Assembly (NCBI RefSeq): GCF_025997995.1
Contig: NZ_AP026683.1
Coordinates: 1,550,501-1,614,500 of the forward strand
Length of the DNA: 64,000 nucleotides
DNA from: Sediminibacterium sp. TEGAF015
GTDB lineage: Bacteria > Bacteroidota > Bacteroidia > Chitinophagales > Chitinophagaceae
Reading direction: 5' to 3'
Part shown: positions 1 to 64,000 of the stretch, piece by piece
How the letters are laid out: the number at the start of each line of letters is the position of its first letter
How positions within the stretch are numbered: the stretch's first letter is position 1
The notes under the pieces: model-generated
Database searches by the model: none
The model's input: only the letters and a program-made list of their open reading frames with translations
Told to the model about the DNA's origin: nothing
Position numbers and translations under genes: made by a program

Positions 1-613
1 GTTGGCCTTTCTGCATCAGGAACATTCTGGAAAAACCTTTTTGCATTAATATATTCAGTTCCTCCCTTATTTCCCGGTTGGCATGCTGTTGAAAAGCTAC
101 TAGAAAAACAATTTTATCTCCCTCCGATAAAGCCTGTACCGCTTGCAACACATCTGCCACTTCATCTTTTCTTACTTCCTTTCCGCTAACAGGAGAGATG
201 GTTTTTCCCACTCTTGCATATAATAAACGCAGGTAATCATAAATCTCAGTCATACTGCCCACTGTGCTGCGTGGGGTTCTGGTAATAACTTTCTGTTCAA
301 TGGCAATGGCAGGACACAATCCCTTAATATAATCTACATCCGGCTTTACCATGCGAGACATAAACTGTCTGGCATAGGCACTTAAACTTTCTGCATATCG
401 TCTTTGCCCTTCTGCAAACAAAGTATCAATGGTTAAGGAAGATTTACCGCTTCCCGATACACCAGTTACCACAATGAGTTTATTTCGGGGAAACGAGACG
501 GTAACGTTTTTCAGGTTATGGGTTCTAGCACCATGTACCAATATATCAGAAGATCCCAATGCTGGCTTTTCAATGGTTTTGCTTACTGCTGCTGTGTTTT
601 TGCTCTTTGCCAT
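1..613 (-). CDS. uvrA: UvrA, excinuclease ABC subunit A (5' part of gene)
   Basis: Damage-recognition ATPase of nucleotide excision repair, acting with UvrB and UvrC in the cytoplasm. About 204 N-terminal residues are present and the gene runs off the left edge. The translation carries the UvrA opening 'HNLKNV', a Walker A loop GVSGSGKSS at residues 51-59, and the family segments 'SAYARQF' and 'TPRSTVGS'. The ATG at 613-611 gives a lysine-rich N-terminal extension of roughly 20 residues before the conserved part, a little longer than in E. coli. On the minus strand TTAATTTG, close to the Bacteroidota -7 element, lies about 8 nt upstream of the ATG, so the transcript leader may be very short. 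It is divergent from the sigma-factor gene. Confidence 0.96.
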   Translation of the reverse strand, partial: MAKSKNTAAVSKTIEKPALGSSDILVHGARTHNLKNVTVSFPRNKLIVVTGVSGSGKSSLTIDTLFAEGQRRYAESLSAYARQFMSRMVKPDVDYIKGLCPAIAIEQKVITRTPRSTVGSMTEIYDYLRLLYARVGKTISPVSGKEVRKDEVADVLQAVQALSEGDKIVFLVAFQQHANREIREELNILMQKGFSRMFLMQKGQ

Positions 614-827
614 AGGGTTCACAAATTAAACAGATTATTACAGCTTTGGTTGAAGAAAACCGAAATAACGGTCAAAAAATCAATCACTTAGGATGTGAAT
701 AACCTAAAGACCCTCCAACTTGATTTCCACAAAAGATTTATGTATGAAAAACATATCTATTTTGTTCAGGATTTAAGAAATCGTTGTCCAATATCCTGAT
801 TTTAATCCTGACTCAAAAACCTAAACT

Positions 828-1409
828 ATGAGAACATTAGACCATGCGTCTGATACAGAACTGATACGGGCATTTCAAGACGGGGACACCGATGCATTTG
901 AAACCCTTATCTACCGATACAAGGACAAAATATTTTCTTCCATTTTGTTCTTTGTAAAAGACACTTATCTGGCTGAAGATTTATTCCAGGACGTGTTTAT
1001 CAAGATCATCGATACCCTGAAAAATAAGCGCTATACAGAAGAAGGCAAGTTCTTACCATGGGCTTTGAGAATCTCTCACAACCTTTGCGTAGACTACTTC
1101 AGAAAAGTTAAGCGTACCCCTGCCATTAAAACCAGTGATAACAAAGACATCTTTGATGTACTGCAGATTTCTGAAGAAGGTCCGGATGGCAAGATTATGC
1201 AAGGTCAAAGCCACGACAGAGTGAGAAAAATGCTGGATCTTTTACCTGAAGAACAAAGAGAAATTATTGTGCTAAGACACTATGCCAACCTAAGCTTTAA
1301 GGAAATAGCTGAAATTACCAATTGCAGCATCAATACCGCTTTAGGCAGAATGCGCTACGGTTTAATCAACCTTAGAAAAATGATGGTAGAAAAACAAATC
1401 GCTTTATAG
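828..1409 (+). CDS. ECF-type RNA polymerase sigma factor
   Basis: A 193-residue sigma-70 family protein with only regions 2 and 4, the hallmark of extracytoplasmic-function sigma factors. Region 2 is visible around residues 20-90 (YRYKDKIFS, DLFQDVFIKI, LPWALRISHN). Region 4 lies at about residues 130-185 (LPEEQREIIVLRHY, SFKEIAEITNCSINTALGRMRYG), where the helix-turn-helix contacts the -35 region. No anti-sigma gene with a membrane segment follows, so it stands alone and may be constitutive or regulated by level. A strong hairpin terminator follows the stop codon. Which promoters it reads cannot be told from here. Confidence 0.93.
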   Translation: MRTLDHASDTELIRAFQDGDTDAFETLIYRYKDKIFSSILFFVKDTYLAEDLFQDVFIKIIDTLKNKRYTEEGKFLPWALRISHNLCVDYFRKVKRTPAIKTSDNKDIFDVLQISEEGPDGKIMQGQSHDRVRKMLDLLPEEQREIIVLRHYANLSFKEIAEITNCSINTALGRMRYGLINLRKMMVEKQIAL

Positions 1410-1424
1410 TTTGTGCAGGATAAA

Positions 1425-1456
1425 TAAAAAAGCTCCGATAATATCGGAGCTTTTTT
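1425..1456. terminator. Bidirectional rho-independent terminator
   Basis: A 9-bp perfect stem (AGCTCCGAT / ATCGGAGCT, 1431-1439 and 1443-1451) has an A-run on its left and six T on its right. It can therefore terminate both the sigma-factor gene on the plus strand and dsbD on the minus strand. Confidence 0.9.
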
Positions 1457-1502
1457 GTTGGCTATATCTTATTCATACTACTTTGAATTTTTCTCATATA
1501 TC

Positions 1503-3464
1503 TTATTTTTTCTTTGCATCAAATACTGCTTTCGCTGCATCTAAATGCGCTATGAATTTATTGATATCCGGATTGTACCCATATTTAATGCTACTCAAAG
1601 GCTTACCTTCTAGATCTAAAAACATATAGAGTGGCTGTGCATTAAAACCAAACTGTGTAATTTCATAATCCAGGTTTTTATCGCCTTCAGTTAAAACTTT
1701 ATCTCCGTCCTTCTTGGTGTATTGTTCTCCGGCTGGCAAAGGAGTGGATTCATCCACGTATAAACTCACCAACACAAAATTCTCTTTCATTCTTTTCAAT
1801 ACTTCAGGATCCTTCCAAACTTCCTTTTCCATCTTTCGGCAGTTGGCGCAGCTATGACCCGTGAAATCGAGCATCAATGGTTTGTTCAATGCCTTGGCTG
1901 CTGCCATCCCCTCTTCCAACGTAAAATAGGCTAACAATCCATATGGCATATGTAATTTATCTGCCAGTCTTTTCGGAGGCGCTGCTAATGAAGTAGTAGA
2001 TGAAGAAGTTGAAGGAGCAGTACCTATCTGATATTTCAATGCATCCAGATTGAATTCCTGCGTGCCGTCCGGAGGAATAAATCCGCTCAAATGTCTTAAT
2101 GGCGCACCCCATAAACCCGGTAAAATATACAGAGCAAAGGAGAAAGATGCCATTGCAAAAAACAACCTGGGCACAGATACATAGGGCAGGTCACTATCGT
2201 GAGAGAATTTTAATTTTCCCAATAAGTATACACCAAGCAATACAAATATCACAATCCACAATACCAGAAAGACATCTCTGTCGAGTAAGCGCCAGTGATA
2301 AATTAAATCTACGTTCGATAAAAATTTTAATGCCAGCGCCAATTCAATAAACCCGAAACTCACTTTCACGGAATTCAGCCATCCACCGCTCTTTGGCAAA
2401 GACTGCAACATGGAAGGGAAGAAAGCAAATAGTGAAAACGGCAATGCCAATCCCACCCCAAAACCCAGCATACCAACTATTGGCGCAGTACTTACTCCAC
2501 CTGTACTCGTTTGTCCCAGCAAAGTGCCTACAATTGGTCCTGTACAAGAAAAAGAAACAATCACTAAAGTAAGTGCCATAAAAAAGATACCGCCCAATCC
2601 ACCCTTACCTGCTTTCTGATCTGCCTTATTGGCCCAGCTATTGGGCAACTGCAATTCAAATGCACCAAAGAAGGAAATGGCAAACACTAGGAAGATGGCA
2701 AAGAACAATAAATTGGAAATAGCACTGGTAGAAATCTGATAGAGTATATCATCTCCAAACAACAATACTAGCAAAATAGTAGGAATGGTATAAATACCAA
2801 TGATAGAAATGGAATACCACAATGCGTTGCGAATGCCTTCTACCCTTGTTTTACTTCTCTTTAAAAAGAAACTAACTGTTACAGGTATCAATGGAAAAAC
2901 ACAGGGTGTAATCACTGCGAGCAAACCTGTTAAAAAAGTAAGCAAAAAGATTTGCCATAAACTCTGATTGGCTATATCCTCATCCGGATTGGCTGCTGCT
3001 TCTGCTACTGGTTGAATGTCAATGACAAAATTTTCTACTCCACTTGGGAACTGATCACCCGCTTTGGCCAACCAATTAAATTGACCACTCACAGATAATT
3101 TGTCTGTTGCCATTACACGCAAGCCAAAAATAAATTGTACACTGTCTTCAAATACTTTCAGTGGTACTTGTCCGGCTTCAAGTGCAGGCTGTTTCATTGC
3201 ACTGCCTTTTTCTTCTACTTGCTGGGTTAGTAAATGCTGTAAGGAATCTGGCAATTGCAATGCAGACACAAACTCATCTTCAGCCGTTTGCTTTTTTACT
3301 CCAAAGAGTTGGTAGCCCTTGTTGATTGTTGTTTTTACAACCAGCTGCACCAGGCTATCGTTTACACGTTCTGTTGAAAAAACAAATTGCACAGGTGACT
3401 TTTCCTGTGCAATTCCCTGTTGCGCCAGTATACTCAATACCAGCACCCAAATGAATTTCTTCAT
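1503..3464 (-). CDS. DsbD-family thiol:disulfide interchange protein
   Basis: Carries reducing power from cytoplasmic thioredoxin across the inner membrane to periplasmic thiols. The 653 residues show a signal peptide (1-19), an N-terminal DsbD-alpha-like region (about 20-155), a membrane DsbD-beta/CcdA domain (about 170-450) with cysteines in TPCVFP (Cys188) and SCTGP (Cys307), and a C-terminal thioredoxin-like domain with CANC at 539-542. The ATG at 3464 was chosen because it starts a clean signal peptide one base after the upstream stop; a longer reading would overlap that gene. In the alpha-like region the two positions that are cysteines in the neighbouring 150-residue protein are Lys134 and Phe139, so this part of the fusion probably cannot do thiol exchange. 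Confidence 0.93.
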   Translation of the reverse strand: MKKFIWVLVLSILAQQGIAQEKSPVQFVFSTERVNDSLVQLVVKTTINKGYQLFGVKKQTAEDEFVSALQLPDSLQHLLTQQVEEKGSAMKQPALEAGQVPLKVFEDSVQFIFGLRVMATDKLSVSGQFNWLAKAGDQFPSGVENFVIDIQPVAEAAANPDEDIANQSLWQIFLLTFLTGLLAVITPCVFPLIPVTVSFFLKRSKTRVEGIRNALWYSISIIGIYTIPTILLVLLFGDDILYQISTSAISNLLFFAIFLVFAISFFGAFELQLPNSWANKADQKAGKGGLGGIFFMALTLVIVSFSCTGPIVGTLLGQTSTGGVSTAPIVGMLGFGVGLALPFSLFAFFPSMLQSLPKSGGWLNSVKVSFGFIELALALKFLSNVDLIYHWRLLDRDVFLVLWIVIFVLLGVYLLGKLKFSHDSDLPYVSVPRLFFAMASFSFALYILPGLWGAPLRHLSGFIPPDGTQEFNLDALKYQIGTAPSTSSSTTSLAAPPKRLADKLHMPYGLLAYFTLEEGMAAAKALNKPLMLDFTGHSCANCRKMEKEVWKDPEVLKRMKENFVLVSLYVDESTPLPAGEQYTKKDGDKVLTEGDKNLDYEITQFGFNAQPLYMFLDLEGKPLSSIKYGYNPDINKFIAHLDAAKAVFDAKKK

Positions 3465-3465
3465 A

Positions 3466-3918
3466 TTATAATAGCTTAATGTCAAATTGTTTTTTGGTTG
3501 GAGGCAAGCACTGCTCATCGTCGCAAACCATATAGTTTACATACCCTGCCACATTGGTTTTTATTCCCGGCTTCACTTTAACCAACTGTGTATACACAAC
3601 TTTGCCACTGTAGAACAACACTTCCATGTCAAAAATCTTATCGTTGATTTTTTCCAACTTGCCTTGCTCCTTTGGTTTACCTTGAGCTTTTACCAATGGG
3701 TTAGGATTGAATACAATCTTGGTAGGAACAGGACCACCGGTTGGCATATTTTGAGAATACATATGCCAGGGCTTGGGAATATTTGCCGTTATAACTACTT
3801 CGTAGCTATCTGCCGTTTTTTTCTTTGCTTCAAATGTCCAAGACACAGGATCTTTAATTTGTGCACTCACTAATGCCACACTCAGTAAAGCCACGAATAC
3901 GCTTAGTAATTTTTTCAT
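3466..3918 (-). CDS. Secreted DsbD alpha-domain-like protein (DsbD_N family)
   Basis: A 150-residue protein with a signal peptide (1-19, ending in VSAQ) and one DsbD N-terminal-type immunoglobulin-like domain. The family's cysteine pair is present as Cys132 and Cys137 in VCDDEQCLPP. In known DsbD this domain receives electrons and passes them to periplasmic substrate proteins. The gene ends one base before the dsbD start, so the two are almost certainly co-transcribed. Its last 30 residues line up with residues 124-150 of the DsbD product (shared G-x-x-N and following hydrophobics). It probably supplies in trans the active cysteines that the fusion lacks. Confidence 0.85.
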   Translation of the reverse strand: MKKLLSVFVALLSVALVSAQIKDPVSWTFEAKKKTADSYEVVITANIPKPWHMYSQNMPTGGPVPTKIVFNPNPLVKAQGKPKEQGKLEKINDKIFDMEVLFYSGKVVYTQLVKVKPGIKTNVAGYVNYMVCDDEQCLPPTKKQFDIKLL

Positions 3919-3924
3919 CTTCTC

Positions 3925-4584
3925 TTATTGAATAGACAACAATTCAAAAACTTTTATTCCGTCCAGATTGTGCAGACTGGGTGAAGTTGCGCGCTCTGGG
4001 TGAGGCATCATACCAAATACATTGTTTCCTGCATTTCTGATTCCAGCAATATTTCTGGTGGCTCCATTCGGATTGGCCGCTGCTGTAATATTACCCGCTG
4101 CATCAGAATAACGGAACAGAATCTGGTCATTTTTTTCCAGTTCATCCAGCGTAGCTTCGTCCGCATGGAATCTGCCTTCTCCATGCGCAATAGGTATTTG
4201 CAATGCTCCGGTTACAGGATTGGTTATATATACATTCTTACAGATAAATTGTTGATTGGCATTTTGCAAAAGTACTCCGGGTAAAAGACCGCTCTCACAG
4301 AGAATCTGAAATCCATTACAAACCCCAAGGACTTTTCCCCCTCTATTGGCAAAATCAATCACAGATTGCATCATCGGACTAAAACGGGCAATGGCACCAC
4401 AGCGCAGGTAATCCCCATAAGAAAATCCACCAGGAAGTACAATACAATCATCCGTTGAGAAAGCGGATAAATCCTTGTCTTTATGCCATAACATAATGAC
4501 TTCCTTATTTAAGTCGTTCTGCAATGCATCCTGCATGTCTCTGTCGCAATTGGATCCCGGGAAAACCACCACCCCTAGTTTCAT
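3925..4584 (-). CDS. purQ: Phosphoribosylformylglycinamidine synthase, glutaminase subunit PurQ
   Basis: Supplies ammonia from glutamine for the fourth step of purine synthesis (FGAR to FGAM). At 219 residues it is the small stand-alone form that works with separate PurS and small PurL, not the large fused PurL of gamma-proteobacteria. The class I amidotransferase triad is clear: nucleophile Cys89 in GVCNGFQ, and His195 and Glu197 in PHPERA. The ATG at 4584 gives the family start [14 protein letters not shown]; an in-frame upstream Met would only add seven unrelated residues. A consensus -7 element lies 18 nt upstream. It shares no obvious function with the dsbD pair downstream. Confidence 0.97.
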
Positions 4585-4602
4585 GTAATTAAGATTTAGG
4601 CA

Positions 4603-4610
4603 CAAAGGTA
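4603..4610 (-). promoter_or_regulatory. Predicted -7 element of the purQ promoter
   Basis: Reads TACCTTTG on the minus strand, an exact match to the Bacteroidota -7 consensus TAnnTTTG. Its end is 18 nt before the purQ ATG. I see no convincing -33 TTTG at the usual 19-21 nt spacing. Confidence 0.55.
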
Positions 4611-4633
4611 CAATCCAGAAACAGAAAGAATGC

Positions 4634-5617
4634 CTAAAATTTGACGATTTGCCAATTATTGTACATAACCGCTGCCAAAAGCAGCCAGAAAATCAAATTG
4701 GGGAAAATCAACCGTCTGGGAAAGGAAAAAATAGCGGCAGCAAAAGGGACAACCGACACTAAACAAAGAAAGGCAGCTTCAAAACCTGCATGATGAAAGG
4801 CAAATGGGGAAAGTGAAAGAATGATCGTCATAACCAGCAGAGAAGACCAGTTTTTTCGCATCTGAATCACCAGCCGGCTGTTAAATTGCTGCCAGAAAAA
4901 AAGACCAATAAAAAAACTCATCAGAAAACTGGATAAACCAATCCATTCAGCCTTTTTTAAAGGGGTAAGCTTTGTTGGCATTTCCCAGTCAGGCAACCAG
5001 TTCGAGAGCAAGGGCAATTGATTGGTAAGATAGAGTCCGGAGGCCAGAAAATAGTAAGGCAAAGCCATTCCCATAATCAGGGTAAACCACTCCTGCAGTT
5101 TGAATGCCCGCATAATGCCCAGCGCAAACAATACTACAGGAACAACCAATGCTGTCGGGTGATAACAAAGCACCATGATGGCTACCAGCAATCCAATATT
5201 GAATAGCAGGGTCTTGGGTGCAGGATTATTGTACAACCTGGTCAATTTAATATAAATCCAGATCAGGAAAAAATTAGCCAATAAGGCTGGTGAAATAACA
5301 GACCAGGCCGGAAACAATCCTGTTAGCAATACATAGGTCATGGCCACTGTATAACTAGACTGAGGATACATTTTCTGATCCGCCAGTAAAAAATTAAGCC
5401 GTATCGCCTGAATCAATACGATAATAATATATATCCAAAAACCGGATGCTCCCAGCCTCGGTTGAATATAGTTGTTCAGCAATAATCCGAAATAGCCAGT
5501 TTGAGCATTGGACGTTATGGGAACAGGAATAAAGAATCCATGCGCGTGCACCAGCAAACAGAGGAGCAGTACAAATAAAATATTAATAATCGATTTGTCT
5601 CTGAATAGAAATACCAC
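4634..5617 (-). CDS. Polytopic membrane protein, DUF6427-like
   Basis: A 327-residue integral membrane protein with about ten hydrophobic stretches and short loops, starting with a GTG codon (no nearby ATG in frame). The opening MVFLFRDKS, the early HGFFIPVP segment and the hydrophobic profile resemble the Bacteroidota-only family usually labelled DUF6427; I recognise it only by general resemblance. It begins 9 bp after the stop of the upstream secreted-protein gene, so the two may be co-transcribed. Function unknown. The layout loosely recalls glycosyltransferase- or polymerase-type membrane proteins, but no catalytic motif is visible. Confidence 0.6.
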
Positions 5618-5626
5618 GGACGCAAG

Positions 5627-7201
5627 TTAATAATCTATTTTGGCAAAACAGGTATAGCCTCTGTACATACAAGGAATGATGGCTTGTCTGGCGCCGGTTT
5701 GCTTGGCATGTCTTGGCATAAAATCATACCCTCTTTCCAGATTTTTAATGGTTGGATTGCGGTCAATTTGGCCCTGCGGAGACATTGCCTGATCGGTAAG
5801 TACATTGTTTCTTTTCTCCTGAATATTAAAGAGAAAACGAATCTGATCTCCGGAGTTCAGCAAACCATACCCAATATAATTGTCTGTATTATCGTCGTAT
5901 TGCGTTTTACGGATTACATTGCTCCATTCCATTTTGCCATCGGGTTCAAAAGAAATGATAGCAATATTGTCAGAGAAATAACGGGTAACATTGTTCGGTC
6001 CCATCGAGTTCAATCCCCAAGGAGAGCCCCAGGGATATGCATTAAATCCGGATCCATAAGGATAATAACCACCGCCTAATCCCAAACCCAGACCTGAACC
6101 CATATAGGGGTTAAAGAAAGGACTGCGGTTCATCATATCCCAGCGGTTAAAATTATTTCCGCGTGAATTCATATAAGCGGATTCCGCAATCATCATAAAA
6201 CCGCCATCCCTTCGAAGAATCAGATTTTTCAGATAAAAGTCATTGAAAGCTGTTTTGGTAGACCCTTCTCCTTTAACGTCAGATCTGAACTCATCGGTAA
6301 ATACGGTTGTGGCATTCAATAATTCTTGTCCATTGCTTTTGTCCCAGAGGGTATAGTATAAACCATCAATATTGCCTCTTTTCTGCTTACTAAAAAAAGA
6401 AGTAATCAGAATTTTCTTGTTCAGGTTATCAATTTTAATACGGGTATCGTCTAGGAAAAGACTCTTTACTTTTACTTCGCTTATGGTGGGATTAATGCTG
6501 CCGAGGGGCTTAATCACCAGACTCACTTTATTGATACTCTCATTTTCGGCCACAGCAGATTCGCGTAAACAAACCAAATTACCCTCATTGTCTAAACCGA
6601 ATTCACCCAGGTAATCGTTTCTGTCGGGCATTGGAATGGCAATTCTTACCTTTTCCAATTGGCTTAATTCCTTATTAAAAACACAGGAAGTAATTACGTG
6701 TTCTTTTTCGTTTCGGGTACTGATTTTGAAAGCTCCCAGTCGCTGTTTGTCTTCGCTGTTCACAATCGTATAGATTCTGTTATTAGCTGTATAACCCATA
6801 CCAGATGTGGTATCCAGCAAAGTTACATCGCCCAGAATCTTTCCTTCCGGACCAATTTTAGCAGCCATTACATAGTAGATATTTCTTTGCTGATACTGAT
6901 AAATAAAATAAGAGAAATCAGGATAGGCAAGAAAATCAGTACCCAGAATTTTGGTTCTGGTAGGGAGAAAATCTGCTTTGACCTTGGCTGTTAATTTCAT
7001 TTCCGAATCGTATACAGAAAAGAAATGATCGTCACGGGCATTCTTATAAATAAGGAACTTGCCGCCAATTTTTCCAACTACTTCAAAGTTTAAAGTGCGG
7101 GGGTCTTCCCTGTCGGGATCAGAATAAACAATATTCTGGGCAGTAGCGGATGCACAAGTTGCTAACATAGCCCACAAAAAAAAGAGAAATGACCTTTTCA
7201 T
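5627..7201 (-). CDS. Secreted protein of unknown function with a Gly/Tyr/Pro-rich insert
   Basis: A 524-residue protein with a clear signal peptide (1-21, ending in SATAQ). The body looks beta-rich and regularly spaced, with phrases such as YYVMAAKIG, FLIYKNARDD and IAIISFEPDGKMEWS that recall beta-propeller or quinoprotein-like blades, but no family is recognised. Around residues 365-400 there is a low-complexity insert rich in Gly, Tyr, Pro and Asn, probably a surface loop. The ATG at 7201 is preferred over a GTG two codons upstream. A consensus -7 element (TACATTTG) lies 19 nt before the ATG. Envelope location is inferred from the signal peptide. Confidence 0.75.
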   Translation of the reverse strand: MKRSFLFFLWAMLATCASATAQNIVYSDPDREDPRTLNFEVVGKIGGKFLIYKNARDDHFFSVYDSEMKLTAKVKADFLPTRTKILGTDFLAYPDFSYFIYQYQQRNIYYVMAAKIGPEGKILGDVTLLDTTSGMGYTANNRIYTIVNSEDKQRLGAFKISTRNEKEHVITSCVFNKELSQLEKVRIAIPMPDRNDYLGEFGLDNEGNLVCLRESAVAENESINKVSLVIKPLGSINPTISEVKVKSLFLDDTRIKIDNLNKKILITSFFSKQKRGNIDGLYYTLWDKSNGQELLNATTVFTDEFRSDVKGEGSTKTAFNDFYLKNLILRRDGGFMMIAESAYMNSRGNNFNRWDMMNRSPFFNPYMGSGLGLGLGGGYYPYGSGFNAYPWGSPWGLNSMGPNNVTRYFSDNIAIISFEPDGKMEWSNVIRKTQYDDNTDNYIGYGLLNSGDQIRFLFNIQEKRNNVLTDQAMSPQGQIDRNPTIKNLERGYDFMPRHAKQTGARQAIIPCMYRGYTCFAKIDY

Positions 7202-7220
7202 ACGCACTATCTTTATGTTT

Positions 7221-7228
7221 CAAATGTA
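7221..7228 (-). promoter_or_regulatory. Predicted -7 element upstream of the 5627-7201 gene
   Basis: TACATTTG on the minus strand, an exact TAnnTTTG match, 19 nt before the start codon at 7201. No good -33 element at standard spacing was seen. Confidence 0.5.
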
Positions 7229-7313
7229 CGGCTTGTACCAATCATTTGGATTATGCAAATTACCCATACATTTGTTAAAGATTGATTCAATTTAATGCTT
7301 CAACGCTTCTTTT

Positions 7314-9299
7314 GTGAGTAAAAATATCAACAAAGTTACCGGTGCTGGTCTCTTAATTGCTTTAGGGATTATCTACGGTGACATCGGCACTTCCCCCCTT
7401 TACGTATTTAACGCCATTATCACCAATCGGGTCATTTCAGAAGAACTGATCATTGGTGCTTTGTCCTGCATTATCTGGACCATCACGCTACAGACAACGG
7501 TCAAATATGTGCTGATGATTTTGAATGCAGACAACAAGGGGGAAGGGGGAACATTTGCATTGTATGCATTGGTGAGGCGAAGAAAAAAATGGTTAGTCAT
7601 TCCTGCAATGATTGGTGGAGCGGCCATGTTGGCGGATGGCATTATTACGCCACCCATCTCTGTTACGTCGGCTATAGAAGGATTAAAAGAATTACCCGCT
7701 ATGCAATCTATTACAAGCGATAGTATTGTATTAATTGTAATAGGGATTTTAGCTGCCATCTTTTTCATGCAACAATTTGGTACAGCCAGTATTGGAAAAT
7801 TGTTTGGACCAATCATGTTTATCTGGTTTACCATGTTGGCTGTTTTGGGTATAGCACATATGGGGCACGACCTATCTGTGTTTAAGGCCTTGAATCCTTA
7901 CTATGGGGTGAAGTTGCTCATTAACTACCCCAATGGATTTTGGATACTAGGTGCTGTTTTTCTTTGCACAACAGGAGCAGAAGCCCTGTACTCCGATTTA
8001 GGTCATTGCGGTAGAGGCAATATTCGCATTTCCTGGATCTATGTAAAAATCTGTTTATTACTCAACTATTTTGGCCAAGGTGCCTTACTCTTGAGCACAC
8101 ATAAAGGTTTGCTGGTAAATGCTACCAATAAAGCGCAGTTGGGTATCAATGCTTTTTATGACTTAATGCCCGGCTGGTTTATTATTATAGGTGTAATCAT
8201 TGCTACTTCTGCGGCCATTATTGCCAGTCAGGCATTAATTTCAGGATCGTTCACCTTAATCAGCGAAGCCCTTCGATTGAATCTCTGGCCTAAAATGAAA
8301 GTAAGATACCCATCCGAAGAAAGAGGGCAATTGTTTGTACCAGGAATTAATTTATTACTATTTGTTGGATGTGTGGGTGTTGTGCTATTCTTCAGAGAGT
8401 CTGCGAAAATGGAAGCAGCTTATGGTTTAGCTATTGTAGTGACCATGCTAAGTACTACCATATTGTATTCTAATTATTTAGTGCTAAAAAGAACTGCTTC
8501 CGTTTGGATTTATATTTTCCTAATAGGGTATTTAATTTACGAATCTGCTTTTTTAATTGCACTGTTAGAGAAATTTGTTCATGGTGGATATGCTACTCTT
8601 TTAGTAGGGGGTGCCTTGTTTACCATAATGTATGTTTGGTACAGAAGTCGTAAAATCAAAAATCGTTACGTAGAGTTTGTTCGCCTGGAGAACTATATCC
8701 CCATGATTCAGGAACTGAGTAACGATAAAACCATCCCCAAATATGCAACGCATCTGGTTTACATGACCAGTGCCAACAACCACAATGAAATAGAGCACAA
8801 AATCATTTATTCTATTCTAAATAAGAAACCCAAAAGAGCAGATATCTACTGGTTTGTTCACGTAGATGTATTGGATGATCCGTACACATGTGAATACCAC
8901 GTTGAACATATAATTCCCAATGATATTATTCGGATTGAATTCAGATTAGGATTCAGGGTAGAACACCGTATCAATCTCATGTTCAGAAAAGTAGTGGAAG
9001 AACTGGTGAAAAACAAAGAAGTGAATATTACCAGCCGTTACGAAAGCCTGGAAAAAAATAATATTGTAGGCGATTTCCAGTTTATTGTAATGGAAAAATA
9101 CCTGAGTCAAGACAATGAATTACCATTCTTTGAGCGCGTAATCATGAAACTCTATTTCTGGCTGAAGGAAATATCCCTAAGTGAGGAAAGAGGTTTTGGA
9201 CTCGATCCCAGCAATGTGACCATTGAGAAATTCCCACTGATTGTTGCGCCTGTTTCTAAGTTGAAACTATCGCGTATCTTTCCAGAAGGGGAAGAATAA
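7314..9299 (+). CDS. KUP-family potassium transporter
   Basis: Low-affinity K+ (and Cs+/Rb+) uptake system of the inner membrane, a proton-coupled carrier in characterised relatives. The 661 residues start with the family signature ALGIIYGDIGTSPLY (residues 16-30). Further KUP phrases follow: GEGGTFALYALVRR, ADGIITPPISVTSAIEG and TGAEALYSDLGHCG. About 12 membrane helices fill the first 430 residues, followed by a soluble C-terminal domain. The start is GTG; no in-frame ATG gives the conserved N-terminus. The gene is followed 11 bp later by an alpha/beta hydrolase gene and may be co-transcribed with it. Confidence 0.96.
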   Translation: MSKNINKVTGAGLLIALGIIYGDIGTSPLYVFNAIITNRVISEELIIGALSCIIWTITLQTTVKYVLMILNADNKGEGGTFALYALVRRRKKWLVIPAMIGGAAMLADGIITPPISVTSAIEGLKELPAMQSITSDSIVLIVIGILAAIFFMQQFGTASIGKLFGPIMFIWFTMLAVLGIAHMGHDLSVFKALNPYYGVKLLINYPNGFWILGAVFLCTTGAEALYSDLGHCGRGNIRISWIYVKICLLLNYFGQGALLLSTHKGLLVNATNKAQLGINAFYDLMPGWFIIIGVIIATSAAIIASQALISGSFTLISEALRLNLWPKMKVRYPSEERGQLFVPGINLLLFVGCVGVVLFFRESAKMEAAYGLAIVVTMLSTTILYSNYLVLKRTASVWIYIFLIGYLIYESAFLIALLEKFVHGGYATLLVGGALFTIMYVWYRSRKIKNRYVEFVRLENYIPMIQELSNDKTIPKYATHLVYMTSANNHNEIEHKIIYSILNKKPKRADIYWFVHVDVLDDPYTCEYHVEHIIPNDIIRIEFRLGFRVEHRINLMFRKVVEELVKNKEVNITSRYESLEKNNIVGDFQFIVMEKYLSQDNELPFFERVIMKLYFWLKEISLSEERGFGLDPSNVTIEKFPLIVAPVSKLKLSRIFPEGEE

Positions 9300-9310
9300 A
9301 ATCAAATCAT

Positions 9311-10099
9311 TTGGGTACCGTTCTATTGTATGTATTAGCGGGTTACTTGCTCATCGTAATCATTGGATATTTAATCCAAGAGAAACTTATTTTCAAACCA
9401 GAAAAACTAGCCCCGGACTTTGAATACAAGTACGATGCTCCTTTTGAAGAATTATTTTTTGATGTGGAACCAGGCGTGCGCATCAATGGTTTGCATTTTT
9501 ATGTAAAAGAACCCAAAGGACTGATCCTCTATTTTCATGGCAATTCCAGAAGCATCAAAGGCTGGGCCAAATATGCCAAGGACTTTTATCGATTCCAATA
9601 CGATGTGGTCTTAGTAGACTACCGTGGATTTGGAAAAAGTACGGGCAAAAGAAGTGAAAAAGAAATGCTGGCCGATATGCAGTTTGTATATGAGCAATTG
9701 AAACTCAAATATCCTGAACACCATATGCTCATATATGGCCGAAGTTTAGGTAGCGGTTTTGCCACTAAAATTGCTGCAGACAATTCTCCTCGCTATCTCA
9801 TTTTAGACGCCCCCTATTATAGTTTTATAAAAGTAGCAGAACGATTTACTCCTTTCATTCCACACAAACTCACTTTACGCTATAAATTACAAACCGATCA
9901 GTGGATACGAAAAGTTAACTGCCACACTTATATCATTCACGGCACAAAAGACTGGCTAATCCCCATAAAACACAGTCAAAAATTGCAACAAATCAATCCC
10001 CATAAAATTACCCTCATAAGTATTCATGGTGGAGGACACAATAACCTACCCTCGTTTGCCGAATACCATAATTTTATTAGGGATATCTTAAAATATTAA
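9311..10099 (+). CDS. Membrane-anchored alpha/beta hydrolase
   Basis: A 262-residue serine hydrolase resembling the ABHD13/Bem46-like group. It has one N-terminal membrane helix (about residues 3-20) and then the hydrolase fold: oxyanion region YFHGNS, nucleophile elbow YGRSLGSG, acid in HGTKDWLIP, and catalytic His in GGGHNNLPS. Substrate unknown. The start is TTG, 11 bp after the KUP stop; the first in-frame ATG would cut off the membrane anchor. The next gene encodes a paralog of similar length, pointing to a local duplication. Confidence 0.85.
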   Translation: MGTVLLYVLAGYLLIVIIGYLIQEKLIFKPEKLAPDFEYKYDAPFEELFFDVEPGVRINGLHFYVKEPKGLILYFHGNSRSIKGWAKYAKDFYRFQYDVVLVDYRGFGKSTGKRSEKEMLADMQFVYEQLKLKYPEHHMLIYGRSLGSGFATKIAADNSPRYLILDAPYYSFIKVAERFTPFIPHKLTLRYKLQTDQWIRKVNCHTYIIHGTKDWLIPIKHSQKLQQINPHKITLISIHGGGHNNLPSFAEYHNFIRDILKY

Positions 10100-10113
10100 G
10101 CATTCATTCTGCT

Positions 10114-10121
10114 TACCTTTA
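10114..10121 (+). promoter_or_regulatory. Possible -7 element 4 nt before a GTG start
   Basis: TACCTTTA is one base from TAnnTTTG and ends 4 nt before the GTG at 10126. If used, the mRNA would be leaderless or nearly so. Confidence 0.35.
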
Positions 10122-10125
10122 TCCC

Positions 10126-10932
10126 GTGAAAAAAATTACTTTCTTCTTCTATCTGAAAATAGGTTTATTGCTCTATGCGCTAGTGGGATCTGTATTGTTC
10201 ATCCTTCAAGACCATTTACTCTTTCATCCCAAAGCGGTAGAAGCAAACAGTAGCTATGGTTTTACCCAACCTTATCAGGAATCAATGATTCCGCTAGATG
10301 CCAATACAAAATTTCATGTAGTACATTTTACAGTACCAGACAGCATTCGCAAGGGCGTGGTTTTATATTTTCATGGCAATCAGAAAAACATTGGCCGATA
10401 TGCTCCCTATGCCGAATTGTTTACCCGAAACAAGTACGAAGTTTGGATGATTGATTATCCCAAATTTGGCAAATCAACCGGCGACCTTACAGAAGAAAAT
10501 CTGTATGAAGGTGCTTTGCAATTGTACATGTTGGCAAAGATCCGGTTTAAACCAGATCAGATTATTGTTTACGGAAAATCAATAGGAACAGGTATTGCTG
10601 CTCAGCTGGCTTCTACTAGGGATTGTAAAGCACTGTTATTGGAAACACCCTACTATAGTATGCAATCTTTACTGGGGAAGTATTTGTTCATGTATCCGCT
10701 GCAACAGTTATTGCATTTTAAATTTCCCACTTCGGAATACCTGCCCAAAGTAATTGCACCGATTCGAATTTTTCATGGTACCGATGATGGTGTAATTCCT
10801 TATAGTAATGCAAAGAAATTAGCACCTCTATTAAAAAAAGGAGATGCATTTATTACAATTCCTGAAGGCATACACAATAATTTAACTGAAAGTAAAATCA
10901 TGCAGCAGGAGTTGAATAAACTGATGCAGTAA
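10126..10932 (+). CDS. Membrane-anchored alpha/beta hydrolase (paralog of preceding gene)
   Basis: A 268-residue serine hydrolase with an N-terminal membrane helix (about 6-26). Fold motifs are YFHGNQKN, nucleophile elbow YGKSIGTG, acid in HGTDDGVIP and His in EGIHNNLTE, the same order and spacing as in the preceding hydrolase. The shared FHGN, YxxFGKSTG and HNNL segments suggest a tandem duplication that has since diverged. The start is GTG, followed by a run of Lys and Phe codons typical of a signal anchor. Substrate unknown. Confidence 0.85.
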   Translation: MKKITFFFYLKIGLLLYALVGSVLFILQDHLLFHPKAVEANSSYGFTQPYQESMIPLDANTKFHVVHFTVPDSIRKGVVLYFHGNQKNIGRYAPYAELFTRNKYEVWMIDYPKFGKSTGDLTEENLYEGALQLYMLAKIRFKPDQIIVYGKSIGTGIAAQLASTRDCKALLLETPYYSMQSLLGKYLFMYPLQQLLHFKFPTSEYLPKVIAPIRIFHGTDDGVIPYSNAKKLAPLLKKGDAFITIPEGIHNNLTESKIMQQELNKLMQ

Positions 10933-10967
10933 TTTTCAGATTGCTATTAAATGGATCTTTTTAAATC

Positions 10968-11879
10968 TTACAATTCTGTCATTGTAACCGACTGATTCGT
11001 CACACGCAAACTAACCGGCAGTCCCACTTTCAGCGAAACATTTGCTTTGGCATGACTTACCGGGAAATGAAAACAGACCGGATAGTCATATTCCACAATA
11101 TGCTCAGCTATGATTTGCTCCACTTTTTTCCCAAATGGTCTGACTGTGTCTTTGGTATCCGTAAAACCTCCAATGATTAACCCACTCAATTGCCTCAATA
11201 CTCCTGCCCGTTTTAACTGGATTATCATACGATCAATATTATATAGATACTCCCCAACATCTTCAATAAATAAAATAGCCCCCTTCGTTTTATACAAAAG
11301 CGATGATCCGGCCAGGTGAGCCAGCAGTGCAAGATTGCCTCCTACTAAAGCACCCGTTGCTTTTCCCAACTTGTTCTTAGCATAAGGCTTGCACGCATAC
11401 TGATTCTTTTTGCCAGTGATGGATTTGTAGAGAGACTGCACATATGGTCCATTTGCGCCCCCTTTATTAAAAGCATTGGCCATGGGCGCATGGAGGGAAG
11501 CGACTTTGCACTTACTAAATAAATAGGAATGTAAAACAGTAATATCACTGAAGCCAATGATCCACTTCGGATTTTTTTTGAATGCAGTAAAATTCAATTG
11601 CTCAATGATGCGGGTAACTCCATAACCTCCTCTTCCACAAAGAATGGCTTTTACAGAAGGCTCATCTAGCATGGCTTGCAGTTCATCTCTTCTTTCTTCA
11701 TCGGTTCCACTGAAGTAATTCGTGGAATCACTTCCCACTGTTTTGCCAATTAGCACTTGAAAGCCCCAGCCTTGAAGGGTTTTTACACAGGTTTTAATAT
11801 TCGCCGCTTCCATGTATCCAGCAGGACAGGTAATGGCGATGGTATCACCTTTCTTTAAAAAGGGTGGTTGCTTAATCAT
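10968..11879 (-). CDS. LD-carboxypeptidase (peptidase family S66), cytoplasmic type
   Basis: Family members remove the terminal D-Ala from the L-Lys/mDAP-D-Ala bond of murein tetrapeptides during cell-wall recycling. The 303 residues begin directly with the enzyme domain (LKKGDTIAITCPAGY). They contain GRGGYG, the nucleophile serine in IGFSDIT (about residue 110), the glutamate region IEDVGE and the catalytic-His segment PVSHAKAN. No signal peptide is visible, in contrast to the paralog 3 bp upstream in the same operon. The pair could act on murein peptides in two compartments. Confidence 0.92.
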   Translation of the reverse strand: MIKQPPFLKKGDTIAITCPAGYMEAANIKTCVKTLQGWGFQVLIGKTVGSDSTNYFSGTDEERRDELQAMLDEPSVKAILCGRGGYGVTRIIEQLNFTAFKKNPKWIIGFSDITVLHSYLFSKCKVASLHAPMANAFNKGGANGPYVQSLYKSITGKKNQYACKPYAKNKLGKATGALVGGNLALLAHLAGSSLLYKTKGAILFIEDVGEYLYNIDRMIIQLKRAGVLRQLSGLIIGGFTDTKDTVRPFGKKVEQIIAEHIVEYDYPVCFHFPVSHAKANVSLKVGLPVSLRVTNQSVTMTEL

Positions 11880-11882
11880 ACA

Positions 11883-12914
11883 TTATAATTCTTGAAGTTC
11901 AACTTTATCGTTACTCACCAATAAGCGATGTGGCATTCCCATTTTTAAGGCAAAATTATTTTTGATATGACCAACCGGAAAATCAAAACATACAGGATAG
12001 GTAAATGCCCCAATTTTTTCCTGTACAATGGTATAGATATCTCTTCCAAAAGGAACAGCAGGATTGTCTGCTTTAATGTTGCTGAAACTGCCAATAATCA
12101 ATCCTTTCAACTGATCTAGCTTTCCGGAACGAAGCAAATTACAGAACATACGGTCTATATTGTAAAGGGGTTCTCCTACATCTTCGAGCACCAATATCTT
12201 GCCCTTGGTTTGTATCATTGAAGCTGAACCATTCAGGTTCTCTAAAATTTTTAAATTGCCACCAATAATTTTTCCTTCCGCCATACCCAACCGGTTAGCG
12301 GAAGCAGTGACTGCAGGATAATTTACTTTTCTTCCTTCCAGTGCATCTTTAATAGAGAGTATGGTTGCTTTTTGCACTTCATCTGCCAACTCCCAATCCT
12401 TGGGAAAACTGCCACACATTTTCGCATGAATACTGGCCACCCCCACTACCTGGTGTAAATGACTATGCAATACGGTTATATCACTGAATCCAATTATCCA
12501 TTTAGGATATTTCCTAAAATGACTGAAGTTGAGTTGATCAATAATGCGCACTGTTCCGTAACCTCCTGTTGCGCAGAGAATAGCCTGTATTTTGGGATCA
12601 TCCATCATATACTGAAAGTCTGCCGCTCGCTCTGCGTCTGTTCCTCCAAATGTATGATCGGTTTTTCCAACAGTTGCCCCCAATATTACTTTGTATCCCC
12701 AGGATTCCAAAATGGTTTTGCAGGGTTGAATGGTTTCTTCCAATGCAAAACCCGCAGGGCAGGTAATGCCAATGGTATCACCCGGTTGCAAATAACGGGG
12801 ATGTTTCATTTTTCTGGCGCCACGATCAGTTGCTGCAGCACCTAATGGAGTAGCAAGTAAGGGTATGCTCATCAAACCCATTCCCGCCATTTGTAAAAAA
12901 GAATTTCTTTTCAT
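11883..12914 (-). CDS. LD-carboxypeptidase (peptidase family S66), exported
   Basis: A 343-residue paralog of the next gene downstream. The N-terminus (MKRNSFLQMAG..., hydrophobic to about residue 27) looks like a Sec or Tat-like export signal, so it is probably periplasmic. Enzyme motifs are QPGDTIGITCPAG, ATGGYGTVRI, the Ser nucleophile in IGFSDIT, LEDVGE and FPVGHIKNNFALK. Its ATG overlaps the stop codon of the ribbon-helix-helix gene by one base (TAATG), which indicates translational coupling. An exported S66 enzyme is less common than the cytoplasmic recycling form and may trim tetrapeptide stems in the sacculus. Confidence 0.9.
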   Translation of the reverse strand: MKRNSFLQMAGMGLMSIPLLATPLGAAATDRGARKMKHPRYLQPGDTIGITCPAGFALEETIQPCKTILESWGYKVILGATVGKTDHTFGGTDAERAADFQYMMDDPKIQAILCATGGYGTVRIIDQLNFSHFRKYPKWIIGFSDITVLHSHLHQVVGVASIHAKMCGSFPKDWELADEVQKATILSIKDALEGRKVNYPAVTASANRLGMAEGKIIGGNLKILENLNGSASMIQTKGKILVLEDVGEPLYNIDRMFCNLLRSGKLDQLKGLIIGSFSNIKADNPAVPFGRDIYTIVQEKIGAFTYPVCFDFPVGHIKNNFALKMGMPHRLLVSNDKVELQEL

Positions 12915-13099
12915 TATGGATTTTTCTTGGGTTTGGTTTTTATGGCAGCACTTTCTTTTTTTCGACCGGCAGCTTTTAACGCCTGATCAATCAACATTTC
13001 AATTTGACCGTTGACGCTTCTAAACTCGTCTGCCGCCCATTTTTCAAGGGCGGCATACGACTGCTGATCTATTCTTAATACAAAAGATTTCTTACTCAA
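12914..13099 (-). CDS. Small ribbon-helix-helix (Arc-like) DNA-binding protein
   Basis: A 61-residue basic protein. Residues 1-45 fit an Arc/MetJ-type ribbon-helix-helix: a short strand KSFVLRIDQQ, helix SYAALEKWAADEF, turn RSVNGQ and helix IEMLIDQALKAAG. A lysine-rich tail follows. RHH proteins bind DNA as dimers at short palindromes. The gene lies 13 bp after the SPFH gene and overlaps the next gene by one base, so all are in one operon. An obvious candidate site is the palindrome in the SPFH promoter (autoregulation, inferred). No toxin gene is adjacent, so an antitoxin role is not supported. Confidence 0.75.
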   Translation of the reverse strand: MSKKSFVLRIDQQSYAALEKWAADEFRSVNGQIEMLIDQALKAAGRKKESAAIKTKPKKNP

Positions 13100-13112
13100 A
13101 ACAACTCATTTA

Positions 13113-13991
13113 TTATTGATGCAATGTCCCTGTATTCACTACAGGCGATACTGATCTGTCTCCACAGAGCACTACCAGCAAATTGCTTACCATCACAGCT
13201 TTTCGTTCTTCATCCAATTCTACCATTTGCTTTTCAGAAAGCAGGTCCAACGCCATTTCTACCATACCTACTGCCCCTTCTACTATTTTACTTCTTGCTG
13301 CAACAATAGCAGTAGCCTGCTGACGCTGCAACATAGCGTGAGCAATTTCAGGTGCGTAAGCCAAGTGACTAATACGTGCTTCCTTAATTACGATACCTGC
13401 TTTTAGCATGCGTTCATTTAACTCAGACTCTAACATTTCAATTACTTTTTCGCCACCATCTCTTAAAGTAACAGAAGCTTTTTCATCTTCAATGCTATCA
13501 TATGGGCAAGTTGAAGCCAGATGTCTTAATGCTGCTTCACTCTGGTTGGTCATATAACTAGAGAAATTCACTACGTCAAAACATACTTTGTACGTGTCTT
13601 CAATCTGCCATAAAATAACCGCGGCAATTTCAATAGGGTTACCCAGCTTATCGTTTACTTTTAACTTGGTACTTTCTAAACTTTGTAAACGCAACGACAC
13701 TTTCTGTTTGGTATACAAAGGATTCACGAATATCAATCCGTTTTCTTTTACCGTACCTACATATTTACCAAAGAAAGTAAGTACCACACTTGTATTGGGC
13801 TGAACCACTACTAAGCCAAATAGCAAAAAGAAAGAAACAGTAAAATCGATTACTGCAAACCAGATGTATAAAGATCTGGCACCGGATTCCACACCCTTTA
13901 ATTGGGTAAGTACATATATGCCTGCAGCCACCATAACAGTAACTAGCAATAAAACCAGAAACCCTTGTGCTGCTTTAATGGTCTTTTCCAT
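13113..13991 (-). CDS. SPFH/Band 7 (prohibitin-like) membrane protein
   Basis: A 292-residue protein with two N-terminal hydrophobic helices (about 8-28 and 43-63). The SPFH domain that follows has [35 protein letters not shown] and the region [17 protein letters not shown]; the predicted helical C-terminal part contains HAMLQRQQA and [12 protein letters not shown] proteins form large ring-like membrane scaffolds; the exact role of this short form is unknown. It is the first gene of a four-gene operon with the RHH protein and two LD-carboxypeptidases, suggesting a link to the envelope or murein. Expression is probably from the promoter at 14020-14050. Confidence 0.9.
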
Positions 13992-13998
13992 AAAATTT

Positions 13999-14024
13999 AA
14001 TTTGATATTAATTTGATATCAAAT
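13999..14024. promoter_or_regulatory. Operator-like palindrome and direct repeat upstream of SPFH operon
   Basis: A perfect 14-bp palindrome ATTTGATATCAAAT (14011-14024) is preceded by a direct copy of AATTTGATAT (13999-14008), 11 bp away start to start. It covers the expected transcription start and overlaps the -7 element of the SPFH promoter. Tandem or palindromic short sites at about one helical turn are what RHH repressors bind, and an RHH gene is in this operon. Confidence 0.55.
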
Positions 14025-14050
14025 ATACATCAGATTCTGAAATTTCCAAA
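14020..14050 (-). promoter_or_regulatory. Bacteroidota-type promoter of the SPFH operon
   Basis: On the minus strand TTTG (14050-14047) is followed after 19 nt by TATATTTG (14027-14020), matching the TTTG-N19-21-TAnnTTTG consensus exactly. The leader to the SPFH ATG is about 25 nt. Confidence 0.8.
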
Positions 14051-14073
14051 TAAATTGGCTTTTAGTACCTTTG
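14043..14073 (+). promoter_or_regulatory. Predicted metG promoter, back-to-back with the SPFH promoter
   Basis: TTTC (14043-14046), 19 nt, TACCTTTG (14066-14073): a full -7 match and a three-of-four -33 match. Its -33 abuts the -33 of the divergent SPFH promoter, so the two promoters probably share or compete for polymerase. The leader to metG ATG is about 20 nt. Confidence 0.65.
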
Positions 14074-14097
14074 CCCACTGCAAAAGCAGGAAAGATT

Positions 14098-16293
14098 ATG
14101 AAGCAACCGAAGCGATATTTAATTACTGCCGCCCTTCCCTATGCGAACGGGCTAAAACATATTGGACACCTGGCCGGTGCATATTTGCCAGCAGATATTT
14201 ATGTGCGCTATTTAAGAGCACAAAAAAGAGACGTGGTATTTGTATGTGGAAGTGACGAACACGGAACAGCCATTCCTATTCAGGCAACCAAAGAAGGAAC
14301 CACTGCACAGGCCATTATAGACAAGTATCATCCCATTATAGAACAGAACTTTAAAGACCTGGGCATTTCCTTTGATATTTATCACCGCACCAGTTCTCCC
14401 ATTCACCACGAGACGGCAAGTGAGTTTTTTACAGCACTGAACAGCAAGGGAGATTTAATTACCAAAGAATCAGAACAATATTATGATGAACAGGCACAGA
14501 GTTTTCTGGCCGATAGATACATCAAAGGCACCTGCCCCAACTGTGGATTTACAGCAGCTTATGGAGATCAGTGCGAAAGCTGTGGTAAGAGTTTGAGTCC
14601 GGATGAACTGATTAACCCAGTGAGTACCCTAAGTGGAAATGCACCTGTTAAAAAGACCACCAAACATTGGTACCTGCCGCTAGACAGACACGAAGATTTT
14701 TTACGCAAATGGATATTAGAAGAACATGCCAATGATTGGCGCTCCACAGTGGTGGGTCAGTGCAAAAGCTGGATTGATGGAGGCCTGCAACCCAGAGCAG
14801 TAACGCGCGATCTAGATTGGGGCGTTGCAGTACCCAAAGATGTGGAAGGCAGTGCAGGTAAAGTATTGTATGTATGGTTTGATGCGCCAATTGGTTATAT
14901 CAGCGCTACCAAACAATGGGCATTGAATGCAGGCAAAGACTGGAAACCCTACTGGGAAGACAAGGAAACCAAACTGATTCATTTTATTGGTAAAGACAAT
15001 ATTGTATTTCACTGTATTATTTTCCCAGTGATGTTGCAATTGCACGGAAATATTTTACCCGACAATGTTCCTGCCAATGAATTCATGAACCTTGAAGGCG
15101 ATAAAATGAGTACCAGCAGAAACTGGAAACTAGAAATGGAAGATTATATCAACGATTTCATTAAGCCGGAGAACGGAGGATCACAACTGGCTGATACTTT
15201 ACGCTACTACCTAACTGCCATAGCTCCTGAAAGCAAGGACAGCGAATTTACCTGGAAGGGATTTCAAGATGCCAACAACAGTGAGTTGGTTAGCATCTTC
15301 GGGAATTTCATTAATCGAGCCTTGGTATTGATGCACAAATTATGCAAGGGGAAAGTACCGCCATTGCACGCAGAAGTAATGGATGAACTGGACCATGCTA
15401 CCATCGCTGAAATAAGACAAACTAAAGAAAAAGTTGAAAAACTACTGGAAGAATACAAGTTCAGGGATGCTCAATTCGAAGTAATTAACCTTGCCAGAAT
15501 TGGTAACCAGTACATGCAGAAAAAAGAACCTTGGATCATTGCCAAACAACTGGAAGCCAATCCGGAAGCACAAAAACTAATTGACAACTGTCTGCATATA
15601 TGTTTACAGCTTACCGCTAATTTGGCGATTCTAATCAACCCATTCCTACCCTTTACTGCCAAAAAAATCTGCTACTTACTAAAAGTAGTTGACAAAATGC
15701 TGGACTGGGAAAACGCTGGCAGCATGAAACTGGTAAGTGTAGGATATAGTTTAAGAGCACCTGAATTGTTGTTCAGAAAAATTGAAGACGAAGAAATCAG
15801 TAAGCAAATTGAAAAACTAAAAGCAGCAGCAGTGAACAAAGAAAGCATTCTACCATCCGTCAACAATACTACTCAAACCACTGCAAATATTTCATCTGCA
15901 AAAGCAAGTACTGCTCCTGTTGAATCAACTACCAAAGGTGAAGCTTCAGCGCAATCTCTTGTAAAACCAGAAATCGTATTCGACGATTTCGCTAAGATTG
16001 ATTTGAAAGTAGGCACCATTGTAGCTGCTGAAAAAGTAGAGAAAGCTGATAAGTTATTGAAACTGCAGGTGGATCTTGGTTTTGAAGTCCGCACCATTGT
16101 TTCTGGTATTGCGATGCACTTTAGCCCAGAAGATATAGTTGGCAAACAGGTAACTGTTGTATGTAATTTAGCCCCTCGTAAAATGCGCGGCATCGAAAGC
16201 AATGGCATGATTCTGATGGCAGAAGACGCTAATGGCAAATTGCACTTTGTGAATCCGGAAGACAAAATCAATCCGGGAAGTGGCGTGAGTTAA
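14098..16293 (+). CDS. metG: Methionyl-tRNA synthetase
   Basis: Charges tRNA-Met with methionine for initiation and elongation. The 731 residues show the class I signature HIGH in KHIGHLAGAY (near residue 20) and a four-cysteine zinc knuckle (CPNC...CESC, about 147-166). KMSTS in GDKMSTSRNW (about 343) corresponds to KMSKS. A helical anticodon domain, a low-complexity linker (about 595-625, Ser/Thr/Ala) and a C-terminal EMAP-II-like tRNA-binding OB fold (FAKIDLKVGTIVAAEKV...RKMRGIESNGMI) follow. The ATG at 14098 is preferred over an upstream TTG that overlaps the promoter. Its stop overlaps the stop of the convergent small-subunit gene. Confidence 0.98.
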   Translation: MKQPKRYLITAALPYANGLKHIGHLAGAYLPADIYVRYLRAQKRDVVFVCGSDEHGTAIPIQATKEGTTAQAIIDKYHPIIEQNFKDLGISFDIYHRTSSPIHHETASEFFTALNSKGDLITKESEQYYDEQAQSFLADRYIKGTCPNCGFTAAYGDQCESCGKSLSPDELINPVSTLSGNAPVKKTTKHWYLPLDRHEDFLRKWILEEHANDWRSTVVGQCKSWIDGGLQPRAVTRDLDWGVAVPKDVEGSAGKVLYVWFDAPIGYISATKQWALNAGKDWKPYWEDKETKLIHFIGKDNIVFHCIIFPVMLQLHGNILPDNVPANEFMNLEGDKMSTSRNWKLEMEDYINDFIKPENGGSQLADTLRYYLTAIAPESKDSEFTWKGFQDANNSELVSIFGNFINRALVLMHKLCKGKVPPLHAEVMDELDHATIAEIRQTKEKVEKLLEEYKFRDAQFEVINLARIGNQYMQKKEPWIIAKQLEANPEAQKLIDNCLHICLQLTANLAILINPFLPFTAKKICYLLKVVDKMLDWENAGSMKLVSVGYSLRAPELLFRKIEDEEISKQIEKLKAAAVNKESILPSVNNTTQTTANISSAKASTAPVESTTKGEASAQSLVKPEIVFDDFAKIDLKVGTIVAAEKVEKADKLLKLQVDLGFEVRTIVSGIAMHFSPEDIVGKQVTVVCNLAPRKMRGIESNGMILMAEDANGKLHFVNPEDKINPGSGVS

Positions 16294-16946
16294 CTAAAAC
16301 TCACGCACTCTTTCAATTCTTTTTCGGTGTAAGCCATATTGTATTGCTTCAACACATCCTCCGGAACGCCATTCCATTGATTCGGTGCATTCCCTACATA
16401 GCCTAGGTCTTTCACACCCATTTCGGTGGTGTAGAATCCTGTGGTCACTAAATCACGCATGCTATTAAAGAAAGCCACACCCTGTGCTAATTCCTTAGGT
16501 GCTTTATTTGGATAAGCAATGGAATCAACTACAGATAATTGTTGCGCCGCAGTTAGATTTACAAACGCCTTTTCATATAACTTATAACAATGCAGGTCTA
16601 ACCAACGCAATCCCCCTCTTAGCGGCGTTTGATGCGATGGCATATCTTTTACAATAAATTCAATGAATTCTGGCACTTTGGCTTCGCTGGCACTACCGCT
16701 TACTTCATCCTTTGGAATAATGATATCCCCCAGCACTGTAATAGTGGCCATTTCATGTTCTGTAAAGAACTTGGGTTCTTTTTCTATTTTAGCGAGATAG
16801 GCTTTTTCTTCCTGCATGCGATCTGCCAAAGCAGCGTCTGCAGAACTGGCTATATTCTTCTTATCTGCACTGGTGCAGGCTTCTACGAAAACACCGGCAC
16901 CAACAGTACCAATCATCAGTGCTTTAATCGATTTTCTCCTGTCCAT
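16290..16946 (-). CDS. Gluconate 2-dehydrogenase subunit 3-like protein (Tat-exported)
   Basis: A 218-residue small subunit of a membrane-bound GMC dehydrogenase. It begins with a twin-arginine-type signal (MDRRKSIKALMIG...) ending near Cys25 in VEACTS, which may also be a lipobox. The mature part has the family phrases FTEHEMATITVLGDIIIPKD and GLRWLD. In known complexes this subunit escorts the FAD subunit, which has no signal of its own, through the Tat system. It starts one base after the GMC gene's stop, matching that partnership. No multihaem cytochrome c subunit gene is adjacent. Confidence 0.9.
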   Translation of the reverse strand: MDRRKSIKALMIGTVGAGVFVEACTSADKKNIASSADAALADRMQEEKAYLAKIEKEPKFFTEHEMATITVLGDIIIPKDEVSGSASEAKVPEFIEFIVKDMPSHQTPLRGGLRWLDLHCYKLYEKAFVNLTAAQQLSVVDSIAYPNKAPKELAQGVAFFNSMRDLVTTGFYTTEMGVKDLGYVGNAPNQWNGVPEDVLKQYNMAYTEKELKECVSFS

Positions 16947-16947
16947 A

Positions 16948-18690
16948 TTATAAGTTTTGTTTTTTCATTTCATCAATAATGTATTCACTGGCGCGCATAC
17001 TGAGTGCCAGAATGGTCCAGGTGATATTCTTGTCTGCCTGAGATACAAACTGAGAACCATCTACACAGAACAAGGTTTTACAATCATGTGCCTGACTCCA
17101 TTTATTCAGTGCAGAGGTTTTTTTGTCGTTACCCATTCTCACTGTACCTGCTTCATGAATAATGTTTCCAGGATTGGACAAGCCATAGTTGTTGGAAGCA
17201 TCATCATCGGCTCCCCAGGTAATAACAGCACCCATATTGTGCATGATTTCCTTGAAAGTTTCTTTCATGTGCTTGGCCTGCTTAATTTCATATTCAGAAT
17301 GACGGGTATTGAAACGCAATACAGGTATGCCCCATTTATCTACTACGGTTGGATCAATTTCACAGTAGTTGTTAATATCTGGTACCGATTCTCCTCTGCC
17401 TGCCATACCCACACCCGCTCCATAGAAAAAGCGCACATCTTCTTTTAAGGAAGCTCCATATCCGCCTGCTTCCTTGGTTTTCCCATTTACCTGGTACTTG
17501 CCATTCAGTCCCTGCATGCCCATACCAAATCCGTAAGCAGGCTGACTCATGCCACCCCAGTATTCAATATGGTATCCTCTTGGGAAATCTAGTTTTTTAT
17601 TGTCTAACCACCAAGGCGTATAAACGTGCATACCACCTACACCGTCTTCGTTGTAACGCTTTCTGCCAAAGAGTTCCGGCAATACACCACCCATGGCCGC
17701 GCCTGTAGAATCATGCAGGTATTTTCCTACCACATTGCTTTCATTGGCCAATCCATTCGGATGTCTTTTTGATTTTGAGTTTAACAACAACCTAGCGGTT
17801 TCACAGGTACTAGCAGCTAAAATGACTACACGACCATTTACCTGGTATTCCTGACTGTCTATTTTATTTACATAAGAAATTCCTGTAGCCAGCCCTTCTG
17901 CATTCGTGATAACCTCTCGGGCCATTGCCTGCGTAATTACATCCACATTCCCGGTTTTCAAGGCCGGCTTTACTAATACCGAACCAGATGAAAAATCACC
18001 ATAGACTTTACAGCTTCGGTTACACTGTGCACAGAAGAAGCAAGCACCACGCTCTTCATTAATTTTTTTAGTAAGAATAGATAATCGGGAAGGTATAACA
18101 GGAATACCGATTCCTGTTGCGGCTTTCTTAATCATCAGTTCGTGTAAGCGGGGTTTGGGTGGTGGCAAGAAAATGCCATCCGGATCATTTTCCAATCCCT
18201 CGTTACTACCAAATACGCCAATCAATTTATCAATCTTATCGTAGTAGGGTTTTACGTCTTCATAGCCAATTGGCCAGTCTTCCCCTAATCCATCAATACT
18301 TTTTCTTTTGAAATCCTTAGGACCAAAACGCAAAGAAATTCTACCCCAATGATTGGTACGACCGCCCATCATACGCGCTCTCCACCATTCAAACTTCTGA
18401 CTTCCCGGAGCCTGTGTATACGGCTCGCCATCAATCTCCCATCCCCAATAACAGCCGTCAAAATCCCCAAAGGGTCTGAACTTGGTACTGGCACCTCTTC
18501 TGGGTGATTCCCATGGATTTTTTAATTGAGAAGAGTTTACAGCAGGATCATAATCTTCTCCCGCTTCCAGCAAACAAACTTTTAATCCGGCTTTAGATAA
18601 AGTATAGGCAGCCATTCCACCACCTGCACCTGAACCGACAATTACCACATCGTATTGCTTCGGTTGCTTTTTAATTTGAAAATCTCCCAT
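16948..18690 (-). CDS. GMC-family FAD oxidoreductase (large dehydrogenase subunit) with ferredoxin-like Cys motif
   Basis: Flavoprotein oxidising an alcohol or sugar group; substrate not known. The 580 residues open with an FAD-binding Rossmann motif VIVGSGAGGGMAAY (residues 16-29) and ADP-contact LLEAGED. They end with the GMC active-site segment IHEAGTVRMG and the conserved Asn in DKNITWTILAL. Between them lies CFFCAQCNRSC, with Cys217, 220, 223 and 227 in CxxCxxCxxxC spacing. Related bacterial FAD-glucose dehydrogenases carry an iron-sulfur cluster in the large subunit. No signal peptide is visible; export probably depends on the Tat-tagged partner encoded one base downstream. Confidence 0.93.
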   Translation of the reverse strand: MGDFQIKKQPKQYDVVIVGSGAGGGMAAYTLSKAGLKVCLLEAGEDYDPAVNSSQLKNPWESPRRGASTKFRPFGDFDGCYWGWEIDGEPYTQAPGSQKFEWWRARMMGGRTNHWGRISLRFGPKDFKRKSIDGLGEDWPIGYEDVKPYYDKIDKLIGVFGSNEGLENDPDGIFLPPPKPRLHELMIKKAATGIGIPVIPSRLSILTKKINEERGACFFCAQCNRSCKVYGDFSSGSVLVKPALKTGNVDVITQAMAREVITNAEGLATGISYVNKIDSQEYQVNGRVVILAASTCETARLLLNSKSKRHPNGLANESNVVGKYLHDSTGAAMGGVLPELFGRKRYNEDGVGGMHVYTPWWLDNKKLDFPRGYHIEYWGGMSQPAYGFGMGMQGLNGKYQVNGKTKEAGGYGASLKEDVRFFYGAGVGMAGRGESVPDINNYCEIDPTVVDKWGIPVLRFNTRHSEYEIKQAKHMKETFKEIMHNMGAVITWGADDDASNNYGLSNPGNIIHEAGTVRMGNDKKTSALNKWSQAHDCKTLFCVDGSQFVSQADKNITWTILALSMRASEYIIDEMKKQNL

Positions 18691-18775
18691 ATCGCATTTT
18701 TAATCTTGGTCGTTAGAACCATGAATGTAATAATTTTACTGCTAATGAAAATGCATTTTTGATGAATGCATCCAC

Positions 18776-19546
18776 TTATCTTACGAAGTATTCTGTTGGA
18801 AAAGAACGAAGGGTTGTCATTCGTATATCATCCGGAATATCTGTAGCAATCAGCTTATTTGTTTTATTATCTACCCTGGTCCAAATTGGGTAACCATATT
18901 CTTTAGAAACCATGGCCAGTGCACCATTCTTCCAATTATATAAATTATAGACCCAGTAGTTATGGCCTTTGTAATTGGTGGTGGTACAGCCTATTATTTC
19001 TGCAATGCCATCTTTATTGAAATCGTATTCTTTTTCAGATGAAAAATCAACAAAACTAGATACGCGATATTTGTTTGGCTGGCTAATCAAAAACACTTTA
19101 TAATTCAGTAATGCCGCCGATCCATTTCCTCCTGTAAATATTCGAATCTTAATATCTGGAATTCCATCCCCATTAAAATCGGCGATATCCGCTGTAGATT
19201 GTACATGTCTAAACCAGTAAGGAACGAATAATTTTTGCGCAATTTTATTTTCGTGAAAGAAGATGATTTGTGAAGATTCTGTTTTCCCTTCTTGCTCGAA
19301 TATTTGAATTTTATTCAGTGACTTTCCCATTCCTTTGATTCCATCTAGTACTATTTGTACCCCTTTGACTGCAGTATCTTTTATTTCTGCAATTTTCACT
19401 TTTTGATAGTTAATGGACTTATCATTCTTAAAAAGAAACTGCTGTTGAGCCAGTTTCACTATGGGTTTGGCGGGCTGAACGAATGCCTGTGAAAATAGGG
19501 AGCCAACGAGAAGAATGGCAATCAAATTAGAAAGTAAAATTTTCAT
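18776..19546 (-). CDS. Secreted FG-GAP/VCBS-like protein of unknown function
   Basis: A 256-residue protein with an N-terminal signal peptide (about 1-22). Two short Asp-rich calcium-loop-like motifs, DFNGDGIPD and DFNKDGIAE, are typical of FG-GAP/VCBS beta-propeller repeats. The protein is too short for a full seven-bladed propeller, so it may be a partial propeller or a different calcium-binding fold. It lies between the GMC gene and nrdJ on the same strand but is separated from both by about 85-105 bp, so it is probably its own unit. Function unknown. Confidence 0.7.
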   Translation of the reverse strand: MKILLSNLIAILLVGSLFSQAFVQPAKPIVKLAQQQFLFKNDKSINYQKVKIAEIKDTAVKGVQIVLDGIKGMGKSLNKIQIFEQEGKTESSQIIFFHENKIAQKLFVPYWFRHVQSTADIADFNGDGIPDIKIRIFTGGNGSAALLNYKVFLISQPNKYRVSSFVDFSSEKEYDFNKDGIAEIIGCTTTNYKGHNYWVYNLYNWKNGALAMVSKEYGYPIWTRVDNKTNKLIATDIPDDIRMTTLRSFPTEYFVR

Positions 19547-19586
19547 TGCAAGTGTTTCTACAATTTAAACAAAGCATCCTAGGAGA

Positions 19587-19624
19587 CAAAAAAAAATCTC
19601 CTCTGGAGCAAGTCCAAAGGAGAT
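19587..19624 (-). terminator. Rho-independent terminator of nrdJ
   Basis: A stem of ATCTCCT (19596-19602) with AGGAGAT (19618-19624), extended by an inner TGGA/TCCA pairing, has a run of nine A on its left that becomes a U-tract on the minus strand. It lies about 28 bp after the nrdJ stop. Confidence 0.85.
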
Positions 19625-19651
19625 ATAGGGCAGGGATTAACTGCTATCGAA

Positions 19652-22600
19652 TTAACTGCATCCCATACTAGTTCCGCAGTTTAAACACTTGTAACAAGTT
19701 CCGCTTCTGATGGTTAAATGACCACAGGTACTACAAGCTGGCGCATCACTTTGCATGCTCTTTGCTGCTGCGTTTACTGCATCCATTCCACTGTTACCGG
19801 CTGCTGCTGTAGTGGTTGCTGCTCTTTGTAGTTTAGAAGAAGCAGGGCCTTCTGCAGGACTTGAATTAGGAGAAGGAGCGGTAACTCTTACACTACTCAA
19901 TTCGGGCTTTCCCAAAAAAGTAGCATCTCCTTCTTCTCCTGTATTACCTACAGTTGGTCTGTCCAATACATGTACCAGATCCGTTCTGTTCAGGTATTCG
20001 TAGCCTAAAGCACGGAATACGAAGTCTACCAATGAAGTAGTGGTTTTAATATTCGGATGGTCTACCATACCGGCTGGTTCAAAGCGGGTAAAGACAAATT
20101 TATCAACAAACTCTTCCAATGGAACACCATATTGTAAGCCAACGGAAACTGCAATGGCAAAACAGTTCATTAAGCTGCGAAGGGTAGAACCTTCTTTAGC
20201 CAGATCAATGAAAATCTCTCCTAGCGTACCGTCACTGTACTCACCTGTTCTTAAGAAAACAACCTGACCTCCAATCTTTGCTTTCTGCGTAAATCCTCTT
20301 CTCTTAGCAGGCAAAGATTTTCTTTCTACTATTCTGGATAAAGCACGCTTTAGTTCTGTATCTGTAGATGCAGTCATACGCTTAGTAACTTCTTCCAGCA
20401 ATTCATCTACGGTTAACTGACCCAAATCAACGATGGTTGAAGCTTCTGCTACTGCTGTTTCTTCTGCAACAGCTTCTGTGGCAGTGTCTTCTGTTTTCTT
20501 TTTCTTTTCGCTCTTATTGCTCAGCGGCTGACTTAGTTTGGAACCATCACGGTATAAAGCGTTTGCTTTAAGTCCTAACTGCCAGCTAAGCATGTAACAA
20601 TCTGCAATTTCTTCTACTGTTGCTTCATGAGGCAGGTTGATGGTTTTAGAAATAGCACCACTCAGGAAGGGCTGACATGCGGCCATCATTCTGATATGTC
20701 CGTAAGCATGAATATATCTTTCCCCCTTCTTACCACATTTGTTGGCACAATCAAACACGGTTAAGTGTGCTTCTTTCAGGAATGGAGCACCTTCTACTGT
20801 CATGGTACCACATACATAATCATTCGCTGCTTCAATTTCATCTTCTGTAAAGCCTAATGCTTCTAGTAAATTAAAGCTCCAGTCTTCATATTGTTCAGGA
20901 GTGAAACCTAAACGCTGCATACACTCATCACCCAATGTAAATCGGTTGAAAATGAAAGCGATTTCAAAGGCAGATCTGGCCGCTCCGTTTAATTTTTCAA
21001 TTTCTGCCGCAGTAAATCCTTTTGCTGCTAAGCTTGCATTGTTAATGAAAGGAGCATTCTCAAAGCTGGCAGCACCAACAGCATATTGCTCAATGGCTTT
21101 AGCCTCTGATTCACTGTAACCCAAATTCTTCAATGCCTGCGGAACAGACTGGTTAATGATTTTAAAGTAACCACCACCGCTTAACTTTTTGAATTTAACC
21201 AAGGCGAAATCTGGCTCAACACCAGTGGTATCACAATCCATCACCAAACCGATAGTGCCGGTTGGTGCAATCACCGTAGTTTGCGCATTGCGGTAACCAT
21301 ATTTTTCACCCAACTGTACAGCATCATCCCATGCACGGGTTGCTGCTTTTAACATATAATCAGGACAATACTGAGCCTTAATACCTTGTGGTTTAATTTC
21401 CAACCCTACATAGGCTTCAGTTGCATCGTATGCAGCAGCACGATGGTTGCGCATTACACGTAACATGTCTTCCTTGTTTTCTTCATACTTATCAAAAGTG
21501 CCAAGGAAAGAAGCCATTTCAGCAGAAGTTTTGTAAGCAACACCAGTCATGATGGCTGAGATTGCACCTGCAATTCCTCTTGCTTCTTCACTATCATAAG
21601 CAATACCGCTTACCATTAACATAGAACCCAGGTTGGCAAAACCAAGACCCAATGTTCTGTAATCGTAAGACAATTGCGCTACTTCTTTAGAAGGGAACTG
21701 AGCCATCAATACAGAAATTTCCAGCACAGTGGTCCACAAACGAGTAGTGTATTCAAATCCTTCTACATCAAAAACATTGGTATCGTCATCATGAAACTTA
21801 CGCAGGTTGATAGAAGCAAGATTACATGCAGTATTGTCTAGGAACATGTACTCTGAACAAGGGTTAGATGCATTGATGCGTCCACCTTTTGGACAGGTAT
21901 GCCATTCGTTAATGGTAGTATCGTACTGTGTTCCAGGATCTGCACAACGCCATGCTGCATAAGCAATTTTATCCCAAACTTCTCTGGATGGAATTTTCTT
22001 CATTACTCTACCATCTGTTCTGGCTTTTAACTCCCAGTCTCTTCCTTCTTCCAAAGCATGGAAAAATTCGTTTGGTATTCTTACAGAGTTGTTTGAATTC
22101 TGGCCAGATACTGTTGCATACGCTTCCCCTTCATATCCATTATCGTAACCAGCAGCTACTAAAGCAGCTACTTTCTTTTCTTCTTCTACTTTCCAGTTAA
22201 TGAACTCCATGATTTCCGGATGATCCAAATCCAAACAAACCATTTTGGCTGCGCGACGGGTTGTACCACCACTCTTGATGGCACCAGCTGCACGGTCACC
22301 AATTTTCAGGAAACTCATCAAACCACTTGACGTACCACCTCCGCTTAATTTTTCACCACTTCCACGAATCTGAGAAAAGTTCGTACCTACACCTGAACCA
22401 TATTTAAAAATTCTGGCTTCACGGGTCCACAAGTCCATGATACCACCTTCATTCACCAAGTCATCGCTTACACTTAGAATGAAACATGCGTGTGGCTGAG
22501 GACGCTCATAAGCATTGGTTGATTTCTTTAATTTACTATCTTTTGGATCTACATAGTAGTGACCTTGCGGCTTACCAGTAATACCATAAACTTCGTGCAA

Positions 22601-23023
22601 TCCTGTATTAAACCACTGTGGTGAATTGGGTACACATGCCTGATTCAAAATGCTGTATGCCAATTCATCATAGAATACCTGCGCATCTTTTTCACTGGCA
22701 AAATAACCATAGCGCTCACCCCATACTCTCCAGCAATGGGCCATTCTATGTGCAACTTGCTTTACACTTGTTTCTCTGCCTAATGAACCATCTGGTTGAG
22801 GCACACCTGCTTTCCTGAAATATTTCTGAGCTAGAATATCAGTAGCAATCTGGCTCCATTGCTTAGGAACCTCTACATTATTCATTTCAAAAACTTTTTC
22901 ACCGTTTGGATTTTTGATTACGCTGTCGCGGTAATCGTATTCAAACATATCATAAGGACTAACACCATCTTTGGTGAAGCGGCGGCTGAATTGCAAGCCT
23001 TTGGGAGTGCGTGGATTAGGCAT
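19652..23023 (-). CDS. nrdJ: Adenosylcobalamin-dependent (class II) ribonucleotide reductase
   Basis: Makes deoxyribonucleotides using a coenzyme B12 radical, with no oxygen requirement. At 1123 residues it is the long NrdJ form. Visible are catalytic-site segments NPCSEYMFLDNTACNLASINL (around residues 390-410, split here by family knowledge into NPCSEY and the following Cys-containing stretch), a finger-loop-like PTGTIGLVMDCDTTGVEPDFAL region, and a charged low-complexity linker (about residues 830-870). A C-terminal domain with zinc-ribbon cysteines (CSTC...CYKCLNC) and terminal MGCS follows; the C-terminal cysteines normally re-reduce the active site. I see no obvious ATP-cone at the N-terminus. 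DnaA-box-like sites lie 100-180 bp upstream. The organism must make or import B12. Confidence 0.96.
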   Translation of the reverse strand: MPNPRTPKGLQFSRRFTKDGVSPYDMFEYDYRDSVIKNPNGEKVFEMNNVEVPKQWSQIATDILAQKYFRKAGVPQPDGSLGRETSVKQVAHRMAHCWRVWGERYGYFASEKDAQVFYDELAYSILNQACVPNSPQWFNTGLHEVYGITGKPQGHYYVDPKDSKLKKSTNAYERPQPHACFILSVSDDLVNEGGIMDLWTREARIFKYGSGVGTNFSQIRGSGEKLSGGGTSSGLMSFLKIGDRAAGAIKSGGTTRRAAKMVCLDLDHPEIMEFINWKVEEEKKVAALVAAGYDNGYEGEAYATVSGQNSNNSVRIPNEFFHALEEGRDWELKARTDGRVMKKIPSREVWDKIAYAAWRCADPGTQYDTTINEWHTCPKGGRINASNPCSEYMFLDNTACNLASINLRKFHDDDTNVFDVEGFEYTTRLWTTVLEISVLMAQFPSKEVAQLSYDYRTLGLGFANLGSMLMVSGIAYDSEEARGIAGAISAIMTGVAYKTSAEMASFLGTFDKYEENKEDMLRVMRNHRAAAYDATEAYVGLEIKPQGIKAQYCPDYMLKAATRAWDDAVQLGEKYGYRNAQTTVIAPTGTIGLVMDCDTTGVEPDFALVKFKKLSGGGYFKIINQSVPQALKNLGYSESEAKAIEQYAVGAASFENAPFINNASLAAKGFTAAEIEKLNGAARSAFEIAFIFNRFTLGDECMQRLGFTPEQYEDWSFNLLEALGFTEDEIEAANDYVCGTMTVEGAPFLKEAHLTVFDCANKCGKKGERYIHAYGHIRMMAACQPFLSGAISKTINLPHEATVEEIADCYMLSWQLGLKANALYRDGSKLSQPLSNKSEKKKKTEDTATEAVAEETAVAEASTIVDLGQLTVDELLEEVTKRMTASTDTELKRALSRIVERKSLPAKRRGFTQKAKIGGQVVFLRTGEYSDGTLGEIFIDLAKEGSTLRSLMNCFAIAVSVGLQYGVPLEEFVDKFVFTRFEPAGMVDHPNIKTTTSLVDFVFRALGYEYLNRTDLVHVLDRPTVGNTGEEGDATFLGKPELSSVRVTAPSPNSSPAEGPASSKLQRAATTTAAAGNSGMDAVNAAAKSMQSDAPACSTCGHLTIRSGTCYKCLNCGTSMGCS

Positions 23024-23367
23024 ATCGAAATTGTGGTTTAAGATGTATGTAACAGTTTTCCCAAAACCGTGTTAAATCGGTCGGTTGACGAAAATATCCT
23101 TCCATTTTCAAAATCCAATAGTTGAAATATACACAGCTTGTGGATAAGGAAGGTGGATAATTTCAGAGCTCAAATCCCCATTGAATTTCCCTGATTATAC
23201 ACAGGTGTCAATAAGATTTTTAGGTAATATTGCAGATACGATAGGTTGATGTTTTTGGCCTAAAAAGTTAAACAAGCCTGTATTTGTCTCCCCCCGACAT
23301 TGGTAACCGTATTTAAAATGCATTAAACGAAAACTTTTCTGCATTTTTGTAATAGCATCCTATTAGA
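23024..23367. promoter_or_regulatory. 344-bp divergent intergenic region (nrdJ / GGGP synthase)
   Basis: Gene-free and AT-rich. It holds the DnaA-box-like cluster (23127-23203), a weak nrdJ -7 candidate (TATTTTCG on the minus strand at 23096-23089) and a weak plus-strand -7 candidate (CATTTTTG, 23342-23349) before the GGGP synthase gene. I looked for a cobalamin riboswitch because the downstream enzyme uses B12, and found no B12-box-like sequence. Confidence 0.6.
23127..23203. promoter_or_regulatory. Cluster of four DnaA-box-like 9-mers
   Basis: Against TTATnCACA there are two exact matches: 23139-23147 (minus strand, TTATCCACA) and 23195-23203 (plus strand, TTATACACA). Two more sites have one mismatch: 23127-23135 (plus, ATATACACA) and 23152-23160 (minus, TTATCCACC). 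The first two form an inverted pair around GCT. The cluster lies just upstream of the predicted nrdJ promoter. It could be a DnaA-responsive regulatory region or, less likely, part of an origin. Confidence 0.55.
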
Positions 23368-24129
23368 ATGAAGCAAAACATTTACCAGCAATTCATTACC
23401 AAAAAGCGTTCGGGGAAAAAGTCCTTTGCCGTACTGATTGATCCTGATAAAGTGAATGCCAAAAGCATTGCAGAATTGGTAAAATTGTCGATTGAAGCAA
23501 AAGTGGATTATTTCTTTGTGGGTGGCAGTTTGGTGATTTCACACCATCTGGACGAATGTATCCAGCAAATTAAAGCCAACTGTTCCATACCTGTCATTTT
23601 ATTCCCTGGCTCTCCTTCCCAGGTTAGCAAATATGCAGACGCATTGTTGTACCTCTCATTGATTTCAGGAAGAAACCCTGAACTACTGATAGGACAGCAT
23701 GTGATTTCTGCCCCTTTTGTTAAAAAATCCGGCCTGGAAATCATGCCTACCGGGTACATGGTAATTGATGGAGGTGCACCCACTACTGTAAGCTATATTT
23801 CCAACGCCTCTCCTATACCAGCTGATAAAAGCGAAATTGCCATGTGCACTGCCATGGCGGGTGAAATGCTGGGCATGAAATTAATTTATATGGATGCGGG
23901 TAGTGGGGCAAGAAGGCCTATTACCGAACAAATGATTGAAAAAGTAGCCCAGCATATAGAAGTCCCCTTGATAGTAGGAGGAGGCATTGTTGACCCTGAG
24001 AAAGCTTACCTCAACTGCAAGGCCGGGGCCGACATTATTGTTGTTGGCAACGCAATTGAAAAAGACATTTCCCTGATTACTGAAATCAGCGCTGCCATTC
24101 ACTCTGTTGCCAACATTAATGCGGGGTAA
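23368..24129 (+). CDS. Geranylgeranylglyceryl/heptaprenylglyceryl phosphate synthase family protein
   Basis: Couples a polyprenyl diphosphate to glycerol-1-phosphate, the first committed step of archaeal-type ether lipids; bacterial members occur in Bacteroidota and Firmicutes. The 253-residue TIM barrel shows the opening DPDK (residues 27-30), GSLVISHHLDE, FPGSPSQVS, GYMVIDGG, the phosphate-loop segments MDAGSGA and IVGGGIVDPEKA, and GADIIVVGNAIE near the end. Prenyl chain length cannot be read from sequence. It is the first gene of a plus-strand run with alkB six bases downstream. Confidence 0.93.
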   Translation: MKQNIYQQFITKKRSGKKSFAVLIDPDKVNAKSIAELVKLSIEAKVDYFFVGGSLVISHHLDECIQQIKANCSIPVILFPGSPSQVSKYADALLYLSLISGRNPELLIGQHVISAPFVKKSGLEIMPTGYMVIDGGAPTTVSYISNASPIPADKSEIAMCTAMAGEMLGMKLIYMDAGSGARRPITEQMIEKVAQHIEVPLIVGGGIVDPEKAYLNCKAGADIIVVGNAIEKDISLITEISAAIHSVANINAG

Positions 24130-24135
24130 TTATCC

Positions 24136-24744
24136 ATGGACAGCCTTTTTCCTATTGCGGAGAATCCAGAGCAGCTACTACCTTACGATGGTCTGGCACT
24201 GTATTACGGAACCATTTTCTCTCCGATACACATTCAAACCTTCAGCCAACAGCTACTCCATGATATTGTTTGGGAAAATGATCATATCCGCATGTTTGGA
24301 AAAGAAATCATTACCAAAAGAAAAGTTGCCTGGTATGGAGACCAGCCCTTTTTATACAGGTATTCCAATAGCACCAAAATAGCTTTGCCTTTTACGAACA
24401 CGTTAAACAGCATTCGTAAAAAGATTGAGGAAATATCTGGAGAGACTTATAATTCCTGTTTATTGAATCTCTACCACAATGGAGAAGAATCGATGGGATG
24501 GCATAGTGACAACGAAAAAGAATTACAAAAAAACGGCGCCATAGCATCAGTAAGTTTGGGCGCTGCCAGGAAATTTTGTTTCAAACATAAACGAACCCAA
24601 GAAAAAAAAGAACTCATCTTAGAGAATGGGAGCTTATTAATCATGAAAGGCCCCATTCAAGAGCACTGGTTGCACCAGCTACCCCCTTCTAAAAAAATAA
24701 AGGGAAGCAGAATCAACTTAACTTTCAGAACTATTGTATCATGA
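24136..24744 (+). CDS. AlkB-family 2-oxoglutarate/Fe(II) dioxygenase
   Basis: Oxidatively removes alkyl groups from damaged bases in DNA or RNA. The 202 residues carry the Fe(II) ligands His and Asp in GWHSDNEKEL, the third ligand His in EHWLHQLP, and the 2-oxoglutarate-binding arginines in GSRINLTFR. The substrate-side segment AWYGDQPFLYRYS resembles the ALKBH2/3-like subgroup. The ATG at 24136 comes 6 bp after the GGGP synthase stop, and its own stop overlaps the next start by 4 bp (ATGA), so it is part of an operon. No Ada-type regulator is nearby. Confidence 0.93.
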   Translation: MDSLFPIAENPEQLLPYDGLALYYGTIFSPIHIQTFSQQLLHDIVWENDHIRMFGKEIITKRKVAWYGDQPFLYRYSNSTKIALPFTNTLNSIRKKIEEISGETYNSCLLNLYHNGEESMGWHSDNEKELQKNGAIASVSLGAARKFCFKHKRTQEKKELILENGSLLIMKGPIQEHWLHQLPPSKKIKGSRINLTFRTIVS

Positions 24745-25997
24745 AGCCAAAGCAAAATATATTTACAAAATTCTGGAAGAACCTAGGTCCGGGGCTGGTT
24801 ACGGGATCCAGCGATGATGATCCCTCCGGAATCGCCACCTATTCACAGGCAGGGGCTCAGTTTGGCTTGGGTACACTTTGGGCTGCATTATTGACTTTCC
24901 CCATGATGGCTGCTGTACAGGAAATTTGTGGAAGAATCGGATTGGTAACACAGAAAGGCCTTGCGGGTACATTAAAAGAACACTATTCCAAGCCCGTTTT
25001 GTATTCAGTTATTTTATTGAGTTTTCCTGCCATCGTATTGAATATTGGAGCCAATATTGCAGGCATGGGCGCAGTGGGTAATTTGCTTTTCCCATCCATA
25101 GACGCAAATTTTTTCAGCGTTAGTTTTACCATGATTTTATTGGTTTTGATTATCTACCTGCCCTATGAAAAAATCGCGGCTGTTTTGAAATATCTCTGTC
25201 TGGTCTTATTATTCTATATCATAGTTCCCTTTCTTTATAGGCAGGATTTTGGAACCATTTTAAAAAACACTTTTATACCAAGTATTCAATTAAACAAAGA
25301 ATATCTGGCTATGCTTGTGGGCATTCTGGGAACTACTATTTCACCTTATTTGTTTTTTTGGCAGGCAACCATGTCCATGGAAGATTTGAAACATAAAAAA
25401 CAAAAACTGGTAGTCAACAAAAAAATAATAGCCGCTTTAAAACAGGATATTGACACAGGTATGCTTTTTTCGAATATCGTGATGTATTTTATCATCCTTA
25501 CTACAGGCACTGTTCTTTTCAAAGCTGGCATCCATCAGATTGATACAGTAGAAGATGCGGCCAAAGCATTAAAGCCTTTAGCAGGAAATGCCGCCTACAT
25601 CTTATTTGCCTTAGGCATCATTGGAACCGGATTTCTGGCAATTCCCGTATTAAGCGGATCGTTATCGTATATGATTACTGAATTATTTAATTGGGAAAAC
25701 GGTCTAGATAAAAAATTTCATGAAGCCAAAGCTTTTTATTCCATTATTACCCTCTCTTTAATATTGGGACTGGGTATCAACTACCTGGGCATATCTCCTA
25801 TTAACGCATTAATTTATGCAGCCATTTTATATGGAGTAACAGCACCCGTGCTAATTGCTGTGATCTTACATATTTCGAACAATAAAAAAATCATGGGGCA
25901 ATACACCAACGGAATTGGGAGCAATATTTTTGGCATACTGGCTTTTATTCTTATGCTTCTTGCAGCAGTGGGTCTATTTGTGTTTCAGTATTTTTAA
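24741..25997 (+). CDS. Nramp-related membrane transporter with altered metal-site residues
   Basis: A 418-residue integral membrane protein with about 11 helices of the LeuT-like Nramp (SLC11) fold. The first-helix motif that is normally DPGN reads DPSG (Asp27-Gly30), and the sixth-helix motif normally A-x-x-MPH reads T-T-I-SPY (Thr198-Tyr203). So the transition-metal-selective Met and the Asn ligand are missing while the key Asp stays. Known Nramp-related proteins with changed sites move Mg2+ or other ions, so the substrate may not be Mn2+/Fe2+. The start overlaps the alkB stop by 4 bp. Transport activity itself is only inferred from family membership. Confidence 0.85.
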   Translation: MKPKQNIFTKFWKNLGPGLVTGSSDDDPSGIATYSQAGAQFGLGTLWAALLTFPMMAAVQEICGRIGLVTQKGLAGTLKEHYSKPVLYSVILLSFPAIVLNIGANIAGMGAVGNLLFPSIDANFFSVSFTMILLVLIIYLPYEKIAAVLKYLCLVLLFYIIVPFLYRQDFGTILKNTFIPSIQLNKEYLAMLVGILGTTISPYLFFWQATMSMEDLKHKKQKLVVNKKIIAALKQDIDTGMLFSNIVMYFIILTTGTVLFKAGIHQIDTVEDAAKALKPLAGNAAYILFALGIIGTGFLAIPVLSGSLSYMITELFNWENGLDKKFHEAKAFYSIITLSLILGLGINYLGISPINALIYAAILYGVTAPVLIAVILHISNNKKIMGQYTNGIGSNIFGILAFILMLLAAVGLFVFQYF

Positions 25998-26004
25998 ATT
26001 ACTG

Positions 26005-26012
26005 TATCTTTA
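26005..26012 (+). promoter_or_regulatory. Possible internal promoter -7 element
   Basis: TATCTTTA, one base from TAnnTTTG, lies in the 45-bp gap after the Nramp-like gene and about 30 nt before the next start. It may give the following five-gene peptidase group its own transcript. Confidence 0.35.
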
Positions 26013-26042
26013 AGACAAGCGGCATCTAATTGCTCCAAAAAC

Positions 26043-26996
26043 ATGTTTGTAAAGATTTGGCAACTTACCATTGCGTTTGCATTTCTATGTATCAGCAGCC
26101 AGGCACAATTAGCAGAAAAAGAAGGCTATGTTTCTGTTACAGGGGGTAAAATCTGGTATAAAGTGATAGGAAAAGGGAAAGGGTTACCCCTATTGCTTAC
26201 TCATGGCGGTCCAGGAGGTACTAGTCGCTCTTTTTATCAATTCACTTCTATCGGTAACGACCGTCCTATCATTTTGTTTGATCAATTAGGAAGTGGCAGA
26301 TCAGGATACCATACCGACACGAGCTTATTAAAAGTTCCCTTTTTTGTGGAACAGGTAAAAGCACTGGTGGATCATTTATCATTGGATTCATTTTACTTAC
26401 ACGGGCATTCCTGGGGAACAGCACTGGCATTGGAATATTATTTACAATATCCTAAAGGCATTAAAGCCATTATTTTCAATAGCCCTTACTTCAGTACAGA
26501 AGTCTGGAAAAAAGATGCGGATACTTTAATCAAAACCCTACCCGTTTCTGTACAAAAAGCCATTGCGGAGGGAGAAAGAACCGGAGATTTCAGCGCTGAA
26601 GCTTACCAGCAGGCCAACACCGTTTTTGCCAAAAATTTTGGCGTTCGCAATACCAGATTAACAAGTCCCTGGGATACTGCAAACGCACCCAGTAATGGCT
26701 TCATTTATAATTACATGTGGGGTCCCACAGAATTTACTGCAACCGGCACTTTAAAAAACTATGACAGAATCAATAGCTTATCTTCTATTAACGTCCCTAC
26801 CCTTTTTATAACTGGAGAATATGATGAAGCCAGACCAGCAACGGTTGCACGTCTCAGCAAGCTGGTAAAAAATAGCCGCTTCGGCATAATCAAAGGTGCC
26901 GGACATGGAACCATGCACGACAATCGCTCAGAGAATATTCGTTTTATTCAGACATTTTTACAATCTTTAGAAAAAGCCAATAAGCCCATAAAATGA
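26043..26996 (+). CDS. Secreted proline iminopeptidase-like alpha/beta hydrolase
   Basis: A 317-residue hydrolase of peptidase family S33, which removes N-terminal proline or other residues from small peptides. A signal peptide (1-20, ending in SSQAQ) indicates export. Fold motifs are the oxyanion segment HGGPGG (about 58-63), nucleophile elbow GHSWGT, a catalytic Asp near GEYDEARP, and His in GAGHGTMHD. Unlike classic cytoplasmic PIP it is exported. It opens a tightly packed group in which the next four genes follow with overlaps or gaps of 4-10 bp; the last gene of the group encodes a second PIP-like enzyme. Confidence 0.88.
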   Translation: MFVKIWQLTIAFAFLCISSQAQLAEKEGYVSVTGGKIWYKVIGKGKGLPLLLTHGGPGGTSRSFYQFTSIGNDRPIILFDQLGSGRSGYHTDTSLLKVPFFVEQVKALVDHLSLDSFYLHGHSWGTALALEYYLQYPKGIKAIIFNSPYFSTEVWKKDADTLIKTLPVSVQKAIAEGERTGDFSAEAYQQANTVFAKNFGVRNTRLTSPWDTANAPSNGFIYNYMWGPTEFTATGTLKNYDRINSLSSINVPTLFITGEYDEARPATVARLSKLVKNSRFGIIKGAGHGTMHDNRSENIRFIQTFLQSLEKANKPIK

Positions 26997-27823
26997 AAAT
27001 TTTAGTAACCACTGATTTTTCAGACAATTCAAAATCTGCCATTGTATTTGCCGCGAATTTGGCAGAACAGATTCCCCAAACTACACTTGTTTTTTATTCA
27101 GCCATTGAATTATTACAACCAGAAACTTGGAACCTTTCTTTCTATCAGGAATATGAAAAAGAAGAAAAGAAACGATTGACCCTTTTATTAGAAAAATGGG
27201 TTAAATCAACGCTTGGGAGTAAAATGAAAAATATAAGTGCCTGTAAATATGTAATTGAGTTTGTTCAAGGTACCGAAAAAGCAATCATTGAGGCTTCGCT
27301 GAAACATAAATGCCATTATATCTGTATTTCAACGAATGGGGCAGGTATGCTACGAAAACTCATGGGTACGCACACATCTTATTTGGTAAATCATTCCCCT
27401 TTGCCCGTACTGGCTATTCCATCCAAATACAAATCAGCCGCGTTGCAAAGTATACTTTATGTTTCAGATTTTGAAAACCTAAATCATGAATTAAAAAAAC
27501 TGGGCAAATTCAGTGCTTCTTTACAAGTGAAAACAAAAGTTTTGCATTATGCCAGAATGGGCGTTACTCATCCGGAAACAATAAAGAGAGCAGCCATTTT
27601 CAATAAACCAGATTTTCAGCATATTGATCCCATTATACTTCCAACCAAAATTGAATATTCCCTAGTGGAAAGAATTACCCAATTCATAAAAAAAGACAAA
27701 CCAGGAATCATTGTACTTTTTACCAAACAGAAAAAAGGATTTTTTGAAAAATTGTTTTTGCCAAGCAAAGCAGCTGAACTCACTTATTCTACCAAAGTAC
27801 CTACTTTGATTTTTCCAAAATAA
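26993..27823 (+). CDS. Universal stress protein family, tandem UspA domains
   Basis: A 276-residue cytoplasmic protein with two Usp-like halves. The first (1-140) begins MKILVTTDFSDNSKSAIVFA and contains the HYICISTNGAG and HSPLPVLAIP segments typical of UspA. The second half (about 155-276) is degenerate, with SILYVSDFEN and a final KVPTLIFPK. The nucleotide-binding G-x2-G-x9-G-S/T pattern is not clear (GAGMLRKLMGTHTSY is closest). The start overlaps the preceding hydrolase by 4 bp (ATGA). Its role in a peptidase operon is unexplained. Confidence 0.85.
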   Translation: MKILVTTDFSDNSKSAIVFAANLAEQIPQTTLVFYSAIELLQPETWNLSFYQEYEKEEKKRLTLLLEKWVKSTLGSKMKNISACKYVIEFVQGTEKAIIEASLKHKCHYICISTNGAGMLRKLMGTHTSYLVNHSPLPVLAIPSKYKSAALQSILYVSDFENLNHELKKLGKFSASLQVKTKVLHYARMGVTHPETIKRAAIFNKPDFQHIDPIILPTKIEYSLVERITQFIKKDKPGIIVLFTKQKKGFFEKLFLPSKAAELTYSTKVPTLIFPK

Positions 27824-27832
27824 ACATTCAAC

Positions 27833-28969
27833 ATGAGAAACCTACTCGTCTGTTTGCTTTGGGTTGGAATGTTTGGACAATGCAAAAATACAGCTGCACA
27901 AAATCAGCAAAGACCGCGTGAACTAGGCATTATCATTGGTGTTATGCCAACTGGAAAACACAATAGTATAATAGATGTTAAGGGCGTTGCTGTGGGGCAT
28001 ACAACACTTGTTGAGGCTGATTCTATCAGAACTGGGGTGACCGTTATTTTACCGCATACCGGAAATCTGTTTCAACAAAAAGTTCCTGCCGCCATCTATA
28101 CAGGCAACGGTTTTGGTAAACTAGCTGGAAGCACGCAAGTGAATGAATTGGGAAATTTGGAAACGCCCATCGCCTTAACCAATACCCTTAGTGTTCCCAA
28201 TGCAATGAATGCATTAATTAGTTATACCCTTGAACAACCAGGCAATGAAAAAGCAGGATCAGTGAATGCAGTAGTAGGAGAAACCAATGATGGCTATCTG
28301 AATGATATCAGGGGAAGACATGTTAAGGAACATCATATTCTTTCTGCTATCAAAAATGCAAGTACAAACAATCTGGAAGAGGGCTCCATTGGTGCAGGTA
28401 CTGGCACTGTTTGTTTTGGTTTTAAAGGGGGGATTGGAACTGCTAGTAGAAAACTGCCCTCAACACTGGGCGGATACTCGGTTGGCGTGATGGTCCAGTC
28501 CAATTTTGGAGGTGTCCTTAATATTGATGGAATTGCAGTTGGAGAATATTTACAGAAATTCAGTTTCAGAAATGAATTATTGAATAATGTGGATGGCTCC
28601 TGCATGATCGTCGTTGCTACGGATGCACCACTCGATCATCGGAACCTGATGCGATTAGCCAAAAGAGCGATGTTAGGTCTAGGGAGAACCGGCGGGATTG
28701 CTTCCAACGGAAGCGGAGACTATGTCATTGCCTTTTCAACAGCTGTAGACAACCAAATTCCGAATAGGCCTGATACCCCTACGCAATCTTTTCTGACGCT
28801 TCATAACGACCAGACATCCCAATTATTCATGGCTGCCATTGAAGCTACTGAAGAAGCTATTATAAATTCATTGTGGATGGCCAATACCACCATCGGCATA
28901 AAAGGAAACAAAGTAGAACGCATCCCTGTTGAAAAAATATTGCCTTTATTCACAAAAGAAAAAAAATGA
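27833..28969 (+). CDS. P1-family peptidase (DmpA-like N-terminal nucleophile aminopeptidase)
   Basis: A 378-residue protein of the DmpA/BapA family, whose members self-cleave and act as L-aminopeptidase/D-esterase-amidase or beta-peptide hydrolase. An N-terminal signal peptide (about 1-23, ending TAAQ) suggests periplasmic location. Family segments are GVAVGHTTL, VPAAIYTGNGFGKL, VVGETNDG, GAGTGTVCFGFKGGIG and the predicted self-cleavage region SNGSGDYVIAF, where the Ser becomes the nucleophile. It overlaps the next gene by 4 bp. With a class IV aminotransferase next door, metabolism of D- or unusual amino acids is a plausible inference. Confidence 0.92.
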   Translation: MRNLLVCLLWVGMFGQCKNTAAQNQQRPRELGIIIGVMPTGKHNSIIDVKGVAVGHTTLVEADSIRTGVTVILPHTGNLFQQKVPAAIYTGNGFGKLAGSTQVNELGNLETPIALTNTLSVPNAMNALISYTLEQPGNEKAGSVNAVVGETNDGYLNDIRGRHVKEHHILSAIKNASTNNLEEGSIGAGTGTVCFGFKGGIGTASRKLPSTLGGYSVGVMVQSNFGGVLNIDGIAVGEYLQKFSFRNELLNNVDGSCMIVVATDAPLDHRNLMRLAKRAMLGLGRTGGIASNGSGDYVIAFSTAVDNQIPNRPDTPTQSFLTLHNDQTSQLFMAAIEATEEAIINSLWMANTTIGIKGNKVERIPVEKILPLFTKEKK

Positions 28970-29799
28970 GTGATCTGTTTGTATTTGTAAATAATAAACT
29001 GGTTCCTGCTAATGACGCAAAAATTTCTGTAACGGATCTTGCCATTCAAAGAGGCTATGGCATATTCGACTTTTTAGTTGTGGTGAACGGTCGTCCTGTA
29101 TATTTAGAAGACCATCTCAATCGTTTTTATCATTCTGCTGCAGCTATGCATCTTCCTGTTCCGTTAGACAGACCTGCTTTAGTTGAAGCTATCCAGCAAT
29201 TGATGAACAAAAACAAACTCCCCAATGCAGGAATTAGAATAACACTAACAGGAGGCGATTCTCCGGATGGATATAGTATTGGGGTTCCGAATATAATCAT
29301 CACACAAAATCCATTTCAATATTCACTCAGTTCACCATTGAAAGGTATCCGTTTAATAACACAGGAACATCAGCGACAATTGCCACATATCAAAACCATT
29401 GATTACGCTAAAGCAATTTTTTTGCAACCTACTATCAAAGCAGCCGGGGCAGACGATGTATTGTACCATACTGCAGGCATCATAACCGAATGTCCGCGAT
29501 CCAATTTTTTTATTGTCAATAATCAACAAGAAATAATAACACCAGACAAACAAATACTGGCAGGTGTTACAAGAGCTAAAATTTTATTGAATACCCAATT
29601 CCTTGTAAAGGAAGCACCCATCAATTTTGAAACCCTTGCAAATGCGAAAGAAGCTTTTGTAACCAGTTCTACCAAAAATGTTTTGCCGGTAGTTTCCATA
29701 GACGGAAAACCAGTGGGAAATGGAGAACCAGGACCTGTTACCCAGGAACTACTTAACTGGATGATTCAGCAAAAAGGTATTTTATCAACCAATTTATAA
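28966..29799 (+). CDS. Class IV aminotransferase (D-amino-acid/branched-chain/ADC-lyase fold)
   Basis: A PLP enzyme of 277 residues. Family landmarks are the early RGYGIFDF (about 24-31), RITLTGGDSPDGY, the PLP-lysine candidate in KTIDYAKAI (about 140-147), ECPRSNFFIV with the family's phosphate-binding type loop, and the closing AFVTSSTKNVLPV. Class IV includes branched-chain transaminase, D-amino-acid transaminase and aminodeoxychorismate lyase; the sequence alone does not settle which. Being coupled to a DmpA-like peptidase gene and 4 bp from a PIP-like lipoprotein gene favours amino-acid scavenging. Confidence 0.9.
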   Translation: MSDLFVFVNNKLVPANDAKISVTDLAIQRGYGIFDFLVVVNGRPVYLEDHLNRFYHSAAAMHLPVPLDRPALVEAIQQLMNKNKLPNAGIRITLTGGDSPDGYSIGVPNIIITQNPFQYSLSSPLKGIRLITQEHQRQLPHIKTIDYAKAIFLQPTIKAAGADDVLYHTAGIITECPRSNFFIVNNQQEIITPDKQILAGVTRAKILLNTQFLVKEAPINFETLANAKEAFVTSSTKNVLPVVSIDGKPVGNGEPGPVTQELLNWMIQQKGILSTNL

Positions 29800-29802
29800 A
29801 AC

Positions 29803-30858
29803 ATGAAACAACTGTTTACCCTATCCGCTTTTGCAGTAATGGCTTTCCTAAGCAGCTGTAAACCAAACAATGCAACAGAAACGGCCAATAATGACTATTT
29901 CAAACCGCATGCAACAGGAATTCAAAATGGAAATATTCAAATGATTCCAATTGAAACACCCAAAGGTAAATTCTCTGTATGGACCAAAAGGATCGGCAAC
30001 AATCCTACAATGAAGATTCTTTTGCTAAACGGAGGACCGGGAGCCACTCACGAGTATTTTGAATGTTTTGAAAACTTTCTTCCGGCAGAAGGAATTGAAA
30101 TTATATATTACGATCAACTCGGTTGTGGTAATTCACAAGATCCAAAAGACAGTAGCTTATTCGATTTAGCCAGATACGTGGATGAAGTAGAACAAGTAAG
30201 AAAGGCATTGAATTTGAACAAGGAAAATTTTTATTTACTCGGACATAGCTGGGGTGGAATTCTTGCTATGGAATATGCTTTAAAATACCAGGACAATTTA
30301 AAAGGCGTGATTATTTCGAATATGATGAGCGATGCTGTTGAATATGGTAAGTATGCAGACGAAGTACTGGCCAAGCAGATGGACCCTGCAGTGCTGGATA
30401 CAGTAAGAGCTTTGGAAGCAAAGAAAGATTACGGTAATCCCAAATACATGGATTTGCTGTACAATCATTTTTATACCCAACATATCCTGAGATTGCCTTT
30501 GTCAGATTGGCCTGAGCCTGTAAATCGTTCCTTTGCCAAAATGAACCAGGGATTGTATGTAACCATGCAGGGCCCCAGTGAATTTGGCATAGCCGGAAAA
30601 CTAACAACCTGGTCTGTGAAAAATCAGCTAAACAAAATTAAAGTTCCTGCATTGGTAGTTGGTGCGGCACATGATACAATGGATCCCAATCATATGAAAG
30701 CCATGGCTGAAGCTGTGCAGAATGGAACCTATTTGTTTTGTCCTAATGGAAGTCATATGAGCATGTACGATGATCAGGAAACTTATTTTAAAGGACTGAT
30801 TCATTTCATAAAAGGAGTCAATAATGGAGAAACCAAAAATATTGTTCCCAAGTCTTAA
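29803..30858 (+). CDS. Proline iminopeptidase-family hydrolase, lipoprotein
   Basis: A 351-residue S33-family alpha/beta hydrolase. It starts with a lipoprotein signal (lipobox LSSC, Cys19), so it is probably anchored in the inner or outer membrane. Enzyme motifs are NGGPGATHEYFE (oxyanion), YDQLGCGNS, nucleophile elbow GHSWGGI, acid in GAAHDTMDP and His in NGSHMSMYD. It resembles tricorn-factor F1/PIP enzymes that take residues from short peptides. It is a distant paralog of the 26043-26996 product. Its stop codon overlaps that of the convergent methyltransferase gene (shared TTAA). Confidence 0.88.
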   Translation: MKQLFTLSAFAVMAFLSSCKPNNATETANNDYFKPHATGIQNGNIQMIPIETPKGKFSVWTKRIGNNPTMKILLLNGGPGATHEYFECFENFLPAEGIEIIYYDQLGCGNSQDPKDSSLFDLARYVDEVEQVRKALNLNKENFYLLGHSWGGILAMEYALKYQDNLKGVIISNMMSDAVEYGKYADEVLAKQMDPAVLDTVRALEAKKDYGNPKYMDLLYNHFYTQHILRLPLSDWPEPVNRSFAKMNQGLYVTMQGPSEFGIAGKLTTWSVKNQLNKIKVPALVVGAAHDTMDPNHMKAMAEAVQNGTYLFCPNGSHMSMYDDQETYFKGLIHFIKGVNNGETKNIVPKS

Positions 30859-31460
30859 AGCTTAATCCAGAACTTCAGGTCTTCATTAGACCCAATGCCC
30901 ACCACTTCATAGCTGGTGGGCATTTCATTTTCTGTACTATGAAAAGTAGCTATGCGTGTGCCTGATGGCATTTTTTTCAAGGCCTTGTAAAGATTACGGT
31001 TGTAGGCATGAAACAATTCATTGGAAATGGGAACAGAGTCATCAATCAGATCGCTCTGTTCCAAATGCTCATAAAAAGAATTGTAAAAATAGAAGTGCTG
31101 ATAGGCAGAGAAATCAATATTGCTAAAGTCTCCTTCAAAAAAAGCGGTATTAGATAGGCCCAGCTTTATCGACAGCTTTGTGGCAATGGCATGTAAACTA
31201 CCCCTGTGTTCTACTCCTGCAAAAAAAGCACTGGGAAAGAAATGAGCCCCAACTAAACAGAATTTTCCAACACCGCTGCCAATATCCAGGATACGGGGGG
31301 AATCACCCACTGCCAAAAATGTAGCCGCTTCCTTAGCTACGGATAAGGGTGTCCAGTGACGACTGGCAAGTTGGGATATATGTGCTGGATACAAAGCATC
31401 AAAAGCAGTATCAGAACTAAATGGATCCATTCTACTAAGTTCGCAAATTAACAATGGCAA
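30855..31460 (-). CDS. Class I SAM-dependent methyltransferase
   Basis: A 201-residue Rossmann-type methyltransferase. The SAM-binding motif I is ILDIGSGVGKFCLVG (about residues 55-69). An acidic motif II, GVEHRGSLH, follows, and FFEGDFSNIDF resembles motif III. Target unknown; the absence of rRNA- or quinone-specific features leaves it open. It is the last gene of a five-gene minus-strand series and follows the LolA-like gene by 8 bp. Confidence 0.8.
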   Translation of the reverse strand: MPLLICELSRMDPFSSDTAFDALYPAHISQLASRHWTPLSVAKEAATFLAVGDSPRILDIGSGVGKFCLVGAHFFPSAFFAGVEHRGSLHAIATKLSIKLGLSNTAFFEGDFSNIDFSAYQHFYFYNSFYEHLEQSDLIDDSVPISNELFHAYNRNLYKALKKMPSGTRIATFHSTENEMPTSYEVVGIGSNEDLKFWIKL

Positions 31461-31468
31461 CGGGTTAT

Positions 31469-32128
31469 TTATAGGAGCGTTTTTATCTGGTAATTACTCA
31501 TAGATAAATAAATGGCCCCTGTTTTTGATCCTGAAGAACGCATTTTTTTTCTGTCTATATCCGTATCCTTCCCCATGAAATTAATGGGTATCCTGATTTT
31601 TTCAATTTCAAAATTCACCGTTACTTTATCCGGCAACACTTTCTGATCCTGATTGTATTGAAAGTGCAAGGTATAAGATCCATCTTTTTTGGTGTTGATT
31701 TCAGAAGCAACCAGTCTTCTAAGCCGGGTATCCATCCAAACTGTTGCGATAGAAAAATCTGCCCGTTTATCTGTGGGTATAATATTGATGACTTTACAAT
31801 TTCTTCCACCCTGCATTTCCATTCCCCTGTCTACAGTAATAAAATCATATTCCAGTAAGCTATTCAGAGAAAAATCCAAACCGCGTTTTGGTAGCATAAC
31901 AAAATCGTTGGAAGAAAACTTAACTTTCTGCCCCTTTGTATACATCATCTGTGCTTTTTTCACAGGCATATTGATGAAAGAGATATCAACTGCTAAAGTT
32001 AATTGTGTGGTGAAGGACTGGATTGAATCAAGACGAGATTTGAGTCTTAGCAAATCAGGATCTACTGATTGAGCAAAAACTGTACCCAGCATCACCTGAC
32101 AAAAAAGAAATAAAAATATTTTTTTCAT
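31469..32128 (-). CDS. LolA/LolB-fold-like secreted protein
   Basis: A 219-residue protein with signal peptide (about 1-19, ending VFAQS). The rest looks like the outer-membrane lipoprotein-carrier fold: an early helix DLLRLKSRLDSIQSF, alternating beta strands, and segments such as VWMDTRLRRLVASEI and YTLHFQYNQDQKVLPDKV. The ATG at 32128 overlaps the permease stop by one base and fits a signal peptide; the longer in-frame start would run into that gene. Placed after an ABC-2 exporter, it may be a periplasmic partner, but this is inference. Confidence 0.7.
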   Translation of the reverse strand: MKKIFLFLFCQVMLGTVFAQSVDPDLLRLKSRLDSIQSFTTQLTLAVDISFINMPVKKAQMMYTKGQKVKFSSNDFVMLPKRGLDFSLNSLLEYDFITVDRGMEMQGGRNCKVINIIPTDKRADFSIATVWMDTRLRRLVASEINTKKDGSYTLHFQYNQDQKVLPDKVTVNFEIEKIRIPINFMGKDTDIDRKKMRSSGSKTGAIYLSMSNYQIKTLL

Positions 32129-32958
32129 TACCCAATATCTTTTTGTTGAAACCAATAAATACCTGCTCCCATAAATAGCAAACTATATCCAATTGATAAG
32201 AAGCTATTCAATTGAATTTGCCCCCAATTAATCTGGTAATAAAAAAAATACTGCCAGGTATCATTCAATTTGGCAAAGAAAATAGTGTTAAACCAATTAT
32301 CACCAAAATCAACTTTGAGCAGGATATTCGAAATAATTAAAAAGAAAGCAGAGACAATCCATGTTTTAGCAGCTTCCTTAAAAAGCACTGCAATGGTTAA
32401 ACTAGCTATGGAAAAAAAGACCATGGATAAAGCACCCGAAACAAAAGACCAGCGTAAACGATAATAGGCATCGCCTGCATCAAAAAAATTCAGTCCGTTC
32501 AGATACACCACCAGATCGCCTTTGCCGAAAAACAAATAAGAGAGTCCAAATGAACTCATAGCCAGTACCAATACTACCAGCAAAGTAAATCCTATGGCAA
32601 CCACATACTTACTCAATATAAATTTCCATTTGGTTACGGGTTGCAACATGATCGTTTGTATTGTGCGATCTTTATATTCAGCGGTCAACATACCGGAAAC
32701 TACAATCATCAGAATCAATGGCAAATGAAACCATAGTGTATTTAAAATGAGGTATACCAATAAATTCCCGTTCAAAAGCGTGCCTTCAAAATAAAACCGC
32801 TGCTTCAAATTTTCCAGTAACAAATCAATAATATTGGTACCCTGAAAATAAGCACTGATTAAGATGATAGCTTCAATAGAAAACAATGCACATATTGCAT
32901 AGTATGTTTTTCCCTGACGGAATAATTTAAATATCTCAGCTTTAATTAAGGGGTACAT
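32128..32958 (-). CDS. ABC-2 type transporter permease
   Basis: A 276-residue integral membrane protein with six hydrophobic segments, arranged as in ABC-2 exporters: a first helix around residues 18-36, a long periplasmic loop, then helices near 68-88, 108-135, 170-192, 199-217 and 250-270. The cytoplasmic segment EYKDRTIQTIMLQPVTKWKFILSK is characteristic, matching the Bacteroides-type 'gldF-like' permeases in general layout. It overlaps its ATPase gene by 13 bp, so the two subunits are translationally coupled. Confidence 0.9.
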   Translation of the reverse strand: MYPLIKAEIFKLFRQGKTYYAICALFSIEAIILISAYFQGTNIIDLLLENLKQRFYFEGTLLNGNLLVYLILNTLWFHLPLILMIVVSGMLTAEYKDRTIQTIMLQPVTKWKFILSKYVVAIGFTLLVVLVLAMSSFGLSYLFFGKGDLVVYLNGLNFFDAGDAYYRLRWSFVSGALSMVFFSIASLTIAVLFKEAAKTWIVSAFFLIISNILLKVDFGDNWFNTIFFAKLNDTWQYFFYYQINWGQIQLNSFLSIGYSLLFMGAGIYWFQQKDIG

Positions 32959-33812
32959 TCCGTATTGGTTTCAAAAAGTTTTTCCATACTCAATTCCGGA
33001 GTACAAGAGGTAATAAAAATATTTTCCTGATGCAGTTGCTGAATCAATTGCGGAACTTGTGTTGCATTAATCGTAACCAGTGCGCAGTTCCCCTTGAAAA
33101 CAACAGGATAGGCAGAAAGGCAACTGGCAGTTTGAATGCCAGGCGCACAAATACTATATACCAATGTGTTGGCTGCAATCAAATCTTGTGTTGGCCCACT
33201 GTTAACCAACTGCCCGTTTTTCAATACATACAATGTATGACATAGCTTACTCAGCTCTTCAATTATATGTGATGAAAGAATAATTGCCAGGCCATCTTTC
33301 TCTGCCAATCCTGCAATTAGATGCCTGAGTGAACTAACGCCCATTGGATCCAATCCAGTAAAAGGTTCATCCAGCACCAGACAAGAAGGATTGTTCAAAA
33401 GCGCAATAGCTATACCAAGACGCTGTTTCATTCCCATAGAAAAATGCGCTACAGGATCCATCCTGTCGGTGGGCAGCCCCACTTTCTGTAACTGTTCAGC
33501 AATCTCTTTCTTCGACAGCTTTAATCCCTGAATACTCGAAAACAAATGAATATTATCGTAGGCATTTAAATATTCATACAAAGCAGGTTTCTCAATGATT
33601 CCCCCGATGGGTTTTACAGCATTATTGGGCAATACAACGGTACCACTATCAGGAGTAACCAGTCCAAACAGAATTTTAAACAACGTTGTTTTGCCAGCGC
33701 CGTTGGCTCCCAGCAAACCACAGATTTCTCCGGCACCACAACTGAGGCTTACTTTATTTAACACTTGCCGACCCTGGTAGGTTTTGCTGATCTCAATGCC
33801 TGCTATACTCAT
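32946..33812 (-). CDS. ABC transporter ATP-binding protein
   Basis: A 288-residue ATPase powering the ABC-2 permease downstream. It has Walker A GANGAGKTT (about 35-43), signature SMGMKQR, Walker B CLVLDEPFTGLDP, and the switch His in SSHIIEEL. A C-terminal extension of about 80 residues follows the nucleotide-binding domain, as in multidrug or lantibiotic-immunity type ATPases. Substrate unknown. The gene overlaps the upstream membrane-protein gene by 4 bp and the permease gene by 13 bp. Confidence 0.95.
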   Translation of the reverse strand: MSIAGIEISKTYQGRQVLNKVSLSCGAGEICGLLGANGAGKTTLFKILFGLVTPDSGTVVLPNNAVKPIGGIIEKPALYEYLNAYDNIHLFSSIQGLKLSKKEIAEQLQKVGLPTDRMDPVAHFSMGMKQRLGIAIALLNNPSCLVLDEPFTGLDPMGVSSLRHLIAGLAEKDGLAIILSSHIIEELSKLCHTLYVLKNGQLVNSGPTQDLIAANTLVYSICAPGIQTASCLSAYPVVFKGNCALVTINATQVPQLIQQLHQENIFITSCTPELSMEKLFETNTECTP

Positions 33813-34354
33813 GCCTGCAAAACTAATTGTTCGTAATCGGAATAGTTGAAGCGCGACTTATAATTAGGTTCTAGAAAGGTTCTGGACCAGAAATGTTTTT
33901 TGAATCCAAACCAGGGATCTTTAATCATAAAGTAAGGAACATAGTGATACCATTTAACTCCCTTTGCTTTATGGTAAGCTTTTACCTCGTCTTCAATGCC
34001 CAATTCCCTGGCAGCTTCCAATGCAGCCATTCGCTGACATTTAGATCCAATATAAGTGTCCACAATTCTTCTGTTAAAACCATGCATAAAAAACTGATCC
34101 TTGGCTCTTTTATAATTCTGATAACGACTCCATCCATCTGCCAGTACCAGAAAAATATGAATGAAAGAAAACATAAAACTCCAGGCCCAGAAAAAAATAA
34201 TCCAGGCAGCAGCAAATTGGATGGCTTCATTCAACTTAACCCAGTAAAACCAAGACTCAACAATGAATATAATCAGTGAATAATACAAAAGTCTACCTAC
34301 ACGCAAATAAGATACGATAGGATGCGGTTGTTTAGGTAAAAAAGAAAACTGCAT
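33809..34354 (-). CDS. Unrecognised two-helix membrane protein
   Basis: A 181-residue protein. Two hydrophobic stretches (about 22-38 and 45-72, aromatic-rich) are followed by a basic, Tyr/Trp-rich cytoplasmic-looking tail containing YFMIKDPWFGFKKHFW. I do not recognise a family. It is the first gene of the ABC-exporter operon and overlaps the ATPase gene by 4 bp, so it probably belongs with the transporter. Its predicted promoter gives a leader of about zero length. Confidence 0.7.
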   Translation of the reverse strand: MQFSFLPKQPHPIVSYLRVGRLLYYSLIIFIVESWFYWVKLNEAIQFAAAWIIFFWAWSFMFSFIHIFLVLADGWSRYQNYKRAKDQFFMHGFNRRIVDTYIGSKCQRMAALEAARELGIEDEVKAYHKAKGVKWYHYVPYFMIKDPWFGFKKHFWSRTFLEPNYKSRFNYSDYEQLVLQA

Positions 34355-34359
34355 AGTAT

Positions 34360-34391
34360 TAAAGTTAACGAACCCATCTAATCAAATCAAA
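34360..34391 (-). promoter_or_regulatory. Promoter of the ABC-exporter operon, leaderless arrangement
   Basis: On the minus strand TTTG (34391-34388), 20 nt, TAACTTTA (34367-34360), then 5 nt to the ATG at 34354. Spacing is consensus and the -7 element has one mismatch. Confidence 0.6.
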
Positions 34392-34455
34392 TATTTTCCC
34401 AATATTTATCCCAATCAATTTGCCTTACCTTCATAGTGAAAACCATTTGAAGGGC

Positions 34456-36960
34456 ATGTCTACCACACCATTTGAATTACAGGGATTAACCGAAGATCAG
34501 GTTAATAAAGCCAGATTAAAACACGGAAGCAATCAACTACAGTTTGCCAAGAAAAACAGTTTTCTTGAAACCATCAAATCGGTTTTAAAGGAGCCAATGA
34601 TTATTTTATTGTTTGCCGCCGCTTTTATCTATTTTATTAGTGGCAATGCCGGGGATGGATTATTTTTATCTGTAGCCATAATACTGGTAGCAGCTATTTC
34701 CATTTTTCAGGATTCCCGCAGCAAAGCAGCACTGGAAAAGTTGCAGGATTATACACAACCCTTTTGTAAAGTCATTCGCAACCATGAAATTATTTCTATC
34801 CATGTAGATGAACTGGTGATTGGCGACTACCTGATGATGGAAGAAGGAAGTTCTGTTTCTGCAGATGGCATCATTATCCGATCAAATGATTTTTCTGTTA
34901 ACGAATCCATTTTAACAGGGGAAAGCTATGCAGTAGACAAAACCTCAGAAGCCGGTAATAATGAAGTTTACAGAGGCTCTTACGTAGTAGGTGGATTAGC
35001 CATTGCAATTGTTACTGCTGTTGGCAATGCTTCCAAATTGGGAAAAATTGGAAAAAGTCTTTCTGATATTGATACAGAGGCCACACCGCTTGAGCAACAG
35101 ATTAATCGCTTTGTCAGAAATATGGCCATTGTGGGTATCATCGTTTTCCTTATTGTATGGCTCATCAACTTTCAATTGTCTGGCAATGTATTGAACAGTT
35201 TATTACAGGCGCTAACACTGGCAATGAGTATTCTTCCGGAAGAAATACCTGTTGCTTTTACCACTTTCATGGCATTGGGTGCATGGAGACTAATGAAAAT
35301 GGGGATTGTAGTAAAACAAATGAAAACAGTAGAAACACTGGGTAGTGCTACTGTCATCTGTACCGATAAAACGGGAACCCTAACCGAAAACAAAATGAGC
35401 ATTGCCGGATTGTACAATGCCCAGACTGAATCACTTTTTCTAACAGAGGATTTACAAAAAAACAGAACAGAAAATGAAGAACTGATTAGTTATGCAATGT
35501 GGTCCAGCGAACCCATACCTTTCGATCCCATGGAAACATCTATCCATGCATTCTATAAAGAGCACATCACAAAAGACCGTCGGGCCGAATTCAATATGGT
35601 CCACGAATATCCGTTATCCGGAAAGCCTCCGATGATGACACATATTTTTAAAAATCAGCAAGGCGAACAAATCATTGCCGCCAAAGGTGCGCCGGAAGCG
35701 ATACTATGCTGTTGTAATATCCATCATGAGAAAAGACTGGCTATAAATAATGCCATCCAGACGTTTACAGAAAAGGGGTATCGGGTACTAGCAGTTGCAG
35801 AAGCCATTTTCAGTGGAGACAATTATCCTGCACAACAACAGGATTTCATTTTTGAATTGAAGGGAGTCATTGCTTTTTACGACCCACCCAAGAAAAATAT
35901 TACAGCAGTATTAAAGGATTTTTATCAGGCAGGTATTCAGGTAAAAATAATTACAGGAGACAATGCAGCTACCACGCATTCCATTGCCCAACAAATCGGA
36001 TTCAGAAATACCGGATCCTTAACAGGAGATGAACTTATGGCGCTGGACGATGAAGCCATCAAACCCGCTGTAGCTAAAACAGCCATTTTTACCCGTATGT
36101 TTCCGGAGGCCAAACTTCGCATCATTAACGCTTTAAAAAGCAACGGAGAAATAGTAGCCATGACCGGAGACGGAGTGAACGACGGGCCGGCACTAAAGGC
36201 CGCTCATATAGGCATTGCCATGGGAAAGAAAGGAACCGAAATTGCCAAACAAGCCGCTTCATTGGTATTAGTAGAAGACGACCTAGCAAAAATGGTTGAA
36301 GCCATTGCTATGGGCAGAAAGATTTATACCAATCTAAAAAAAGCCATCCAATATATCATTTCCATTCATATCCCAATTGTGCTGACAGTATTTATTCCTT
36401 TGATGCTCGGTTGGATCTATCCCAATATTTTTACACCCGTACATGTGATTTTCCTGGAGTTAATTATGGGGCCTACCTGTTCCATCATTTACGAAAATGA
36501 ACCTATGGAGAAGAATACCTTATTGCAAGCACCAAGACCTTTCACCAGCACTTTCTTTAACTGGAGAGAATTAACAACCAGCATGATTCAGGGGCTATTC
36601 ATTACTGCAGGCACTCTATTTACGTATCAACTTGCAGTAAAACAAGCTTATGATATAGAAACAACCCGCACAATGGTTTTCAGCACACTGATTTTTGCCA
36701 ATATCTTTTTAACCCTAATCAACCGGTCTTTCTATTATTCCATATTCAGCACATTGTTCTACAAAAACAACTGGATCTATGGAATCATTATTGCCACTTT
36801 GATATTATTAGCTGCCTTAATTTACATTGAGCCTTTTGCCTTATTCTTTGGATTCAAACCTTTGGCAATAGCCAACATTGGCCATTGCATCTGGATTGGT
36901 GCCGCATCCGTACTTTGGTACGAAATAGTTAAATGGATTAAACGATTAAGCAGCAATTAA
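34456..36960 (+). CDS. P-type ATPase, cation-translocating (Ca2+-ATPase-like, P2 group)
   Basis: Moves a cation across the inner membrane using ATP. The 834 residues show the N-terminal cation-ATPase domain (LTEDQVNKARLKHGSNQL), actuator motif LTGESYAV, membrane motif PEEIPVAFTT (P2-type, where Ca2+ pumps have PEGLP), phosphorylation site CTDKTGTLTEN, KGAPEAIL, TGDNAATTHSIA and the hinge MTGDGVNDGPALKAA. A six-helix C-terminal membrane block follows. The ATG at 34456 is preferred to an upstream TTG lying in the promoter. A possible -7 element (TACCTTCA) sits 22 nt before it. Which cation is carried cannot be settled from sequence. Confidence 0.95.
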   Translation: MSTTPFELQGLTEDQVNKARLKHGSNQLQFAKKNSFLETIKSVLKEPMIILLFAAAFIYFISGNAGDGLFLSVAIILVAAISIFQDSRSKAALEKLQDYTQPFCKVIRNHEIISIHVDELVIGDYLMMEEGSSVSADGIIIRSNDFSVNESILTGESYAVDKTSEAGNNEVYRGSYVVGGLAIAIVTAVGNASKLGKIGKSLSDIDTEATPLEQQINRFVRNMAIVGIIVFLIVWLINFQLSGNVLNSLLQALTLAMSILPEEIPVAFTTFMALGAWRLMKMGIVVKQMKTVETLGSATVICTDKTGTLTENKMSIAGLYNAQTESLFLTEDLQKNRTENEELISYAMWSSEPIPFDPMETSIHAFYKEHITKDRRAEFNMVHEYPLSGKPPMMTHIFKNQQGEQIIAAKGAPEAILCCCNIHHEKRLAINNAIQTFTEKGYRVLAVAEAIFSGDNYPAQQQDFIFELKGVIAFYDPPKKNITAVLKDFYQAGIQVKIITGDNAATTHSIAQQIGFRNTGSLTGDELMALDDEAIKPAVAKTAIFTRMFPEAKLRIINALKSNGEIVAMTGDGVNDGPALKAAHIGIAMGKKGTEIAKQAASLVLVEDDLAKMVEAIAMGRKIYTNLKKAIQYIISIHIPIVLTVFIPLMLGWIYPNIFTPVHVIFLELIMGPTCSIIYENEPMEKNTLLQAPRPFTSTFFNWRELTTSMIQGLFITAGTLFTYQLAVKQAYDIETTRTMVFSTLIFANIFLTLINRSFYYSIFSTLFYKNNWIYGIIIATLILLAALIYIEPFALFFGFKPLAIANIGHCIWIGAASVLWYEIVKWIKRLSSN

Positions 36961-38249
36961 CGCAGGCTGCTAGCATCTACTCTTGAAGGTGTTTCCTTGC
37001 CACTGATGATACCTCTTGCACTTAATGCAATAGAGCGAATAATTTGTGTCATATTCGGAATATCAATCGTGCTTAACTCATCAGATGCTTTGTGATAATA
37101 AGGATCTACATCAATCTTGGTAGTTGAGATAGTATGCGCAGGAACACCCAAACGAGCCAGTGTTGCATTGTCTGAACGATAAAACAGATTCTGCGAAGTG
37201 TAAGGGTCAGGATAAAAAGTAAAATCTGTACCCGCTAGGTTTTGCTGTAAAATTTTACCCATATCGGTTTTCTCATAACCAGTAATGAAAGCACTGTTTT
37301 TTCCCCACTTGCTTTCACTTCCTATCATTTCAATATTAAACATGGCTTTTACTGTTAGTGGATCAAACTGTTTTGAAAAATACTGAGAACCAAATCCACC
37401 TACTTCTTCTGCAGTAAAGGCAACGAACACTAAAGTGCGTTCATTGTTTTTAGCAGCAGCATAATATTTGGCCAATAACATCATGGCAGTGGTTCCAGCA
37501 GCATCATCATTGGCTCCGTTATAAATAGAGTCGTTGTTCACCATATTTCTGGTATTGATACCCAAATGATCGTAGTGTCCGGAAAAAATAACATATTCAT
37601 TGGGTAAAGACTTACCTGGAATCATGCCCGCTACATTGGCCAATTTCATTTCCTGGATTTCGTGTTTCGCATCAATGGTTAAAGACTTTACGGTTGTTTC
37701 GGTAGTTAATACAAACACAACAGATTTATCGGAATAAAACATATTCCCTTTCAGTTGTGCCAGTCTGCCAAAATTGCTACTGAAAGAAGTATCCACCAGC
37801 ACAATCATATTCTTGGTTAATCCGCTGTATTTTCTTGCTTCTGCAAAAAGGTTTGCTCCTTTTGCAATTTGAGCAACTTCGTATCCTGATTTTTCTGTGA
37901 CTTGCAAATCCTTGTTGCAGGTAACTGCCATAATTTGTTTGGTATCTAGGGCAGATTCATTCAGCATACCAGACGCGCTGATGAACTTAGGTCTAACCAT
38001 GGCAAAGGACTGTAAAAAATCCTTGTTGCCTTTTAAAGGCTGGATACCATAAGACTTAAATTCTGAAGCGATAAATGCAGCTGCTTTGTCTATCCCTCTG
38101 GTAAAAGTTCTTCTGCCTTCCATTTCATCTGAAGCAAGAGTTCCTAGTACGCGTTGTACTTCAGCATCTGTTACGATGGTTTTTAAATCCTGCGCAATAG
38201 CAGCAAATACAGATACAAGTAATCCCAGGGATAAAACAATCTTTTTCAT
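36957..38249 (-). CDS. Secreted M28-family metallopeptidase
   Basis: A 430-residue zinc aminopeptidase-type enzyme with a signal peptide (1-19, ending AIAQ). The di-zinc site is readable in order: His and Asp in SGHYDHLGI, bridging Asp in NGANDDAAGT, the general-base pair Glu-Glu in FTAEEVGG, Glu in NIEMIGSES, and a final His in DPYYHKASDE. An inserted PA-like region lies between residues 110 and 200. Its stop overlaps that of the convergent P-type ATPase gene (shared TTAA), with no terminator visible between them. Confidence 0.93.
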   Translation of the reverse strand: MKKIVLSLGLLVSVFAAIAQDLKTIVTDAEVQRVLGTLASDEMEGRRTFTRGIDKAAAFIASEFKSYGIQPLKGNKDFLQSFAMVRPKFISASGMLNESALDTKQIMAVTCNKDLQVTEKSGYEVAQIAKGANLFAEARKYSGLTKNMIVLVDTSFSSNFGRLAQLKGNMFYSDKSVVFVLTTETTVKSLTIDAKHEIQEMKLANVAGMIPGKSLPNEYVIFSGHYDHLGINTRNMVNNDSIYNGANDDAAGTTAMMLLAKYYAAAKNNERTLVFVAFTAEEVGGFGSQYFSKQFDPLTVKAMFNIEMIGSESKWGKNSAFITGYEKTDMGKILQQNLAGTDFTFYPDPYTSQNLFYRSDNATLARLGVPAHTISTTKIDVDPYYHKASDELSTIDIPNMTQIIRSIALSARGIISGKETPSRVDASSLR

Positions 38250-38269
38250 GTATAACGATTAAATAAATT

Positions 38270-39001
38270 CTATAAACTCATCATCTCTTTGAACTTCACT
38301 GTTTGTCTGCGGCTAACTTCAATTTTTTCACCGCCTTTTAAATCTAAAATCAGACCTCCATTAAAATAGGGTTCAATTTTTTCAATCCATCTCAGGTTGA
38401 TGATATGTTTGCGGTTGGCTCTGAAAAACATGCGATCATCCAGTCTTTCTTCTAGGGCATTCAAAGATTTTAAAATCAAAGGCTTGTTGGTACCAAAGAA
38501 TACTTTGGCATAATTGCCCACACTTTCAAACAAACGGATTTCTCCCAGCTTCACAAACCAGCAACGCTCGCCGTCTTTTACAAACACCTGATCGTGTTCG
38601 GTAAGCGGACCGCGATTGGATCCGGTAAGCCCAATTTTTTCCTTGTATAGTTCAGCTTGTAATTTTTGAATGGCATCAGATAAACGCTTGGGCTCAATCG
38701 GCTTCAACAGATAGTCCAAAGCATTCACTTCAAAAGCCTTAATGGCATACTCATCATAGGCTGTTGTGAAAATAACTTTAGGTGCTTTTTCAACTTCCGC
38801 CAATAAATCAAATCCTGTTTTTCCTGGCATTTGTATATCCAGAAATATCAAATCTGGATTCAAGGTTTCAATTTTTTCTATCCCTTCGTCTACATTGGTT
38901 GCTTCATCAATCACTTCAATATCACCATGATCTAGTAACAATTTTTTCAACTCATTTCTTGCCAGTCTTTCATCATCAATAATAATTGCTTTGATTGCCA
39001 T
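38270..39001 (-). CDS. LytTR-type response regulator
   Basis: A 243-residue two-component regulator. The receiver domain (1-120) has the acidic pair DDE near the start, phosphoacceptor Asp in LIFLDIQMPG, Thr in FTTAYDEYA and Lys in LLKPIEP. The C-terminal LytTR DNA-binding domain (about 140-243) has FVKDGERCWFVKLGEI, RANRKHIINLRWIEKIEP and KIEVSRRQTVKFKEMM. It lies 23 bp after its kinase gene. LytTR regulators bind short direct repeats; I could not assign a target. Confidence 0.95.
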   Translation of the reverse strand: MAIKAIIIDDERLARNELKKLLLDHGDIEVIDEATNVDEGIEKIETLNPDLIFLDIQMPGKTGFDLLAEVEKAPKVIFTTAYDEYAIKAFEVNALDYLLKPIEPKRLSDAIQKLQAELYKEKIGLTGSNRGPLTEHDQVFVKDGERCWFVKLGEIRLFESVGNYAKVFFGTNKPLILKSLNALEERLDDRMFFRANRKHIINLRWIEKIEPYFNGGLILDLKGGEKIEVSRRQTVKFKEMMSL

Positions 39002-39024
39002 AATTGCTGATTGTAATATTCAAA

Positions 39025-40083
39025 TTAAGCCAGTACTCCCTGTACGGGCATGATAATTTTTGCTTCTACCCAGTTGTCTCCTTTGTCTTCAATTGTAAAA
39101 CGGGCTTTGTCACCAAACAACAATTTTAAACGGCTGCGGGTGCTTTTTAAACCAAACCCTTGTGTGTCGGCAATTTCGGAAATAGTTCCCGTATTCTGCA
39201 CAATCAGTTCATGATGAGATTCTCTGTAGTCCGAAATAATGCGAATGATGCCTCCCTCTTTGGCTTTGCTCAACCCGTGTTTGATAGCATTCTCTACCAG
39301 GGTTTGCAACATCATGGGAGGTATGGGTTGATCAAGGGTGTCTTCATCAATATCGTACTCAACTTTCAAACGGTCCTCAAAACGGATATGTTCCAGGGCA
39401 AGATAATCCTTCACAATGTTCAACTCTCTTTCAAAAGGAACTGTTTCTTGCTTTTCGGCCTGCATACTACTACGCAATAAATTACTTAATTCGGTAATGG
39501 CAGTTCTGGCTCTTTCCGGATTCTCATCTACCAGTGCGCGAATGCTATTGAGTGCATTAAAAATAAAATGTGGGTTGATATGGCTTTTGATGGTTTTCAG
39601 TTCCATTTCCTTTACCAAACTTTCCAGTTTAATTTTCTGAAACTCTGTTTTGGTTCCCAGTTCTATGTAGTGCCACAAGTAATAAATGGATACCCATACC
39701 AAAATGAGGGGCGAATCGGACACCAAGTTTACTAGGAATCTTTTTTCAACCGAAACCTTGGTCTTGGGATTATATAACCCCAACCATTCTGCAATAGCAG
39801 AGTTGGTAAGATTGAACAAGACAAGTATCGACAACAATACCACGGTAAACTGCACCCATTTACGGGATAGTTCCGGAGGTAATAAATGAAAAAGCTTGAT
39901 GAGTTCCCTTAAAACATGGGTAAAGAAAAGGCCGGAGATAATGATTACCAATAGCTTAGGATAGAATATGCTATTGATTTTGCTATCAAAAACAAATGCA
40001 AAGAACACCATGGTTACCCCATAGAGCATCCAGCCGCCCAGCTGGCACCACCAATATAAAACTGCTTTGCTCTTTGTTCTCAT
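39025..40083 (-). CDS. LytS/YehU-type sensor histidine kinase
   Basis: A 352-residue membrane kinase pairing with the LytTR regulator downstream. Four N-terminal helices fill residues 8-140. The His_kinase domain follows with the phosphoacceptor in KSHINPHFIFNALNSIRAL, and an HATPase domain with PPMMLQTLVENAIKHGL and GFGLKSTRSRL. No separate periplasmic sensing domain is visible, so sensing probably involves the membrane part. The ATG at 40083 fits a -7 element ending 5 nt before it; the longer reading starts at a non-ATG codon upstream of the promoter. Confidence 0.94.
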   Translation of the reverse strand: MRTKSKAVLYWWCQLGGWMLYGVTMVFFAFVFDSKINSIFYPKLLVIIISGLFFTHVLRELIKLFHLLPPELSRKWVQFTVVLLSILVLFNLTNSAIAEWLGLYNPKTKVSVEKRFLVNLVSDSPLILVWVSIYYLWHYIELGTKTEFQKIKLESLVKEMELKTIKSHINPHFIFNALNSIRALVDENPERARTAITELSNLLRSSMQAEKQETVPFERELNIVKDYLALEHIRFEDRLKVEYDIDEDTLDQPIPPMMLQTLVENAIKHGLSKAKEGGIIRIISDYRESHHELIVQNTGTISEIADTQGFGLKSTRSRLKLLFGDKARFTIEDKGDNWVEAKIIMPVQGVLA

Positions 40084-40088
40084 CTTTA

Positions 40089-40096
40089 CAAAGCTA
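40089..40096 (-). promoter_or_regulatory. Predicted -7 element 5 nt before the kinase start
   Basis: TAGCTTTG on the minus strand, an exact TAnnTTTG match, ends 5 nt before the ATG at 40083, implying a leaderless mRNA. Confidence 0.5.
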
Positions 40097-40237
40097 AATA
40101 TAGCTAAGCCCTTGAAAAGGAACAAATTGGATTAAAGGTAAAATCGGGGGCTGGTTGGCTTAAATTAATGTAAGCAATGGGCGAACCTTCCTTTTTAAGC
40201 TTTGTTATTGTATTTTTACTTACTAAATAACCCAATA

Positions 40238-42172
40238 ATGGAGTTTGTTCCTGGTCCTTTACTCAAAAATATCAATAGCCCTGAAGATTTAAAGAAGCTT
40301 AGCAGGGCTCAATTACACCAGATTTGCGACGAATTAAGACAATATATAATAGATGTTGTAAGCGTTCACGGAGGACATTTTGCCGCTAGCCTTGGAGTGG
40401 TGGAATTGTCTGTTGCGCTTCATTATGTATACAATACACCTTATGACCAACTGGTATGGGACGTAGGTCACCAGGCCTATGGTCATAAAATCCTGACCGG
40501 AAGAAGAGACCAGTTCCCTACCAACCGCAAATACAAAGGATTAAGTGGATTCCCTAAAAGATCAGAAAGCGAGTACGATACTTTTGGCGTAGGTCATTCC
40601 TCCACTTCTATTTCTGCTGCTTTGGGGATGGCCATCGCCGCTAAATACAAAGGCGAGAACAGAAAATCAGTGGCCGTAATTGGAGACGGATCCATGACTG
40701 CAGGTATGGCTTTTGAAGCCATGAACCACGCAGGTGTGGCAGACAGTGATGTATTGATTATCCTGAACGACAATTGCATGAGCATTGACCCAAATGTGGG
40801 CGCTCTGAAAGAATATTTAACTGATATCAGCACTTCTCCTACCTACAACAAAGTAAGAGACGAAATTTGGAATCTCATGGGCAAATTGCCTGTTGGAAAA
40901 AATTTCAGCAGAGAAATGGCTTCTAAAATGGAAGCCAGTCTTAAAGGAGTGGTTAACAAAAGCAGCAACTTATTTGAAGCATTAAAGCTTCGCTATTTTG
41001 GTCCGATTGATGGCCACAATATCACCAAGTTGGTAGATACTTTAAAAGATTTGAAAGATATTCCCGGACCTAAGTTGCTACATATCATTACTACAAAAGG
41101 TAAAGGATATGAATTAGCAGAAAAAGACCAGACCAAGTGGCACGCACCAGGCTTATTCGATAAAACGACAGGAGAAATATTCAAGAAAAAAGTAGACAGC
41201 CCGCAGCCTCCTAAATACCAGGATGTGTTTGGACACACGATGATTGAACTTGCAGAAGCCAATGATACAATTATGGGGGTTACACCTGCCATGCCGAGTG
41301 GTTCTTCCTTAAAATTCATGATGGACAAAATGCCGCATCGTGCATTCGATGTAGGCATTTGTGAACAACATGCAGTAACGGTAAGTGCGGGATTGGCCAC
41401 ACAGGGTTTGCGTGTATTCTGTAATATTTATTCCTCCTTCATGCAACGTGCTTATGATCAGGTGGTACACGATGTAGCCTTACAGAAATTGCCCGTTGTT
41501 TTTTGTTTAGACCGTGCAGGACTGGTAGGGGAAGACGGCCCAACACACCATGGTTGTTATGATATTGCTTACATGCGTTGTATACCCAATTTAATTATTG
41601 CAGCGCCTATGAACGAAAAAGAATTGCGCAACCTAATGTACACGGCTCAATTAGAAGAAACGCAATATCCTTTTGTGATTCGATATCCCAGAGGAGAAGG
41701 AACCATGCCGGAATGGAGAACGCCTTTCGAAGCACTCCAGATCGGTAAAGGAAGAAAACTAAAAGAAGGTAAGGACGTGGCTATATTAAGCTTTGGACAT
41801 CCAGGCAATTTTGCACAGGCTGCTATTCGCAGTTTAAGAACCGAAGGCATTGACCCTGCGCATTACGATCTTCGTTTTGTAAAACCCATCGATGAAGATT
41901 TATTACATGAAGCATTTAGCAACTATGCTAAAATTGTTACCGTAGAAGACGGAACAGTGGTAGGAGGATTTGGATCCGCCGTACTAGAATTCATGAACGC
42001 GAACGGATACAAGGCAGATGTAAAAATCTTAGGTATTCCTGATCGTTTAGTAGAACATGGCAGTCCAAAAGAATTACATAGAGAATGTGCTTACGACGCG
42101 GATGGCATTGCGGATGCAGTGAGAGAGCTGATGAAGGACAAAGTCAATATTGCTTCAAGCGTGCTAGGATAA
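40238..42172 (+). CDS. dxs: 1-deoxy-D-xylulose-5-phosphate synthase
   Basis: First step of the MEP isoprenoid pathway: pyruvate plus glyceraldehyde 3-phosphate to DXP, using thiamine diphosphate. The 644 residues show the catalytic His region SVHGGHFAASLGVVEL, the ThDP motif from GDGSMTAG to NDN, the DXS-specific segments KTTGEIFKKK and GICEQHAVT, the arginine region YSSFMQRAYDQ, and DRAGLVGEDGPTHHG. The ATG at 40238 starts the usual short N-terminal segment; a TTG start further up is unlikely. Feeds prenyl diphosphates that the GGGP synthase at 23.4 kb and quinone synthesis would use. Confidence 0.98.
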   Translation: MEFVPGPLLKNINSPEDLKKLSRAQLHQICDELRQYIIDVVSVHGGHFAASLGVVELSVALHYVYNTPYDQLVWDVGHQAYGHKILTGRRDQFPTNRKYKGLSGFPKRSESEYDTFGVGHSSTSISAALGMAIAAKYKGENRKSVAVIGDGSMTAGMAFEAMNHAGVADSDVLIILNDNCMSIDPNVGALKEYLTDISTSPTYNKVRDEIWNLMGKLPVGKNFSREMASKMEASLKGVVNKSSNLFEALKLRYFGPIDGHNITKLVDTLKDLKDIPGPKLLHIITTKGKGYELAEKDQTKWHAPGLFDKTTGEIFKKKVDSPQPPKYQDVFGHTMIELAEANDTIMGVTPAMPSGSSLKFMMDKMPHRAFDVGICEQHAVTVSAGLATQGLRVFCNIYSSFMQRAYDQVVHDVALQKLPVVFCLDRAGLVGEDGPTHHGCYDIAYMRCIPNLIIAAPMNEKELRNLMYTAQLEETQYPFVIRYPRGEGTMPEWRTPFEALQIGKGRKLKEGKDVAILSFGHPGNFAQAAIRSLRTEGIDPAHYDLRFVKPIDEDLLHEAFSNYAKIVTVEDGTVVGGFGSAVLEFMNANGYKADVKILGIPDRLVEHGSPKELHRECAYDADGIADAVRELMKDKVNIASSVLG

Positions 42173-42173
42173 T

Positions 42174-42206
42174 AAAAAAGGGTAGTGAAATCACTACCCT
42201 TTTTTT
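42174..42206. terminator. Bidirectional terminator between dxs and scpA
   Basis: A 9-bp stem GGGTAGTGA / TCACTACCC (42180-42188 and 42191-42199) is flanked by an A-run on the left and seven T on the right. It serves dxs on the plus strand and scpA on the minus strand; the T-run reaches into the scpA stop codon. Confidence 0.88.
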
Positions 42207-43032
42207 ATGATTCTTCAGAATCATAATCACTTTCCTGCTCGTTTCGTTCCTCTTCGGTCAATCCTTCATCGGCTATATCAGCCTCTCTATTTTCATTCCA
42301 TTCTACAATGAAATTGTTCATCCCCTGCCCTACCAATAATTTCATGTATTTCTGCTGCGACAATTCTAGGATGGATAAGAACAAAAAGATAGCATGGATT
42401 CTGTCTTCACAAATTTCAAATACTTTTTCAAAAGCTACCGTCTTTTCTCTGCTAATAAAATCCAACATATAGTCACGGCTACCTTCCATGGTATAATTGT
42501 AACGAACCACCGTATGTACAGGCTTGTTCTGGCGATCATGCACCCGCTGCATTACTTTTTCAAACGATTTCATTAGTTTGAATAAAGTAATATTCTGTAT
42601 CTCGGTTCCTTCAGAAGCTTCTTCTCCAATAGATGCCACTTCTTTCTGCAGATTGCCGCGCTTCACCATCAACATACGCATGGCTTCCATTTCTGCCATT
42701 TGAACAGCAGCTTCCTTGAATTTTTTATACTCGAGGATTTTGTCGATCAATTCCTGGCGCGGATCTATTTCGTTACCCGCAGCATCTACTTCTTTTCTAG
42801 GCAATAACAATCTTGCCTTGATGCGCATTAAAGTAGAAACAAACAGGATAAACTCTGAGCTCAGTTCAATATTTAGTTTTTCTGAACTATGAATGAACTC
42901 CAGAAAGTCATTAATAATTTTGGTAATAGGAATATTATAAATATCCAACTCATCCCTTTCAATAAAGAACAACAAAAGGTCAAAAGGGCCTTCAAACTGA
43001 TCTAGTTTAATCTGATAGTTAACAGTACTCAC
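42205..43032 (-). CDS. scpA: Segregation and condensation protein A
   Basis: Kleisin subunit of the SMC-ScpA-ScpB condensin that organises and segregates the chromosome. The 275 residues start YQIKLDQFEGPFDLLLFFIERDELDIYNIPI, the ScpA hallmark, then LSSEFILFVSTLMRIKARLLLPR. The C-terminal winged-helix part has FLFLSILELSQQKYMKL. A Glu/Asp-rich tail closes the protein. ScpB is not adjacent. The end lies at the shared terminator with dxs. Confidence 0.96.
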   Translation of the reverse strand: MSTVNYQIKLDQFEGPFDLLLFFIERDELDIYNIPITKIINDFLEFIHSSEKLNIELSSEFILFVSTLMRIKARLLLPRKEVDAAGNEIDPRQELIDKILEYKKFKEAAVQMAEMEAMRMLMVKRGNLQKEVASIGEEASEGTEIQNITLFKLMKSFEKVMQRVHDRQNKPVHTVVRYNYTMEGSRDYMLDFISREKTVAFEKVFEICEDRIHAIFLFLSILELSQQKYMKLLVGQGMNNFIVEWNENREADIADEGLTEEERNEQESDYDSEES

Positions 43033-43057
43033 GTTCCGGTTTTTTACAAAGAAAAGA

Positions 43058-43083
43058 AAACAGGGCCTATTTTAGCCCTGTTT
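43058..43083 (-). terminator. Terminator of mscL
   Basis: A 9-bp stem AAACAGGGC / GCCCTGTTT (43058-43066 and 43075-43083) with an 8-nt loop. On the minus strand it is followed by a U-rich run. It separates mscL from scpA. Confidence 0.85.
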
Positions 43084-43109
43084 CTAGAATAGTTATCCAC
43101 TAAAACCGC

Positions 43110-43556
43110 TTAATTCACTTTTTTTAGGGAGTCTCGAATTTCTGCCAATAGCTTTTCTGCTTCGGTTGGGCCGGGAGGTGGTGCTGGTGCCGCAGCTGGC
43201 GCCTCTTCCTTCTTTATTTTATTCAGGGCCTTGATGACCATGAAAACGGCAAATGCCACAATAACAAAATCAATTAAATTGGTAATGAAGACCCCATATT
43301 TAATAGAAACTTCTGTTATTTCTGGTGATATAACCGCACCTGCAGCATCTTTCACAGCTACAGCCGCTTCTTGCAATACCCATTTCTTATCAGTAAAGTC
43401 TACTCCACCGGTAAGCATTCCTACCAAGGGCATCACCATACCATCTACAAAAGAGGTAACTATCTTACCAAAGGAAACCCCCATTACGAATGCTACAGCG
43501 GTATCTACTAGGTTGCCTCTAACGGCAAACTCTTTGAATTCTTTAATAAGGCCCAT
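43110..43556 (-). CDS. mscL: Large-conductance mechanosensitive channel MscL
   Basis: Pentameric inner-membrane channel that opens under high membrane tension and releases solutes on osmotic downshock. The 148 residues contain the pore helix FAVRGNLVDTAVAFVMGVSFGKIVTSFVDGMVMPLVG (residues 7-43, given here by its ends: FAVRGN and MPLVG), a periplasmic loop (44-80) and the second helix (about 85-110). An Ala/Pro-rich linker (122-133) precedes the C-terminal helix AEKLLAEIRDSL. The length is usual for the family. Confidence 0.97.
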   Translation of the reverse strand: MGLIKEFKEFAVRGNLVDTAVAFVMGVSFGKIVTSFVDGMVMPLVGMLTGGVDFTDKKWVLQEAAVAVKDAAGAVISPEITEVSIKYGVFITNLIDFVIVAFAVFMVIKALNKIKKEEAPAAAPAPPPGPTEAEKLLAEIRDSLKKVN

Positions 43557-43648
43557 AGAATAAAATTTTGTTTACCCAATATAATAAAATTGTCAGAACC
43601 ATTCCTTTTTGAAAGCGTTTATTAATGCATCTTTGAAAAAATTTTACT

Positions 43649-44515
43649 GTGCCGAAACAACTGATTAATTGGGGGATTTTTAGTTTACTGTGTTTGATAT
43701 GGGGTAGTTCCTTTGTACTGATGAAAGAGGGTATGAATGTGCTGAGTCCTTATCAGGTTGCTTCAATCCGTTTAATCAGCGCGGGCCTGGTGCTTTTACC
43801 CTTTGCCGTAAAAGCAATCAAAGTAATCCCAGCCAATAAAAGAAGTGTAGTTGTTTTATCTGGCTTACTCGGCAGTTTTTTCCCAGCTTATCTTTTTTGC
43901 ATAGCTGAAACCAAAATTGACAGTGCGCTGGCAGGAATTATGAATGCCCTTACCCCTTTATTTGTCATTATTACAGGTGTTTCTTTTTTTCAATTAAAAG
44001 TAAAGCCCATTCAGGCATTGGGCATTATCATTGGTTTTATTGGATTATCGCTTTTAGTAGCTGCCGGATCAAAAATTAGCCTGGAATACTTTTCTTACGC
44101 TTTATTGGTTTTATTGGCCACACTATTTTATGGCATCAATGTGAATTTGGTAGGCCGATATATGCAGGGCATTGGGTCGATTGAAATTGCCGCACTGGCT
44201 TTTGTATTTTTGATGATTCCATGCAGTATCATTCTGGGGTATACAGGCTATTTCTCGAACCCGCTAACTGAAACGATATATCTGCAATCTACCCTGGCAT
44301 CTGCCGTATTGGGCATTTTTGGCACTGCAGTAGCATCGGTGCTATTTTATATGTTGGTGAAAAGGGCAGGTGCCTTGTTTGCCTCCATGGTTACTTATGG
44401 AATCCCTTTTGTAGCAATAGGTTGGGGGCTTATTTATGGAGAGCAGGTGAACTTTTTACAGATCACCTGCTGTGGAATAATATTGATTGGCGTTTATCTG
44501 GCCAATAAGAAATAA
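43649..44515 (+). CDS. EamA/DMT-superfamily transporter
   Basis: A 288-residue carrier with ten membrane helices in two repeated EamA halves. The first half begins LLCLIWGSSFVLMKEGM and ends near residue 135; the second starts near SYALLVLLATLFYGINVNLVGRY. Members export amino acids, drugs or other metabolites; no substrate can be named. The start is GTG. A near-consensus -7 element (CATCTTTG, 43628-43635) lies 13 nt upstream. It ends directly against the frr stop with no terminator between the convergent genes. Confidence 0.92.
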   Translation: MPKQLINWGIFSLLCLIWGSSFVLMKEGMNVLSPYQVASIRLISAGLVLLPFAVKAIKVIPANKRSVVVLSGLLGSFFPAYLFCIAETKIDSALAGIMNALTPLFVIITGVSFFQLKVKPIQALGIIIGFIGLSLLVAAGSKISLEYFSYALLVLLATLFYGINVNLVGRYMQGIGSIEIAALAFVFLMIPCSIILGYTGYFSNPLTETIYLQSTLASAVLGIFGTAVASVLFYMLVKRAGALFASMVTYGIPFVAIGWGLIYGEQVNFLQITCCGIILIGVYLANKK

Positions 44516-45079
44516 TTACACTGTCATCATTTCTTTTTCTTTGGCATCCAAATGCTTCTCTACCAAAGCGATATGCTTGTCGGTTAACTCTTGAATATCC
44601 TTTTCTGCATCTTTTGCAGCGTCTTCACTTAAGCCATCTTTTTGAAGTTTCTTCACGCTTTCAATTGCATCTCTTCTAATATTACGAATCGCAATTTTAG
44701 CATGCTCTCCTTCGCCCCCTGCTTTTTTCACCAATTCCCTTCTTCTTTCTTCGGTTAGTGGTGGCATGAACAGACGAATCTGTACCCCGTCATTCTGTGG
44801 TGTTATACCAATATTGGCCGCCATGATGGAACGTTCAATCTGTGCCAGCATATTCTTTTCCCATGGCTGAATACTAATGGTTCTTGCATCTAAAACGGTA
44901 ACATTGGCTACCTGTGCAATGGGTGTTGGAGCACCGTAGTAATCCACCGTAATGCCATCTAGCATATTGGGATTGGCTTTCCCCGCTCTGATTTTTACCA
45001 ATTCTGATTCCAAATGCAGAATCGCTTTCTTCATGGTATCGGTGGCATCGTCAATGATTAACCCTAATTCTTCTGACAT
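44516..45079 (-). CDS. frr: Ribosome recycling factor
   Basis: Splits post-termination ribosomes together with EF-G. The 187 residues have the three-helix-bundle/beta architecture: DATDTMKKAILHLESELVKIRAGKANP, VDYYGAPTPIAQVANV, ISIQPWEKNM, NDGVQIRLFMPPLTEERRRELVKK, and the final long helix. The family's Arg in RAGKANP is present. A -7 element (TAAATTTG) lies 19 nt upstream, divergent to that of the transketolase gene. Confidence 0.98.
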   Translation of the reverse strand: MSEELGLIIDDATDTMKKAILHLESELVKIRAGKANPNMLDGITVDYYGAPTPIAQVANVTVLDARTISIQPWEKNMLAQIERSIMAANIGITPQNDGVQIRLFMPPLTEERRRELVKKAGGEGEHAKIAIRNIRRDAIESVKKLQKDGLSEDAAKDAEKDIQELTDKHIALVEKHLDAKEKEMMTV

Positions 45080-45098
45080 ACAATTTTATTAAGTGCGG

Positions 45099-45140
45099 CA
45101 AATTTAATGAATGAATCCTAACCAAATGCTTTTATCTTCG
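45099..45140. promoter_or_regulatory. Divergent promoter region frr / transketolase
   Basis: Minus-strand TAAATTTG (45106-45099) is an exact TAnnTTTG for frr. Plus-strand TATCTTCG (45133-45140) is one base off, 21 nt before the transketolase ATG. Confidence 0.5.
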
Positions 45141-45161
45141 CCGTAAAATTAACGGTTCTAT

Positions 45162-46004
45162 ATGGCAAGTATAGCTGATTTACAAAAGACGGCAACCCAG
45201 GTTAGAAGGGATATTGTCCGCATGGTACATGGTGTTCAAAGTGGACATCCAGGTGGTTCTTTGGGTTGTGCAGACGTGGTTACCGCGCTGTATTTCCACA
45301 CCATGAAACACAATGTAGCATTTACCATGGATGGAAAGGGTGAAGATCTTTTCTTTTTGTCTAACGGGCATATTTCCCCGCTATACTATTCCGTTCTGGC
45401 CAGAGCCGGATATTTTGAAATAAAAGAACTGGCAAGCTTCAGAAAAATCAATACGCGTTTACAAGGTCACCCTACTACCCACGAACATTTGCCCGGCGTT
45501 AGAATTGCCAGTGGTTCATTGGGTCAGGGATTGAGTGTAGCCGCTGGTGCTGCCCTTACCAAAAAACTGAACAACGATCCTCACCTGGTTTTCTCTTTAC
45601 ATGGAGACGGCGAATTGCAGGAAGGTCAAATTTGGGAAGCGGTTATGTTTGCAGCGCATCATAAGGTTGACAACCTCATCAGCATTATCGATGTAAATGG
45701 TCAGCAGATTGACGGTCCTACAAGTAAAGTAATGTCCTTAGGAAATTTGCGCAACAAATTTGAATCCTTCGACTGGACAGTGCTGGAAATGGACGGCAAC
45801 CAAATGGAAGACGTGGTAGCAACATTGGATAAAGCAAAATCAATGACGAGTCAAGGAAAGCCTATTTGCATTTTAATGAAAACAGAAATGGGCAAGGGTG
45901 TCGACTTTATGGAAGGCAGCCACGAATGGCATGGCATTGCACCTTCAGATGAGCAATTAGCAAAAGCGCTGGGGCAGTTGGAAGAGACTTTAGGTGATTA
46001 CTAA
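45162..46004 (+). CDS. Transketolase, N-terminal (ThDP-binding) subunit
   Basis: A 280-residue protein matching only the N-terminal half of transketolase, the pentose-phosphate enzyme that moves two-carbon units. It has HGVQSGHPGGSLGCADVVTALYF (HPGGSLG region), the ThDP motif GDGELQEGQIWEA to VDVNG-like IIDVNGQQIDG, and SHEWHG at the end. Bacteria with split enzymes have a separate C-terminal subunit of about 310-320 residues, usually the next gene. Here the next gene is on the opposite strand and unrelated, so the partner must lie outside the window. The ORF end is clean (YYSTOP after LGDY), not a frameshift. Confidence 0.92.
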   Translation: MASIADLQKTATQVRRDIVRMVHGVQSGHPGGSLGCADVVTALYFHTMKHNVAFTMDGKGEDLFFLSNGHISPLYYSVLARAGYFEIKELASFRKINTRLQGHPTTHEHLPGVRIASGSLGQGLSVAAGAALTKKLNNDPHLVFSLHGDGELQEGQIWEAVMFAAHHKVDNLISIIDVNGQQIDGPTSKVMSLGNLRNKFESFDWTVLEMDGNQMEDVVATLDKAKSMTSQGKPICILMKTEMGKGVDFMEGSHEWHGIAPSDEQLAKALGQLEETLGDY

Positions 46005-46075
46005 GCAAGATTTTACTGCTAAAGCAATCAAAATTTAAATAGTTTAGGATTTCTAAAAAATATTCTGAAAAAGAA

Positions 46076-47284
46076 TCAAGTAGTGCGCAACTGAAAAGTC
46101 TGCGCACTAATTTTTTGTGCAGTAACCCATGCTGCAGTAAAAGCAATGGATGCAACGGTTGCTGTTACCAGTATAAAATCTGTCCATTGCACCTGAACTG
46201 GATAGTAATCAATAATGAAAGTTGTACCCCCCAGCTTAATTAGATGAAAGCTTTCCTGCAACCAGCAAATAATTCCGCCCAGCACAATTCCTAAGCCTGC
46301 GCCAATGGCAGACAGCAACAATCCCTCCAATAAAAAAATCCGTTTGATTCTGCCTGGCGTTGCACCCAGTGCCCGCAAAACAGCTATGTCTTTTTGTTTT
46401 TCTAGAATCAACATACTCAATGCCCCTATCATATTGAAAGCAGCCACTACCAGGATCAGAGAGAGTATGCCATAAATGACCCATTTCTCCAATTGCATCA
46501 CCGAATACAAAGAGGCATTCTGTTGGTACCGATTCTGAATACGCACCTGACTACCAAAAATGGATTGCAATTGTTGTATGATGTCCGACTCTTTCCCTTG
46601 GGCATTGATTTCGATGGCGCTGTAGGTATTAGCAGGCAATCCTAGCATATACTGCATAAATCGGAGATGCGTAAATGCATATGTATTGTCAAAGTCCTGC
46701 TGCACAATAAAAGCACCCGTTGGAATTACGGAAAAAGCATTGAGCCCATCAGACTGCAACAAATTGGAATTCGTATTGGGGAAATAAAGGGTAGCCGCTT
46801 CAAAAACTTTTTCGGTATTAATACCCGCAGCGTTTTCAATCCCCCCGCCCATTACAATGCCAGGTATGGTATCGTTGCCTAAATTAAAACTACCTCTGCG
46901 AATGTATTGCTGAATGGGATTTACTTTTGTATAACTCTCCTGTACTCCTTTTAAAGTAACGATGGTTTGATACGCACCGGTCAATAGGGCCTTTTCCTCT
47001 ACAACATAACTATAGGCCTGCAGCCCTTTTACCTGACCCAGTGCAGCTTGCTGCCTGGCTGTTACAGCCAATGTTTTACCGCTGGCAGGTACCACTTTAT
47101 AGGCTGGATAAAAATCGCCGTACAATCCCTTCACCAGGGATTCAAATCCGTTAAACACACTGAGTATAATGATTAAAGAGGCTGTGCCTACAGCGATGGC
47201 CGCCACCGAAATACCCGCAATAATATTGATGGCATTGGTAGATTTTTTAGATCGGAAATATCGCCAGGCAAAGAGAAGATTCAT
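46076..47284 (-). CDS. LolC/LolE-type FtsX-like ABC permease
   Basis: A 402-residue membrane protein of the lipoprotein-release family. The N-terminus has FAWRYFRSKKSTNAINIIAGISVAAI with the first helix (about 22-45). A large periplasmic domain (about 50-265) follows, and the C-terminal three-helix FtsX block begins near VIYGILSLILVVAAFNMIGAL and has the LGATPGRIKRIFLLEG coupling segment. In Gram-negatives this complex with LolD extracts lipoproteins from the inner membrane. The LolD ATPase is not adjacent. The start overlaps the rbfA stop by 4 bp. Confidence 0.93.
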   Translation of the reverse strand: MNLLFAWRYFRSKKSTNAINIIAGISVAAIAVGTASLIIILSVFNGFESLVKGLYGDFYPAYKVVPASGKTLAVTARQQAALGQVKGLQAYSYVVEEKALLTGAYQTIVTLKGVQESYTKVNPIQQYIRRGSFNLGNDTIPGIVMGGGIENAAGINTEKVFEAATLYFPNTNSNLLQSDGLNAFSVIPTGAFIVQQDFDNTYAFTHLRFMQYMLGLPANTYSAIEINAQGKESDIIQQLQSIFGSQVRIQNRYQQNASLYSVMQLEKWVIYGILSLILVVAAFNMIGALSMLILEKQKDIAVLRALGATPGRIKRIFLLEGLLLSAIGAGLGIVLGGIICWLQESFHLIKLGGTTFIIDYYPVQVQWTDFILVTATVASIAFTAAWVTAQKISAQTFQLRTT

Positions 47285-47640
47285 TTCTCTTTTTCATTTA
47301 TTTTCTTGAAGATCTCTTCCATTTTAAATACATAGTCCAGCGTATCATCGTTATAAAAATGTATAACCGGAATTCGTCTTAACTGGTGTTTCATTTTGTC
47401 GGCCAATTCCTTTTTGATTTCCCAGGCTTTAGATTCTATTTTCTTCATGACTGCCGCCTGATCCTTTACTTGAAATAAGCTAATATACACCCTGGCTTCC
47501 AGCAAATCGGGTGTTACTTTTACATTGGATATGGACACCATTCCGCCATCTATCATCGCTAGGTTTAATCTTCTGAATATATCATTGAATTGCTCCTGCA
47601 ATGCTCCTGCTACCTGTCTTTGTCTTTTTCCTTCCTCCAT
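47281..47640 (-). CDS. rbfA: Ribosome-binding factor A
   Basis: A 119-residue KH-fold protein that helps mature the 3'/5' end of 16S rRNA in the 30S subunit. The opening GKRQRQVAGALQEQFNDIFRRL, the strand KVTPDLLEARVYISLF and the segment LRRIPVIHFYNDDTLDYVFKMEEI are diagnostic. It overlaps the LolC/E-type gene by 4 bp; this rbfA-permease pairing suggests a conserved operon. It is divergent from the MsbA-like gene. Confidence 0.95.
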   Translation of the reverse strand: MEEGKRQRQVAGALQEQFNDIFRRLNLAMIDGGMVSISNVKVTPDLLEARVYISLFQVKDQAAVMKKIESKAWEIKKELADKMKHQLRRIPVIHFYNDDTLDYVFKMEEIFKKINEKEK

Positions 47641-47700
47641 ATTATAAGGTTTATGGGTGTAAAATTAGTTACTTTGCCTTGTTTCACCATTTATTCCTGT

Positions 47701-49530
47701 ATGAAGCGATTTGAGCGGATCCTGTTTTACCTGCGTAGTCAACGAAAAAACATTGTATTATACGTGCTGTTTAACCTGTTGTCTATTGCATTTTCATTGA
47801 TTTCACTGGTGATGTTGGCTCCTTTTTTGGGTCTATTATTTGCCAAAGAAAAATTAATAACTACAAAACCTAATTTGCGTTTTCCGCAAGACGGTGCGGA
47901 TGCGCTTTTGGCACATTTGAAATATTACCTCAGTGTATTAATACAGGAAAAAGGGGAAGTATATGCTTTAGGCGCCATTTGTATTGTGATTATCATTGCA
48001 ATCTTTTTTAAAAATGCATTTACCTATTTGTCTTTCCGCGTACTGGCTCCCATGCGCAATTATGTGATGACTAAACTCCGTTCCGATTTATATGCCAAGA
48101 TTTTACAATTACCGATTGGTTTTTTTACGGAGCAGAAAAAAGGAGATATCATCAGCAGAATGAGCAATGATGCCAATGAAATTGAATGGAGCGTAATGAG
48201 TACCCTAGAGGGTTTAATCAGGGACCCGCTGAATATTCTGATTATTCTAAGTGTGCTGGTATACATTAGTCCTGTATTGTCTGTTTTCTTGTTGGTACTG
48301 CTTCCTTTAACGGGATTTATCATTGGCAGAGTAAGCCGTTCCTTAAAAAAACAATCCACCGCTTCAGCAGAAGAATTGGGTAGCTTAATGAGTATTCTGG
48401 ATGAAACCCTGGGTGGTTTACGTGTAATAAAGGCTTTCAATGCAGAGAAAATTCTACGCAATCGCTTCTTTACAACGAATAATAATTTGAACCATATCCG
48501 TAATAAAATGAATTTCCGAAAAGACCTGGCATCGCCTATGTCTGAATTCATGGGAGTGATGGTACTTAGTTGTATTTTATGGTTTGGCGGAAGACTGGTA
48601 CTGAATAATGAGGCAGGACTAGAAGCAACAGGCTTTATCAATTATATCGTCATTTTTACGCAGATCATTAATCCGGCCAAGTCTTTGTCTACCGCATTTT
48701 ACAATGCACAAAGAGGTAGTGCAGCTATTCAAAGAATTGAAGAAATCTTACAGGCACCCATCTTGGTTACCGACGAGCCCAATGCCAGGGAACTCACCAG
48801 CTTCAATCATTCTATTGAATTTAGGAATGTAAACTTCTCTTACAATGAAACCCCTATTCTCAAAAATATCAACCTGACAATTGAGAAGGGTAAAACCATT
48901 GCCCTGGTTGGATCTTCCGGCGCAGGAAAAAGTAGTCTGGCCGATTTGATTCCACGCTTTCACGATGTTAGTGGCGGAGAAATTTTAATTGATGGCATTA
49001 ATATTAAAGAATATTCATTGCATAGCATTCGCGCATTAATGGGCATTGTAACACAGGAGCCTATTTTATTTAATGACACCATTGCGGGAAATATTTCATT
49101 GGGAGTAGACAATGCCCAACAAAATGATATTGAACAAGCTGCTAAAGTGGCCAATGCACTGGATTTTATCAGGAAAAAAGAAGATGGATTTGAAACCAAT
49201 ATTGGTGACAGGGGCAGCAAGTTGAGTGGCGGAGAAAGACAAAGGGTAACCATTGCAAGAGCAGTTTTAAAAAATCCTCCGATCTTAATTTTAGATGAAG
49301 CTACTTCCTCTCTAGATACCGAAAGTGAAAGACTGGTGCAGGATGCTATCAATAATATGATGCAGAACAGAACTTCCATTGTAATTGCACACCGCTTAAG
49401 CACCATCCGCCATGCCAACGAAATCATTGTTTTACAAAAAGGAGAAATTGCAGAAAGAGGTAACCACGATGAACTACTGTCTAAAGGAGGAATTTATAAA
49501 AAACTGGTGGACATGCAAGAAGTAAAATAA
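47701..49530 (+). CDS. MsbA-like ABC exporter (membrane and ATPase domains fused)
   Basis: A 609-residue half-transporter forming a homodimer that flips lipids, lipid A or drugs. Six membrane helices occupy about residues 15-320. The ATPase domain (about 365-605) has Walker A GSSGAGKSS, Q-loop VTQEPILF, signature KLSGGERQR, Walker B PILILDEATSSLD and the switch His in IAHRLSTIRHA. The ATG at 47701 starts MKRFERILFYLRSQ; a longer reading would run into the rbfA promoter region. MsbA for lipid A is plausible in this Gram-negative phylum but not proved. Confidence 0.95.
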   Translation: MKRFERILFYLRSQRKNIVLYVLFNLLSIAFSLISLVMLAPFLGLLFAKEKLITTKPNLRFPQDGADALLAHLKYYLSVLIQEKGEVYALGAICIVIIIAIFFKNAFTYLSFRVLAPMRNYVMTKLRSDLYAKILQLPIGFFTEQKKGDIISRMSNDANEIEWSVMSTLEGLIRDPLNILIILSVLVYISPVLSVFLLVLLPLTGFIIGRVSRSLKKQSTASAEELGSLMSILDETLGGLRVIKAFNAEKILRNRFFTTNNNLNHIRNKMNFRKDLASPMSEFMGVMVLSCILWFGGRLVLNNEAGLEATGFINYIVIFTQIINPAKSLSTAFYNAQRGSAAIQRIEEILQAPILVTDEPNARELTSFNHSIEFRNVNFSYNETPILKNINLTIEKGKTIALVGSSGAGKSSLADLIPRFHDVSGGEILIDGINIKEYSLHSIRALMGIVTQEPILFNDTIAGNISLGVDNAQQNDIEQAAKVANALDFIRKKEDGFETNIGDRGSKLSGGERQRVTIARAVLKNPPILILDEATSSLDTESERLVQDAINNMMQNRTSIVIAHRLSTIRHANEIIVLQKGEIAERGNHDELLSKGGIYKKLVDMQEVK

Positions 49531-49533
49531 AAA

Positions 49534-49556
49534 TCCCGGCTACTAAGTAACCGGGA
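49534..49556 (-). terminator. Terminator of the DksA-like gene
   Basis: TCCCGG / CCGGGA stem (49534-49539 and 49551-49556) with partial inner pairing. The A-rich run to the left becomes a U-tract on the minus strand. It also lies just behind the MsbA-like stop but lacks a T-run in that direction. Confidence 0.7.
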
Positions 49557-49589
49557 CCATTATCATTTGTTTGTTTTGTATTACTGGAA

Positions 49590-50645
49590 TTAGTCCTGAT
49601 TGGGCTTGACCAATCCCAACTTTGCTTCCAGACTTAAAGTAGCATGAGGAACAGCACGTAATCTTGCTTTGTCAATTAAACGTCCGGTAACTCTGCAGAT
49701 TCCGTAGGTTTTATTTTCAATACGCATGATGGCTTTTTCCAGATGATCAATATAGGTAATCTGACGACTAGCCATTTGACTCAACTGTTCTTTTTCCATA
49801 CTCATGGTTCCGTCTTCCATTGTCATGTAACGGGCATCATCATTGTCTCCGCCCATTTCATCTTTACGGGTAATTAATCCCTGTAGGTAAGCCAACTCTT
49901 TTTTAGCAGCATCCAGTTTTTTATTGATAATCTCTCTGAATTCAGCCAAATCAGCATCATTGTACTTTACCAACGGCCCCTGAGGTTTGGGAGCTTCTAC
50001 TCTTTTTTCCAACGGAGTATATCCGGGGTTATAAGTTACACTTGATTTAGTGTTGATCTTAGGAACTTTTACTTCTTTAATTGGACCAGGCACTTTTTTT
50101 ACTGGCTTTACCGGGGGAGCTGGAGGCGCTTTAGGAGCTGGCTTCTCTACTACCACTGGTTTTGCAGGAGCTGGAGCAGGCTTAACTGCTGCAGGTGCTG
50201 GTTTAGCAACTGGTTTAGCAGGTGCCTTTACAGCCGCAGGTTTTGCTACGGGCTTTGCCGGCGCTTTTGCAGCTGGCTTTGCCACAGGTTTGGCTGGTGC
50301 TTTCGCAGCAGGCTTTGCTGTTGGTTTTGCCACAGGTTTGGCTGCTGGTTTAGTTCCCCCTTTAACCGGCGCTTTGGCAGCAGGCTTTGCCGGTGCTTTT
50401 ACAGCTACCTTTTTTGCTGGTGCTTTCGCAACAGGCTTAGCAGCTGGTTTTGCTGTTTTAGCAGGTGCTTTCACAGCAGGCTTTGCTGCGGGTTTGGCCG
50501 GTGCTTTTTTTGCAGGGGCTTTTGCAGCTGGTTTTGCAACAGCTTTAGCTGGCGCCTTTGCAGCAGGTTTTGCTGCAGCTTTGGCTGGAGCCGCCTTTAC
50601 AGCTTTTTTGGGAGTTGCTTTGGGGGCTGGTTTCTTTGTAGCCAT
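49590..50645 (-). CDS. DksA/TraR-family protein with long Ala-Lys-Pro tail and degenerate zinc finger
   Basis: A 351-residue protein in two parts. Residues 1 to about 195 are almost only Ala, Lys, Pro and Val in short repeats such as KPAAKAPAKPVA, resembling histone-H1 or AlgP-type tails. Residues 225-345 form a DksA-like domain: a coiled coil with an acidic tip GGDNDDARYM and the end of the finger region TYGICRVTGRLI...RAVPHATLSLEAK. Classic DksA has four zinc cysteines; here only Cys317 remains. DksA binds RNA polymerase in the secondary channel, and the tail could bind DNA or RNA. The downstream end has a hairpin terminator; ileS lies just upstream and may be co-transcribed. Confidence 0.9.
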   Translation of the reverse strand: MATKKPAPKATPKKAVKAAPAKAAAKPAAKAPAKAVAKPAAKAPAKKAPAKPAAKPAVKAPAKTAKPAAKPVAKAPAKKVAVKAPAKPAAKAPVKGGTKPAAKPVAKPTAKPAAKAPAKPVAKPAAKAPAKPVAKPAAVKAPAKPVAKPAPAAVKPAPAPAKPVVVEKPAPKAPPAPPVKPVKKVPGPIKEVKVPKINTKSSVTYNPGYTPLEKRVEAPKPQGPLVKYNDADLAEFREIINKKLDAAKKELAYLQGLITRKDEMGGDNDDARYMTMEDGTMSMEKEQLSQMASRQITYIDHLEKAIMRIENKTYGICRVTGRLIDKARLRAVPHATLSLEAKLGLVKPNQD

Positions 50646-50650
50646 AGGTC

Positions 50651-53600
50651 TTATCCTTTTTTGTTTACAACCACGTTCAGGGTAATGTCATTTACTTCAA
50701 TTGGTGTACCATTCTCAATATTGGTCTTCCATTCAATGCCATCTGCCAGAATTTCGCGGCAAATATAGTCGTTAAATTTAATAATAGAAGGCTTAAGGGG
50801 GGTACCTTCAGGTAACTCTACGAATATACGGTCTGTTAATTCAAATCCGGTTTCTTTTCTAATATTTTGTATTCGATTGACGAATTCCCGTGCTTCACCC
50901 TCCAGTTTAAGGTCTTCTGTTAGGGTAATATCTAGGGCAACTGTCAATTTCCCTCTGGAAGCCACACTCCAGCCAGGAATATCTTCTGCAGTAATTTCTA
51001 CATCTGCCAGTTCAATAGTAAAATTCCCGTTGGATAAAGACAGCTGACAATTTCCATTTTGTTCAAGGCCGGCAATCTGTTCCTGAGAAAATCCGGCAAT
51101 CAGCCCAGCAGCTTCTTTCATGGATGCTCCCAGTTTGGCACCTAAGGTTTTGAAGTTGGCTTTTATTTTCTTGCTGATAACGCCCTGTGTTGCCGTAATG
51201 TATTCTATCTCTTTTACGTTTACTTCTGCCTTAATCAGTTCTTCCATTTTTTCCAACTGCGCTTTCATCTGTACGTCCAATACAGGAATCATTACTTTCT
51301 GCAATGGCTGACGTACTTTGATATTTACTTTCTTTCTAAGTGATAAAACCAGCGAGCAGGTTTCTTGCGCCAGTTCCATTCTTTCTTCCAACGAAGCATC
51401 CACCATATCAGTGTTGTAAACTGGAAAGTCTGCGTGGTGTACAGAACCCACATCAAATCTATTGGTAACTGCATTCAGTTGATTGAACACTGCATCACTA
51501 AAGAATGGTGAAATAGGGGCAATTAAACGAACGATGGTTTCTAAACATTCGTACAAAGTTTGATAGGCACTGATTTTGTCTGTTTCATATTCACCTTTCC
51601 AGAAACGTCTTCTGCATAATCTTACATACCAGTTACTCAATTGCGCATCTACGAAATGCTCAACGGCTCTTCCTGCTAATGTGGGTTCAAAGTCGTTCAT
51701 GTATTCGGTTACTTCTTTCACCAGACTATTTAAAGAAGATAAAATCCAGCGATCTATCTCAGGTCTTTCCGCAAGCGGAATTGGAGCTTCCTTATAAGAG
51801 AATCCATCTACATTGGCATACAGACAGAAAAACTGATAGGTATTGTACAGGGTGCCAAAGAACTTTCGCTGCACTTCCTGAATACCTGCTAAATCAAATT
51901 TTAAATTATCCCAAGGAGAGGCATTGGTAATTAAATACCAGCGGGTAGCGTCTGCTCCATATTTTTCAATGGTTTCAAATGGATTTACCACATTACCCAG
52001 ACGCTTACTCATTTTATTGCCATTCTTGTCCAACACCAGACCATTACTTACAACTGCCTTATAAGCTACTTTGTCAAATAACATTACACCCAAAGCGTGT
52101 AAGGTATAGAACCAGCCGCGTGTCTGATCTACCCCTTCTGCAATAAAGTCTGCGGGGAATGCTTCTCCATTATCTATTAAATCTTTATTCTCAAAAGGAT
52201 AATGCCACTGTGCATAAGGCATGGCACCACTATCAAACCATACATCAATCAAATCAGGCACACGTTGCATGGGTTTTCCAGAAGGACTCACCAGAATAAT
52301 TTCATCTACATAAGGTTTATGTAAATCCAGAATGCCCTGATGTAAATAATTCTTGTTGATATCTCCACCCAATACTTCATTGGCTTTACGAATGCCCTCA
52401 TTCAATTCTGCAATAGAGCCAATACAAACTTCTTCAGATCCGTCTTCTGTGCGCCATACAGGTAAAGGGGTTCCCCAGTAACGGCTTCTGCTAAGGTTCC
52501 AATCTACCATGTTCTCCAACCAATTACCAAACCTCCCTTCTCCAGTAGATTTGGGCTTCCAGTTAATGGTTTTATTCAGTTCAACCATTCTATCTTTTAC
52601 AGCAGTGGTTTTTATAAACCAGGCATCCAGCGGATAATACAATATGGGTTTATCTGTTCTCCAGCAATGCGGATAACTGTGTTCGTATTTCTCTACTTTG
52701 AAAGCCCTATTCTCTTTTTTTAGATGCACACAGATGTCTACGTTTACATCCACATAGTTTGCATCGTCCTTATAATTTTTTACATAACGATTGCTGAAAG
52801 GCCCCAAACCGTCTACGAATTTTCCTTCCTTATCAACCATTGTTAAAATGCCGATGTTAAACTTTTTGCCTACTTTAAAGTCATCTGCACCAAAAGCTGG
52901 TGCTGTATGTACAATACCAGTACCATCTTCTGTAGTAACAAAATCACCGGTGATTACCCTGAATGGTTTTGCATCCGGAGTGATGGCCAGAATTTCTTTA
53001 ATAGAATTGGCCTCGTAAGGCAATAACTGATCGTATTCCATGCCTGCGATATCAGTCCCTTTAAACCCGGACAATACCACCCATGGCAAAATTTTGGTTT
53101 TTTCATTGACACCATCAAAAGAAGCATTCTCCCCCTCTGCTTTAAAATACTTACCCATCAAGGCTTTGGCAAGAATCACATTTACCGGTAAAAGGGTATA
53201 AGGGTTTACTGTTTTAACCAACATATACTCAATATTGGGTCCTACAGTAAGGCCAAGATTAGAAGGCAAAGTCCAGGGAGTAGTAGTCCATGCCATAAAG
53301 AAAACTTCTTCTGCAGCAATGGCAGGATTGGAACTTTTCAATTGTTGATACCAGGCAGCCTGCTCCAGAGAAGCCTGTGTTGCTTTAAACATAGCTACTG
53401 CAGAAGTATCTTTTACTTCTTTGTAAGTACCTGGCTGATTTAATTCGTGTGAGCTAAGACCTGTACCAGCAGCAGGAGAATAAGGCTGGATACTTACACT
53501 TTCATACAAATATCCTTTTTTATACAACGTACTTAAAATCCACCAAAGGGTTTCAATATAGTCGTTCTCAAATGTTACATAGGGTTTTTCTAGGTCTACC

Positions 53601-54028
53601 CAATAGCCCATTTTGGTAGTGATATCATCCCATTCTTTCTTATAACGAAGTACCGCTTCTCTGCATTTTTTGTTATAGTCTTCAATGCTGATTTTCTTTC
53701 CGATATCTTCTTTGGTAATTCCCAATTCTTTTTCAACTCCCAGTTCAATGGGCAAACCATGCGTATCCCATCCACCTTTTCTCTTTACCTGAAATCCCTG
53801 CATGGTTTTGTAGCGGCATACCATGTCTTTCAATGTTCTGGAAATAACATGGTGTATACCCGGCATACCATTTGCACTAGGCGGCCCTTCAAAAAAAACA
53901 AAGGGTTTTTTCCCTTCCCTCAAAGCAATACTTTTCTCAAAAGCAGCATTGGCTTTCCAGCCTGCCAAGACTTCTTTTTCAATCAAGGGTAAATTTAATC
54001 CTGAAAATTCTGCATACTTCGCACTCAT
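50651..54028 (-). CDS. ileS: Isoleucyl-tRNA synthetase
   Basis: Charges tRNA-Ile. At 1125 residues it is the long type found in many Bacteroidota. Class I signatures are visible: the HIGH-equivalent GIHH in NGMPGIHHVISRTLKD and KMSKR in NKMSKRLGNV. The editing domain (TTPWTLPSNL, GTGIVHTAPAFG with the editing Asp) and the C-terminal anticodon-binding part (IDRWILSSLNSLVKEV) follow. The ATG at 54028 begins MSAKYAEFSGLNL; the longer reading includes the divergent promoter region. The stop is 5 bp before the DksA-like gene's start. Confidence 0.98.
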   Translation of the reverse strand: MSAKYAEFSGLNLPLIEKEVLAGWKANAAFEKSIALREGKKPFVFFEGPPSANGMPGIHHVISRTLKDMVCRYKTMQGFQVKRKGGWDTHGLPIELGVEKELGITKEDIGKKISIEDYNKKCREAVLRYKKEWDDITTKMGYWVDLEKPYVTFENDYIETLWWILSTLYKKGYLYESVSIQPYSPAAGTGLSSHELNQPGTYKEVKDTSAVAMFKATQASLEQAAWYQQLKSSNPAIAAEEVFFMAWTTTPWTLPSNLGLTVGPNIEYMLVKTVNPYTLLPVNVILAKALMGKYFKAEGENASFDGVNEKTKILPWVVLSGFKGTDIAGMEYDQLLPYEANSIKEILAITPDAKPFRVITGDFVTTEDGTGIVHTAPAFGADDFKVGKKFNIGILTMVDKEGKFVDGLGPFSNRYVKNYKDDANYVDVNVDICVHLKKENRAFKVEKYEHSYPHCWRTDKPILYYPLDAWFIKTTAVKDRMVELNKTINWKPKSTGEGRFGNWLENMVDWNLSRSRYWGTPLPVWRTEDGSEEVCIGSIAELNEGIRKANEVLGGDINKNYLHQGILDLHKPYVDEIILVSPSGKPMQRVPDLIDVWFDSGAMPYAQWHYPFENKDLIDNGEAFPADFIAEGVDQTRGWFYTLHALGVMLFDKVAYKAVVSNGLVLDKNGNKMSKRLGNVVNPFETIEKYGADATRWYLITNASPWDNLKFDLAGIQEVQRKFFGTLYNTYQFFCLYANVDGFSYKEAPIPLAERPEIDRWILSSLNSLVKEVTEYMNDFEPTLAGRAVEHFVDAQLSNWYVRLCRRRFWKGEYETDKISAYQTLYECLETIVRLIAPISPFFSDAVFNQLNAVTNRFDVGSVHHADFPVYNTDMVDASLEERMELAQETCSLVLSLRKKVNIKVRQPLQKVMIPVLDVQMKAQLEKMEELIKAEVNVKEIEYITATQGVISKKIKANFKTLGAKLGASMKEAAGLIAGFSQEQIAGLEQNGNCQLSLSNGNFTIELADVEITAEDIPGWSVASRGKLTVALDITLTEDLKLEGEAREFVNRIQNIRKETGFELTDRIFVELPEGTPLKPSIIKFNDYICREILADGIEWKTNIENGTPIEVNDITLNVVVNKKG

Positions 54029-54125
54029 AGTATTCTGCAAATAAGGGTTTAAAAAATTCGTGCGAAGGTACGAATACTGACACGAATAATAACAGTTACC
54101 GGGGCTATGCATCGGCTTTCTGGGC

Positions 54126-54133
54126 TATATTTG
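54126..54133 (+). promoter_or_regulatory. Predicted -7 element 3 nt before the D-2-hydroxyacid dehydrogenase start
   Basis: TATATTTG, an exact TAnnTTTG match, ends 3 nt before the ATG at 54137. It implies a leaderless mRNA and supports that ATG over one 30 nt upstream. Confidence 0.5.
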
Positions 54134-54136
54134 GGT

Positions 54137-55129
54137 ATGAAAATTGTTTTTTTTAGTTCTCAACCATACGACAAGCAGTTTTTTAACCAATTGAATCAAC
54201 AGGGGTATGAATTAATTTTTCAGGAAACCAGCCTCAATGAACAATCTGTAAAGCTGGCTGCCGGCGCAAAAGCTGTCTGCGTTTTTGTGAATGATAAGGT
54301 GAATGCCGGTATTATTGAGCAATTAGCCAGTATGAAAGTGGGGATAATAGCCTTGCGTTGTGCCGGATTCAACAATGTGGATTTGGAAGCCGCTAAAGCT
54401 GCCGGTATTAAGGTATGCCGGGTTCCCGCCTATTCTCCTGAAGCTGTAGCAGAGCATGCTGTAGCTATGCTGCTAACCCTTAACAGAAAAACCCATAAAG
54501 CCTATAACAGGGTACGTGAGCAGAACTTTGCCCTGCAGGGTCTGCTGGGATTCAATTTGCATGGCAAAACCATCGGGGTAATTGGGACTGGCAATATTGG
54601 CAAAGCTTTCTGTAAAATCATGTTGGGATTTGGCTGTAAAGTGATGGCATTCGATTTAATTGCCAACCAGGAATTAATGGCAGCTGGGGTAGACTATCAG
54701 CCCCTGGTTGAAGTATTAAAGGCAGATATCATTTCTCTGCACTGTCCTTTAAATGAACAAACCAAACATATCATTCAGAAAGACACCATTGCCCTGATGA
54801 AACATGGAGTGGTTATTATCAATACCAGCAGAGGCGGATTGGTAAAAACAAAGGATGCTATTGATGCGCTAAAGTCGGGACAAATCAGTGCTTTAGGTAT
54901 TGATGTATATGAACAGGAAGAAAAAATATTTTTTAAAAACCTGTCAGAAGACATTATTCAAGACGATGAAATTCAAAGGTTAATGAGTTTCCCTAATGTT
55001 TTAATTACGGCACATCAGGCATTTTTTACACAAGAAGCTTTAGAACAAATTGCTACAACAACGTTAAATAATATCCAGCAATTGAGCGAAAACAGTAACT
55101 TAATACCTCAGGCAGCATTATTGACCTAA
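54137..55129 (+). CDS. D-2-hydroxyacid dehydrogenase (D-lactate dehydrogenase-like)
   Basis: A 330-residue NAD-dependent enzyme reducing a 2-oxoacid to the D-hydroxyacid, or the reverse. The nucleotide loop is GVIGTGNIGKAF (about 148-159). Catalytic Arg lies in NTSRGGLV, Glu in DVYEQEE, and His in ITAHQAFFT. The sequence is closest in feel to fermentative D-lactate dehydrogenase (LdhA), with the RxPAYSPEAVAEH segment. The ATG at 54137 fits the promoter; an upstream in-frame Met would start inside the ileS leader. Confidence 0.93.
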   Translation: MKIVFFSSQPYDKQFFNQLNQQGYELIFQETSLNEQSVKLAAGAKAVCVFVNDKVNAGIIEQLASMKVGIIALRCAGFNNVDLEAAKAAGIKVCRVPAYSPEAVAEHAVAMLLTLNRKTHKAYNRVREQNFALQGLLGFNLHGKTIGVIGTGNIGKAFCKIMLGFGCKVMAFDLIANQELMAAGVDYQPLVEVLKADIISLHCPLNEQTKHIIQKDTIALMKHGVVIINTSRGGLVKTKDAIDALKSGQISALGIDVYEQEEKIFFKNLSEDIIQDDEIQRLMSFPNVLITAHQAFFTQEALEQIATTTLNNIQQLSENSNLIPQAALLT

Positions 55130-55133
55130 ATTT

Positions 55134-55141
55134 TATCTTTA
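55134..55141 (+). promoter_or_regulatory. Possible -7 element 5 nt before a lipoprotein start
   Basis: TATCTTTA is one base from TAnnTTTG and ends 5 nt before the ATG at 55147. It lies right behind the dehydrogenase stop. Confidence 0.35.
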
Positions 55142-55146
55142 CCAGA

Positions 55147-56235
55147 ATGAAAGGATTGTATACATTGATTGCTTGGGTGGGTATTTTTGCCCTTGGATTT
55201 ACTTCCTGTTCCAAGGAACTCAGCTCAGAAGGACCTGGATTTGGGGGGAGTGCTTCCGGCACATTACTCGACAGTTTGGGTAATTGCCAAGCAGCTGTTG
55301 TAAAAGGACAGTATAAAGAATTGGAAACCCTTTCCGACAGCAATTATATCCTGATTAAGGTGAATTTTACAACTCAAGGCAAGTACATTATTTTCTCTGA
55401 TACTACCAATGGCATGTGGTTCAGGGATTCCGGATTTGCTTTTGTGCAGGGCGCCAATACCATTAAGCTAAAAGGAAAGGGACAGCCTATTTTGCCGGGC
55501 ACTTTTACCTTTCAGATTAATTTTGGCAACAGCGCCTGTCTGGTTGATATTACCACCATTGGCAGCGTGAACAATGGTTCTTCTACTACCGATTATCTGC
55601 CCACACGTGCAAATGGATATATTGATTATGAATTAACCCCAGCATTTGTTTCCAGCGGTTCAACTCCCATTCCTACATTCAGGTCAACTATTGCCAGTTC
55701 TTTATCTCAGGGAACTTATAAAAATGTAGCCAGAAACTATACGCGCTATAGCACCAGTATTGGGGATCAGTTGTTTGCCAGAAAAGATGGTTCCGGTAAA
55801 TACTACCAATTCGGAACCCCTGAATTTGATTACTTATACATTTACGATACCATCGTTAATAATGAACGGATGGACTTTGTTTACCTGGATGAATCCAGAA
55901 ATCCCGGACAGTTTTTCGACACAGATAGTTTACGAGTTGGTTTCTTTGACAACAATACCAACGCAATGGTTTACGGATGGGCTAAGATCAGGATTACTAC
56001 TTTGTATAAAGGGAGACAAATGTCTTTGTTGGGCACATTGTACACCGATATCATTACAGTTAAAAGAGAACTATATTTCAAGTCTGATATGTCCAGTAGT
56101 TTTACCCCTTTGAATTTAGTGGCCGAACTTTCCTATGCCAAAGGAATTGGCCTAGTAGACCAGCGAGTATTTGAAGCTACTGCATCTGGCACAACGGTGC
56201 AATCCATTACTATCAAAGGCTGGAATGGGTTATAG
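55147..56235 (+). CDS. Lipoprotein of unknown function
   Basis: A 362-residue protein with a lipoprotein signal: hydrophobic residues 4-18 and Cys21 in GFTSCSKEL, a start common among Chitinophagaceae lipoproteins. The body has two Ig-like or jelly-roll-like halves, beta-rich with many Gly, Ser and Thr, and a late RQMSLLGTLYTDIITVKREL segment. No catalytic motif is seen. It follows the dehydrogenase by 17 bp. Surface location is possible but not shown. Confidence 0.7.
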   Translation: MKGLYTLIAWVGIFALGFTSCSKELSSEGPGFGGSASGTLLDSLGNCQAAVVKGQYKELETLSDSNYILIKVNFTTQGKYIIFSDTTNGMWFRDSGFAFVQGANTIKLKGKGQPILPGTFTFQINFGNSACLVDITTIGSVNNGSSTTDYLPTRANGYIDYELTPAFVSSGSTPIPTFRSTIASSLSQGTYKNVARNYTRYSTSIGDQLFARKDGSGKYYQFGTPEFDYLYIYDTIVNNERMDFVYLDESRNPGQFFDTDSLRVGFFDNNTNAMVYGWAKIRITTLYKGRQMSLLGTLYTDIITVKRELYFKSDMSSSFTPLNLVAELSYAKGIGLVDQRVFEATASGTTVQSITIKGWNGL

Positions 56236-56238
56236 AAC

Positions 56239-56260
56239 TTCAATATGCTACAATATTGAA
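56239..56260 (+). terminator. Hairpin after lipoprotein gene, weak terminator
   Basis: TTCAATAT / ATATTGAA forms an 8-bp stem with a 6-nt loop just after the stop codon. There is no T-run on either side, so terminator function is uncertain. Confidence 0.3.
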
Positions 56261-56307
56261 CTGCGGTGGCGAACTTTTATAGTCTAGGTTAAAAATGCCA
56301 ACTAATC

Positions 56308-57231
56308 CTATTTCAAAAGTTCACAAGGCTTTAGACCTGTATGTTTTTTAAAAGCAGCGGAGAAATGAGAAATAGATGAATATCCCAGCAGTGCAGAAAC
56401 GTCCGTAACGCTTAAGCTTTTTTCATATAACAAATACTTGGCGTGTTCCATTCTTTGCTGTTGATAAAAATCGAATATGGTAGTGCCAAATACTTCTTTG
56501 AATCCTTTTTTCAGATAGCATTCGTTCATGGCAACCTTGCGGCTAAGTTCCTTGATGGTAATTGGATCACCAATATGTTGTAATAGAATATCTCTTGCCT
56601 GATATATACGCTCTTTACCGCTGTCATCAGCCAGAAACTTACAAGCAAACCCTTCTTCTTTTTCGTGCACCAAACAGTCCATACTGTACAGCAATAACTC
56701 GTGCACTTTAGCATTCACGTAAATATTTTCCATTGAACCAGAATAGCTATGGTTCAACAGTGCATCCAGTACATTTCTGTTTCGAATACAAAGTGGGAAT
56801 ATTTTGGTAAACGCGTTCGGATGCTTAAAGGCCAAAACTTCGTCTTTGCGGTTGGCCAACTTTACATTGTGAACGAATTGTTTCAGGAAACTGGCAGTAA
56901 AATGGAAAGTAAACACGTCCATGGTATGCATTTTACCACTGCAATTCATGGTGGGCAGCTCGCTACAAGCACTACAACTTCTTTCTGCACAATATTTGTT
57001 CCCGGAAATACAAAAACGTAGCTCTAGATAATTATCCTTGGGCTTTTGCTCATTGTAATGATAAACCAGCATGCCGCTATCATCCGTGATCCAGGCAGGC
57101 TGGGCATAGTAGCGCCGAATCGTATACTGAATAGACCCTGGGATGTTTTGCTCTTTTTTATAGAGCAATTCCATTCCGGCATCCAATCCACCCTTTTGGG
57201 CCTGCTTTAATATGTCCATGACTGTATTCAT
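56308..57231 (-). CDS. AraC-family transcriptional regulator with cysteine cluster
   Basis: A 307-residue regulator. The C-terminal AraC/XylS double helix-turn-helix (about 208-307) has TIKELSRKVAMNECYLKKGFKEVFGTTIFDFY, LSVTDVSALLGYSSISHFSAAFKKHTGLKP. The N-terminal sensing half is not a standard cupin in appearance. It carries five cysteines close together (Cys74, 81, 86, 89, 97), which may bind a metal or form redox disulfides. It stands alone, between a lipoprotein gene and the CheB-CheR kinase, so its target is not evident. Confidence 0.92.
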   Translation of the reverse strand: MNTVMDILKQAQKGGLDAGMELLYKKEQNIPGSIQYTIRRYYAQPAWITDDSGMLVYHYNEQKPKDNYLELRFCISGNKYCAERSCSACSELPTMNCSGKMHTMDVFTFHFTASFLKQFVHNVKLANRKDEVLAFKHPNAFTKIFPLCIRNRNVLDALLNHSYSGSMENIYVNAKVHELLLYSMDCLVHEKEEGFACKFLADDSGKERIYQARDILLQHIGDPITIKELSRKVAMNECYLKKGFKEVFGTTIFDFYQQQRMEHAKYLLYEKSLSVTDVSALLGYSSISHFSAAFKKHTGLKPCELLK

Positions 57232-57311
57232 CCAACGGCAAAATTAATGTATAAACATCTATTGGGCAAATAACAATGCTACGAGACTGTTAAGGCTTCG
57301 CAAAACCTGGG

Positions 57312-60300
57312 TTAACTCATGTTCAATTGCCTGGAAAATGGCAGTTCAATAATCAAGGTAGTTCCCTGACCTGGCTCACTCTCCATCTTAATACTACCCT
57401 GCATGGCTTCCACCTGTGTTCGTGTAATGAATAATCCCAGCCCCTTAGCATCTTTATTTCCGTGGAAGGTCTTATACATCCCGAAGACTTTATTGCCATT
57501 TTTCACGAGGTCAATCCCCATTCCATTATCCTGAATAATGAGCTGAGTGGCATTTTCCAGTTGAACCAGCCTCACATTAATATAAGGTACCTGATTGGGT
57601 TTACGGTATTTGATGGCATTGGTAATCAGGTTCAGTAAAATACTGTCCAGATAAGCAGGATTGGCCTGAATAATATCAGATTCGGAAAAATCATACATGA
57701 TTCTGGCATTAGCATCTGCTATAGTTAAACTTAAACTATTCTCAACCAGCTTCATTGCCTGCAGTATAGAGATATTCTTGATGAGAATATGATCATTGGT
57801 TTGAATGCTGATGGTTTCATTCAGATTAATCAGAGTTTCATCCAAAGAATTAGCTACCGTTTTGATCATTCCAAAAAAATCTTCTCTCTCTTCCAGGGGA
57901 AGCGCTTCTGCTAAAGAGACCAGACCTTTCAAATTGGCTACATGGGATCGGAAATTATGGGAAAGAATATGGGCAAATTGAATTAACCTGTTTTTTTGTT
58001 CCATGTTAATATTCAATTGCGCCTGTAGCTCTTCCTGTTTTTTAATCAAAGAAGTAATTTCATGACCAAGACATAAAATCTCGAAAAGTTCACCACTTTC
58101 ATTACGCAATAATTTAAACTCCCACTGGCTATTGATAATGCCATTGGGGCTGGGTTTTCGCAGATTTACCCAAACGGATTTTTCAGGTTCAGCAAAACAT
58201 TTTTCCACCGCTTTCATGCAAGCTTCATGGTCATCGCCTAAAATAGATTCCAACGAATTCTTACCTAACCAGTCTTCCAATTTCACACCGAACATTTCAG
58301 AGAAATACTTATTGAAATAAGTGTAATTCCCCTGCAAATCGGTTTTTACTACATAGAAAGAATTGTTTTCGATAATGGACTTATTATACAAACTTTCCTT
58401 CTCAATAATACGCTCCTTGTCTTCAAGGGTGTTGTACAGATTGCGCAAATGAGTTACATCCACAAAAGTAATCACCACCCCGTCCACTTTTCTATCTAGT
58501 GTTATGAATGGACTGATTCTTCGGATATAATATTTGCCTTCGTCATCTTTTATTTCATCTTCCAGTGCCACAACTTCATTCAAAGACTTCACTGAATCTT
58601 CAATCATTTTTAGTCTAATATCTTCTTTAAATGTGGCCGCAAAATTGGAAATAGACCTGCCTATATCTTTATCATTTAATTTAAAATGCTTCTGAAGAGA
58701 GGGAGTAAATTTTCTAATTCGCAGGTCTGCATCCAGAAACAAGGTACCTACATCGGTGCTATTGAATAAATTATTGGTATCATTATTCAAAATATTGAGT
58801 TCCTTATTTTTTTCTTGTAACTCATAATTGACAGTGTACAATTCCTCATTAACAGATTGTAATTCCTCATTGGTACTTTGCAACTCTTCATTAGAAGCCA
58901 TTAACTCTTCATTAGAAGCCTGCAATTCCTCATTGCTGGTTTCCAATTCCTCTACCACATTTTGCAACTGAACTTTGGTTTGAGAAAGTTCTAATTCCAG
59001 TTCCTTCATTTTCACATCCTGTACTTTTTCAAAAGGAATTTTCGAAAACTCAATTTCTTCTGTTACCGGTATTGATCTATCGCTAAACTGAATCAGGAAA
59101 CAATCTTTCAATCCATCTGCCTCACTCAATCGCTGAAGTTGAATATCAAATGACTTTTGCTGATCAGAGGTTTCAATCTGTATTTTTTTTATTACCAGGA
59201 TTTTATTCTCTTCCTGTAATGACTTTACTTTCTCCTGCAAAACTGTAGCAGTTACTTCATCAATCAATTTCAACAAATTGCGTTGAAATACCCCCTCTTT
59301 AAATTGAAGGTATTTGCCTGCATCCCCCTTGATATAAAGAATGTTAAACTGCGCATCAAAAAAGATACAGGAAGGACTATAGGTATTACTTAAAAAGCGA
59401 TAAAAAACTAGCTCTGTCTGTTCTTTGATGGTTTGTTCCGATTTGGTTTCTCTTTCTTTGTTGCCTCTTCCAATCAACATTCTTGGACTCATTTCCGGAT
59501 GTTCAAAATAAGGAGTAGGCTTTTCTGTAGCAGTATTTTTAAAGATTTTTGCTTTCTGATCTACCACACTAAAATAGCCACCAATATCACTGATGGATTC
59601 ACTTAATCCTAAAAACAGGTACCCCCCGGGATTCAATGCAAATAATAAATTGGTCAGCACTTTTTGTTGAGAAATTACATTCAGGTAAATCAACATATTT
59701 CTGCATGAAACCAAATCCATTCTGATAAAAGGGGTGTCCTTAATGGCATTGTGACTCGAGAATACCATTTTATCCCGGATGCGTTTGATAATCTGGATAC
59801 TGTCTACATTTTTGATGAAATAAGTATCCAGGTATTTTCTATCTAGTTCAGAAATGTTTCCTATATGAAACTTTCCAGATCCAGCAATTTGTACGGCATT
59901 ATTATCAACATCAGTTGCGAATACTTTGAAGTCGTTTCTAATCTGATTAGCCTGTATGTATTCATCCAATAAGATAGCAATAGAGTAAGCTTCCTCTCCT
60001 GTTGAACAAGCTACCACCCAAACTCGAATGATATCATTGGGTTTTTTATTATGAAACAAGGCAGGTATCACTTCCAACTTTAATTTTTCAAACGCTTCCC
60101 TATCCCTGAAAAAACTAGTTACCCCAATCAGAAAATCTTGTTTCAGTAAAACCACTTCTTCTGGTGAGCTTTTCATTAAATCGAGATAATCAATCAACTG
60201 CTCCTTATTTTTTAAGCTCATTCTTTTCTCAATCCTTCTGACCAATGTGTTGCGCTTGTATTGCTTAAAATCAATGCCTGTGCTGCGATTGATTTCTTCG

Positions 60301-60938
60301 AGAATACTTAGGAATAAATTGTCGTTTTCTTTGTCATTTACCAGATCCTTTGCTAAACTAATATTCGGAATCTTTTCCAGTATTTTAGCCATAGCTTCCG
60401 GCTCGGAAATAAACTCAGCCAACCCTGAGCTGATGGCTGCATTGGGCATCCCATTGAACTGCGCGGAAAGAGGATCCTGCACCAGAATAATCCCACCCGA
60501 TTCTTTAATGGTTTTGATACCTCTGGAACCATCGGAACCGGTTCCAGATAATATAATTCCAATGGATTTTTCTTTCCATTCTTCTCCTAATGAATGAAAG
60601 AATATATCGATAGGCAAGTTCAAATTGTGTTTGGGTGCTTTTTCTAGTAATAAAAGCTTATTGTCCTTTATAACCAGATTTTTATTCCGATGGGTCAGAT
60701 AAATGCAATTGGGATGTACTTCCTGCTGATCTTCTGCTGTGTAAATCGGCATTTCGGTATGCTTGGCCAGTAATTCCGGCATTAAACTCTTGAAATCAGG
60801 AGACAGGTGTTGGATAATTACAAATGCCATTCCTATATCCGGAGGAATTTGATTGAATAATTTTTGTATGGCGTCTAACCCCCCAGCTGATGCCCCAATT
60901 CCAACTATGTAGAAATCGCTGGCTTTAGAAGTACTCAT
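57312..60938 (-). CDS. CheB-CheR-PAS sensor histidine kinase fusion
   Basis: A 1208-residue cytoplasmic signalling protein. In order: CheB-type methylesterase (about 1-190; Ser17 in [26 protein letters not shown]); CheR-type methyltransferase (about 205-480; [21 protein letters not shown]); a coiled coil near 655-715 built from a seven-residue SNEELQA-like repeat; PAS domains near 730-850 and 860-975; and a kinase with phosphoacceptor candidate His in LSHNFRSH and HATPase motifs [27 protein letters not shown]. No chemoreceptor or flagellar gene is nearby. Such fusions occur in many Bacteroidota. The ATG at 60938 is preferred over a TTG three codons up. Confidence 0.95.
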
Positions 60939-60959
60939 GAAACTCAATTTTTCGATAAA

Positions 60960-61018
60960 GTCATATGACAGTCATATACAATATAACATTAATCCAGATG
61001 TGTTCAAATTACACATCT
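60960..61018. promoter_or_regulatory. Palindromes upstream of the CheB-CheR kinase
   Basis: Overlapping perfect palindromes GTCATATGAC (60960-60969) and ATATGAC-A-GTCATAT (60963-60977) start 21 bp before the kinase ATG. A further inverted repeat AGATGTGT-N7-ACACATCT lies at 60996-61018. They look like operators in a 275-bp divergent region. A third hairpin, CCCCAT-N5-ATGGGG, sits at 61102-61118 on the gyrB side. No matching regulator is identified. Confidence 0.45.
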
Positions 61019-61111
61019 ACATTTAATATTTTTTTAAGCTACTAAGTGCTTGCTAATGAAACAGTTGATACAAATAATTCTGCAAAAAAGAGGATTAGCA
61101 GCCCCATATAA

Positions 61112-63193
<2,082 letters not shown>

Positions 63194-63258
63194 GCAAAAA
63201 AGCAGTATCTTGTTTATCTAACCCAAACCCTATTCATTAAAATTAAATTCAACAGACA

Positions 63259-63465
63259 ATGGACACTTCAAAAATGATTAAAGCATATTGCCTTAAAACA
63301 AAGGAAAAAAATGTACCCATGCACGACGCTGTTGTCACCAAAACTGCCAAAGGCGGTTATATGGCTGGCGGACATGATGGCAAAGGCAATAAAATGGCAG
63401 CCATCCTAAGTGAAGCGAAAGCTTTACAGGCAATTGCAGATGGCGTTGCAAAAAAAGGATTCTAA
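63259..63465 (+). CDS. Small conserved-looking protein with degenerate zinc-ribbon-like start
   Basis: A 68-residue basic protein. The first 35 residues (MIKAYCLKTKEKNVPMHDAVVTKTAKGGYMAGGHDGKGNK in two pieces: KAYCLKTKEK and AVVTKTAKGGYM) resemble small DUF5679-type ribbons that read AYCxKC...TxxG, but with one cysteine where those have four. The second half is a predicted helix (MAAILSEAKALQAIADGVAKKGF). It follows gyrB by 65 bp and has its own hairpin terminator. Function unknown; coding is supported by position, good codons and the terminator. Confidence 0.7.
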   Translation: MDTSKMIKAYCLKTKEKNVPMHDAVVTKTAKGGYMAGGHDGKGNKMAAILSEAKALQAIADGVAKKGF

Positions 63466-63487
63466 TTCCCGCTTTAAAAAGAAACTG

Positions 63488-63512
63488 AACCCCGGCTTGT
63501 CCGGGGTTTTTT
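63488..63512 (+). terminator. Rho-independent terminator after the 68-residue gene
   Basis: AACCCCGG / CCGGGGTT stem (63488-63495 and 63501-63508) with a 5-nt loop, then six T. Strong and well placed, 23 bp after the stop; it also separates the convergent mfd. Confidence 0.92.
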
Positions 63513-63541
63513 ATTTACCCCTATCAGCTGATTGATAAAGG

Positions 63542-64000
63542 TTAGGGTGCGGCTTCTTGTACTGGTTTAGCTAAAACAGTTGTATGCATCTGAGTTAAAA
63601 AACGATGCATTTCTTCCATCCCTTTTATGGGCTCAACAACCAACAAGAACACTTTACCGGTTTGCTTCAATTTTCCTTTATTGGTTCCGGTTTGAAGGAA
63701 TGCCAGTACATTCTTAAATAAGTTGGATTCAAAATAAGGAGAGTCTGGCTTATTGATGAAATAACAACGCAGCACTTCGTCTTTCAAAGTCATTTTTTCG
63801 AAGCCCATGTCTACTGCTAGCTTCCTGCATTTAACGGTTGTAAACAAGTCCTCAACAGCAGCGGGGACCGGACCAAACCGATCCTGCAGTTCGTGATGGA
63901 AAGTATCCAATTCTTCCTCATTTTCACAATTGTCTAGGCGGGTATACAAAGACAATCTTTCTGTGATGCTTTCTACATAACTATCCGGTATCAATATTTC
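63542..64000 (-). CDS. mfd: Transcription-repair coupling factor Mfd (3' part of gene)
   Basis: Mfd removes stalled RNA polymerase and recruits UvrA to the lesion. The last 152 codons are present and the gene continues past the right edge, since the frame is open at position 64000 (reading ...EILIPDSYVESITERLSLY). The segment IPDSYVESITERLSLYTRL with LQDRFGPVPAAVEDL is the TRCF C-terminal region, and the rest is the D7-type regulatory domain that holds UvrA binding in check. It links by function with uvrA at the opposite end of the window, though the two are not neighbours. Confidence 0.94.
   Translation of the reverse strand, partial: EILIPDSYVESITERLSLYTRLDNCENEEELDTFHHELQDRFGPVPAAVEDLFTTVKCRKLAVDMGFEKMTLKDEVLRCYFINKPDSPYFESNLFKNVLAFLQTGTNKGKLKQTGKVFLLVVEPIKGMEEMHRFLTQMHTTVLAKPVQEAAP

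Follow-up and report, generated by a model that had tools for sequence, protein, structure and literature searches.

The window, a 64,000-nucleotide stretch of the Sediminibacterium sp. TEGAF015 chromosome, bears nrdJ on its minus strand (19652..23023), whose product is a class II (adenosylcobalamin-dependent) ribonucleotide reductase by NCBIfam profiles NF005122 and TIGR02504, both matched above cut-off, in agreement with the original prediction of a B12-dependent enzyme. The divergent gene on the plus strand (23368..24129) encodes a geranylgeranylglyceryl/heptaprenylglyceryl phosphate synthase (NCBIfam NF003198, above cut-off). Four DnaA-box-like sites had been claimed at 23127-23203, and all four were present, two of them exact and two with one mismatch. 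The main DnaA box, TTATCCACA (23139..23147, minus strand), matches TTATNCACA exactly. Its inverted partner, ATATACACA (23127..23135, plus strand), has one mismatch and lies across a 3-bp spacer, while the third box, TTATCCACC (23152..23160, minus strand), likewise with one mismatch, stands in tandem with the main box across a 4-bp spacer. The upstream DnaA box, TTATACACA (23195..23203, plus strand), is again an exact match to TTATNCACA. We found in addition a fifth box, TTATTGACA (23206..23214, minus strand, one mismatch), which was absent from the original prediction; separated from the upstream box by a 2-bp spacer, it forms with that box another inverted pair, TTATACACA-gg-TGTCAATAA. The five boxes at 23127-23214 thus form two inverted pairs and one tandem pair. 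Read in the direction of nrdJ, the order is the upstream inverted pair TTATTGACA-cc-TGTGTATAA, then TTATCCACC, four bases, the main inverted pair TTATCCACA-agc-TGTGTATAT, a predicted promoter of the form TTG-N19-TATTTTCG, and the nrdJ start at 23023.

Frequency of the boxes within the genome

We counted 99 exact matches to TTATNCACA in the chromosome (one contig of 3,055,665 bases), or ~1 per 31 kb, close to the chance rate of about once per 30 kb given earlier. The pattern was not enriched genome-wide, as 99 matches compare with 94 for a reversed control pattern. The nrdJ pair, with 56 bp between starts, is the closest among the 99; the runner-up, found upstream of mraZ, has starts 90 bp apart. 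No box cluster in the 864 kb of genome that we sampled scored higher than the one at nrdJ. Since ~0.2 pairs within 65 bp are expected per genome (calculated from the genome-wide density), the exact pair is by itself only mildly unusual. These single-genome statistics are suggestive only; as judged by sequence comparison, the significance of the cluster comes from its conservation across species.

Conservation of the boxes upstream of nrdJ

We collected 80 nrdJ loci, mostly from Sediminibacterium and other Chitinophagaceae, 79 of which had at least 350 bases upstream. An exact TTWTNCACA was found within 300 bases upstream of nrdJ in 79/79 of these Chitinophagaceae loci, which are related and so do not represent 79 independent events; the corresponding count was 5.2 for dinucleotide shuffles and 0 both for nrdJ coding sequence and for DNA far upstream. 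TTWTNCACA is the consensus of E. coli DnaA, with W and N as its two degenerate positions. When the 79 loci were aligned, the box columns were held while neighbouring intergenic columns varied. Seven positions of the main box were invariant, the third (W) was A in 42 loci and T in 37, and the fifth (N) was C in 76, so that variation in the main box is limited to the two degenerate positions of the E. coli consensus. The columns of its inverted partner, TGTKNATAT, were likewise kept in the family, and 77 loci had a partner with no more than 2 mismatches, separated from the main box by 2-3 bp. The columns of the third box were moderately conserved, its 3' end usually reading TNCACA, and the fifth box was also seen in the alignment. 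The interval between the upstream and the main box was exactly 56 bp in 19/19 loci whose upstream box is an exact match and in 21/27 whose upstream box has one mismatch; among the exact copies, all four bases occurred at the N position.

Conservation extended beyond the family. In other families of the order an exact box was present in the 450 bases upstream of nrdJ in 14/16 genomes, a count that 200 scrambles of the pattern, equal to it in composition, never reached, and all five further family or class members had one as well. Among members of other classes, 7/11 carried the box upstream of nrdJ (1 of 300 scrambled patterns reached 7), and it was mostly missing in a further 13, chiefly but not all of family f35, with 1/13 having it. 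Our guess, partly from the leader sequence, is that f35 and its neighbours are Chlorobiaceae-like. Several of the box-less nrdJ upstream regions from other classes, mostly f35 (L318-L330), carry sequence that by its appearance resembles a cobalamin riboswitch (AGTCAGGAAACCTGCC). The search for the same boxes in other Chitinophagaceae, which had been proposed as a check, was thus positive throughout the family and in most of the order.

Geometry of the predicted nrdJ promoter

The predicted -7 element of nrdJ, TATTTTCG (23089..23096, minus strand), is near-invariant in the 79 loci and resembles the Bacteroidota -7 consensus TAnnTTTG (PMC7366714). The predicted -33 element is a TTG (23116..23118, minus strand) located 19 bp upstream of it, an interval that was exactly retained in 59/77 loci. 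All 77 scorable loci placed the end of the main box at one of two distances from the -7 element, 42 bp in 64 loci and 41 bp in 13. This constancy of distance and phase between box and promoter favours transcriptional control over a replication origin. The main inverted pair is centred ~53 bp upstream of the expected transcription start and does not overlap the -33 or -7 element, which suggests that activation is the likelier basic effect.

Related boxes at mraZ, dnaA and nrdBA

At the order level, an exact box was found upstream of mraZ in 15/20 genomes and upstream of dnaA in 7/20, and 0/200 scrambled patterns reached either count. All 28 Sediminibacterium members scored had an exact box at mraZ, most of them as two boxes ~90 bp apart that are flanked by tandem 9-mers with 1-2 bp between them. 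In the genome under study, two exact copies of TTATCCACA lie 90 bp apart, together with tandem 9-mers, upstream of mraZ-rsmH-ftsL (G000:C1:2988437-2988535; L070). This arrangement suggests, at the level of sequence, that DnaA may control the division cluster through the mraZ boxes. The last 70 bases before mraZ (L192-L220) hold an extremely conserved AAAGTGGGAAAAAGTGTTATTTTGTGTCAACAAGTGG, probably MraZ operator repeats.

Box conservation was weaker at dnaA than at mraZ, and several Sediminibacterium dnaA promoters carried TTATCCACATGTGGAAAA. The class Ia nrdBA operon occurs in five genus members, and in 5/5 of them a palindrome with one mismatch (TTTTCAACA...) lies upstream of nrdB. The 15-mer TTTTCAACATAAAGT is common to the dnaA and nrdB promoters (3055633-3055651 and 1459775-1459793 of G000:C1); these sites are the sole genome matches with at most 1 mismatch to the 19-base pattern, and most of the genus members read retain the 15-mer ahead of dnaA. 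The nrdB/dnaA element may represent weak DnaA sites or those of another factor.

Several other candidates were set aside. Exact boxes were present in 2/8 class I nrdB promoters across the order, leaving an exact box common to them unsupported and the one-mismatch element confined to nrdB of the same genus. Two matches of the dnaA/nrdB 15-mer in other species fall inside the atpD coding sequence and were attributed to chance, and further palindrome matches (at 212108, 364793, 1061624, 1251789 and 1646238, among others) were intragenic or lacked a convincing promoter context. The nrdBA leader contains a cobalamin riboswitch in both of the two members scanned; through it, B12 would make the cell change over from the class I to the class II enzyme.

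DnaA as the candidate binder

NrdR is the usual regulator of ribonucleotide reductase genes. It was found in 0/100 relatives (33 genera), while 9/14 control genomes were positive, and NrdR boxes were accordingly ruled out as the identity of the element. DnaA of the Sediminibacterium genome matches TIGR00362, and shares its helix-turn-helix sequence FGGRDHTTV, without a difference, with the E. coli protein of PDB entry 1j1v; where domain IV of the E. coli protein has its minor-groove arginine, it has Gln, as does M. tuberculosis DnaA. The TTWTNCACA boxes in the nrdJ promoter region exceed chance, with a positional degeneracy that is that of DnaA recognition. Their arrangement differs among promoters (inverted, tandem or single), which is compatible with a protein that recognizes single 9-mers as a monomer. 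In E. coli, DnaA has a preference for boxes paired at 2-3 bp, and its binding sites include regions upstream of nrdA, nrdD and dnaA (PMC11317965). The main nrdJ pair has the same 2-3 bp spacing but is inverted, and its tandem neighbour is 4 bp away, whereas the E. coli pairs are tandem. Based on the same boxes at mraZ and dnaA, the monomer-type arrangement, the matching helix-turn-helix and the E. coli precedent, DnaA appears to be the most economical candidate.

The strongest competitor is a dedicated, as yet undescribed factor that replaced NrdR and binds TTWTCCACA-n2/3-TGTKNATAT at nrdJ as well as TTTTCAACATAAAGTGTATAA at nrdBA, the likeness to DnaA boxes being coincidental. The absence of NrdR, conservation of the nrdJ palindrome over ~21 bp, the related palindrome upstream of nrdB in every genus member that has that operon, and the recurrence of its 15-mer at dnaA, with no further site within one mismatch in the genome, would all fit such a factor. 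In contrast, the degeneracy at W and N matches the DnaA consensus, mraZ displays the same 9-mer as single sites and tandem arrays rather than as a palindrome, and no candidate regulator was identified. We consider this explanation unlikely, albeit the only competitor of appreciable weight. A broader form of it, in which the Chitinophagales lost NrdR and a regulator other than DnaA reads DnaA-box-like palindromes at nrdJ, nrdBA and dnaA as one replication-supply regulon, strikes us as similarly doubtful.

Alternative roles for the cluster

The cluster could also serve to titrate or reactivate DnaA (as a datA/DARS-like locus), lying here by chance and playing no role in nrdJ transcription, given that conserved DnaA-box clusters can act in this way in E. 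coli (PMC11317965). Because the boxes keep a constant distance and phase relative to the -7/-33 elements of nrdJ across the family and recur at the mraZ and dnaA promoters, we regard such a locus as highly improbable.

The presence of several DnaA boxes in so short a stretch between two genes might suggest a chromosomal replication origin, which the original prediction had disfavoured. Our sampling of GC skew (41 stretches covering 28% of the chromosome) bears this out, as the cumulative skew reached its maximum at ~0.55-0.6 Mb and its minimum at ~2.33-2.40 Mb, while the nrdJ site, at 1.574 Mb, lies ~0.8 Mb from that minimum. Together with the fixed box-to-promoter distance, which an origin would not need, these findings leave the origin with a negligible probability. 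Searches for oriC found no box cluster at 2305001-2440000, near the skew minimum, or in other sampled stretches, so that the box preference assumed here for DnaA of this genus is that of E. coli. The dnaA gene is at G000:C1:101, ~0.7 Mb from the skew minimum, and dnaN, named by eye from its sequence, is at 2325704, near the minimum. Finally, a chance cluster, which the expected rate of such close exact pairs might at first allow, is refuted by the 79/79 conservation, the invariant columns and the fixed spacing, and we give it essentially no credence.

Discussion

The comparisons described above indicate that the element is real and conserved at the nrdJ promoter. We conclude that the cluster is probably a cis-regulatory element of this promoter, with DnaA its most likely binder; we infer indirectly which protein binds, whether it activates or represses, and that it has a role in the cell cycle. 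The original proposal that the DnaA logic of E. coli nrdAB extends to a class II enzyme gains support from the conservation and the fixed promoter spacing. According to the model that we favour, DnaA would sit on the main inverted pair, a short distance upstream of the -33 element, assisted there by the tandem box and by the second inverted pair 56 bp further upstream. By adjusting transcription of the sole or main ribonucleotide reductase, DnaA would cause dNTP supply to track replication initiation. Moderate DnaA occupancy would lead to activation, as suggested by the position of the main pair upstream of -33, and high DnaA-ATP possibly to repression, as reported for E. coli nrdAB.

This arrangement resembles that of E. 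coli nrdAB and nrdD, in which paired DnaA boxes also lie upstream of a ribonucleotide reductase operon and the presumed binder belongs to the same initiator family. E. coli DnaA regulates nrdAB in a manner dependent on its nucleotide state (PMC8203912). It also autoregulates dnaA, and several Sediminibacterium dnaA promoters carry boxes as well. Unlike nrdAB, nrdJ is class II, has a predicted promoter of the Bacteroidota -33/-7 type with an inverted main pair of putative DnaA sites, and belongs to organisms in which NrdR is absent. The element shares with NrdR boxes the character of a conserved palindrome upstream of a ribonucleotide reductase gene, but NrdR boxes differ from it in half-site sequence and spacing. 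In Caulobacter crescentus and Bacillus subtilis, DnaA has been proposed to tie replication to genes for dNTP synthesis and division, including ftsZ/ftsL and ribonucleotide reductase (PMC8203912). In contrast to those regulons, the candidate division-cluster target discussed here is the mraZ promoter, the phylum is different and the evidence is comparative. We found no report in the open-licence literature linking DnaA with nrdJ, Bacteroidetes or mraZ. DnaA control of ribonucleotide reductase is already known in E. coli; such control of a class II enzyme, its occurrence in this phylum and a connection to mraZ did not appear in the literature searched.

If correct, DnaA control of dNTP supply would reach beyond the class I enzymes of Proteobacteria to a B12-dependent enzyme in Bacteroidota that are devoid of NrdR, and would also cover the cell-division cluster. 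Taken together, these findings would then define a specific cell-cycle regulon, comprising dnaA, nrdJ, mraZ-dcw and possibly nrdBA, for a phylum in which transcription over the cell cycle has received little attention.
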